From an uncultured Bacilli bacterium (GTDB taxonomy: Bacteria > Bacillota_I > Bacilli_A > RF39 > UBA660): 41,070 nt of DNA. The stretch is from positions 1-41,070 of the forward strand of contig CALVSW010000010.1 of assembly GCA_944359625.1 (NCBI GenBank), written 5' to 3'. The translations under genes were made by a program, and so were the position numbers. The stretch's first letter is position 1; every line of letters begins with the position of its first letter. Below the pieces are notes generated by a model, which worked only from the letters and a program-made list of their open reading frames with translations, did no database searches and was not told the origin of the DNA. This document shows positions 1 through 41,070 of the stretch, piece by piece.

Positions 1-97
1 TTCTAGTAAAATAGTAATAAAAAAGATAGATTTGACTTTTATTTAGTCTTTTCTATCTGAACTGTAACATTTTTTTTGAAAATTACAGCAAATTTAC

Positions 98-126
98 TTG
101 CAATGTCCAAAAAAATGCGTTATACT
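98..126 (+). promoter_or_regulatory. Promoter of tRNA-Leu
   Basis: A sigma-A type promoter is visible: TTGCAA at 98-103, a 17-bp spacer, and TATACT at 121-126. It lies about 28 bp upstream of the mature tRNA-Leu end. The rest of 1-97 holds no gene; a weak imperfect stem (24-36 with 46-58) is the only structure seen there. Confidence 0.75.
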
Positions 127-153
127 TAAATAGTCTTAAAAAAGACAGTGCCT

Positions 154-242
154 GCCCAAGTGGCGGAATAGGTAGACGCACAGGACTTAAAATCCTGCGA
201 GATTTAACCCTCGTGCCGGTTCAAGTCCGGCCTTGGGCACCA
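154..242 (+). tRNA. tRNA-Leu (anticodon TAA)
   Basis: An 89-nt tRNA with a 7-bp acceptor stem (GCCCAAG pairing with CTTGGGC), a long variable arm typical of leucine tRNAs, a T arm with GGTTCAAGTCC, and an encoded CCA end. The anticodon stem CAGGA/TCCTG carries the loop CTTAAAA, so the anticodon is TAA (188-190), reading UUA, the dominant leucine codon in this AT-rich genome. It has its own promoter and terminator. Confidence 0.97.
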
Positions 243-253
243 TAATAAAATTT

Positions 254-277
254 AACTCGTTAATAACGAGTTTTTTT
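254..277. terminator. Bidirectional intrinsic terminator
   Basis: Stem AACTCGT/ACGAGTT (254-260 with 266-272) with a T-run on its right side. It ends the tRNA-Leu transcript and lies at the 3' end of the convergent S1-domain gene, whose stop is at 276. Confidence 0.8.
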
Positions 278-626
278 ATTTGTCTAAATTACTTTCGTAA
301 TCACTTATCCAACTAGGTAATTTATCTTTTAATGGCGTAAAACCATTTTTAGATTCTAACTTTTTTACTATTTCCAGCCTGCTTTTATAATCTATACCCT
401 TAATGGATAATTTTAATCTTTTAGTTTTATCATCAACTTCTAATACCTTACAATAAAGCATATCACCAACCATGGCATAATCACTAATATCTTTAACAAA
501 ATACTTTGATACTTCTGATATATGAATAAGTCCTGTATAATCTTTATTTACTTTTACAAAAATCCCATAGTTTACTACGCCGGTAACCCGACATTTTATA
601 AGCTGGCCTGGATAAAATTTTTCCAT
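276..626 (-). CDS. S1-domain RNA-binding protein, YugI/CvfD-like
   Basis: The protein of about 116 aa begins with a complete S1 (OB-fold) RNA-binding domain over roughly residues 4-75, with the usual GIFVKV and GLIHISEVS blocks. Its short C-terminal tail ends in SWISDYESNLDK. The architecture matches the general stress/S1 family of Bacilli (B. subtilis YugI, S. aureus CvfD), which associates with the ribosome or with RNA. I chose the ATG at 626 because AGAAGGTG sits 7 nt upstream; a GTG at 635 would overlap that ribosome site. It is a single gene, convergent with tRNA-Leu. Family assignment is strong; the exact role is inferred. Confidence 0.85.
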   Translation of the reverse strand: MEKFYPGQLIKCRVTGVVNYGIFVKVNKDYTGLIHISEVSKYFVKDISDYAMVGDMLYCKVLEVDDKTKRLKLSIKGIDYKSRLEIVKKLESKNGFTPLKDKLPSWISDYESNLDK

Positions 627-684
627 GCAAATCACCTTCTAATAATTTTATTTTATCAATAATAATAAATTAAATCAATTTATC

Positions 685-714
685 TTTACTTATTATAACC
701 CAATTAGATATAAT
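685..714 (+). promoter_or_regulatory. Probable promoter of the Nfu gene
   Basis: TATAAT at 709-714 is preceded 18 bp upstream by TTTACT at 685-690. The start codon follows at 732 with GGTGAT (721-726) as ribosome site, leaving a very short leader. Confidence 0.55.
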
Positions 715-731
715 ATACATGGTGATTAAAA

Positions 732-962
732 ATGAATGAGGAGGAAAAAATTATAAATATAATAAATACTATTAAGCCTTTCATCAATAGTGATGGTGGA
801 GATATAGAATTTATTAAATATGAAGATAAATATGTTTATATTAAATTACATGGAGCTTGTGCCAGTTGTGATGCTATTGATTTTACAATTAAAGATGTAA
901 TATATAATGCTATTAAAGAAGAAGTAGAAGATTGTCAAGGAGTAATAAATACCGAATTATAA
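732..962 (+). CDS. NifU C-terminal-domain Fe-S scaffold (Nfu)
   Basis: A 76-aa protein consisting only of the Nfu domain. The N-terminal block IKPFINSDGGDIEF and the central GACASC (the CxxC that binds a transient Fe-S cluster between two protomers) are both present. Nfu proteins carry or assemble 4Fe-4S clusters for client proteins such as the ferredoxin encoded at 5555. The gene has its own promoter and no operon partner. Its stop overlaps the stop of the convergent hypothetical gene by 6 bp, so neither gene has room for its own terminator. Length and motifs match single-domain Nfu/YutI proteins. Confidence 0.9.
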   Translation: MNEEEKIINIINTIKPFINSDGGDIEFIKYEDKYVYIKLHGACASCDAIDFTIKDVIYNAIKEEVEDCQGVINTEL

Positions 963-1853
963 TTTATTACTTCTTTTTATTATCCAGCTAATTTCCGGAA
1001 TATTATATTTATTTTTTATCTCGTAATAACAATCTTTTAAGAATAATTCATAAGAATTTTGTTTATTCAAAATATTTATAATTTTATTTTCATCGTAATT
1101 ATCCATATTAATGTATTGACTAAATAAATCAAAATAATAAGTAGGATACAAAAGACGAGCATATAACAAAATATAATCCGTATATGTATATTTATTTATA
1201 GCTAACATAGATTTTATATCATCTATTGGATTATAATCATTACTATTAAAAAAATAACTTTTGATATATTCAGCATAATCACGGACATCATAATCTTCAA
1301 TTAAAGACAAAGTATTATAATAATTAATTGGAATATTTGGAAAATAAATACGATAATGAACTAAAGAAATATTTAGTGATGGTTGTTTAATATTATGTAA
1401 ATAACTAATAGCATTTTCTCCTAAACCTATATAATAACTAAAACTATTAATTAATATTTCTTTGCCTATTCCTAGTTCTTTCATCTGTTCTTCCATGTAA
1501 TCAATTTTAGTTTGCCAAATATTTTGCCATAGTAATCTTGGTTTTATTACCGGTATCTTATAATTTAAAAGAAAATTATTAAATAGAATATGGTCGTCTA
1601 GTAAAGTATTAATTTTAAATAAAATATAGGTTTTATCATTATACTCTGTTAAGTATTTATTAAATTTATTTTTTATTAATATATGATATTTATTTTCTAA
1701 AGGATAAGATACTATAGAAGTTATTTCTGTTTCTAATCTATTACTAACACAAAAGTAATACATATCTTCATTTTGAAAAAAATAATAATAGTCACTACAG
1801 CAGACTACATTACTTATATTAATATTATAATAATACAATATAAAATTTTCCAT
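957..1853 (-). CDS. Hypothetical protein, aromatic/Asn-rich
   Basis: A 298-aa soluble protein, very rich in Tyr, Asn and Ile, with no signal peptide or membrane segment. I do not recognise it securely. The middle (around residues 135-200: YYIGLGENAISYLHNI, then LVHYRIYF and later RDYAEYIKSYFF) faintly resembles the C-lobe of spore-coat CotS/aminoglycoside-kinase-like proteins. The usual catalytic HxD is absent, so if related it would be a pseudokinase. The ORF starts at ATG 1853 and its stop overlaps the Nfu gene tail to tail. A fold search would decide the relationship. Confidence 0.6.
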   Translation of the reverse strand: MENFILYYYNINISNVVCCSDYYYFFQNEDMYYFCVSNRLETEITSIVSYPLENKYHILIKNKFNKYLTEYNDKTYILFKINTLLDDHILFNNFLLNYKIPVIKPRLLWQNIWQTKIDYMEEQMKELGIGKEILINSFSYYIGLGENAISYLHNIKQPSLNISLVHYRIYFPNIPINYYNTLSLIEDYDVRDYAEYIKSYFFNSNDYNPIDDIKSMLAINKYTYTDYILLYARLLYPTYYFDLFSQYINMDNYDENKIINILNKQNSYELFLKDCYYEIKNKYNIPEISWIIKRSNKL

Positions 1854-1875
1854 ATTATCCCTAATTAATTATATT

Positions 1876-1900
1876 AAAAAAAAAGGCTTTTAGACCTTTT
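1876..1900 (-). terminator. Intrinsic terminator
   Basis: On the minus strand AAAAGG, an 8-nt loop and CCTTTT are followed by a T-run (1876-1884). It lies right at the stop codon of the DUF1292-like gene (1899). Confidence 0.75.
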
Positions 1901-2864
1901 AAGAACCAATTAAAGACATAATATTTTGTAATTTTGTTTCCATTTCTTTTAATTGTTTTTTTAGATTTTCTACTTCTTCAGAATTATTAGTAGACGGTGT
2001 TGAAGTATTTTTTATATATTCATCTACTGCTTCTAAAATTCTATTAACTAAAATATTTTTAGCATCATTATTTGATTCTGTTGTTGAAATATTTTGATTA
2101 ATCACCGTATTTTCTGGTGTTATTACATTGTTTGCTGGGACTTCATGTTGAACAGTTGTTGGGTCACCAGAATTTTCTATAGTTGGTGTTGATACATCAG
2201 AGAAACCTGAAATATCAATAGCAGGAGTATCACCATTAGGAATGTCATTAACTATATTATTAGAGTTATTACTACTTTCACTAACATTTATCTCTTCAAG
2301 TCGACCAGCATCAGGTGGAGTTACATTTACTAAATCACTATTAGCCTCCATAATTCCTGGAATAATTTCTGAGCCTAAGGCTGCATTAGGCGTACTAGTT
2401 GGATATATGCTGGGATCAATTGCAGGTTCTTGTACTGTATTGGCTTCATTCTGCTTGTTTTGTTGCTGAGAATCAATAGTAGCCTGGCTTGGCTTTTTAG
2501 CAGCAAAATCACTAATTAATTGAGTTTTAGCTGCTTCCTGAACAGCTATTACACGAAATATATCCCCTGCCATTTCAAATTTACCTTCAACATTAATATA
2601 ATTAAAATCATAACTTGAACTAGATATTATTGAACGCAATACATTCTTAATTACTGACCACTCAGTATCATCTGTTATCCTAGTTAATCTATTGCCAGAA
2701 ATTTCTGCAACTAACAACTTAGTTAGACCATTAGGATCTAATTCATTACTAGTTAACACCGCATATTTTTTTGGTGTTCCATTAATTGAAACTTCAAACA
2801 TTGAAATTTCATCATACATTACTTTTTCGCCATTATTCTTTAAAACTTCTACTTTATCAAGCAT
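1899..2864 (-). CDS. DUF1292-like domain protein with disordered Ser/Asn/Thr-rich region and coiled-coil tail
   Basis: About 321 aa from ATG 2864, chosen because GGGG lies 6 nt upstream; an in-frame extension to 2921 has no such site. The N-terminal 85 or so residues look like the small DUF1292/YrzB fold (KVEVLKNNGEKVMYDEISMF, then KYAVLTSNE and ITDDTEWSVIKNVL). A segment of about 170 residues follows, rich in Pro, Thr, Ser and Asn with no predicted order. The last 40 residues form a short coiled coil (EVENLKKQLKEMETKLQNIM). No membrane anchor is seen. DUF1292 proteins in Bacilli are short; the long low-complexity extension is unusual. Function unknown. Confidence 0.7.
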   Translation of the reverse strand: MLDKVEVLKNNGEKVMYDEISMFEVSINGTPKKYAVLTSNELDPNGLTKLLVAEISGNRLTRITDDTEWSVIKNVLRSIISSSSYDFNYINVEGKFEMAGDIFRVIAVQEAAKTQLISDFAAKKPSQATIDSQQQNKQNEANTVQEPAIDPSIYPTSTPNAALGSEIIPGIMEANSDLVNVTPPDAGRLEEINVSESSNNSNNIVNDIPNGDTPAIDISGFSDVSTPTIENSGDPTTVQHEVPANNVITPENTVINQNISTTESNNDAKNILVNRILEAVDEYIKNTSTPSTNNSEEVENLKKQLKEMETKLQNIMSLIGS

Positions 2865-2927
2865 AAAATACCCCATTTCCATTCTATATATTAGTATAGC
2901 AAAAACTAATTTGTCAATCAATATATT

Positions 2928-3785
2928 TTAAATTTTACTAATAATATTTAATCCTATAACAATACCCACTCCTATTAATCCAATAAACATTAATACAAAT
3001 AGCAAAATATTAGCACGACCAGAATTATTTGCCAATTTAAAATTAAAGTGGGAAGTCAATAATTTTGAAGATGCTTTTTCTAATTTTTTATTTGCCTTTA
3101 TTTCTAGAGGATTAATGTTAAAATATGCATAAATTTTTTTGTTTATTTCTGATAGTGTTTCTTCACTAACAACTTCTAATATTTTATCACTTAAGCCAAA
3201 TACTTTATAAACATCATTACTAAGTAAATTATCTTTAACAGATATAAAACTTAAAGTATTTGTCATTTGATATACTTGATAATCAAAGTAATTTACAGAA
3301 GCATCTAAATTAGTAGCATATTTTTGATTAATAATATTACGCTGTTTATTGTTACTATTATTAAAAAATAATAAATTACGAAATTGACTATAATAATCCT
3401 TAGTATACCCTAATTTACTAGCTTTAGCTAAAAACATATCAATTAAATCTTCTTGTAAGTATGTAAAAAATTCATTTTTTTCTAATCCATTATTACGATT
3501 ATATATTTCAACTTCAATATAAGAATTCATATCTTTAAAAAATTTACTAATTTTATTATCACTTAAATTATACTGTTTAAAACCCTCTAATAATGTTTTA
3601 TAGCCATTATTTTTACGATTAAAATACGAATTAATAATCAAATTTTCTCCATATATAAAATTTAACATATAAATAACATAAACTAAAAAATCATTGGCTA
3701 ACTGGGTATAATTTTCATTTTTTAAAAGTAAATATCTTTTTATAGCTGTATCAAATCCAATATTAATAAAAGTATCACTGTTCAT
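2928..3785 (-). CDS. Hypothetical tail-anchored helical protein
   Basis: A 285-aa protein, mostly predicted alpha-helical and soluble, ending in a single hydrophobic segment (about residues 259-281, NILLFVLMFIGLIGVG...) with a short cytoplasmic or external tail. There is no N-terminal signal, so it would be tail-anchored. It precedes YunB and another tail-anchored protein (4567-5442), a run of membrane-linked genes of unknown role that may share an envelope or sporulation function (inference from neighbours only). I do not recognise the family. Confidence 0.65.
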   Translation of the reverse strand: MNSDTFINIGFDTAIKRYLLLKNENYTQLANDFLVYVIYMLNFIYGENLIINSYFNRKNNGYKTLLEGFKQYNLSDNKISKFFKDMNSYIEVEIYNRNNGLEKNEFFTYLQEDLIDMFLAKASKLGYTKDYYSQFRNLLFFNNSNNKQRNIINQKYATNLDASVNYFDYQVYQMTNTLSFISVKDNLLSNDVYKVFGLSDKILEVVSEETLSEINKKIYAYFNINPLEIKANKKLEKASSKLLTSHFNFKLANNSGRANILLFVLMFIGLIGVGIVIGLNIISKI

Positions 3786-3845
3786 TTAGCCACCTACTAT
3801 CTATATTAATATAATACCATATTTATAAGTTATTTTACATACTTT

Positions 3846-4535
3846 TTAATCATTAATTATTGGACTACTACTTTCTATTCTTCCATTTAAATAACTAGGT
3901 ACTTGTCCCATTACAATGCTACTATCTAAAAGTATTTCATATTTATTATGAATTACTTCTACTTGAGAACTAATAATATTAGAATAGATATTAACATTTA
4001 AATAAATACTTATTACAACATTATTTATTCCATAATTACTAACTTTAGTTATTAGTCCACACAAAACACTCCTATCTAATATAACTTTTATAGGCACTTT
4101 AAACCCTAAACTATTTAAAAAAATATTATTAGATGCTAAACCAATTGGATACCGAAGTATTAATCCATTATTAGTAAATGAAGCATAACTATCATATTTA
4201 ATATACTTATTAACATTATTTTTTATATTTTGACTAATTTTTCCAAGCAAATTATATGCTTTATACATATTATAATCAACGCCTATTATATTACCATTAT
4301 CACTTTTAACAAAATCAATTATTTCATTTAAATTCTCATCTGCTAAAACATTTACATCAACATAATCACGAATTATATTATTTGTATATATTTGTAAATT
4401 ATTTTTTATTACTTGAATTAATTTAGGAGTTATTTTATTCCCAACAAAAATTATAATATATAAAGTTTCCAAAAATATTAATAATCCTATAATGAATACC
4501 CGGCGATTTTTATTTTTATATCTAAATCTTCTCAT
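3846..4535 (-). CDS. yunB: Sporulation protein YunB-like
   Basis: About 229 aa from the ATG at 4535, beginning MRRFRYKNKNRR, a basic start followed by one transmembrane helix (about residues 12-32), as in B. subtilis YunB. The rest resembles the extracytoplasmic YunB domain: PIGLASNNIFLNSLGFKVPI, the GINNVVISIYLNV strand block, and the ending SIVMGQVPSYLNG. YunB is expressed in the mother cell and needed for normal sporulation. The in-frame extension to 4592 runs through the terminator hairpin of the upstream gene, so I reject it. No clear ribosome site precedes 4535. The gene hints at a spore-forming ancestry. Confidence 0.75.
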   Translation of the reverse strand: MRRFRYKNKNRRVFIIGLLIFLETLYIIIFVGNKITPKLIQVIKNNLQIYTNNIIRDYVDVNVLADENLNEIIDFVKSDNGNIIGVDYNMYKAYNLLGKISQNIKNNVNKYIKYDSYASFTNNGLILRYPIGLASNNIFLNSLGFKVPIKVILDRSVLCGLITKVSNYGINNVVISIYLNVNIYSNIISSQVEVIHNKYEILLDSSIVMGQVPSYLNGRIESSSPIIND

Positions 4536-4551
4536 ATTATATAAATATGAT

Positions 4552-4577
4552 AAAAAAAGACTATTATTAAAATAGTC
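4552..4577 (-). terminator. Intrinsic terminator of the acidic tail-anchored gene
   Basis: Stem GACTATT/AATAGTC (4559-4565 with 4571-4577) followed on the minus strand by seven T (4552-4558). The stop codon of the upstream gene lies in the loop. Confidence 0.85.
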
Positions 4578-5442
4578 CCAAGCCAAATTCACGATTAATT
4601 AAAAAAACTAAACCTACTAAAATTGCTAAAACTACAATAAAAATTAATAATTTAACAAATATCTTAGTTTTTGCACCATCTTGAAGATCTTTAAAATCAT
4701 CAAAATCACTTTCTTCAAATATATTACTATCAGTTAAATCCTCTTCATCAGTATCTTCATCATCACTATTATCTTCTTTATCTTCATTAGAAATTAACTT
4801 ATTTAAACCTTTAATATCTGGAGCTTCTTTCGTATCTTCTTCATTAATAGTCTCTTTTGCTCCTAATACTTTAGTAGTATCATCATCACCCTTCAAATCA
4901 GTTAAAATATCTAAAGGATCATTATCGGCATTTAATTGTTCTTTTAAATTAATTGTATCAATTAATTCACGTAATTTTCGTGATTCATCACTTTTTTCAT
5001 CAGCATAAGCATAACCAGATTTTTCTTCAGTTTCTATATCTAAATCATTTAAAATATCTATATTAGTATTACGTAATTTTTTTAACCTCTCAATTTCATA
5101 ATCGGTATCATCTTCGGCATATGCTTTAGAAATAAAATCATTTACATTATATTCCCTAGTCTCATCTAAATTAACTCTTTTACGTTCTACTGTATCAGAA
5201 TCAATGTCTAAATTAACCTTTTTTTTAGGTTCACGATATTTTTTATCTAACATATCTCGAAGTTTTTCAATATCTATAACATTACTTGAATTTTCTAAAA
5301 CTTGAGTATTTGATTCAACATCAAAATTATCAAGTTCCTCCTCTTTCATCCTTTTATACAAAGAAGCATTACGTTTATACCTTGATAAATTTTGTGTTTC
5401 TAAATCATTTTCAGTAGTATATTCATCAAACCTTGTATTCAT
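4567..5442 (-). CDS. Acidic, largely disordered tail-anchored membrane protein
   Basis: A 291-aa protein. Residues 1-255 or so are highly charged and dominated by Asp/Glu (several runs such as DDEDTDEEDL) with no obvious globular domain. Residues about 258-283 form one hydrophobic helix (IFVKLLIFIVVLAILVGLVF), followed by a short tail. AGGAG lies 8 nt before ATG 5442, and a strong terminator closes the gene. The protein is expected to expose its acidic region to the cytoplasm. Function and family unknown. Confidence 0.65.
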   Translation of the reverse strand: MNTRFDEYTTENDLETQNLSRYKRNASLYKRMKEEELDNFDVESNTQVLENSSNVIDIEKLRDMLDKKYREPKKKVNLDIDSDTVERKRVNLDETREYNVNDFISKAYAEDDTDYEIERLKKLRNTNIDILNDLDIETEEKSGYAYADEKSDESRKLRELIDTINLKEQLNADNDPLDILTDLKGDDDTTKVLGAKETINEEDTKEAPDIKGLNKLISNEDKEDNSDDEDTDEEDLTDSNIFEESDFDDFKDLQDGAKTKIFVKLLIFIVVLAILVGLVFLINREFGLGLF

Positions 5443-5554
5443 ACCATACTCCTAACATTAACATAATAACATATTTTAATTTATTTTGGTATACTTAATA
5501 AATTATTAGTAGCATTTTTTTGTAAAATTAGTTATAATGTGAATGGTGATATAA

Positions 5555-5752
5555 ATGAAAGAATTAAAAGTAGATAAAACAAAATGCTTTGGTTGTGGAG
5601 CTTGTGCTAGTATGGCTCCTGATCATTTTACAATGGGAGATGACGGATTATCTGAAGCAATTTCTCAAGAAAATCTTGATGATCCTAATGTTCAAAATGC
5701 AGTTGATAGTTGCCCAGTTGGCGCAATTACAATTGAAGAAAAGAAAAATTAA
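5555..5752 (+). CDS. fer: 4Fe-4S ferredoxin
   Basis: A 65-aa small electron carrier. The cluster ligands are visible as CFGCGAC (Cys11, 14, 17) and the distant Cys in SCPVGAI (about residue 53), the pattern of single-cluster Bacillus-type ferredoxins rather than the two-cluster clostridial type. TATAAT lies at 5533-5538 and GGTGAT just ahead of the ATG. The gene is monocistronic, with a strong terminator 10 bp after the stop. Its clusters could be supplied by the Nfu scaffold encoded at 732. Confidence 0.92.
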   Translation: MKELKVDKTKCFGCGACASMAPDHFTMGDDGLSEAISQENLDDPNVQNAVDSCPVGAITIEEKKN

Positions 5753-5761
5753 TTATTACTT

Positions 5762-5786
5762 AGTACTAGAAATAGTACTTTTTTTA
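5762..5786 (+). terminator. Ferredoxin terminator
   Basis: A perfect 7-bp stem AGTACTA/TAGTACT with a GAAA loop (5762-5779), then a run of T. It abuts the 3' end of repeat cassette A on the opposite strand. Confidence 0.9.
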
Positions 5787-5972
5787 TTGCAGATTGATTA
5801 CCGGACGCAAGCCATTGCCACTGTGCACCCAGTCGCCGGTAGCGCTACCAGCCGCGTACTGATCGAACTCGACAGCAGAAAAGGCGCTAGAGTCGAAATT
5901 GCGCGGCGACATGGACCAATAATAGCCATTTTGGTATAGATAAGTTAAGCGATTCATATATCCGGTGGCAAA
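5786..5972 (-). repeat. Orphan DGR-type variable cassette A
   Basis: A GC-rich insert of about 187 bp in AT-rich surroundings. Read on the minus strand it has the constant 5' arm TTTGCCACCGGATATATGAA through TGGTCCATGTCGCCG, a variable core at 5801-5913 (113 bp), and the constant 3' arm ending CCGGTAATCAATCTGCAA, then a TAA stop. The reading frame is open and would encode ...YYWSMSP-[variable]-NGLRPVINLQ, like the C-terminus of DUF6273-type surface proteins. No ribosome site or upstream gene body exists, so it is an isolated 3' gene fragment. It starts 12 bp after the rpoC terminator T-run, on the same strand. Core differences from the template-like repeat at 23426 fall largely at that repeat's adenines. 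Confidence 0.85.
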
Positions 5973-5983
5973 GAATAAAAATA

Positions 5984-6015
5984 TAAAAAAATTCATTACT
6001 AAATCAGTAATGAAT
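5984..6015 (-). terminator. rpoC terminator
   Basis: A perfect 10-bp stem ATTCATTACT/AGTAATGAAT (5991-6000 with 6006-6015) followed on the minus strand by a run of T (5984-5990). Confidence 0.9.
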
Positions 6016-6020
6016 TTTTA

Positions 6021-9000
6021 TTAAGCTAATTTTTCTTCACCAGCAACAGCATCGCCAGTATCATCCATTAATTTTTCCTCTAGCATTTCTTGAGCATCAT
6101 CAGACATAAACTCTTTTTCTAATATCATTTGAATATCAGAATATTGTCTTGCTCCAGTACCAGCAGGAATTAATTTACCGATAATAACGTTTTCTTTTAA
6201 TCCTCTTAAATGATCTACTTTACCTTTAATAGCAGCATCAGTTAAAACTCTTGTTGTTTCTTGGAATGAAGCAGCTGATAAGAAAGAATCAGTTTCTAAT
6301 GAAGCTTTAGTAATACCTAGCATTACTGGAACACCAGTTGCAGGTACTCCACCAGATAATAATACAGGTTTATTAGCACTAGCAAACTCATTTAGAGTTA
6401 CAGATAAGCCAGCTACTAAATCAGTATCGCCACCATCAATAATTTTCATCTTAGAAATCATACGTCTTACAATTACTTCAATGTGCTTATCTGAAACATC
6501 AACACCTTGAGATTTGTAAACTTTTTGAATTTCTTTAACAATATATTGTTGAGCAGTAATAGGATCAGTTACAGCAAGTAATTCTTTTGGTGCGATTGAA
6601 CCAATTGTTAAAGGATCACCAGCTTTAACCATATCACCAACACTTACAGCTAGTTTAATATTGTAATTAGTTAAGTGTTCTCTTGCTTCAACATCATTTT
6701 CAATAACAATTTTAAGTTTACCATTAGTTTCAGTAATAGAAGCTACACGTCCAGAAATTTCCGCAATAGTTGCTTTTCCTTTTGGATTACGAGCCTCAAA
6801 TAATTCTTCAACACGTGGTAAACCTTGAGTAATATCATCACCAGCGATACCACCAGTATGGAATGTACGCATAGTTAACTGAGTACCTGGCTCACCAATT
6901 GATTGAGCAGCCATAATACCAACAGCTTCACCTGTTTCAACTAAATTACCAGTTGCTAAGTTACGTCCATAACAATGTTGACATACACCATTTATAGAAT
7001 TACATGTTAGAACACTTCTAATTGTAACAGTTTTAATTCCAGCTTTAATAATTTTATTAGCAATATTTTCGGTAATAAGCTCATTTTTATCAACAATTAA
7101 AGCCTTAGTTGTAGGATCAATAACCTTTGTAGCCGTAAATCTACCTAAAATTCTTTCATATAAAGACTCAATAACTGTACCTGATTTTTCATCTACAAAA
7201 TCACTTACTTCAACACCATTAATAGTACCGCAATCTTCTTCACGAACAATAATATCTTGAGCAACATCTACTAAACGACGAGTCAAATATCCAGAATCGG
7301 CAGTTCTTAAAGCTGTATCTGCAGTTCCTTTTCTAGCACCGTGTGTACCTAAGAAGAATTCAGATACATTACATCCTTCAATTAAGTTAGATGTAATTGG
7401 GATTTCAATTGATTCACCCTTTGGATTTTGCATTAAACCACGCATACCAGCTAACTGAGTAAATTGTGAGGCACTACCACGAGCACCAGAATTCATCATC
7501 ATAAAGATTGGATTCTTAGTATCATTTTTAGCTATTTCTTGTAACTCGTTAGATACTGTATCATTTGCTTTATTCCATAAATCACAGACAGTTTTATATC
7601 TTTCTTCATCTGTAATTAAACCTCTTTGGAATTGTTTATTAACTTTATCTACTTTCTCTTGAGTATCATGAATTATTTGTGGTTTCTTTTTAGAAACAAC
7701 AACATCACTCATTGAAATAGAAATTCCTGCAATTGTAGAATATTTAAATCCTAAATCTTTTAATTTATCTAACATAACAGAAGTTTCTGTAGTTTTATAA
7801 CGTTTAAATACTTGAGCAATCAAGCTACTGAAAGTCTTTTTAACAAAAGGACTAGATAAAGGCATATTTTTGATTGCTTCTGGTAAATTAGTTCCTCTTT
7901 CAAGGAAGAATTTACTTGGCGTAATTCCTTCGATATTTTCAGTAGATGGTTCATTAATATAAGGGAATGAATCTGGTAATATTTCATTAAACTTAATCTT
8001 ACCTACTGTTGTAACTAAATATTTATCCTTTTGATCATCAGTAAATATCTTATATTTAAATGATGAAACAGGAATAGCAATTCTTGTATGTAAAGTAATC
8101 TCTTTTCTCTCATAAGCCATTAAAGCCTCATTAGGACTTTTATATGCTTTACCTTCATTTGGTAATCCAGCTTCTTCGATAGAAAGATAATAATTTCCTA
8201 ATACCATATCTTGAGAAGGAGTAACGATTGGTTTACCATCTTTAGGTGACAAAATATTATTAGCACCTAACATTAAAATTCTTGCTTCAGCCTTTGCTTC
8301 TTCAGATAATGGAATATGAACAGCCATTTGATCGCCATCGAAATCCGCATTAAATGCTGCACATACTAATGGGTGTAAACGAATAGCTTTACCACCAACT
8401 AATACTGGTTCAAATGCTTGAATACCTAATCTATGTAAAGTTGGAGCACGGTTTAGCATTACTGGATGTTCAACAATAACATCTTCAACTACATCCCAAA
8501 CACATTCATCTTTATTATCAATTAACTTTTTAGCTCCTTTAATATTATGAGCTAATCCACGTTCAACTAGTCCATGAATTACATGTGGTTTAAATAGTTC
8601 TAAAGCCATATCTTTTGGTAAACCACATTGATACATTTTTAATGATGGTCCAACAACGATAACAGAACGTCCTGAATAATCTACACGTTTACCTAGTAAG
8701 TTTTGACGGAAACGTCCTTGTTTTCCTTTTAACATACTTGATAAAGATTTTAAAGGTCTATTACCAGCAGCTGTTACACTTCTTCCACGTCTACCATTAT
8801 CAAATAATGAATCAACAGCTTCCTGAAGCATACGTTTTTCATTTTGAACGATAATTGTTGGAGCACCAAGCTCTAATAATTTCTTTAAACGATTATTACG
8901 ATTAATAATACGACGATATAAATCATTTAAATCAGATGTAGCAAATCTACCACCATCTAATTGAATCATTGGACGTAAATCAGGTGGAATAACAGGTAGT

Positions 9001-9689
9001 GCTGTAAGAATCATCCATTCAGGGCGATTCCCTGACTCTTTAAATGAAACTAAACAATCTAGACGTTTTACTAAACGAATTCTCTTTTGTCCAGAAGCAT
9101 CTTCTAATTCTTTTCTAATATCATCAATCTCTTTATCTAAATCAACTTCTTTTAACAAAGTTTGAATAGCTTCAGCACCCATGCCTACTTTAAAAGAATT
9201 ACCATATTTCTCATAATAAGCTCTATATTCTTTATCAGATAATGTTTGCTTTTTTTCTAAAGGAACACTTCCTGGATCAATTACAACATAAGATACATAA
9301 TATAATACTTCTTCTAAATCACGTGGTGACATATCTAAAACTAAACCCATTTTAGATGGTACACCTTTAAAGAACCAAATATGAGAGCAAGGAGCAGCAA
9401 GTTCAATATGTCCCATACGTTCACGACGAACTTTTGAAGAAGTTACTTCTACTCCACATCTATCACAAATAACATTTTTATATCTTAATCTCTTATATTT
9501 ACCACAAGAGCATTCATAATCCTTTGTTGGTCCAAATATCTTTTCACAGAATAGACCATCTCTTTCAGGTTTTTGTGTACGATAATTAATTGTTTCTGGT
9601 TTTTTAACTTCACCATAAGACCATTCACGAATTTTTTCAGGGGAAGCAATAGATACTTTTATACCTCTAAAATTATTTACATCCATCAT
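6021..9689 (-). CDS. rpoC: DNA-directed RNA polymerase subunit beta'
   Basis: The 1222-aa beta' subunit is full length. Visible are the N-terminal zinc site (CSCGKYK...CDRCGV, about residues 58-80), the catalytic [12 protein letters not shown] motif (about residue 450) whose three Asp bind the active-site Mg2+, the bridge-helix and trigger-loop region ([18 protein letters not shown], about 740-755), and a second zinc site ([14 protein letters not shown], about 900). The start ATG overlaps the rpoB stop (ATGA), so the two subunits are translationally coupled. A strong terminator follows at once. No large insertion or loss is seen relative to Bacilli. Confidence 0.99.
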
Positions 9690-12600
9690 ATTATATCTTC
9701 CTCCTCTTCATCATCTAATCCAGAAAATTCTAAATCATCTAAAGCTTCATAATCATCTTCTTCTGAATCATCATCTTGATATTCACTATCACTTGAATCT
9801 TCTTCAGGAGCTTCAGATTCTGTTGGTAACCCTTCTAATGTATTTAATTCTTCTATTTTTAAAGAATCACTTTCATCATCTTCTGCTTCCATTTCTTTCA
9901 AATCAACTAACTTATCTTCATTATTAACAATTTGAACATCTAAGCCAAGTGCTTGGAATTCTTTAATTAATACTCTAAAGCTTTCTGGTATTCCAGCTTG
10001 ATCAATTGGTTTTCCTTTTACTAATGCTTCATAAACCTTTACACGACCAACAACATCATCAGATTTAACAGTCATTATTTCTTGAAGAATATAAGCAGCA
10101 CCATAAGCATATAATGCCCAAACTTCCATTTCTCCAAATCTTTGGCCACCAAATTGAGCTTTACCACCTAAAGGCTGTTGAGTAACCATTGAATATGGTC
10201 CAGTACTTCTAGCATGAATTTTATCATCAACCATATGATGTAATTTAACCATGTACATAACACCAACAGAAACTCTATTTTCAAATGGTTCACCAGTACG
10301 GCCATCGTATAAAACAACTTTACCATCAGGTTCCATACCTGCTTCATCCATTTGTTGATAAATCTCTTCTTGCGTAGCACCATCGAATACTGGCGTAGCA
10401 TATTTTACTCCAAGTTTTTTACCAGCCATTCCTAAATGTAATTCTAAGATTTGGCCAATATTCATACGTGATGGAACACCTTGTGGATTTAAGACAATAT
10501 CAACAGGACGACCATCTGGTAAATAAGGCATATCTTCTTCTGGCAATATTAATGAAATAACACCTTTATTACCATGACGACCAGACATCTTATCACCAAC
10601 TTGAATCTTACGTTTTTGAATTATATACACACGAACTATCTTAGATACACCAGCAGGTAATTCATCAGAATTATCTTTAGTATAAACTTTAACATCATGA
10701 ATAATACCACCAGCACCATGTTCTACACGTAATGATGTATCTCTAACTTCACGAGTTTTTTCGCCAAAAATAGCATGTAATAACTTCTCTTCAGCAGTTA
10801 ATTCTTGAACACCTTTTGGAGTAACTTTTCCGACTAATATATCGCCATCTTTAACTTCAGTACCAATTCTTACAATACCATTACTATCTAAATTTTTACG
10901 AGCATCATCACCAACATTTGGAATATCTCTAGTAATTTCTTCTGGTCCTAATTTAGTATCACGGCATTCAATATCATAATGTTCGATATGTAGTGATGTA
11001 TAAACATCATCTTTAACTAATCTTTCATTTAATACAACTGCATCTTCATAATTATAACCATTAAAAGTCATAAATGCTACAGTCATATTCTTACCTAAAG
11101 CTAATTCACCTTTGTCTGTTGAAGGTCCATCAGCAATAACTTCGCCGCGATGAACAGCATCGCCTTTTTTAACAATTGATCTTTGATTGATAACTGTTGA
11201 AGCATTACTTCTTTCATAGTCTGCCAAGAAGTATGTATCTTTACCTTTAGCATTTTTAACGATAATCTTTCTTGAATCAGCATATTCAACAACGCCATCA
11301 GCTTTAGCAATAACTGTTGAACCAGAATCACGAGCCGCAATGTACTCAACCCCTGTTCCAACGATTGGAGATTCACTAGTTAAAAGAGGCACAGCTTGAC
11401 GTTGCATGTTAGCACCCATTAACGCACGATGGGCATCATCATGTTCTAAGAATGGAATACAACTTGTAGTAATAGAGACAATCTGTGATGGAGCAACATC
11501 TATATAATTAACAAGTTCTTTTTTAACCATAACAGTTTCACCATTTAATCTGGCAACAACCTTATCATCTAAAATCCTACCATCATCACTCATGTTAATT
11601 GTAGCTGAAGAAATATAATAATCAGCCTCTTCATCAGCAGTTAAATATACAACTTCATCAGTAGCTACACAATCAATAACTTTACGATATGGAGTCATTA
11701 AAAATCCATATTCATTAACCTTAGCATAACTTGCAATTGAAGTAATAAGTCCGATATTTTGACCTTCCGGTGATTCAATTGGACAAATACGGCCATAATG
11801 TGATGAATTAACATCACGAACATCCATACTAGCACGATCACGAGCTAATCCTCCTGGTCCTAAAGATGATAAACGTCTTTTATCTGTTAATTCGGCAATT
11901 GGATTAACTTGTTCCATAAATTTAGAAAGTTGTGATGAGCCAAAGAATTCTTTTAAAGCCGCTGTAACAGGACGAATATTAATTAAAGTCTTAGGAGTTA
12001 CGGTATCAAGCTCTTGAGTAGTCATTCTTTCACGAATAACACGTTCCATTCTTGACATACCAACATTAAATTGTTTTTGAACAAGTTCTCCTACTTGTCT
12101 AACACGACGATTAGCTAAATTATCAATTTCATCATCATGCCCAATATCATCATGTAAATTTAAGTAATATGAAATTGAAGCATAAATATCAGAAATAGTT
12201 AAACGTTTAATATCAATACTTTGATCATTACCAATAATTTCAATAATTTTAGAGTCATCTTTTTTATCATACACTTTTACAGTTTGAACTTTATTATATT
12301 GATCAAGTTCTTCATTAATAGTAACTTCTTTTAAATTATATCCAGCTTGAAAAATTGGTTTTAATTTTTCTAAAACTTCTCTTGTAACTAAAGTCTTATC
12401 AGCAACAATAATATTACCATCACTGTCTTTAATATCTTCAGCAATCGTACAATCAATTAAACGATCTAATACATTTAATTTACGATTAAATTTATAACGT
12501 CCTACTTTTGCTAAATCATATCTAAATTTATCAAAGAATCTAGTAATTAATTGGTTTTTAGCACTATCTAAAGTAGCTGGTTCACCAGGACGCAACTTTT

Positions 12601-13318
12601 CATATATTTCAATTAAAGCTTCATCTGTATTCTTGGTATTATCCTTAGTTAAAGTATTTACAATATAACGGTTTTCACCAAAAACGCCAATTATATCTTC
12701 ATCATTAGATAATCCTAAAGCTCTTAGGAAAGTAGTTATTGGTACTTTTCTTGTTCTATCTATACGAACATATAGGATATCTCTAGCATCAAGTTCATAT
12801 TCTAACCAAGTTCCACGATTAGGAATTACTTCACTAGAAATTATATGACGTCCATTCTTATCTGTTTCTTTTACAAAATAAATAGAAGGACTACGTACTA
12901 ATTGAGAAATAATAACTCTTTCAACGCCATTAATAATAAATGTACCAGCATCCGTCATCATTGGAATATCGCCTAAAAATATCTCTTGTTCTTTTACTTC
13001 TCCAGTTTCATGAATAAATACGCGTGCTTGTATTTTTAAAGGAGCAGCATAATTAACCATACGTTCTTTTGCTTCTTTAATTGAATATCTTGGTTCTTCA
13101 AAATGATATTCTCCAAATTCTAAAGAAATATTACCAGTAAAGCTTTCAACAGGAAATAACTCTTCTAAAGTTTCTTTAATTCCTTCATCTAAAAACCATT
13201 GATAGGATTTCTTTTGAATTTCTAACAAGTCTGTTAGTTCTAATGTGCTTTTAATTTTTGAAAATGTTCTTCTCTCAGCGTGGTCGCCAAATTTCTTTAC
13301 CTTAAATGCCACTTGCAT
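9686..13318 (-). CDS. rpoB: DNA-directed RNA polymerase subunit beta
   Basis: The 1210-aa beta subunit starts at ATG 13318 behind GGGGTGA. Conserved catalytic blocks are present, including [10 protein letters not shown] and the C-terminal clamp contact region ([17 protein letters not shown]). Two features stand out. First, the rifampicin pocket (about residues 458-486) reads [20 protein letters not shown] then [11 protein letters not shown], so the equivalents of E. coli Q513, D516 and H526 are Lys, Glu and Asp. Second, after about residue 1140 there is a tail of some 70 residues dominated by Asp and Glu. The gene is separated from rplJL, which do not occur here; the upstream neighbour is a divergent tRNA. 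Confidence 0.99.
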
Positions 13319-13372
13319 TCACCCCTATACCTAATATTTTTTTGTGCATTTTCTAAACACCGACAAGATATG

Positions 13373-13401
13373 ATTTTATGTGAAATATCATTAAATGTCA
13401 A
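13373..13401 (-). promoter_or_regulatory. rpoBC promoter
   Basis: On the minus strand a perfect TTGACA (13396-13401), a 17-bp spacer and TAAAAT (13373-13378). Transcription would start near 13365, giving a leader of about 47 nt before rpoB. Confidence 0.8.
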
Positions 13402-13454
13402 TGCTTTTTGCTAAATACAATATATATTTTATTTCGTATTCTGCACTAGCTAAA

Positions 13455-13601
13455 TTATCTTTGGTAATATCTTTCTATTACAATAGAATCTTTTATTAAT
13501 TCTACCAAGCTTTTATTACCATTTTCCCTATAAATACTTTGATTCGTATTATAAAAGGTTTTATGCATCCACCTTATTTTTTGATATATGTCTAATGCCA
13601 T
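13455..13601 (-). CDS. Possible 48-codon small ORF upstream of rpoB
   Basis: An open frame from ATG 13601 to TAA 13455 encodes 48 aa: MALDIYQKIRWMHKTFYNTN at the start and SIVIERYYQR at the end. It is not obviously low-complexity and includes charged and aromatic residues, but no convincing Shine-Dalgarno precedes 13601. AAGGTGG lies immediately before an internal ATG (Met12), with no normal spacing. The ORF sits between a GNRA-capped hairpin (13606-13629) and the rpoB promoter. It could be a small protein, a leader peptide, or chance. I do not recognise it. Confidence 0.3.
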   Translation of the reverse strand: MALDIYQKIRWMHKTFYNTNQSIYRENGNKSLVELIKDSIVIERYYQR

Positions 13602-13605
13602 GTGA

Positions 13606-13629
13606 TAGCTAAAGCTTTCGCTTTAGCTA
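13606..13629 (-). other. Perfect 10-bp hairpin in the region upstream of rpoB
   Basis: TAGCTAAAGC pairs with GCTTTAGCTA around a four-base loop. On the minus strand the loop is GAAA, a GNRA tetraloop, so it would be a stable RNA hairpin in that direction. There is no T-run, so it is not a terminator. An outer inverted repeat (AACACTAA at 13636-13643, TTAGTGTT at 13742-13749) may frame a larger structured region. Apart from this, the small ORF and the rpoB promoter, I see nothing in 13402-13833. Confidence 0.5.
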
Positions 13630-13833
13630 GCCATTAACACTAACCTTTGTCAAATGGAAGACCCCATTTTAAATAGCAAAAAAAGAACACAACTTACAAC
13701 TAAACGATATAATAATTAATTAAAATTTCGTTAAATGTAAATTAGTGTTCCAAAAAAAATCACCAGTTTCTTTCCCATAAGACAAATGTATCTAAATTAT
13801 ATTATATATTTTTTTAAAATGCAAGTTTTTTTG

Positions 13834-13863
13834 TTGACAAAAATTAACTTTTTTTGTTATAAT
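13834..13863 (+). promoter_or_regulatory. tRNA-Met promoter
   Basis: Perfect TTGACA (13834-13839) and perfect TATAAT (13858-13863) with an 18-bp spacer, 20 bp before the tRNA. Confidence 0.92.
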
Positions 13864-13883
13864 CAATTTGTGTTTAAAGAAAT

Positions 13884-13960
13884 GGCGATGTAGCTCAGCT
13901 GGCTAGAGCATCCGGTTCATACCCGGCAGGTCGTGTGTTCGAATCACACCGTCGCTACCA
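13884..13960 (+). tRNA. tRNA-Met (CAT), elongator type
   Basis: A 77-nt tRNA with anticodon loop TTCATAC (CAT) and encoded CCA. The acceptor stem begins GGCGATG and pairs with CGTCGCT using wobble pairs. The D arm (GCTCAGCTGGCTAGAGC) and the sequence around the anticodon match elongator tRNA-Met of Bacilli rather than initiator tRNA, which would have three G-C pairs in the anticodon stem and an unpaired acceptor start. Confidence 0.93.
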
Positions 13961-13972
13961 TTTAATAAATTA

Positions 13973-14000
13973 AACTAATTCAAAACGAATTAGTTTTTTT
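13973..14000 (+). terminator. tRNA-Met terminator
   Basis: A 9-bp stem AACTAATTC/GAATTAGTT with a 5-nt loop, then seven T. Confidence 0.9.
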
Positions 14001-14098
14001 GTTTCCAACATTTTTTAACCTTTTACACTTTTCTTCCACGTATTTTCTTTTAATAAGAGTAACTATATTTTATATATTCTAAAATAAAATAAAAATAC

Positions 14099-14127
14099 TT
14101 GGCAACTTAATTCTTTTGCGATATGAT
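14099..14127 (+). promoter_or_regulatory. tRNA-Gln promoter
   Basis: TTGGCA (14099-14104), a 17-bp spacer and TATGAT (14122-14127), 11 bp before the tRNA. Confidence 0.7.
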
Positions 14128-14138
14128 AATTATGTAAT

Positions 14139-14214
14139 TGCCCAGTAGCCAAGTGGTAAGGCATCAGATTCTGACTCTGACATTTCGTGGGTTCGAACCC
14201 TACCTGGGCAGCCA
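14139..14214 (+). tRNA. tRNA-Gln (anticodon CTG)
   Basis: A 76-nt tRNA with acceptor TGCCCAG/CTGGGCA, discriminator G and CCA. Anticodon stem TCAGA/TCTGA carries the loop TTCTGAC, so the anticodon is CTG, reading CAG. The weak first pair (U1-A72) is the usual glutamine-tRNA identity feature. It is immediately upstream of gltX. Confidence 0.93.
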
Positions 14215-14225
14215 TAAGAAATATC

Positions 14226-14245
14226 CTGCGATAAGCAGTTTTTTT
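14226..14245 (+). terminator. tRNA-Gln terminator
   Basis: Short stem CTGC/GCAG around GATAA followed by seven T. Confidence 0.7.
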
Positions 14246-14298
14246 ATTTCAAAATAAATAAGATTATATTATAATAGAATTGATATGGAGGAAATTTT

Positions 14299-15942
14299 AT
14301 GACTAATAAAGAATTTGCCGATTTATTATTACCTAATGTTGAACATGACTGGCAATATTATGAATCACTTTATCCAGCTAGAAATTTAGAAAAAGGAGCA
14401 ATGGTAACAAGATTTGCCCCTAGTCCAACGGGATTTGTTCATATGGGAAGCTTATATACTTCATTTGCAGCTTTACAACTTGCTCATCAAACTCATGGAA
14501 TATGTTATTTAAGAATTGAAGATACTGATGGTAAAAGAACTGTAGAAAATGGTATTAAAGGTATAATTAATGATTTTAAAAATTTAAATATTAATTTTGA
14601 TGAAGGTTGCGGTTTCGGTGGTAATTATGGACCATACGTTCAATCTGAAAGAAAAGATATTTACCAAGCTTATGCTAAAAAATTAATTGAAGAAGATTTA
14701 GCATATCCTTGTTTTTGTTCAAGTGAAGAATTAAATGATATTAGAAATTATCAAGAACATAAAAAATTGAGAATTGGTTATTATAAAAAATATGCTAAAT
14801 GTCGTGATTTAAGCAAAGAAGAAGCTGTAAATAAAATTAAAAATGGAGAATCTTTTATAATTAGATTTAGATCACAAGGAAATTTTGATAATAAAATAAT
14901 ATTACATGATGCTATTAAAGGTGATATTGAAATGCCTGAAAATGATATTGATGATGTAATTATAAAAAGTGATGGCTTACCAACTTATCATTTTGCTCAT
15001 GTAATTGATGATCATTTAATGCATACAACTCATGTAACAAGAGGTGATGAATGGATTTCCAGTTATCCAAAACATCATGAATTATTTAAACTTCTTAATT
15101 TTGAAGAACCAATTTATGCCCATATTGCACCAATTACTATTAAAGAAAATAATACTATTCGTAAACTTAGTAAAAGAAAAGATAAAGAAGCTGCAATTAG
15201 TTATTACCATAAATTAGGTATTCCTACAGAAGTAATAAGATTATATTTAGCTACTATTGAAAATTATGATTTTGAAGAATGGTATACAAATAATCCAACT
15301 CTTGGGATAAATGATTTTAAATTTGAATTTAGTAAGATGCCTATTGGTGGTACTTTATTTGACATTGAAAAATTATTAAGTATTTCTAAGATATATTTTA
15401 GTAGAATGAAAAATACTGAATTATATGAAAGATTATTAAATTATACTAAAGAATATGATGAAGAATTTTATAATATTTTAATAAATAATAAAGAATATGC
15501 TTTAAATGTATTAAATATTGAAAGAGATATTCCTCGTCCTAGAAAAGATATTGCATCATTATCTGATGTCAGAAAAGAATTTTGGTATATGTTTAATGAA
15601 TTATTTGATAATAATAATGATTTATATGAAGATGTTAAAATATGTGATAAAAATATCATTATCAATTATATAAATAATATTTATGATATTAATGATAATG
15701 AAGATGTATGGTTTACTAAAGTAAAAGAATATGCTTGTAATAATGGTTATACTGCTGATAAAAAAGCATTTAAAGAAAATCCTGATAAATATATTGGAAT
15801 GGTAGCTACTTTCTGTGCATTACTTCGTGTTATTATATGTAAAAAAAATATGAGTCCTAATATTTATTATTTAATTAAATATTTAGGAAAAGAAGAATTA
15901 ATTAAACGTACTGAATTATTTTATAAAAAAATAAACAACTAA
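14299..15942 (+). CDS. gltX: Glutamyl-tRNA synthetase
   Basis: A 547-aa class I aminoacyl-tRNA synthetase. The HIGH-type motif appears in FAPSPTGFVHMGSLYTSFAA (about residues 39-58) and the KMSKS-type motif as KLSKRKD (about 290-296). A GluRS insertion with CFCSSEEL follows the Rossmann core, and the C-terminal helical anticodon-binding part is present but diverged. The N-terminal extension of about 35 residues before the first motif is longer than in B. subtilis GltX. Bacilli usually have a non-discriminating GluRS that also charges tRNA-Gln for later amidation by GatCAB; the presence of tRNA-Gln and tRNA-Glu on either side fits that. GGAGG precedes the ATG and TATAAT lies at 14270-14275. 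Confidence 0.95.
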   Translation: MTNKEFADLLLPNVEHDWQYYESLYPARNLEKGAMVTRFAPSPTGFVHMGSLYTSFAALQLAHQTHGICYLRIEDTDGKRTVENGIKGIINDFKNLNINFDEGCGFGGNYGPYVQSERKDIYQAYAKKLIEEDLAYPCFCSSEELNDIRNYQEHKKLRIGYYKKYAKCRDLSKEEAVNKIKNGESFIIRFRSQGNFDNKIILHDAIKGDIEMPENDIDDVIIKSDGLPTYHFAHVIDDHLMHTTHVTRGDEWISSYPKHHELFKLLNFEEPIYAHIAPITIKENNTIRKLSKRKDKEAAISYYHKLGIPTEVIRLYLATIENYDFEEWYTNNPTLGINDFKFEFSKMPIGGTLFDIEKLLSISKIYFSRMKNTELYERLLNYTKEYDEEFYNILINNKEYALNVLNIERDIPRPRKDIASLSDVRKEFWYMFNELFDNNNDLYEDVKICDKNIIINYINNIYDINDNEDVWFTKVKEYACNNGYTADKKAFKENPDKYIGMVATFCALLRVIICKKNMSPNIYYLIKYLGKEELIKRTELFYKKINN

Positions 15943-15964
15943 CCTAAATGATTAGTTGTTTTTT
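15934..15964 (+). terminator. gltX terminator
   Basis: A 9-bp stem AACAACTAA/TTAGTTGTT, 9-nt loop, then T-run; the gltX stop codon is inside the left arm. Confidence 0.85.
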
Positions 15965-15988
15965 AAAGCATTAATGCTAATTAACTAT

Positions 15989-16064
15989 TGGTAGTCTGAA
16001 CGGGATTTGAACCCGTACATATATGCTTGAGAGGCATACGTGTTAACCCTTTCACCATCAGACC
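15989..16064 (-). tRNA. tRNA-Glu (anticodon CTC)
   Basis: A 76-nt tRNA on the minus strand with acceptor GGTCTGA/TCAGACT (a terminal G-T pair), a T arm with GGGTTCAAATCCC and encoded CCA. Anticodon stem TATGC/GCATA holds the loop CTCTCAA, giving CTC, which reads GAG. It is the second substrate-type tRNA beside gltX. Confidence 0.9.
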
Positions 16065-16069
16065 AAAAT

Positions 16070-16093
16070 AATAATGTCCTTAAAGACATTATT
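16070..16093 (-). other. 9-bp hairpin between promoter and tRNA-Glu
   Basis: AATAATGTC/GACATTATT pair perfectly around six bases. It falls between the -10 box and the mature tRNA, so it would form in the 5' leader of the precursor or straddle the transcription start. A role in processing is possible but unproven. Confidence 0.5.
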
Positions 16094-16122
16094 ATTTTAG
16101 CATTATTTTAAAACTTTGACAA
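16094..16122 (-). promoter_or_regulatory. tRNA-Glu promoter
   Basis: TTGTCA (16117-16122), 17-bp spacer, TAAAAT (16094-16099) on the minus strand. Confidence 0.7.
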
Positions 16123-16136
16123 GATTTCTTAATATT

Positions 16137-16982
16137 CTAATTAACTTTTTCTAAATATTTTTTACTACACCAACGATTTTCTTCCTTACTAACTTTTGCC
16201 CAAGTACCATCTGTATCATAAACTTGTACTCTAGAGCCATTTTTAATAGTATTTAATACTTTTGATAAATAAAGTGATGGTTTATTACGAACATTTAACC
16301 CTTCTTTATCAGCCCCTATAACAACATAATAGATAGGACATTTATTAGATAAATACCTACTAAAAACCCATTCATTAGGACCTATTCTACTCCAACCATC
16401 TTTTTCTTCGTATACAATAACTTTAGTAGCTGTTGTAAGTAATTTACCTGTTTTTTTACCATTAGGACTTTCTCTTACATTAAGACCTTCATCATCCACA
16501 TCATATACATACTTAATATTATCTCTATCAGGATTTATTTCATCATAATACTTTAATTCTTTACCATACTTTTCTTTAGTACTAGCATCAACTACCTGCC
16601 AAGGATAAACATAGCAATAATCAAAAACATTTAAATTAGCATCATGATAAAAATTAACATCAGGACTACTTAAACCGAAGTGTAAATGAGGGCCAGTAAC
16701 TTTACCAGTAGCACCTTCTTTACCAATTATTTCTCCTAAACTAACTCTTTGTCCTTTTTTTACATAAACCTTACTAAGATGTCCATATTGAGAAATAATC
16801 CCATCATCATGCTTTATATAGATAACATTACCACCAGAATTTGGTTGCCAATCTATAACATGGACTACACCATCTTGGGCAGCACGTACATCTTGATAGA
16901 TACCATTATTGGTAGCTAAATCAATTGCCTTACTATTATGAGGTCCTTGTGTAACCTTTATAAAATCAACTGGAAATATCAT
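16137..16982 (-). CDS. M23 peptidase with two SH3b domains, endolysin-like
   Basis: A 281-aa peptidoglycan hydrolase. The N-terminal LytM/M23 domain (about residues 8-125) has the zinc-site elements H...D in GPHNSKAIDLAT and HxH in GPHLHFGL. Two SH3b wall-binding repeats follow (about 158-212 and 218-280), each with the LNVR(E/N)xP motif. There is no signal peptide or lipobox; the protein starts directly with MIFPVDFIKVTQGPHNSKAI. That makes it look like a phage-type endolysin or a protein released by lysis, although no phage genes are nearby. It is a monocistronic gene divergent from cassette B. Confidence 0.88.
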   Translation of the reverse strand: MIFPVDFIKVTQGPHNSKAIDLATNNGIYQDVRAAQDGVVHVIDWQPNSGGNVIYIKHDDGIISQYGHLSKVYVKKGQRVSLGEIIGKEGATGKVTGPHLHFGLSSPDVNFYHDANLNVFDYCYVYPWQVVDASTKEKYGKELKYYDEINPDRDNIKYVYDVDDEGLNVRESPNGKKTGKLLTTATKVIVYEEKDGWSRIGPNEWVFSRYLSNKCPIYYVVIGADKEGLNVRNKPSLYLSKVLNTIKNGSRVQVYDTDGTWAKVSKEENRWCSKKYLEKVN

Positions 16983-17068
16983 AAACTCTCCTTTCCAATT
17001 AATAACTAAATTATTAAAATGTACTATTTCATAATATATTATATGTTAATACCATAATAGTGTTACTC

Positions 17069-17281
17069 TTTGCCACCGGATATATGAATCGCTTAACTTA
17101 TCTCTACCAAAATGGCTATTATTGGTCCATGTCGCCGCGCTATTTCAGCTCTGGCAGCTCTTCTGCTGACGAGTTCGGTCAGTACGCGGCTGGCTTTGCT
17201 AGCGGCGGCAGCTGGGTGACCGACGGCAATGGCTTGCGTCCGGTAATCAATCTGCAAGCTGATGGCACTAGTAAGAAGTAA
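17069..17281 (+). repeat. Orphan DGR-type variable cassette B
   Basis: A GC-rich insert with the constant arm TTTGCCACCGGATATATGAA, a variable core at 17128-17243 (116 bp, one codon longer than cassettes A and E), and the constant end CCGGTAATCAATCTGCAA. It then continues as Ala-Asp-Gly-Thr-Ser-Lys-Lys before TAA, which looks like the native C-terminus of the parent gene. The frame is open. It lies between the M23 hydrolase start and the rny terminator, with no promoter, ribosome site or upstream gene body. Confidence 0.85.
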
Positions 17282-17283
17282 AT

Positions 17284-17313
17284 ATAAAAAAGCATCGTTA
17301 TTTTAACGTGCTT
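17284..17313 (-). terminator. rny terminator
   Basis: A stem of 10 bp with one bulged base (AAGCA and CGTTA pairing with TAACG and TGCTT) overlapping the rny stop, then a T-run on the minus strand. Confidence 0.75.
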
Positions 17314-18856
17314 CTTCTTGGACTCTAGTTTCACGAATTACAGTTATTTTTATAGTTCCAGGATACTGCATCTCTGCCTCAATTTTATTTTTAATATCAC
17401 GAGCTAATTTATAAGCTTTAGCATCATCGACATCTTCTGGTTTTACCATTACTCGTAAATCACGTCCTGCTTGCATAGCATAAGTTTTTTCTACACCCTC
17501 AAAAGAATTACCAATTTCTTCAAGTGCTTCTAAACGTTTAATATAATTTTCGACAGAATCATTACGAGCTCCAGGACGAGCTGCTGATAGGGTATCAGCA
17601 ATCTGAACTAAGACTGCTATAACACTTTTTTGCTCAGTATCACCATGATGAGAGGCAATAGCATTAAGAACAACTTCATCTTCATGAAATTTCTTAGCTA
17701 TATTTACACCTAATTCAACATGAGAACCTTCTATTTCATAATCAATAGCTTTTCCAATATCATGTAATAAACCGGCTCTTTTAGCTAAATTAATATTTTC
17801 ACCTAATTCAGCAGCCATTAAACCACACAAATTAGCTACTTCAATTGAATGTTGTAGTGCATTTTGACCATAACTAGTTCGGAAATGAAGTTTACCTATT
17901 AATTTAATTAATTCTGGATCAAATTTATTTAATCCCAAATCATATACGGCATTATTTCCTAATTCAGTTATCTTGATATCCATATCATTAACAACTTTTT
18001 CATATATTTCTTCAATTCTTGTTGGATGAATTCTTCCATCTTTAATTAATGTTTCAATAGTTATTCTAGCAATCTCACGACGTAATGGATCAAATGAAGA
18101 AATAACTATTGTTTCAGGGGTATCATCAATTATTAAATCAACACCAGTGACTGCTTCAATTGAACGAATATTTCTTCCTTCTCTACCTATTAATCTACCC
18201 TTCATTTCATCATTTGGTAAATCAATAGTACTAATAGTCTGTTCACACGTAACATCCCCAGAATATCTTTGCATCGCATCAACAATTAAGTTTTTAGCTT
18301 TTTCATGAGCTAATAATCTAGCTTCATCTTCTTTATCTTTAACGTATTCTGCTATCTCTCTAGTCATCTCTTCTTCAACTTTTTTCATAATTAAATCATG
18401 AGCTTTTTCTTTAGATAGTTTACTAATACTTTCTAACTTTTCTGTTTCTTGCTTTAATAAATCATCCATTTTTAAATCTTTTTCTTGTAACTCTTTTTGT
18501 TTATTAACTAAATCATCATCTTTTTTATCCAAAAGAACAGAACGTGATTGTAACATTTCTTCACGTTTATCTAAATTACTTTCTCTTTGTAATAAACGTT
18601 CTTCAGTTTCTTTTAACTCACTTTTTCGTTCTTTTAATTCCCTATCAGTTTCTTGTTTTATACGATAAGTCTCTTCTTTAAAACTCATCATTGCATCAAG
18701 CTTTTTCTTTTCAGCTTCTTTAATAGCATCTTCTAACAATTTATTAGCTTTTTCTTCAATATTTTTTCGCTTGATAATATATAAAATACTAAATATAATT
18801 ATTCCTAAAAAAGTTCCAATTAAAAGAGTTATTATGGATTCTAAATCAAATCCCAT
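17303..18856 (-). CDS. rny: Ribonuclease Y
   Basis: The 517-aa membrane-anchored endoribonuclease initiates bulk mRNA decay in Bacilli. It has an N-terminal transmembrane helix (about 8-27), a long charged coiled coil (about 30-200), a KH RNA-binding domain with GREGRNIRS (about 220-230), and an HD hydrolase domain with LLHDIGKA (about 363-370) and the downstream ASHHGD block. Length and domain order match B. subtilis RNase Y (520 aa). AAGGAGG precedes the ATG. RNase J, its partner in RNA decay, is encoded at 27115. Confidence 0.98.
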   Translation of the reverse strand: MGFDLESIITLLIGTFLGIIIFSILYIIKRKNIEEKANKLLEDAIKEAEKKKLDAMMSFKEETYRIKQETDRELKERKSELKETEERLLQRESNLDKREEMLQSRSVLLDKKDDDLVNKQKELQEKDLKMDDLLKQETEKLESISKLSKEKAHDLIMKKVEEEMTREIAEYVKDKEDEARLLAHEKAKNLIVDAMQRYSGDVTCEQTISTIDLPNDEMKGRLIGREGRNIRSIEAVTGVDLIIDDTPETIVISSFDPLRREIARITIETLIKDGRIHPTRIEEIYEKVVNDMDIKITELGNNAVYDLGLNKFDPELIKLIGKLHFRTSYGQNALQHSIEVANLCGLMAAELGENINLAKRAGLLHDIGKAIDYEIEGSHVELGVNIAKKFHEDEVVLNAIASHHGDTEQKSVIAVLVQIADTLSAARPGARNDSVENYIKRLEALEEIGNSFEGVEKTYAMQAGRDLRVMVKPEDVDDAKAYKLARDIKNKIEAEMQYPGTIKITVIRETRVQEEAR

Positions 18857-18934
18857 AAATTTCCTCCTTAAATAATAGAAATTAATCTATAATATAATTA
18901 TAATTAATTTTAATAAAATTAGCAAGCAAATAAA

Positions 18935-20824
18935 TTAATCAGAAGTTACTAAAGAAGAACCAGTATTCAAAACTAACCGAGCAAATTTCTTTAAAATTCT
19001 TCGTCTTCCTAAAGTCCCATCGACAGGAAGTGTATAAGTTTTTTTAGTAACTTTATCATACCCATACCATAAACTTACCGAGTATTCCTTAGTATATAAA
19101 CACCCCCAGGTATCCATAATGGTAGATTCTGGTAAATTTAATCTTTCAATTACTTTATTATCAACTGTCGTAGTCCCAGTTTTACCGGCAGCTTCTGTCT
19201 TTCCTATATCTAATGTTCCTAATATTTTCTTACTGCCAACAGCATAAAGTAAAATATCATTTATATACTTAGCTGTTTTTTCACTACATACACGATGTTG
19301 CTCTATTTTTGGTACTATTTCTTCAGAAGTTGCCCGTAAAATAATTTTAGTATAAGAATAAGGTTTTATATATATACCACCACGAGCATAAGCACCATAG
19401 GCCGCTGATAATGTTAGAGGCGAAACTCCTTCAAAAGCCCCAATACTAGCAGATTCATATAAATTATCGCCATAGTCAATTCCAAAAGAATGAACATAAT
19501 TAGCTATTAAATTCTTATCTACCTGTTGAAAAACTTTTAAAGCAGGAATATTGCGAGATTCTGCTAAAGCTTCTTTTAAAGTAATATATCCTTTATAATC
19601 ACGATTAGCATTATATATTTCTGAACCATCTGTATAACTATAAGGAGCATCAAGAATTAAATCATTTGGAGTAGCATTAGTATATTCAAATAAAGGGCCA
19701 TAATCCATAAAAGGTTTAATAGCGGAACCAGGTTGATTATTTATCATCGTTGCATAATTATATAATAATTGACCATTACGATTACGACCACTACCAATTG
19801 CTACGATTGAACCATCAATACTACTAGTTACAGCTAAACCAGCTTGAATAATATCATCTTTAAAATTATTAGGATTATTCATTACTTCATCAACAGCATC
19901 TTGGATTTTAGGATCTAAAGTTGTATAAATTACCATTGGTACATTATATGGTGATACTCCTAAATTAGAAATAACTTCTCTAACTACAGTATCAATAAAT
20001 CCTTGATACTTATTAGTAATGACATGATTAGTTAATAAAGAAGAAACATCAACTTTTAATTCATCATCATATTGTTCTTTAGTAATATAACCATGTTTAT
20101 ACATTAAACTTAATACTTCATTTCTTCTTTGGGTAGCATTTTCAATACTATAATAAGGATCATCTATACCGGGAGCATTAAATAAACCGGCCAACAAGGC
20201 TGCTTCTGATAAAGTAATATCACGAACACTTTTACCAAAATAATTTTGACTAGCCATTTCAACGCCATAACTATTATTTCCTAAATATGGTGCATTAACA
20301 TAAATTTCTAATATTTCTTCTTTGGATAAATGGGGTTCAATTTCAAATATTGCTAAATAAATATCCGTAAATTTACGAACAATTCCCTCTATTCCCTTAG
20401 CCTCTTTAGAAGTAAATGTATTTTTAGATAACTGCATCGTTATTGTAGATGCCCCACCAGCATTTTTATCACCCTTTAATTGCCCAATACTTGCTTTTAA
20501 AAAACGAAATAAATCAAAACCATTATGTTGAAAAAAGCGATTATCTTCAGTAGCTACAATAGCATCAATTAATACTTGGGGTAAATCATCATATTTAACT
20601 AGCTCACGGTTTTCATCTCCAAGTCTTGCTAGAACACCTTCATTTTTATCATAAATTATCGTAGCTTGTTTTTCATAAAATAAATTTTCATCATATGCAG
20701 GAGCATTTAGTTTTATATAATAAAAGAAAGATATTACAAAAAATAATAAAATTATAATTATAAATAAAATTATTATTAAAAAACGATGATGTTTTTTACG
20801 GCGAGGTTGTTTTACTACTCTCAT
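18935..20824 (-). CDS. Class A penicillin-binding protein (PBP1A-like)
   Basis: A 629-aa bifunctional peptidoglycan synthase. A basic cytoplasmic start (RRKKHH) precedes a transmembrane helix (about 16-37). The glycosyltransferase family 51 domain has the catalytic ATEDNRFFQHNGFD block (about 90-103) and the NKNAGGASTITMQLSKN region. The transpeptidase domain has SAIK (about 368), SRN (about 421) and KTGTT (about 548). It is compact, without the extra C-terminal PASTA or Ser-rich regions of some homologues. GGGGGAT lies before the ATG. It is expressed separately from recA and rny. Confidence 0.95.
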   Translation of the reverse strand: MRVVKQPRRKKHHRFLIIILFIIIILLFFVISFFYYIKLNAPAYDENLFYEKQATIIYDKNEGVLARLGDENRELVKYDDLPQVLIDAIVATEDNRFFQHNGFDLFRFLKASIGQLKGDKNAGGASTITMQLSKNTFTSKEAKGIEGIVRKFTDIYLAIFEIEPHLSKEEILEIYVNAPYLGNNSYGVEMASQNYFGKSVRDITLSEAALLAGLFNAPGIDDPYYSIENATQRRNEVLSLMYKHGYITKEQYDDELKVDVSSLLTNHVITNKYQGFIDTVVREVISNLGVSPYNVPMVIYTTLDPKIQDAVDEVMNNPNNFKDDIIQAGLAVTSSIDGSIVAIGSGRNRNGQLLYNYATMINNQPGSAIKPFMDYGPLFEYTNATPNDLILDAPYSYTDGSEIYNANRDYKGYITLKEALAESRNIPALKVFQQVDKNLIANYVHSFGIDYGDNLYESASIGAFEGVSPLTLSAAYGAYARGGIYIKPYSYTKIILRATSEEIVPKIEQHRVCSEKTAKYINDILLYAVGSKKILGTLDIGKTEAAGKTGTTTVDNKVIERLNLPESTIMDTWGCLYTKEYSVSLWYGYDKVTKKTYTLPVDGTLGRRRILKKFARLVLNTGSSLVTSD

Positions 20825-20910
20825 AATATCCCCCTTTACACACCCTACTATTTTATCATAATATCTAAAAAAAGAAACTAGTTTTTAAATAGTTTCACCA
20901 AATTATATCT

Positions 20911-21924
20911 TTAATTTTTAAAATTAAAATGTTCACGTATTTGTTTTTCAATTTTTTCTCTAATATCCGGATTATTTTTTAAGAAAATCTTAACATTTTC
21001 TTTTCCCTGACCTATTTTTTCACCATTATAAGAATACCAAGCCCCACTTTTTTCAATAATATTGATATCAACTGCTAAATCAATTAATTCGCCATCTTTA
21101 GAAATACCTTCACCATACATTATATCAACAGAAGCACTCTTAAAAGGTGGGGCCACTTTATTTTTAACGACTTTAACATTAGTACGATTCCCAATAATGC
21201 GATCTCCATCTTTAATTTGTTCAGCACGACGAACATCTAGACGAATACTTGCATAAAATTTTAAAGCTCGGCCACCTGGAGTAGTTTCCGGATTTCCAAA
21301 TAAAACGCCAACTTTTTCACGAAGCTGATTAATAAATATTGCCGTTGTTTTTGTTTTATTAATACTTCCAGATAATTTTCTTAAGGCTTGCGACATTAAC
21401 CTAGCCTGTAATCCAATATGATTATCGCCCATTTCACCTTCTATTTCGGCTTGAGGTACTAAGGCAGCAACTGAATCTATTACAATAATATTAACAACCT
21501 CACTACGTACTAAAGCTTCACATATTTCTAAAGCCTGCTCACCAGTATCAGGTTGGGATAATAATAATTCATTAATATCAACTCCTAAATTCTTAGCATA
21601 TACAGGATCAAGAGCATGCTCAGCATCAATAAAAGCTGCACGCCCACCACGTTTTTGAACCTCGGCGATGGCATGAAGAGCAAAAGTTGTTTTACCACTT
21701 GATTCTGGTCCATAAATTTCTATTATACGACCTTTAGGATATCCCCCAACACCTAAAGCAATATCTAATGCTAAACTACCTGTAGGAGTTACTTCAATAT
21801 TTAAATGACTTGAATCTCCTAAACGCATAATTGAACCTTTGCCAAATTGCTTCTCAATATCTGCTAAAACACTATCTAGTACTTTATCCTTATCTTTTTC
21901 TATTGGTTTATTATTTATTTTCAT
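20911..21924 (-). CDS. recA: Recombinase RecA
   Basis: The 337-aa RecA has Walker [10 protein letters not shown] (about 70-78), Walker B region [11 protein letters not shown], the L2 loop region [20 protein letters not shown] and a C-terminal domain with a weakly acidic end. It forms the homologous-recombination filament on single-stranded DNA. The length is slightly short of the typical 345-350 aa because of a reduced C-terminal tail. A short SD-like AAGG precedes ATG 21924. It would be the enzyme to supply any gene conversion between the repeat cassettes described here. Confidence 0.99.
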
Positions 21925-21995
21925 TTTATAAGCCTTTCTAAGTAATTCTTCATTTCAAATTTAGTATATCTAATTAATAATAAATATTCAAGAAT

Positions 21996-22193
21996 TTATC
22001 GCTTATTTTTATGCCAAAAAGAGCCAAAATAAATTAAACATAAACCAACTATAAAAAAGAAAAATTCAATACTAAAAAAAATAACTTTTAAATATACTAC
22101 TAAAGATTTAGTTATAACTAGTAGATTTAAATTAATAAATGCATAACTAAAAAAGATACTAATCATTATTGAAGCAAAAATAATAAAAAACAT
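21996..22193 (-). CDS. Small two-helix membrane protein
   Basis: A 65-aa protein that is almost entirely hydrophobic, with two predicted membrane helices (about 2-22 and 33-58) and a basic C-terminus (FWHKNKR). GGTGAT precedes ATG 22193, the same ribosome-site form used by nearby real genes. It is divergent from uppP, with only 66 bp between the two starts. I do not recognise a family. Confidence 0.55.
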   Translation of the reverse strand: MFFIIFASIMISIFFSYAFINLNLLVITKSLVVYLKVIFFSIEFFFFIVGLCLIYFGSFWHKNKR

Positions 22194-22259
22194 AATATCA
22201 CCATTAAAATTTATTTCTTTTTTAAAATTTTTATTATATAATTAGGTAGGTGATTTTTT

Positions 22260-23072
22260 ATGGAGTTTATAAAATATGTAATCTTAGGAATTATTCAAGG
22301 GATTACAGAACCACTTCCAATATCTAGTAGTGGTCATTTATTAATTTTACGAGAATTATTTAATATCAATATCTTTAATGATTTAAATTTTGAAATTATT
22401 GCTAACTTTGGTTCCTTTTTAGCTATTTTGTTGATATTTTGGCAAGATATAATTCGTTTAATTACTAACTTCTTTAAATTTATCTTTACAAAAGATAAAG
22501 AAAAGAAAAAATATTTTGCTGATTTTAAATATTGCTTATTAATAGTTATTGGCTCTATTCCAGTTGGCATTATGGGATTAATTTTTAAAGATCAAATAGA
22601 AGCTGCTGCTTCTGTTAGAAAAGTAGGAATTGCTCTTATTATAACTGCTATAGCATTATTAATAGTTAAAAATACTAAAGGTACAAAAAAAGATTATGAA
22701 ATCACTTATAAAGATGCAATATTTATTGGCTTATTTCAAATGATTGCTCTATTTCCTGGGTTATCACGTAGTGGTATGACATTAGTTGGTTGTTTATTAT
22801 GTGGACTTAGTCGTGAATCATCATTAAAATATGCTTTTATGTTATACTTTCCCGTATCAGCAGCATCATTTGGATTAAGCGCTATTGATATAGCTCAAAC
22901 TGGTATAGATTCAAACTTAATCTTAAGTTATGGATTTGCCGCTATTGCAGCATTTATATTTACCTATTTTACTTATGGATGGTTATCTAATATGGTTAAA
23001 AATGGTAAACTATGGAAATTTTCAATATATTGTATTATAGTAGCTACATTTGTATTAATATATTTTCGTTAA
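22260..23072 (+). CDS. uppP: Undecaprenyl-diphosphatase
   Basis: A 270-aa polytopic membrane enzyme (UppP/BacA family) that dephosphorylates undecaprenyl diphosphate to recycle the lipid carrier for wall synthesis. Both family signatures are present: GITEPLPISSSGHLLIL near the N-terminus (active-site Glu and Ser/His) and FPGLSRSGMT (about 165-174) with the catalytic Arg. About eight hydrophobic helices are visible. The usual motif reads EFLPVSSTGH, so EPLPISSSGH is a mild variant. TATAAT lies at 22237-22242 and GTAGGTGAT precedes the ATG. Confidence 0.96.
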   Translation: MEFIKYVILGIIQGITEPLPISSSGHLLILRELFNINIFNDLNFEIIANFGSFLAILLIFWQDIIRLITNFFKFIFTKDKEKKKYFADFKYCLLIVIGSIPVGIMGLIFKDQIEAAASVRKVGIALIITAIALLIVKNTKGTKKDYEITYKDAIFIGLFQMIALFPGLSRSGMTLVGCLLCGLSRESSLKYAFMLYFPVSAASFGLSAIDIAQTGIDSNLILSYGFAAIAAFIFTYFTYGWLSNMVKNGKLWKFSIYCIIVATFVLIYFR

Positions 23073-23104
23073 AAAAGTTGTTTAGCAATGCTTGACAACT
23101 TTTT
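23073..23104 (+). terminator. uppP terminator
   Basis: A 9-bp stem AAAAGTTGT/ACAACTTTT with a 13-nt loop and a T-run. Cassette C begins 2-3 bp after the T-run. Confidence 0.88.
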
Positions 23105-23106
23105 CT

Positions 23107-23322
23107 TTTGCCACCGGATATATGAATCGCTTAACTTATCTCTACCAAAATGGCTATTATTGGTCCATGTCGCCGTCCTATTTCGACTCTGGCGCTTCGG
23201 CTGCTTATGGGTTCAGTCAGAGCACGGCTGGCGATGCTTTCGGCTACGTCTATGTGACCAGCGACATTGGCTTGCGTCCGGTAATCAATCTGCAATCTGA
23301 TGTCACAATAAGTAAAAGATAA
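23107..23322 (+). repeat. Orphan DGR-type variable cassette C
   Basis: The constant 5' arm from TTTGCCACCGG, variable core 23166-23281 (116 bp), constant CCGGTAATCAATCTGCAA, then Ser-Asp-Val-Thr-Ile-Ser-Lys-Arg and TAA. The tail SDVTISKR resembles the natural ends of DUF6273-type proteins. The core is the most diverged of the four: Trp of the conserved TGG is Tyr, and one GCG is ACG. The frame is open and there is no ribosome site. It follows the uppP terminator directly on the same strand. Confidence 0.85.
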
Positions 23323-23425
23323 TTAAATTTATATTAATATTTTATACTGAATTTTAAAATTAGAAATGGTAAAATATTTATAGATGTATTTTTCATCTAG
23401 GGATAATCTACATTTGATACAGGCA

Positions 23426-23538
23426 CATGTCGCCGAACAATTTCAACTCTGGCAACTCTGCTGCTAACGAGTTCCGTCAGAACGCGACTGGTAATGCTAA
23501 CAACGACTGGGTGACCAACACCAATGGCTTGCGTCCGG
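23426..23538 (+). repeat. DGR template-repeat-like copy (TR)
   Basis: A 113-bp copy of the variable core without the constant 5' arm: homology to the cassettes begins at CATGTCGCCG and ends at TTGCGTCCGG, with unrelated flanks. It has AAC or AAT at codons 1, 2, 4, 7, 11, 16, 20, 22 and 23, exactly where the four cassettes vary. Against cassette E, 15 of the 22 differences are at adenines of this copy. Seven are not, including codon 14 (CGT here; GAT, GGT, AGT or AAT in the cassettes), so it is either a drifted template or not the one that made these cassettes. No reverse transcriptase gene lies beside it. Confidence 0.75.
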
Positions 23539-23743
23539 ATTCCTACTACGATTAGTAATACTAATGTACTGAGAATAGATGATTATGGTTATCTGTTAGA
23601 AGAAGTAGTAAGTATATAAAAATATACTTATTGTAATCTAATTACAGATTGGAAACGAGATTATTCCTTGGTAATTTACCAGAACAAAAATACAGATGTT
23701 AAAAACTACTATAAGTATTTTAAGACTATAAACTGTATTAGAT
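23539..23743 (+). ncRNA. Structured non-coding region after the TR-like copy
   Basis: No ORF of note. Several perfect short hairpins follow one another: a 9-bp stem TAAGTATAT/ATATACTTA with an AAAA loop (23609-23630), a 6-bp stem TGTAAT/ATTACA (23632-23646), and TGGTAA/TTACCA near 23670. In known DGRs the RNA downstream of the template is a structured spacer needed for cDNA priming, so this may be that part of a TR transcript. Upstream, 23323-23425 holds a possible -10 (TAAAAT, 23370-23375) and a 6-bp hairpin (23381-23399). The RNA assignment is inference. Confidence 0.3.
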
Positions 23744-23770
23744 AAAGCAGAATTTATTCCTGTTTTTTTA
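23744..23770 (+). terminator. Terminator-like hairpin before cassette E
   Basis: AAAGCAG pairs with CTGTTT with one bulged base around a loop of about nine, then seven T. Weak but terminator-shaped; cassette E starts at its end. Confidence 0.5.
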
Positions 23771-23962
23771 TTTGCCACCGGATATATGAATCGCTTAACT
23801 TATCTCTACCAAAATGGCTATTATTGGTCCATGTCGCCGTTCAGTTTCTACTCTAGCGCCTCTTCTGCTCTCGGGTTCAATCAGTACGCGACTGGCTATG
23901 CTGTCGACTACTGGGTGACCAACGGCAATGGCTTGCGTCCGGTAATCAATCTGCAATATTAG
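23771..23962 (+). repeat. Orphan DGR-type variable cassette E
   Basis: The constant 5' arm from TTTGCCACCGG, variable core 23830-23942 (113 bp), constant end CTGCAA, then TAT TAG. The frame is open and the translated core is FSFYSSASSALGFNQYATGY followed by AVDYWVTNG. The last 17 bp overlap the 3' end of the convergent gene at 23946, whose stop codon and final two or three codons are cassette sequence read in antisense. No ribosome site or gene body upstream. Confidence 0.85.
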
Positions 23963-24596
23963 GATTAGTTAAAGCTAATTTTTTAGTTGATTTATCTAGT
24001 TGTGAAGATATTTCTGGTCTACTACTTAAATCATTTAGATAATCTTTAGCTTTCTGTAATAAAACTTGATTAATTGTTTTTCTAATGCCATTATCAAATG
24101 TATATATACTATTCTTATTAATATCAACTGAAATTATAGTATGTAAATTATTTTCATAACTCTTTTTATAATAATTATATGAACAACTTATTATCTTTTT
24201 TTCTTTAGCTACCTCTAATGGTATTAATACTTCTTTACCATTATCAAGATATATAACAATATTATTTAATGTATCGATTTTAACATTTTCATATAAAGAT
24301 GTTGGATAATAATAAACTACCATAACATAATCAGGATTATTATAAGTTTCAACTGGTTCAGGTAAATCTGGTATTTCTTCTGAAAAATTAATAAAAAAAC
24401 ATGGTTCTAAGGCATTATTATCTGTTATACTTGCACGATAATAAATATAAAAATTATCATAATTATTACGTAAGAAATAGCTTCCATTTGTATTTAATCT
24501 ATCATTTAAATAACCTTTATTACAATATAAATTAGAATATAAACAGAACATATATTCACTACTTGTTAACTCTTTACCATACTTATTAAAATACAT
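23946..24596 (-). CDS. Downstream part of a frame-split gene (C-terminal region of the membrane metalloprotease)
   Basis: This 216-codon open frame has no ribosome site at its first ATG. Read further upstream in the same frame it continues through LNLLNKNEDGNFNYSEIDSY back to a seven-T run near 24663, where the upstream protease ORF terminates in the other frame. The upstream part contains an EF-hand-like loop (N-x-N-x-D-G-x-F-x-x-x-E). Deletion of one T would join the two ORFs into one protein of about 510 aa. Its own 3' end has been changed: the last codons and the TGA stop come from cassette E. It is probably not translated alone unless slippage occurs. No family recognised for the C-terminal region. 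Confidence 0.5.
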   Translation of the reverse strand: MYFNKYGKELTSSEYMFCLYSNLYCNKGYLNDRLNTNGSYFLRNNYDNFYIYYRASITDNNALEPCFFINFSEEIPDLPEPVETYNNPDYVMVVYYYPTSLYENVKIDTLNNIVIYLDNGKEVLIPLEVAKEKKIISCSYNYYKKSYENNLHTIISVDINKNSIYTFDNGIRKTINQVLLQKAKDYLNDLSSRPEISSQLDKSTKKLALTNPNIAD

Positions 24597-24648
24597 TTTT
24601 GTTAAATAAGAATCAATTTCTGAATAATTAAAATTACCATCTTCATTT

Positions 24649-25473
24649 TTATTTAATAAATTTAAAAAAACTAGTTACTTCATTTTCATTATCTAAATAC
24701 TTTTTTATATTTTCTATTAAAGAAGAAGGATCATTACCATAAACACATTCCATTATAGGTTCTTTGCCAATAATTTCGATAAGTACTTTTGTTCTTATTT
24801 TTAATTCTGTATAAGAATTATTTATCGGAGTAAAATATTCATCTGTTATAATACTAGCTATTCCTTCATTTAAAAATCTATAATCAAAATTAGCCATTAA
24901 AAGATGAGAGTACTCATGACCTACTAAACCTTTATAAGGTACTATATCAAGAAAATATTCATTTAATTTTTCTTCATCATAATCATAAATATATAATTTA
25001 TTACCTAAAGAATAATAACCTAATTCTATAGAGTTTGTATTAATACCAATATTATCAATAGGTACAATTTCTAAATTATTTAAACGATATAAAGTTGTAA
25101 AGTCCATATGAGTACCTTGAATATATTTAATAATATCATTTAAAAATTCTTCATTGCATAAAAATTCTTTTTCTTCTTTAGTTAAATTTTTAGAACTATT
25201 TATTAAACTTTCTATTTTAGGTATAGTAATATCTGAATAAAAATCTTTTAATATTTCTCCTGGAAGACTCTTTCTTAAAGATAAAGCAATACCTAATTTT
25301 AATGAAAATACTAAAATAGTTGCCAACGTAAAAGAAGTTGCAACACTAGCTATTATATCAAAAGAATCATCAATAAGCTTTTTATATTGCCATAATTTTG
25401 GTTTATCTCCTTCAAAATTTATATAGATTAATTTTTTATTTGTTTTATCATACATTATAATATTTTTCATCAT
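24649..25473 (-). CDS. Membrane-anchored HExxH metalloprotease (N-terminal part of a frame-split gene)
   Basis: A 274-aa protein. A membrane segment lies at about 38-62 (DIIASVATSFTLATILVFSL). The catalytic zinc-binding helix GLVGHEYSHLLM (about residue 185) is followed after 13 residues by NEGIASIITDEY, whose Glu fits the third zinc ligand of gluzincins. The catalytic domain therefore lies outside this membrane helix. The ORF ends in SFFKFIK at a run of seven T; a different frame continues into the 23946-24596 ORF. GGGGATA precedes the first ATG, which overlaps the end of rmuC by 26 bp, so it is translated in an operon with rmuC. Substrate unknown. Confidence 0.75.
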   Translation of the reverse strand: MMKNIIMYDKTNKKLIYINFEGDKPKLWQYKKLIDDSFDIIASVATSFTLATILVFSLKLGIALSLRKSLPGEILKDFYSDITIPKIESLINSSKNLTKEEKEFLCNEEFLNDIIKYIQGTHMDFTTLYRLNNLEIVPIDNIGINTNSIELGYYSLGNKLYIYDYDEEKLNEYFLDIVPYKGLVGHEYSHLLMANFDYRFLNEGIASIITDEYFTPINNSYTELKIRTKVLIEIIGKEPIMECVYGNDPSSLIENIKKYLDNENEVTSFFKFIK

Positions 25474-26551
25474 TATCCCCTGAATCTATTTCTTCTAAAT
25501 TTACCCCATTAATTGCTTGAAATCTTTTGCTTATTTTATCTGTTGTAATATTAATATCTTTTACATCTTTAGTAACAGTATCAATACTTCTAGATAATTT
25601 ATCCCATCTTAATTTATATTTATCAAATTCAATACTTAACTTATTTAATTCATTATGAATCACTTTAGCATACTTATCTCTTTCGATATTTTTTAATATC
25701 ATACTAATTACTGATAAAGTACTCATTAAAGTAGTAGGAGAAGTTATCCATACTTTTTTTTGATATGCATAATTAAGTAAATCATTATGATAAGCATTTA
25801 TTTCAGCAAATATAGCTTCTGCCGGTAAAAACATAATTGCTTGATTAGAAGTTTCCCCATCTATTATATACTTATTACTAATCGCGTCAATATGTTTTTT
25901 AACATCATTTTTAAATAATCTTGTATACATTTCTCTTTCACTATTACTTAAATTCTTATCTGTCATCTTTTGATAATTTTCTAAAGGAAATTTAGAATCA
26001 ATCGCAATTGTTCCTAAAGGTTGTGGTGCATAAATTATAGCATCAGCAATATAACCATTACTCATTTTATGTTGAATATCATATATTTTCTTATTATTTT
26101 CACCAAAAACATTAACTAAAATATAATTTAAATTTACTTCCCCAAATATTCCTCTTGTTTTTTTATCAGTAAGAATACTTTGTAAAGATACTATATCCGT
26201 ACTTAAGTTATCAATCTTTTTTTGAGCTTCATCTATTTTACTTAATCTTTCTAAAATATTATTAAATGTCTTATTAGTTTTTTCAAAGTTAACATCTATT
26301 CTTTCATTAACTCTATCGTTAATACGAATTAAATTCTCAGTAATAGTTTTATTTAATTTTTCAATATCATTAGTTAATGATTTACCAAAATCATACTTAA
26401 AATCACCAATATCTTTGGTAACACTAGTTTCTAATTTACCTAAATTAGTTATAATATCTGTATTACTACTTTTATTTTTACTTATTTTTATAATTAAATA
26501 TATATTTAAAATAAATAAAATAATTAATAAAAATATAATTACTATTTCCAT
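25448..26551 (-). CDS. rmuC: DNA recombination protein RmuC
   Basis: About 367 aa from ATG 26551, chosen because AAGGTGG lies 8 nt upstream; the frame extends to a GTG at 26563 inside that site. It has an N-terminal membrane helix (about 1-22), a coiled coil (about 40-125), then the RmuC nuclease-like core with GIFGEVNLNYIL, IAIDSKFPLENYQ and IMFLPAEAIFAEI, in the family's order. RmuC limits rearrangements at inverted repeats in E. coli. The region is dense in repeat cassettes, but there is no direct evidence of a link. Confidence 0.93.
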   Translation of the reverse strand: MEIVIIFLLIILFILNIYLIIKISKNKSSNTDIITNLGKLETSVTKDIGDFKYDFGKSLTNDIEKLNKTITENLIRINDRVNERIDVNFEKTNKTFNNILERLSKIDEAQKKIDNLSTDIVSLQSILTDKKTRGIFGEVNLNYILVNVFGENNKKIYDIQHKMSNGYIADAIIYAPQPLGTIAIDSKFPLENYQKMTDKNLSNSEREMYTRLFKNDVKKHIDAISNKYIIDGETSNQAIMFLPAEAIFAEINAYHNDLLNYAYQKKVWITSPTTLMSTLSVISMILKNIERDKYAKVIHNELNKLSIEFDKYKLRWDKLSRSIDTVTKDVKDINITTDKISKRFQAINGVNLEEIDSGDNDEKYYNV

Positions 26552-26583
26552 AATACTTACCACCTTATATATTTTAATTCATT

Positions 26584-26610
26584 AAAAAATAAGATAAATT
26601 ACATCTTATT
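26584..26610 (-). terminator. Terminator of the prepilin-like gene
   Basis: An 8-bp stem AATAAGAT/ATCTTATT with a 7-nt loop, then a T-run on the minus strand. It separates the pilin-like gene from rmuC. Confidence 0.8.
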
Positions 26611-27013
26611 AATTACATGTTCCTTCTTTGACATATGCTCGATATTCATCTAAACCATTATCAGGATTAACATAACGATATATAACAATCTTGCCATTAT
26701 CATCACAAGAATTAGATTTATTTTCAAAATAACCATTATTTTTTAAATCTGATACTAAAATAGTTAATCGACATTCACCAGCATCTGTATCACTTGTTAC
26801 TTCATAACCTGCTTGACATTTAGCAAGGCGAATATTTTCTGCTTTAGCATAAGATACCGCAACATCACGCAAATTACCTTCTTCAATACGTGCTTTTTCT
26901 GCACGTGAACGCTTAATAATTCCATTAGCAGATATTCCTACCATTGTTAATAAAACACCCATAACAACAATAACTCCTAATAATTCAACTAAAGTAAAAC
27001 CTTTTTTATTCAT
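26609..27013 (-). CDS. Type IV prepilin-like protein
   Basis: About 134 aa from ATG 27013 (AGGTGGAG 5 nt upstream; the frame extends to a GTG at 27022 within that site). It starts MNKKGFTLVELLGVIVVMGV, the prepilin peptidase motif with cleavage expected after Gly5, leaving N-terminal Phe and conserved Glu5 in the hydrophobic helix. The globular part has two cysteine pairs, probably disulphides (CQAGY...GEC and SCDDNG...GTC), and ends EGTCN. Single pseudopilins like this are common in gut Bacilli and clostridia. No pilus-assembly or prepilin peptidase gene is in the window, so its machinery must be elsewhere. Confidence 0.88.
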   Translation of the reverse strand: MNKKGFTLVELLGVIVVMGVLLTMVGISANGIIKRSRAEKARIEEGNLRDVAVSYAKAENIRLAKCQAGYEVTSDTDAGECRLTILVSDLKNNGYFENKSNSCDDNGKIVIYRYVNPDNGLDEYRAYVKEGTCN

Positions 27014-27047
27014 ATACTCCACCTCTATTGTAGTATATCATAACTAC

Positions 27048-27076
27048 TAGACAAAAATAAATAATTTTGCTATAAT
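27048..27076 (+). promoter_or_regulatory. RNase J promoter
   Basis: TAGACA (27048-27053), 17-bp spacer, perfect TATAAT (27071-27076). Confidence 0.8.
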
Positions 27077-27114
27077 TTATTTACGGTTTTTACTTTAGAT
27101 ATGTGAGGTTATAT

Positions 27115-28785
27115 ATGAAGAATGAAGACTCTGCAACTATTGTAGTTGCACTTGGCGGCTTAGGAGAAGTCGGCAAAAATATGTATGCTTTTATGCATAA
27201 AAATGAATTATATATTATAGATGCTGGTGTAATGTTTCCAGAAGATGATTTATTAGGTGTTGATTATGTTATTCAAGACACTACTTTTCTTAAAGAAAAT
27301 GAAGATAAAATAAAAGGATTAATTATTACTCATGGTCATGAAGATCATATTGGGGGTATTTCCTTTTTATTACAAAGTGTTAATATACCTAAAATATATG
27401 CTCCTAAAATTGCTATAGATTTAATAAATAAAAAACTAGAAGACCGTAATATAGCATATAAGGACATGGTAGTCATAAATGAAGATTATGAGATAAAATC
27501 AAAATATTTTCGTATTGAATTTATATGTACTACCCACTCTATTCCTGATAGTTATGCAATTTGTTTGCATACACCTAATGGAACAATATTTGAAACTGGA
27601 GATTTTAAATTTGATTTAACTCCGATTGGGCCAATGGCAAATATTCATAAAATGGCTAAAATCGGTAGCGAAGGTGTTAAATTATTAATGTCTGATTCAA
27701 CTAATTCATTATCTGAAGGATTTTCCAAAAGTGAATCAGCAGTCGATGAAGCCTTAACAGATATTATTAGTAACCATAATGGCCGTGTTATTATTGCCAC
27801 ATTTGCATCTAATATATATAGATTAAAACATATTATTGAATCATGCCAACATAATAATCGTAAGATAATTATATTTGGTCGTTCAATGGAAAATGCTGTT
27901 AATATAGCATTAAATAATAATTTAATTACCGATAAATCTGTATTTATAGATGCTAATCAAGCTAAAGATTTAAAACATAATGAAGTATGTATTTTGTGTA
28001 CTGGTACTCAAGGAGAACCATTAGCAGCTTTATCAAGAATAGCAAATGGAACTCATAAACAAATATCTTTATTACCAGATGACTTAGTAGTATTTTCATC
28101 AAGTGCTATTCCTGGTAATGCATCAAGTATTAATAAAGTTATTAATAAACTTTATTTAAAAGGTGTTAAAGTATTTACTAATCAAGAATTATCAGATATT
28201 CATACATCAGGACATGCTAAACAAGAAGAACAAAAATTAATGTTAAGATTAATTAAACCAGAGTATTTTATGCCTATGCATGGAGAATATCGTATGTTAA
28301 AAGAACATGCTAATACTGCTATTCAGTGTGGTGTTAAAAAAGAAAATTGTTTTATTTTAAATAATGGTGATACTTTAATCTTAGATAAAAATGGTGTTCA
28401 TAAAGGAGATACAATTCAAGCTGGTGATGTATATGTTGATGGTTCAAGAATTGGTGATGTAAGCTCTGTTGTTATAAAAGATCGTAAATTAATGAGTCGT
28501 GATGGTATTTTAGTTACTATACTTAATATTAATCCAGTTACAAGAAAATTGCTTATTAAACCTAATGTAACTACTAGAGGTTTTGTTTTAGTAAATGAAA
28601 ATACAGAATTAATTCAAGCAATTGAAAAAAAGATTTTTGAAATAGTTATTACTTATTTAAATAATAATCCATATAACTATGTAGATTTAAGAAATACCGT
28701 AATATTAGAACTTCATCCATTTATTAATAACTTAACTGGACGAAGACCAATTATATTACCAGTAATTATGGAAGTTAAAAAATAA
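27115..28785 (+). CDS. rnj: Ribonuclease J
   Basis: A 556-aa metallo-beta-lactamase ribonuclease of the RNase J family (5'-3' exonuclease and endonuclease in RNA decay and maturation). The metal-binding HGHEDHIGG motif is at about 73-81, further ligands occur in FICTTHSIPDS and FETGDFKFD, and the beta-CASP domain has IATFASNIYRLK and SSSAIPGN. The C-terminal domain is present. I start it at ATG 27115 with TGAGG upstream; the frame extends to a GTG at 27103. Whether it is the J1 or J2 paralogue cannot be told from this window. Confidence 0.96.
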   Translation: MKNEDSATIVVALGGLGEVGKNMYAFMHKNELYIIDAGVMFPEDDLLGVDYVIQDTTFLKENEDKIKGLIITHGHEDHIGGISFLLQSVNIPKIYAPKIAIDLINKKLEDRNIAYKDMVVINEDYEIKSKYFRIEFICTTHSIPDSYAICLHTPNGTIFETGDFKFDLTPIGPMANIHKMAKIGSEGVKLLMSDSTNSLSEGFSKSESAVDEALTDIISNHNGRVIIATFASNIYRLKHIIESCQHNNRKIIIFGRSMENAVNIALNNNLITDKSVFIDANQAKDLKHNEVCILCTGTQGEPLAALSRIANGTHKQISLLPDDLVVFSSSAIPGNASSINKVINKLYLKGVKVFTNQELSDIHTSGHAKQEEQKLMLRLIKPEYFMPMHGEYRMLKEHANTAIQCGVKKENCFILNNGDTLILDKNGVHKGDTIQAGDVYVDGSRIGDVSSVVIKDRKLMSRDGILVTILNINPVTRKLLIKPNVTTRGFVLVNENTELIQAIEKKIFEIVITYLNNNPYNYVDLRNTVILELHPFINNLTGRRPIILPVIMEVKK

Positions 28786-28795
28786 TGTTATTAAA

Positions 28796-28830
28796 AAACT
28801 TGCTTTAAATTATCAAAAGCAAGTTTTTTT
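28796..28830 (+). terminator. RNase J terminator
   Basis: An 11-bp perfect stem AAACTTGCTTT/AAAGCAAGTTT with a 9-nt loop, then a T-run. Confidence 0.92.
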
Positions 28831-28840
28831 ATGTAACAAA

Positions 28841-30697
28841 TTATTTAGTTAATTTTCTTTGGCGTATAGTAGTTTGCTCACGCTTTTGTTGTTCTAACAA
28901 TGACACATACTCGCTATCCAAATATGGCACTCTCTCTAAATAGCTTAAAAATTCCCCATAAATTTTTAATATTTGATAATTGTTCTTCATATTAATATTT
29001 TCTTCCAAATATTTTCGAAAGTTCCTGATAAACTCAGCATCTTTTTCTAAAAGCGTTTGCGCAATATTTGTTGATGAAGCTAAATTATGATATGGTAAAT
29101 TTTCTTCATAATTTGCTTTAGATTCAGCAAATTTTTGCCCCCACTCATTATCAGTACTTAAATTTAACGAATCCATTACTGCTTGCAATTTCGTAAAATC
29201 AATACTATCTATTTCATTAGCAATTTTAGAAAGATATTCAGCCGATTCAGGACATTTATTTAAGGAAAAGCCCTCTAGTAATAAATTTATTTTATCAGAG
29301 CTTAAACTCATATATCTAGTTAAAATATAATTATAAATTTGCTTAGGTTTGGCATTTTTAATAAATATATTAAATAATTCTAAATCAAATTCAGGATAAA
29401 TAAGACAAAAATCACATATATAATCTTTATTTTTACATTTAATAAAATATTTTTTTAAAATATTTAATATATCAATTGATAATTTATCCGCAAAAATATT
29501 TGTTATTTCATAAATATAATCAATATTTTGCTTTTCTATTATCTTTAATGCGATAGTATCATAGCCAATTATTTTAAAAGCCTCTTTTATATCATCGGAT
29601 GACCAAATATATATTCTTTTTACAAAATATAATATTTCTTCAGCGCCATATTTAGCCAATATAAATTTTCCTAATTTTACAATCGTATTTATAGAATCCT
29701 CTTTTTTTATATAAGTACAGTTTGACTTATAGTATAGATATTCAGAAAATAGCTCAACATCAAGACATTTAGCAAAAAATAATTCTTCAAATCTATCTAT
29801 ATCTTTCTGTTTAGCAGGGTACATAGAATCAGCATAATCAAATGGACAATCAATACATATTGAGGGCAAAGCTCTAACATGATGTTTTTCTTTATATGCT
29901 GCAAAACTAGAAGCATTTGCAACATAACCAAGAATAAAATTTATAAAAAAATAAACTACCCCACTATTATCAATTTTATTACATTCTTTTAATTTATTTT
30001 CAACTATATCAATCAAACTATTATCTATCTTTGTAACATAAGCCCTTCCAGCGTTGCCATATATATGTGTAATATAATTTACATCATCTGAAAAAAAAGT
30101 ATCAAATTTCATAGATAAAGCATTTAAATCTGCTATTTCAAAATATTTTTCAGTTATATTGGGTTGATCGCTAAACGTTTTGTAAAATAAGTTGGCATCT
30201 TTTGCTGTTACATTATCGAAAATTATAGAACAAATTTGATGATAGAAATCAGAATAATATTTTCTTGCTGTTGAAGGTTCATACCCATAATATATTTCAC
30301 CATAAAGATTAAGCAGTACAGAAATATCTTTTAAAGAAATTAAATAAGATATTATTATAGCACCAAAATCCCAATCTTGCTTTTCGTGAATTACATATCT
30401 AAAAACAGAAAATAAACCAGGTGCATTTTTGGCATTATTTAAATAAGTAGCAATATCTTTATAATAACTATCAAAAATTTTAAGACAAATCTCATAATAC
30501 TCACTAGCAATTAAAATTAAAATCATGTCATCATGATGAAGATTTTCGACCTTTTCTTTAATCCTTAATAAACTTTCTGTATCATTATTTTCTGCATAAT
30601 ATTTTATAGCATCAGAAATTAAAATCTTATTTTTAGGATTTTTATAATCAAGGGTACATATTTTATCTAATACGAATATATTTACATTATTTTCCAT
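28841..30697 (-). CDS. Large helical hypothetical protein (orphan)
   Basis: A 618-aa protein with no signal, membrane helix or recognisable catalytic motif. It appears to be alpha-helical throughout, with repeated helix-turn-helix-like units suggestive of a TPR/HEAT-type solenoid, and a basic C-terminus (QQKREQTTIRQRKLTK). Its codon usage is a little less extreme than that of its neighbours (more G/C-ending codons such as TGC and GCG), hinting at later acquisition; this is an impression, not a calculation. A full ribosome site TGAGGTGA lies about 25 nt before the ATG, with a CGAGT/ACTCG hairpin between. Function unknown. Confidence 0.7.
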   Translation of the reverse strand: MENNVNIFVLDKICTLDYKNPKNKILISDAIKYYAENNDTESLLRIKEKVENLHHDDMILILIASEYYEICLKIFDSYYKDIATYLNNAKNAPGLFSVFRYVIHEKQDWDFGAIIISYLISLKDISVLLNLYGEIYYGYEPSTARKYYSDFYHQICSIIFDNVTAKDANLFYKTFSDQPNITEKYFEIADLNALSMKFDTFFSDDVNYITHIYGNAGRAYVTKIDNSLIDIVENKLKECNKIDNSGVVYFFINFILGYVANASSFAAYKEKHHVRALPSICIDCPFDYADSMYPAKQKDIDRFEELFFAKCLDVELFSEYLYYKSNCTYIKKEDSINTIVKLGKFILAKYGAEEILYFVKRIYIWSSDDIKEAFKIIGYDTIALKIIEKQNIDYIYEITNIFADKLSIDILNILKKYFIKCKNKDYICDFCLIYPEFDLELFNIFIKNAKPKQIYNYILTRYMSLSSDKINLLLEGFSLNKCPESAEYLSKIANEIDSIDFTKLQAVMDSLNLSTDNEWGQKFAESKANYEENLPYHNLASSTNIAQTLLEKDAEFIRNFRKYLEENINMKNNYQILKIYGEFLSYLERVPYLDSEYVSLLEQQKREQTTIRQRKLTK

Positions 30698-30704
30698 TTA
30701 ATAT

Positions 30705-30730
30705 CGAGTATAAAACTCGTTTTCACCTCA
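30705..30730 (-). promoter_or_regulatory. Hairpin between ribosome site and start codon
   Basis: On the minus strand TGAGGTGA (30723-30730) is followed by a 5-bp hairpin CGAGT/ACTCG (30705-30719), then seven bases to ATG 30697. Folded, the hairpin would shorten the effective spacing to about ten. The remaining 30731-30842 shows no gene. Confidence 0.5.
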
Positions 30731-30842
30731 TAAATATATTCTAAAACAATTATATTTAAATCTAAAATATAAATAAGTTATAAGGTTATAATTAATTGTT
30801 ATAATTAACCAAAGTGTATTAAATAGTTTCTAACTAATTATT

Positions 30843-30867
30843 AAAAAACCAGCTTCATACTAGTTTT
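30843..30867 (-). terminator. Terminator of the 63-aa gene
   Basis: AAAACTAG pairs with CTGGTTTT (one G-T pair) around seven bases, then a T-run on the minus strand. Confidence 0.7.
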
Positions 30868-30871
30868 TTAT

Positions 30872-31063
30872 TTATCTTTTATTTATATAATCTTTATTAG
30901 TCATTAATCTTGGTTTAATAACTAAACTATCAGTATCAGTTATATTCTTATTAAAAGTTTCAAAGTTATAACCATATTCATTAAATACATCAGTATATTT
31001 CTTTTCTTTAGCATCTTTATATATAAAATTTCTAGTTTTATACATGCTACTTATTCTACTCAT
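30872..31063 (-). CDS. Small hypothetical protein
   Basis: A 63-aa soluble, basic and Asn/Tyr/Lys-rich protein (MSRISSMYKTRNFIYKDAKE...). AGGTGG lies 5 nt before ATG 31063 and a terminator follows its stop, so it appears to be a genuine gene rather than chance. It lies downstream of thiI on the same strand, 45 bp away. No family recognised. Confidence 0.6.
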   Translation of the reverse strand: MSRISSMYKTRNFIYKDAKEKKYTDVFNEYGYNFETFNKNITDTDSLVIKPRLMTNKDYINKR

Positions 31064-31108
31064 ATTACCACCTAGTAATATTATGTAAAAAAATACTGAT
31101 ATTATGTA

Positions 31109-32293
31109 TTATAAAATATCTTCATATTCTTTATCTCTTTGATGAGGGTTTATCTTAATTACTTGAGAAGTTTTAATAGCATTATAAATCATATCTTGGT
31201 AAGGTATTAATTTTTCATATTCTTCACATTTTCTTATATCAGGATTAATTACCGGATGTTTAGGTACGAATATTGTACAACAATCTTCAAAAGGTAAAAT
31301 ACTTGTATTATATGTATCTATTTTATTAGCTAAATTAATTATTTCTAATTTATCAAAACAAGCAACTGGTCTAATTACTGGTATATCAACAACTTTATTA
31401 ATAGCATTCATACTAGTTAGTGTTTGACTAGCTACTTGACCAATTGATTCCCCATTAATAATTATTTTACAATTATTTCTTTTACATAATATTTCACTTA
31501 TACGATACATCATTCTTCGCATAATAGTTATTAGATAATTATTAGGAATCTCTTTATAAATAGTTTCTTCTATCTCGGTAAAATTGATAATATGGACTTT
31601 TATTTCTGTATTATAAATAGCTAATTTTCTGGCTAATTCTAAAACTTTATTTTTAGCTTCTAAAGAAGTATGAGGCGGAGCTTCAAAATAAACACACTCA
31701 ATTTTAATTCCCCTTTTCATAGCTAAATATCCAGCAACTGGCGAATCAATTCCCCCACTTAACATTAATAACCCCTTACCTAAAGTAGAAACAGGATAAC
31801 CCCCAATTCCCATTATATCTTCAAAATAAATATAAGCATCATCTTTACGTATTTCAATATTTAAAAATAAATCAGGATTATGAACATCTACCTTAATACC
31901 TTTAATATTCTTTAATAAATATGCTCCTATCTTTTTAGATACTTCCATACTATTTAAAGGATAAGACTTATTACTTCTTTTAGTAATAACTTTAAATGTA
32001 TTAAATTCTTTATCTTTTAATAATTCTAAGGATGATTTACTTATTGTATCCATATTATTATCTATTTTATAACCAATAGTAAATTTATGAATACCAAATA
32101 CATTTTTTAAACGTTTAATAACTTCTTCAAGATTATTTGAATAAATAAACATTCTTGTTTTATCATAAGTTATATTATAATCTAGATTATCTAAACTACT
32201 AATAATATTATTTTTTAATACTTTTATAAAATAATTAATATTATCTTTCTTAGTAGATAATTCTCCATATTTTATAATAATTACTTTATCCAT
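31109..32293 (-). CDS. thiI: tRNA 4-thiouridine synthetase ThiI
   Basis: About 394 aa from ATG 32293 (AGGTGATTG upstream; a TTG at 32299 falls inside that site). It has a ferredoxin-like domain and THUMP RNA-binding domain (about 60-165), then the PP-loop ATPase with LSGGIDSPVAGYLAMKRG (about 180-197). It adenylates U8 of tRNA and transfers sulphur from a cysteine desulphurase. The C-terminal rhodanese domain of the enterobacterial enzyme is absent, as in Bacilli. No NifZ-type cysteine desulphurase lies next to it, which is unusual for Bacilli where the two are often paired. Confidence 0.96.
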   Translation of the reverse strand: MDKVIIIKYGELSTKKDNINYFIKVLKNNIISSLDNLDYNITYDKTRMFIYSNNLEEVIKRLKNVFGIHKFTIGYKIDNNMDTISKSSLELLKDKEFNTFKVITKRSNKSYPLNSMEVSKKIGAYLLKNIKGIKVDVHNPDLFLNIEIRKDDAYIYFEDIMGIGGYPVSTLGKGLLMLSGGIDSPVAGYLAMKRGIKIECVYFEAPPHTSLEAKNKVLELARKLAIYNTEIKVHIINFTEIEETIYKEIPNNYLITIMRRMMYRISEILCKRNNCKIIINGESIGQVASQTLTSMNAINKVVDIPVIRPVACFDKLEIINLANKIDTYNTSILPFEDCCTIFVPKHPVINPDIRKCEEYEKLIPYQDMIYNAIKTSQVIKINPHQRDKEYEDIL

Positions 32294-32318
32294 TTGCAAT
32301 CACCTAACTTATATTATC

Positions 32319-32349
32319 AAAAAAAGTTGTAATTATCTACAACTTTTTT
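32319..32349 (-). terminator. Terminator after the methyltransferase gene
   Basis: AAAAAAGTTGT pairs with ACAACTTTTTT around eight bases, overlapping the methyltransferase stop; T-run on the minus strand. It separates that gene from thiI. Confidence 0.85.
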
Positions 32350-33193
32350 CCCATCTAGCATAAATACCACAAGGTAATATTAAATTAGAATTAACCATAG
32401 GTAAGCCTAATTCATCAGATATTATATTACCTTTTGGCAAACAAATCTTTAATATATTTTCTAAAACACTCATTGATAAACCAGTAGTATAAGAATTTAT
32501 TAAAAACATAATTGGATTATCAGATAATAATTTACTACATAAATTAACTAATTCATATAAATCTTTTTCAATATCCCATACTTGCCCATTTGCTCCTCTA
32601 CCAAATGAAGGAGGATCCATTAAAATAATATCGTATTTATTTCCACGTCTTATTTCTCTTTCAACAAACTTTTTACAATCATCAACGATAAAACGAATAG
32701 GTTTATCTTCTAAACCTGATGATTTTACATTTTCTTTAGCCCATTCAACCATACCACGAGATGAATCAACATGGCATACACTGGCACCTGCACTTAAAGC
32801 AGCAACTGATGCTGCTCCAGTATAAGCAAATAAATTTAATACTTTGACATTTCTTTTAGCATCTTTAATTTTTTCTTGAATTAGATTCCAATTATAAGCT
32901 TGTTCAGGAAATAAACCAGTGTGTTTAAAACCCATTAATTTTAAATTAAAAACTAATTCATGATAATGTATTTGCCAAGTACTAGGTATTTTACTATTAT
33001 TTATCGTCCATGATCCCCCACCTTTATTACTCCTATTATAAGTAGCATCAATATTATATTTTTTATCACTTATCTTAGGCCATATTATTTGGGGATCTGG
33101 ACGTGATAATATTATATTATTCCACTTTTCTATCTTTTTACCATCATACATATCAAGAATTTGATATTCATTAAAATCTCTTATAACTTGCAT
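32333..33193 (-). CDS. SAM-dependent methyltransferase (RlmI/RlmK-like core)
   Basis: A 286-aa class I methyltransferase. The SAM-binding motif I reads VLNLFAYTGAASVAALSAGA (about 116-135), with an acidic motif II (CHVDSSRGMVEWAKEN) and the DPPSFGRG motif IV (about 190), the signature of the rRNA cytosine/guanine methyltransferase relatives in the Methyltrans_SAM family. No PUA domain is present at the N-terminus, unlike full-length RlmI. It most likely modifies rRNA, but the target base is not predictable. It follows the HAD gene closely and may be cotranscribed. Confidence 0.85.
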   Translation of the reverse strand: MQVIRDFNEYQILDMYDGKKIEKWNNIILSRPDPQIIWPKISDKKYNIDATYNRSNKGGGSWTINNSKIPSTWQIHYHELVFNLKLMGFKHTGLFPEQAYNWNLIQEKIKDAKRNVKVLNLFAYTGAASVAALSAGASVCHVDSSRGMVEWAKENVKSSGLEDKPIRFIVDDCKKFVEREIRRGNKYDIILMDPPSFGRGANGQVWDIEKDLYELVNLCSKLLSDNPIMFLINSYTTGLSMSVLENILKICLPKGNIISDELGLPMVNSNLILPCGIYARWEKSCR

Positions 33194-33215
33194 ACTTTCT
33201 CCTTGTATAATTATC

Positions 33216-34004
33216 CTAATTATAAGTTAAATAATTGTCAAGATAATCTTTTAAAAATAAATATAAACCATTTTTATCATTAGTTCCAATTACCCCAGTA
33301 ACAGAATCTTTTAAATCTTTAGTAGAATTCCCCATAGCATAAGAATATTCACAGACATAAGTCATTGATATATCATTATTAGAATCGCCTACACATAAAG
33401 AATTGTTTTTAGTAATTCCTAAATAATCTTGGACTTCTAAAATACCATTTCCTTTAGATACATAAAAAGAAGCTACATCATGAAAATATAATTCATCTTT
33501 ATTATATTTTTTATTTACTAATGATTTAGAAGAATTAACTATTTTAACATTAGGAATTTTATCTAAAAATAATGATTCTATTATTTGCATTCTTTCATAA
33601 TTATTAGAAGTAATAGTAACACTATTTACTTTTAAAGGAATATCTTCTTTATTTATAATTTCCATATTACTTGTTAAAGTATGGGCTACTAATTTACAAT
33701 TATGTTCACTACAATATTTATATATTTTTAATAAATCTTGTTTTCTTAAAGTTTTATTTAATATTAATTTATTTTTTTCTAAATCATAAACAACAGCACC
33801 ATTATTACAAATAATAATATCTTTTATACCTATTTTTTTAGAAATATCTTTAGTATATAAAAAATTACGACCAGTAGTAATAATAACTCTCATTTTTCTT
33901 TTTTTTAATTCTTTTAAAACATTAATTAAAGAAGAGCTAATAAAACCATTTTTATCTGTCATCGTTCCATCTATATCTAAAAATATAGCTTTGACATCTT
34001 TCAT
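33216..34004 (-). CDS. HAD-superfamily Cof-type phosphatase
   Basis: A 262-aa hydrolase of the Cof/YidA subfamily. Motif I is IFLDIDGTMTD (nucleophile and acid Asp, about 8-18), motif II RVIITTGRN, a type IIB cap in the middle, motif III Lys in the central region and motif IV CVGDSNNDISM (about 209-219). Such enzymes dephosphorylate sugar phosphates, flavin precursors or other small metabolites; substrate is not predictable here. It lies between smc and the methyltransferase gene on the same strand. Confidence 0.92.
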   Translation of the reverse strand: MKDVKAIFLDIDGTMTDKNGFISSSLINVLKELKKRKMRVIITTGRNFLYTKDISKKIGIKDIIICNNGAVVYDLEKNKLILNKTLRKQDLLKIYKYCSEHNCKLVAHTLTSNMEIINKEDIPLKVNSVTITSNNYERMQIIESLFLDKIPNVKIVNSSKSLVNKKYNKDELYFHDVASFYVSKGNGILEVQDYLGITKNNSLCVGDSNNDISMTYVCEYSYAMGNSTKDLKDSVTGVIGTNDKNGLYLFLKDYLDNYLTYN

Positions 34005-34084
34005 TATACCACCAGTTTTATTATACTCTTCTTTATAAAATTTTACATTTAATATACAAAAAGCATATGTAAATTATTGTCAAA

Positions 34085-37027
34085 CTATTTATCATCTAAT
34101 TTAACACTAACTAATTTCGAAACACCTTCTTCTTGCATAGTAATACCATACAAGGCATCAGCATATTCCATTGTTTTCTTTTTATGGGTAATTATAATAA
34201 ATTGCGATTTATCTTTCTTTGTTTCTAAATACTTACCAAATATATCAACATTAGCTTCATCTAAAGCCGCTTCTACTTCATCTAAAATAACAAAGGGTAC
34301 GGTTTTAACATTTAAGATACTAAATAATAATGATATAGCCGTTAAAGCTCTTTCACCACCAGAAAAAGCAATAGTGCTATTTAACTTTTTACCTGGTGGT
34401 TGGGCTAATATTTCAATACCTGTTTCTAATAAATTATTAGGATCTGTTAATTCTAAGTGAGCATTACCTCCTCTAAATAAAGTAGTAAATACTTTTTTAA
34501 ATTCTTCATTAATCTTATTAAAAGTGCTAATAAATTTAGATTCCATAATACTATCCATTTCACTAATAGCTTTATTTAAAGAATTCATTGAAGAAGTAAT
34601 ATCTTCTTTTTGATTACTTAAAAATTCATATCTTGTATTTAATCTTTCATATTCACTAATAGAACCAATATTTACTTCTCCTAATTCTTTAATTAAAGAT
34701 TTTAATTTACTAACTTGTAAGCGACTAGTATCTACATCAATATTTATATCTACATTACCAATAGCACCTTCATAAGTCATATTATAATCTTCATTTAAAG
34801 TTAATAAATAACTATCTAATTTAACATCTAATTTACCTAAAGTAACTTCAATACTATTTAATTCACTTTGATACTTATTATAATTAGAATTAATTTTTTT
34901 ATTTTCTAATTCTAATGTTGATATTTCTAATTTATAATCATTTAAATCATTCTTTAACTTATTTAATTCATTATTTAATATATCTTTATTAGTATTTAAT
35001 TTATAATACGTATTAATAACATTTTCTAATTCTTTATCTAAAGAATTATTAAGTTTACTATCAATTGAACTCAATTCATCTTGAATACTTTTATAATTAT
35101 TTAATAATTCATTTAAATTAATATTCTTACGATTTATTATTTCTTGATACTCAATAACTTCTTTTTGATATTCATTACTTTTAGAAGTTAAATTAGCTTC
35201 TTTACTATTTAATTCACTTAATTTATTTTCAATACTTTTTATTTCTTCTTCTAAATTTACTTTTAACTTTTCTAAATTATTTAATTTATATTTATCATCA
35301 AGATTACTATCTTTATTCTTATTTATACCACCAGTTAAAGCTCCACCAGTTAAAGAAATATCTCCTTCTAAAGTTACTATACGATACCTATAATTAATCT
35401 TTTTAGCAATAATATTTAAAGTATCAATATTATCTACTACGATTATATTACCTAATTGATTTTTAATAATATTACTATATATACTATCATAACTTACTAA
35501 ATTACTAGCAATATCAATATAACCTTTTATACTCTTAATACTATTTAAAATATTATCTTCAATAAATCTTTCTTTAATAATATTTAAAGGAAAGAAAGTA
35601 GCTCTTCCTAATCTATTATCTTTTAAATATTTAATAGCATTTTTAGCACTAATTTCATTATCAACAACAATAACATTTTTATTAGTACCTAATACAGTAT
35701 CAATAGCAGTAATATATTCTTCTTTAACATCTATTATTTTACCAATAGTACTATGAATACCTTTTAAACGAGGATTATTTAAAATTGATTTTACTCCTAG
35801 AGGTAAGAAAGTATTATTCATAATATTATCATTTATAATATCTATTTTATTTTTAGTATCTAATAAACTTTTATTCTTAATATTATATTCATTATTATAA
35901 GTAAATCTTTCTTTTCTAATACTTAATAATTCATTTTCTATTTCTTCATATTTATTTTTACAATTATTTAAATAATCTTTATTATCTTTAATACTTTGTT
36001 CTAATACTTTAATATCTTTATCTAATTTTAAAGAATCTTCTTTTAAAGATATAATATTATTATTTAAAGTATTATTATCTACTTCATATTTTTTTCTTTC
36101 ACTTATTAATTGTTTTTTAGCATTAGTATCTGATAATTCTTTTTCTAATTTAATTAATTCTTCATTCTTATTACTTATTTCTTCTTCTATCTTTAAACAT
36201 TTTAATTTTAAATTTTCTAACTTAGCTATATCTTTATTATTATTAAAAGATATTTCTTCTAAAGATTTTCTTAACTCATCAGCATGCGCTTTTAACTTAG
36301 TATAATTATCATTTAAATCTTTTATTTCACATACTATTAAAGATACTTCAATATTTTCTAAATCTTTTTTATAATCTAAATACTTTTTAGCTTTAATACT
36401 TTGTTCTTTTAAAGGTTCTAAAGTAGTATTTAATTCATTAATTAATAAATCTACTCTTTCTAAATTTTCATTAGCTTTTTCTAATTTACGTAGTGATTCT
36501 TCTTTATGTTTTTTATACTTTAATACACCCGATGCTTCTTCAAAAATAATTCTTCTTGATTCTGGTTTAGAATTAACTATTTCATCTACAGAACCTTGAG
36601 AAATTATATTATAAGATTCTTTAGAAGCTCCACTATCAATAAATAACTCAGTAATATCTTTTAAACGAACCTTTACATTATTTAAATAATATTCGTTTTC
36701 ACCAGTACGATAAACAACTCTTTTTACTTCAATTTCATTAAATTCACTATTTAAATAATGATCAGTATTATCAAATATTAAAGATACACTTGCCCTATTC
36801 ATCGCATTACGCGATTTAGAACCAGAAAAGATAATATCACTCATAGAACCAGTTCCACGTAATGTTTTAACTGATTGTTCTCCTAATACCCATCTTACAG
36901 CATCTACGATATTACTTTTACCACTACCATTTGGTCCAACAATACAAGTTATACCCTTATCTAAATTAAGTTCAATTTTAGAAGCAAATGATTTAAAACC
37001 ATTTGCTTTAATACCTTTTAAATACAT
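34085..37027 (-). CDS. smc: Chromosome segregation protein SMC (short-armed)
   Basis: A 980-aa SMC ATPase. The N-terminal head has Walker A GPNGSGKSN (about 32-40). A coiled coil precedes a hinge (about 405-570; PLGVKSILNNPRLKGIHSTI and later GDISLTGGALTGG). A returning coiled coil leads to the C-terminal head with signature FSGGERALTAISLLFSI (about 890) and Walker B FVILDEVEAALDEAN (about 925). SMC of B. subtilis is about 1186 aa; here each arm is shorter, roughly 235-260 residues. Heads and hinge look intact, so this is a compact but functional form. It lies 20 bp after rnc, the usual rnc-smc order in Firmicutes, but ftsY does not follow. Confidence 0.96.
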   Translation of the reverse strand: MYLKGIKANGFKSFASKIELNLDKGITCIVGPNGSGKSNIVDAVRWVLGEQSVKTLRGTGSMSDIIFSGSKSRNAMNRASVSLIFDNTDHYLNSEFNEIEVKRVVYRTGENEYYLNNVKVRLKDITELFIDSGASKESYNIISQGSVDEIVNSKPESRRIIFEEASGVLKYKKHKEESLRKLEKANENLERVDLLINELNTTLEPLKEQSIKAKKYLDYKKDLENIEVSLIVCEIKDLNDNYTKLKAHADELRKSLEEISFNNNKDIAKLENLKLKCLKIEEEISNKNEELIKLEKELSDTNAKKQLISERKKYEVDNNTLNNNIISLKEDSLKLDKDIKVLEQSIKDNKDYLNNCKNKYEEIENELLSIRKERFTYNNEYNIKNKSLLDTKNKIDIINDNIMNNTFLPLGVKSILNNPRLKGIHSTIGKIIDVKEEYITAIDTVLGTNKNVIVVDNEISAKNAIKYLKDNRLGRATFFPLNIIKERFIEDNILNSIKSIKGYIDIASNLVSYDSIYSNIIKNQLGNIIVVDNIDTLNIIAKKINYRYRIVTLEGDISLTGGALTGGINKNKDSNLDDKYKLNNLEKLKVNLEEEIKSIENKLSELNSKEANLTSKSNEYQKEVIEYQEIINRKNINLNELLNNYKSIQDELSSIDSKLNNSLDKELENVINTYYKLNTNKDILNNELNKLKNDLNDYKLEISTLELENKKINSNYNKYQSELNSIEVTLGKLDVKLDSYLLTLNEDYNMTYEGAIGNVDINIDVDTSRLQVSKLKSLIKELGEVNIGSISEYERLNTRYEFLSNQKEDITSSMNSLNKAISEMDSIMESKFISTFNKINEEFKKVFTTLFRGGNAHLELTDPNNLLETGIEILAQPPGKKLNSTIAFSGGERALTAISLLFSILNVKTVPFVILDEVEAALDEANVDIFGKYLETKKDKSQFIIITHKKKTMEYADALYGITMQEEGVSKLVSVKLDDK

Positions 37028-37047
37028 AATTTATACTCAACTCCAAT

Positions 37048-37695
37048 TTATTTTGCTTGTTTATTAAAAGCATCTTTGGCAGCTTCTTGTTCTGCTTCTT
37101 TCTTTGATTTACCAGTACCACGACCAAATATTACATCATCAATACGGACTTCTACGGTAAAAAGTCGATCATGGGCTGGACCAGTTTCGGATACAACTAC
37201 ATATTCTAAAGTTTTCTTATTCATTTGGGTTAATTCTTGTAAAGCACTCTTATAATCACTTAAATAAACTTCATTTTTTTTAATATGAGGAATAACTACT
37301 TGATAAATATATTTTTTAGCAACTTCAAAACCTTTATCTAAATAGATACAACCTAATATAGCTTCAAATATATCAGCAATAATCGTTTCATTTATATCAT
37401 TTAATTGACCATGACCTACTCTAATATAAGATATATAACCTATTTCTTTAGCATATCTATATAAAGCTTCTTCACATACATAAGATGCTCTTTTCTTAGT
37501 CATACCACCTTCTTTTAAATGATCATTTAAATATAAGTATTCACTAATAATAAGTTGTAAGACAGCATCACCTAAAAATTCTAAACGTTCATAAGAATTA
37601 CAATTATGTTCATTAGCATAACTAGTATGTGTTAAAGCTTCTAATAATAAATCTTTATTAGTAATATTTATATTATATTTATCTAAAAAATTCAT
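37048..37695 (-). CDS. rnc: Ribonuclease III
   Basis: A 215-aa double-strand-specific endoribonuclease. The RNase III signature ERLEFLGDAVLQLIISEYLY (about 36-55) supplies the metal-binding acids, with further acidic residues in ETIIADIFEAILGCIYLDKG (about 103-122). A dsRNA-binding domain occupies about 143-213 (GTGKSKKEAEQEAAKDA). AGGAAAGAG precedes ATG 37695. It processes rRNA precursors and cleaves structured RNAs, and is placed upstream of smc as in B. subtilis. Confidence 0.98.
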   Translation of the reverse strand: MNFLDKYNINITNKDLLLEALTHTSYANEHNCNSYERLEFLGDAVLQLIISEYLYLNDHLKEGGMTKKRASYVCEEALYRYAKEIGYISYIRVGHGQLNDINETIIADIFEAILGCIYLDKGFEVAKKYIYQVVIPHIKKNEVYLSDYKSALQELTQMNKKTLEYVVVSETGPAHDRLFTVEVRIDDVIFGRGTGKSKKEAEQEAAKDAFNKQAK

Positions 37696-37776
37696 AAGAC
37701 ATCTCTTTCCTATTAATTACTAACTAAATTATATCAAAAAATCCCTTATTTATAAACTAAAATAAGGGAATATATA

Positions 37777-38133
37777 TTATAATTCATAATAACTTTTAAT
37801 CTCCTTTAATAAATTAAGAGCATCTTCTTTTGATAATTCATCAATATTAATATTTTTTAATTCTTTAATAACATCAATATCTTGTATTTCATCTATAACT
37901 TCAACGTCTAATTTTAAATTCTTAAATACCCTTAAATAATCATCTAATCTCTCAACAGGAAAGCCACATTTATTATATTCATTACTAAATTTAGTAATTT
38001 TTAAAACCATATAATTATTAATAGTATTAACATCTTCTCCTATAAATATATAAAATTTACCTACTTTAAATAAATATAACTTATCTTTATTCTTACTTTT
38101 TAACCTATTATATTCTCTAACTATCTTTGACAC
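37777..38133 (-). CDS. Stand-alone MutS domain I-like protein
   Basis: A 118-aa protein starting at GTG 38133 (GGGTGT upstream). Residues about 5-80 match the mismatch-recognition domain I of MutS: YNRLKSKNKDKLYLFKVGKF corresponds to the ...PDxLLFxxGDF... block, followed by the YIFIGED and NKCGFPVERLDDYLR equivalents (MutS: CGxPxHxxxxYL). The mismatch-reading Phe-x-Glu is only partly kept: FYE reads FYI here. The last 35 residues are helical. No MutS ATPase or connector domain follows. It may bind DNA or have been recruited to another role; it is not a mutS fragment by recent truncation since the frame and start are intact. Confidence 0.6.
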   Translation of the reverse strand: MSKIVREYNRLKSKNKDKLYLFKVGKFYIFIGEDVNTINNYMVLKITKFSNEYNKCGFPVERLDDYLRVFKNLKLDVEVIDEIQDIDVIKELKNINIDELSKEDALNLLKEIKSYYEL

Positions 38134-38200
38134 TATTACACCCTATTCCATTACTAATTTACCTTTATTTACCAATTATTGTCAATACTTATTTTCAAAA

Positions 38201-38240
38201 AAAATGTTTGGCTTCTTTATCTAAAGAAGCCAAACATTTT
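38201..38240. terminator. Strong bidirectional terminator
   Basis: An 18-bp perfect stem (38201-38218 with 38223-38240) with a 4-base loop; T-runs on both sides. It would end the surface-protein transcript on the minus strand. Confidence 0.93.
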
Positions 38241-38335
38241 TCCAAACCTGTCTTGGTTTTCTTCTCGTAAATTATTTTTTTCTTAACATTTTATTATTTT
38301 TCCTCGTCAAATGGGTATTTCTGTGCAAATGTGCA

Positions 38336-38358
38336 GAATAGCTGTTTCACAGCTATTC
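38336..38358 (-). promoter_or_regulatory. DGR-type target hairpin after the variable region
   Basis: GAATAGCTGT pairs perfectly with ACAGCTATTC around three bases, a 10-bp stem. The stop codon of the surface-protein gene (TAG) lies in the stem. There is no T-run, so it is not a terminator; that follows at 38201-38240. In the Bordetella phage DGR a short inverted repeat just past the variable region is needed for target recognition, and this has the same position. Confidence 0.6.
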
Positions 38359-39816
38359 GGAAGACAACACAACCCGGAACGAATTGTAGGAATACGCATC
38401 ACCACTGTAGTCGTTGAAGTAGAAGACCCCCGCATAAGAGCCATCGCTGTAGTAGCCACCGCGTAGGAACCACGGCTCAGACGAATTGACAAAGTACGCG
38501 TAATCGCCATTCCATCCCTGCGTTTCCTTAGTAGCATCACCTAACTTACCATTAGATATTGATGAACCAGTATATACATCATAATACTTACTATCAATAC
38601 TACCAAAATCGATTCCAGAAGAACCAACGGTTTTATTGTTATTTCCCATGACGTACTCCCAGGCTCCACCACTCATATCATATATTCCATAGATGTTACC
38701 AGTAGTAGAGGCATTCACACCAGTTGATGTATTCCAAGCATTACAAGTGGTACTATCTGCTGCTGATACACTATCTCCAGCACATCCAGTAGTGTAATTA
38801 TTATTTGGATTTATCCACACTTCACATTCAGATGAAGTACATGAACCAGATGCTTCGTATCTCCCATACTTAGAATTAGTAAGATAAGCTACCGCACCCC
38901 ATTCCATATTCTTCATCATATGAGTATCGACTTCAGATGCAGATAAACCATATTTAGCATTTGTTTCAATGGCACGGGAAGCATTGAACATATCGCCTAT
39001 TGTTATATCTCGTAAGCTAGACACATTTGGTATTATCTTAACATCAGATGTTGAATTACTTGATTCAAACTTACCAACCCAAATTCCATTTAATTCGGTT
39101 GTACCAAAAGTGAATGCTGGGTGGGTTAACCATTCACTATTTTGGCTACCACTTGATTTCGAAGTTGTAGAATTTTCAAATTCAACTTCAATCATCTGTG
39201 CAGATGTAGTTGCTCCACTAACATTAAATAACTTATACTTATACCTTGGTATCCATACATACATCTGTAAAACATCGGAAATACTAACTGGTGTTCCTGA
39301 TTTAAAAGAACCATCATCATTTATATATTTTGCTTTTGTTGTAGTATTACTTTGATCTATAAGTATTGCATTTGCCCACTCATGATTATCATAGTTATAC
39401 CATTCACTACTTATATCAGCAACAACAATATCATTGTTATTACTACTATCATAAGTAACTGGAATTAAACCAGCATATAGTTCTGGAACTGATGCAGCAC
39501 TACCATCAAGATATAGGTCTTTTCTAGTAGTAAAACTTACACTACATCTAGTACCTGTTTGAGTAGCATTATAGATTGTTATTGCCCAGTTATCATAATC
39601 CCAGGTAGCATTAGCACCCTTATCACAAGTTATTGATACATCATAATTACCTTTTTCAGGTATCGTATTAGTTTCTTGTCCATCTACAAAGTAAGCTAAA
39701 TAACTATCATCTATGGGAGTAACTTTAGGTTTATTATAGTTGTCAATAATTGTTAAACTTATTAAAGATATACTTATTATTAAAGAAGTTATTAAAATTA
39801 TTATATACTTTTTCAT
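38353..39816 (-). CDS. Surface protein with C-terminal C-type-lectin-like fold and DGR-type variable region
   Basis: A 487-aa membrane-anchored or exported protein: basic start and hydrophobic helix (about 3-24), then a small Cys-containing domain (about 40-100), a Ser/Thr/Asn-rich middle, and a C-terminal formylglycine-enzyme/C-type-lectin-like domain with GNIYGIYDMSGGAWEYVMG (about 370-388) and the closing FLRGG...AGVFYF...SFRVVLSS. In the last 40 codons the residues between these constant blocks are almost all NNC or NNT codons (Tyr, Ser, Asp, Asn), and the GC content is sharply higher than upstream, as when an AAC-rich template is copied with adenine errors. GAGAGGATAAG precedes ATG 39816. 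Likely an adhesin or ligand-binding protein. Confidence 0.82.
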   Translation of the reverse strand: MKKYIIILITSLIISISLISLTIIDNYNKPKVTPIDDSYLAYFVDGQETNTIPEKGNYDVSITCDKGANATWDYDNWAITIYNATQTGTRCSVSFTTRKDLYLDGSAASVPELYAGLIPVTYDSSNNNDIVVADISSEWYNYDNHEWANAILIDQSNTTTKAKYINDDGSFKSGTPVSISDVLQMYVWIPRYKYKLFNVSGATTSAQMIEVEFENSTTSKSSGSQNSEWLTHPAFTFGTTELNGIWVGKFESSNSTSDVKIIPNVSSLRDITIGDMFNASRAIETNAKYGLSASEVDTHMMKNMEWGAVAYLTNSKYGRYEASGSCTSSECEVWINPNNNYTTGCAGDSVSAADSTTCNAWNTSTGVNASTTGNIYGIYDMSGGAWEYVMGNNNKTVGSSGIDFGSIDSKYYDVYTGSSISNGKLGDATKETQGWNGDYAYFVNSSEPWFLRGGYYSDGSYAGVFYFNDYSGDAYSYNSFRVVLSSE

Positions 39817-39835
39817 ATCTTATCCTCTCAATTAT

Positions 39836-39865
39836 ATTTTAGCATTAATTATTTACTATAGTCAA
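39836..39865 (-). promoter_or_regulatory. Promoter of the surface-protein gene
   Basis: On the minus strand TTGACT (39860-39865), 18-bp spacer, TAAAAT (39836-39841). Confidence 0.7.
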
Positions 39866-39867
39866 TG

Positions 39868-39896
39868 TTTACTTATAAAAAAATATATAGTAAAAT
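39868..39896 (+). promoter_or_regulatory. Promoter of yidD
   Basis: TTTACT (39868-39873), 17-bp spacer, TAAAAT (39891-39896). Its -35 box lies two bases from the divergent -35 box. Confidence 0.65.
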
Positions 39897-39910
39897 ATTA
39901 GTGATGGAAG

Positions 39911-40147
39911 ATGAAATATATTATTATTAAATTAATTAAGTTATATCAATTAATACCTATTAATAGTCATTATCATTGTCGTTTCTATCCTACTTGTTCT
40001 AATTATATGATAGAGGCTTTAAATGAATATGGTACTATTAAAGGGTTATATTTAGGTATTAAAAGAATATTAAGATGTAATCCTTTTAATAAACATTATG
40101 GGTATGATCCATTAATTAGGAAGGAAGATTATGAAAAGAATATCTAA
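39911..40147 (+). CDS. yidD: Membrane protein insertion efficiency factor YidD
   Basis: A 78-aa protein with the full YidD signature: [20 protein letters not shown] then CSNYMIEAL and [17 protein letters not shown]. The two or three conserved cysteines and the amphipathic N-terminal helix are present. YidD helps YidC insert proteins into the membrane. It overlaps the following lipoprotein gene by 17 bp, so the two are translationally coupled; the usual neighbours rpmH, rnpA and yidC are not here. Confidence 0.95.
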
Positions 40148-40997
40148 GTTATTATGTTTAGTTATCTCTTTATTTATGTTATCGGGATGTTTTAAAAGAG
40201 ATAATATGGAAGGAATAAATATTATTACAAGTGTTTATCCAATTGAATATATTGTAGATACTTTATATGGAAATTATGCAAATATTAGTAGTATTTACCC
40301 TAGTGGAGTTGATGTTTATACTTATGAATTAACAGAAAAACAAATTGATGATTATAGTAAAGCTGATTTATTTGTATATAATGGTTTAAGTGATGAAAAA
40401 CAAATAGCTAGAAATTTTATTAATAAGAATAAAAATATGAAAATTATTGATGTTAGTTATGGGTTAAATATTGAATATGGTAATACTCCGGAAGAATTAT
40501 GGTTAAGTCCTAATAACTTTTTAATGTTAGCAACTACTATTAAAAATAATTTATGTGATTTTATAAGTAGTAAATATATTATAGAAGAAATTAATCGTAA
40601 TTATAATGATTTACAAGAAAAAGTATCTATCTTAGATGCTAATTTAAGAGCAGTTGGTTATGCTGCTAGTAGTAAAGAACAAGAAACTATTATTGTTAGT
40701 TCTAATATATTTAAATTTTTAGAAAATTATGGATTTAAAGTTATATCTTTAGAAGATAGTGATACTAATATCGAAAGTATTAAAGATAATTTTAAGAATG
40801 GAAATTATAAAAATTTATTTATAAAAAAGAATGAAAGTTCTGATATAATTACGGAATTAAAAGATAAATATAAAGCTAATGTTATTGAAATAAACTTAAT
40901 GAATGTTTTAGATGAAACAGAAAAAGAAAATAATAATGATTATTTATATATTATGAATAAGTTTTTAACTACGATAAGTGATGCTACTTTAGCATAA
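40131..40997 (+). CDS. ZnuA/AdcA-like substrate-binding lipoprotein lacking metal-ligand histidines
   Basis: A 288-aa protein with a lipoprotein signal (lipobox LSGC, Cys20). The fold of cluster A-I metal-binding proteins is recognisable: [20 protein letters not shown], then [20 protein letters not shown] with KADLFVYNG, and the C-terminal half. The usual ligands are gone: PHTYE reads VYTYE, the DPHxW motif reads EELWLSP, and the third His region reads VSSNIFKFL. It may bind something other than zinc or manganese, or no metal. No ABC permease or ATPase is in the window. Its stop codon TAA at 40995-40997 straddles the boundary with the group II intron. Confidence 0.75.
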
Positions 40998-41070
40998 TCG
41001 AGTAGAGGAAAATAAATAGATTATTTTGCCCCTCTCACACCACCGTACGTACGGTTCGCGTATACGGCGG
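40997..41070 (-). mobile_element. 3' end of a group II intron (domains V and VI), continuing past the window
   Basis: Read on the minus strand from 41070. Domain V: an 8-bp helix (CCGCCGTA with TACGGTGG) containing the CGC catalytic triad, a CG two-base bulge, a 4-bp helix TACG/CGTA and a CGAAC loop (41040-41070). Domain VI: AGAGG/CCTCT and AAAATAA/TTATTTT (about 41005-41036). The 3' end is ACTCGAT at 40997. The CGC triad and the ...CTACTCGAT ending are typical of group IIC introns. The reverse transcriptase ORF and 5' end lie beyond the right edge. Confidence 0.85.

Follow-up and report, generated by a model that had tools for sequence, protein, structure and literature searches.

The 3' end of a 487-aa protein gene is, almost certainly, the variable repeat (VR) of a target of a diversity-generating retroelement (DGR), made from a template RNA of the TR-B1 type by a DGR reverse transcriptase (RT) and homing, with the Asn positions on the presumed ligand face varied; the loci are now probably mostly frozen. 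A DGR is a known system that deliberately mutates one small binding site. The gene lies in the 41,070-bp stretch of DNA analyzed here (the window), which belongs to a genome assembly (G000) of 1.25 Mb in 40 contigs that is 91% complete. The locus is a DGR target, but this assembly yielded no complete DGR. Directly observed in G000 are the target with its VR, a template (TR-B) from which the VR differs in an adenine-specific manner, a hairpin at the stop codon and an adjacent accessory gene (MSL); an RT together with TR-B was found in a sister species (G002; CALWAK01, uncultured Bacilli bacterium isolate BRZ_GD__bin14). The comparison within the genus covered two other genomes, G001 and G002. 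The main features are as follows.

38353–39816, minus strand: DGR target gene for a 487-aa protein whose N-terminus is a membrane/signal helix and whose C-terminal domain, putatively FGE-type C-type-lectin-like, has the VR at its end
38364–38501, minus strand: variable repeat VR-B; its 138 nt form a gap-free alignment with TR-B1 of G002
38336–38358, minus strand: hairpin/cruciform with a 10-bp stem and a GAA loop, spanning the TAG stop (38353–38355), at the position of the DGR homing hairpin
37777–38133, minus strand: MSL, an intact DGR accessory gene encoding a 118-aa protein that resembles MutS domain I (PF01624, 47.7 bits)
37752–37777, no strand: empty slot between rnc and MSL, occupied in G002 by a segment of some 2 kb that includes TR-A, avd and RT-A
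G000 contig C2:96141–96273, outside the window and outside any long gene: template TR-B, rich in AAC/AAT, NVNFVNSNNPWLKRGGNHNNGTNAGVFNFNNNNGNANSNNSFRVVLE
G002 contig C46:7161–7006 and 6737–6577: two tandem TR-Bs directly downstream of a DGR-type RT (RT-B)

Variable repeat and its template

A preliminary description of the window had proposed a C-type-lectin DGR target pattern at the 3' end of this gene, with a switch to GC-rich sequence and the constant blocks RGG, AGVF.F and SFRVVLSS. The switch is evident both in the GC content, which is 50% in the last 153 nt versus 33% elsewhere in the gene (and 27% for the window as a whole), and in the third codon position (65% GC in the last 46 codons versus 19% in the body), and the blocks were found at the claimed places in the ORF. 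Since acquired DNA typically shows a jump in GC and terminators are hairpins near stop codons, the tail could be regarded as foreign DNA followed by a transcription terminator. However, the stop codon lies within the hairpin, and what follows the hairpin is TGCACATT rather than a T run. In addition, the GC-rich segment matches TR-B of G000 as well as members of the same protein family from many Bacilli; this explanation is scarcely credible.

When the DNA of the region was searched against G000, four other places matched, namely three homologous target ends (C27:6840, C2:64123 and C1:23144) and one template. The latter is TR-B on contig C2, the AAC/AAT-rich template that had been predicted; upstream it carries a TATAAT-type –10 box and a leader common to the TRs of the sister species. 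The VR differs from it mainly at adenines (19 of 41, versus 11 of 92 other positions), in agreement with the proposed target pattern. Because of the 11 non-adenine mismatches, this TR-B is not the exact template of the VR. Comparison with TR-B1 of G002 gave 16 mismatches at 38 adenines and six at 100 other positions (p = 1.6e-6), and in G002 itself the VR of the orthologous gene differs from TR-B1 at 21 of 38 adenines and at none of the 100 other positions (p = 8e-15). At the codon level, 13 of 16 Asn codons of G002 TR-B1 are changed in the VR studied here, versus one of 25 adenine-free codons. The gene and its G002 ortholog, which are 72% identical overall, differ at 13/16 templated Asn-codon sites versus 3/28 other sites. 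This difference between species is consistent with variation at template adenines only.

The templates themselves diverge between species: TR-B1 of G002 and G001 (where two TR-Bs are located at a contig start) are identical at 158 of 164 positions, and TR-B of G000 and TR-B2 of G002 at 143 of 153. The six non-adenine changes per 100 positions would be about the number expected from such divergence. TR-B1 is the type from which the VR was templated, and the copy left in G000 is of the TR-B2 type; no TR-B1-type template was found in the G000 assembly (91% complete).

Ordinary diversifying selection combined with recombination among paralogous surface genes, without any retroelement, would agree with the presence of several paralogs and of two pairs with near-identical VRs (C27 and C2:64k in G000; a C1 pair in G002). 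It leaves unexplained, however, why the differences from a separate non-coding template fall on adenines only and why RT and Avd accompany the template in relatives, and it is contradicted by the 0/100 non-adenine changes in G002 (p = 8e-15), making it very improbable. As to the pairs (loci L002/L003, i.e., C27:6840 and C2:64123, in G000 and L059/L062 in C1 of G002), their VRs are identical or nearly so, those of C27 and C2:64k differing at one of 16 Asn-codon sites. Such sharing of VRs suggests gene conversion or recent duplication.

The proposed mechanism, as in known DGRs, would start from TR-B RNA: a DGR RT prone to misreading adenines would copy it into cDNA, which would then take the place of the VR through homing at the 3' end, beside the stop-codon hairpin. 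Up to 16 Asn-codon positions would be varied in this way on the presumed ligand face of the putative FGE-type C-type-lectin domain of a membrane-anchored surface protein. In the AlphaFold2 model of the 487-aa protein (mean pLDDT 74.8, with a weaker C-terminal domain in which many residues are below pLDDT 60) the N-terminal helix comprises residues 2–27. The only significant Foldseek match in the PDB was TaqVP (5vf4; E = 2.8e-7), with a TM-score of only 0.31–0.40 and a weak C-terminal model; the same chain was the only match of a sequence profile search against the PDB (E = 0.0027). The Pfam FGE-sulfatase family was matched below its cut-off (E = 0.0014), and 17 of 32 relatives also match it weakly. 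The predicted fold is closest to that of TaqVP, an FGE-type C-type-lectin protein that is itself a DGR target, and by analogy with TaqVP and related proteins the 487-aa protein may have a surface-exposed binding role.

Stop-codon hairpin, accessory gene and reverse transcriptases

The hairpin at 38336–38358, GAATAGCTGT-GAA-ACAGCTATTC, has the perfect 10-bp stem on the stop codon that had been described, with a 3-nt loop and the TAG inside. When the local 60 nt were shuffled by mononucleotides, five of 20,000 shuffles produced an equally long stem, and a mere handful of similar hairpins occur within the window. Like the DGR hairpin/cruciform it lies just 3' of the VR, with the loop GAA instead of GRNA. 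In phage DGRs the loop is a 4-nt GRNA, and the BPP-1 hairpin is located at the stop codon (PMC3240598). The hairpin occupies the position suggested, that of the Bordetella phage target hairpin; its loop differs, with three nucleotides rather than four. The same stop-codon hairpin is present in the G002 ortholog. Under a strict test requiring that the hairpin overlap the stop codon, it was found in 20 of 33 GC-tailed versus two of 36 AT-tailed homologs of the target family (p = 1e-6), and in several family members the loop is GAAA or GAGA, which fits the GRNA seen in phage DGR hairpins. The loops vary by lineage (GAA, GAAA, GAGA, TTTA and TTTG; L005 around 1701–1738, L107, L110, L121, L127, L128, L130 and L139). 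Since they differ between lineages, the loop constraint may be looser here than in phage DGRs.

Of the DGR accessory genes (Avd, HRDC or MSL), it is MSL that is present at the locus, adjoining the target gene; HRDC and MSL/PF01624 are listed among DGR accessory proteins (PMC10053308). Because this neighbor is an MSL, the target gene sits in a DGR remnant. The window MSL is 59% identical to the MSL beside RT-A in G002, where target-A, MSL, TR-A, Avd and RT-A are located together at the chromosomal place corresponding to the rnc–MSL junction of the window. Positions 30865–37752 of the window (through rnc) align to locus L069 1981–8868, and the alignment resumes at L069 10957, at MSL. No bAvd was found in the window slot 37752–37777, its place in G002. 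As MSL, itself a cassette gene, is still present in G000, loss of the slot content here is more likely than gain in G002.

G002 holds two DGR RTs, one per template family: RT-B (motifs IGNYTSQ and YMDD; its N-terminus runs to the contig end) and RT-A (IGNMTSQ). No intact DGR RT with the motif [IVL]GxxxSQ was found in the G000 assembly (91% complete, 40 contigs). RT-A used as a query against G000 gave nothing, and RT-B revealed only a 61-aa remnant at C2:95911–96093, just upstream of TR-B, which matches RT-B residues 169–233 with 64% identity. The two PF00078 matches in G000, the only ones, are both retron-like RTs; they were rejected as DGR RTs, as both score with retron models and are without the SQ motif. 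Their retron model matches were Ec107-like and III-A for one, and II-A with an St85-type effector for the other. They are located at L006 153–2073 and L007 1360–2319, one being Ec107-like and the other adjoining a putative effector, a protein that matches the St85-family effector model below the cut-off.

A second template family and the present state of the loci

Besides family B, the window contains components of an unrelated family A.

23426–23538, plus strand: TR-A, template repeat of family A, not the template of the VR studied here
23107–23306, plus strand: VR-A cassette
23771–23970, plus strand: VR-A cassette
17069–17268, plus strand: VR-A cassette
5785–5980, minus strand: VR-A cassette

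The core of the VR had been described as unlike the cassettes at 23 kb, and indeed there is no alignable sequence between them and two own-genome DNA searches returned disjoint places. A family-A template for the VR was rejected for the same lack of alignable homology. The accompanying suggestion of two templates or two retroelements was supported: two template families are present here and two DGR RTs in G002, with the refinement that G000 has no intact DGR RT in its assembly. The 130 bp downstream of the window TR-A are homologous to the TR-A flank in G002. The genus carries two DGR systems, as the preliminary description had guessed.

In total, G000 contains no fewer than 34 distinct VR-A cassettes, each about 190 bp long, and only one of them has an in-frame stop. 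They are distributed over the window and contigs C1, C2, C4, C7–C9, C12, C14, C20, C21, C31, C32 and C35. The ones examined closely are short ORFs (about 70–95 aa) with the common 5' boundary TTTGCCACCGGATATATGAATCGC, from which the rest of the target gene is apparently absent, and some form tandem arrays of 336–367 bp. The cassettes could be a silent store for gene conversion.

A VR-A/TR-A/VR-A triad is repeated with 88–96% identity at several loci (window 23103–23957; L039 7288–8138 and 12887–14035; L038 82–639). On contig C20, a segment that includes an integrase gene (L039 11038–12180) lies between two triad copies, as if an element had been inserted by recombination. Most VR-A cassettes vary at positions that are A in the C20-type TR (L039 7601–7726) and C or G in the window TR-A; the C20-type TR therefore suits most of them better as a template. 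We also considered that the free-standing template RNAs (TR-B, and TR-A in four scattered copies that include the downstream flank) are independent genes served in trans by an RT located elsewhere, with one cell holding two unrelated DGR template families, four family-B targets, more than 30 small family-A cassettes and a possible gene-conversion store; this picture seems rather unlikely.

Since RT-B is reduced to a remnant and both avd and RT-A are absent, the loci would now be mostly frozen in this lineage. Unless an RT is encoded in the approximately 9% of the genome that is unassembled, these targets are probably frozen, and the intact MSL together with the scarcity of stops in the VR-A cassettes argues that any loss of the RT was recent. 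A system still active in G000, in which a DGR RT from the unassembled part or from another replicon acts in trans on TR-B and the VR, is possible but somewhat doubtful. It would fit an assembly that is 91% complete in 40 contigs, an intact MSL, target ORF and hairpin, a TR-B that keeps the TATAAT-type –10 box and the leader common to the sister species, and 34 distinct VR-A cassettes with a single in-frame stop. At the same time, both positions occupied by RTs in G002 are contiguous in G000 and are either empty or decayed, a TR-B1-type template is absent from the assembly, and non-adenine mismatches amount to 6/100 for the VR against the sister TR-B1, a figure that includes species divergence, and to 7% for VR-A against the C20 TR.

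Complete cassettes in relatives and comparison with known DGRs

The four targets of G000 were compared with 84,980 species genomes, and 196 matching stretches were revealed; among the matches listed nearly all were Bacilli MAGs, with a few Tenericutes or unclassified bacteria. Three loci (L118, L127 and L081) contain a complete cassette of a homologous target, TR, MSL, Avd and RT. The TR–VR mismatches are again concentrated at adenines: 19/25 adenines and 0/71 other positions in L118, 16/38 and 1/114 in L127, and 10/39 and 0/110 in L081. In all three, bAvd (PF22296; 62–71 bits, cut-off 40) and RVT_1 (58–66 bits) score above the cut-off. MSL is located between TR and avd-RT in L118 and L081, where MutS_I is above the cut-off, and also in L127, where it was assigned from the ORF sequence only.

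DGR-driven surface diversification with putative FGE-type lectin targets, MSL and stop-codon hairpins extends across many small-genome animal-gut Bacilli, for which these loci provide three complete reference cassettes. A literature search pairing DGRs with RF39 or Tenericutes found nothing relevant. G000 looks as if caught after loss of the enzymes and before loss of the template and targets, and how long DGR targets outlast the RT can be tested by comparison of strains.

The locus is a true DGR target that has a template family of its own. Its mechanism is ordinary and its setting unusual: the template, the target and the accessory gene have been kept in an assembly that lacks both retroelement enzymes. 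Trichodesmium erythraeum has two DGR RTs whose targets are remote (PMC8867640) and resembles the sister species G002 in having two DGRs in one genome and distant targets; it belongs to a different phylum, and in G000 both RTs are missing or decayed. In Treponema denticola, DGRs have several remote surface targets, and strains that have lost RT and TR still keep diversified VRs (PMC4891356). Remote surface targets and diversified targets left over after RT loss are common to both cases, but in G000 one TR-B and a scrap of RT are left, and another template family, unrelated to the first and with 34 or more VR cassettes, is also present.

The Bordetella phage BPP-1 DGR (mtd/TR/avd/brt) shares adenine-specific TR-to-VR differences at Asn codons, the VR at the 3' end of the target, the stop-codon hairpin (PMC3240598) and, as seen here in relatives, Avd and RT beside TR. 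In contrast to BPP-1, the system described here is chromosomal and found in AT-rich gut Bacilli, has a 3-nt GAA loop instead of the 4-nt GRNA and includes MSL, with the RT absent from the assembly and TR remote from the target. The closest solved fold is that of the Thermus aquaticus DGR protein TaqVP (5vf4), the sole PDB profile match and an FGE-type C-type lectin (PMC6328139). Identity to it is only about 15%, and TaqVP is prophage-encoded, whereas the protein studied here has an N-terminal membrane helix and is encoded among chromosomal housekeeping genes.
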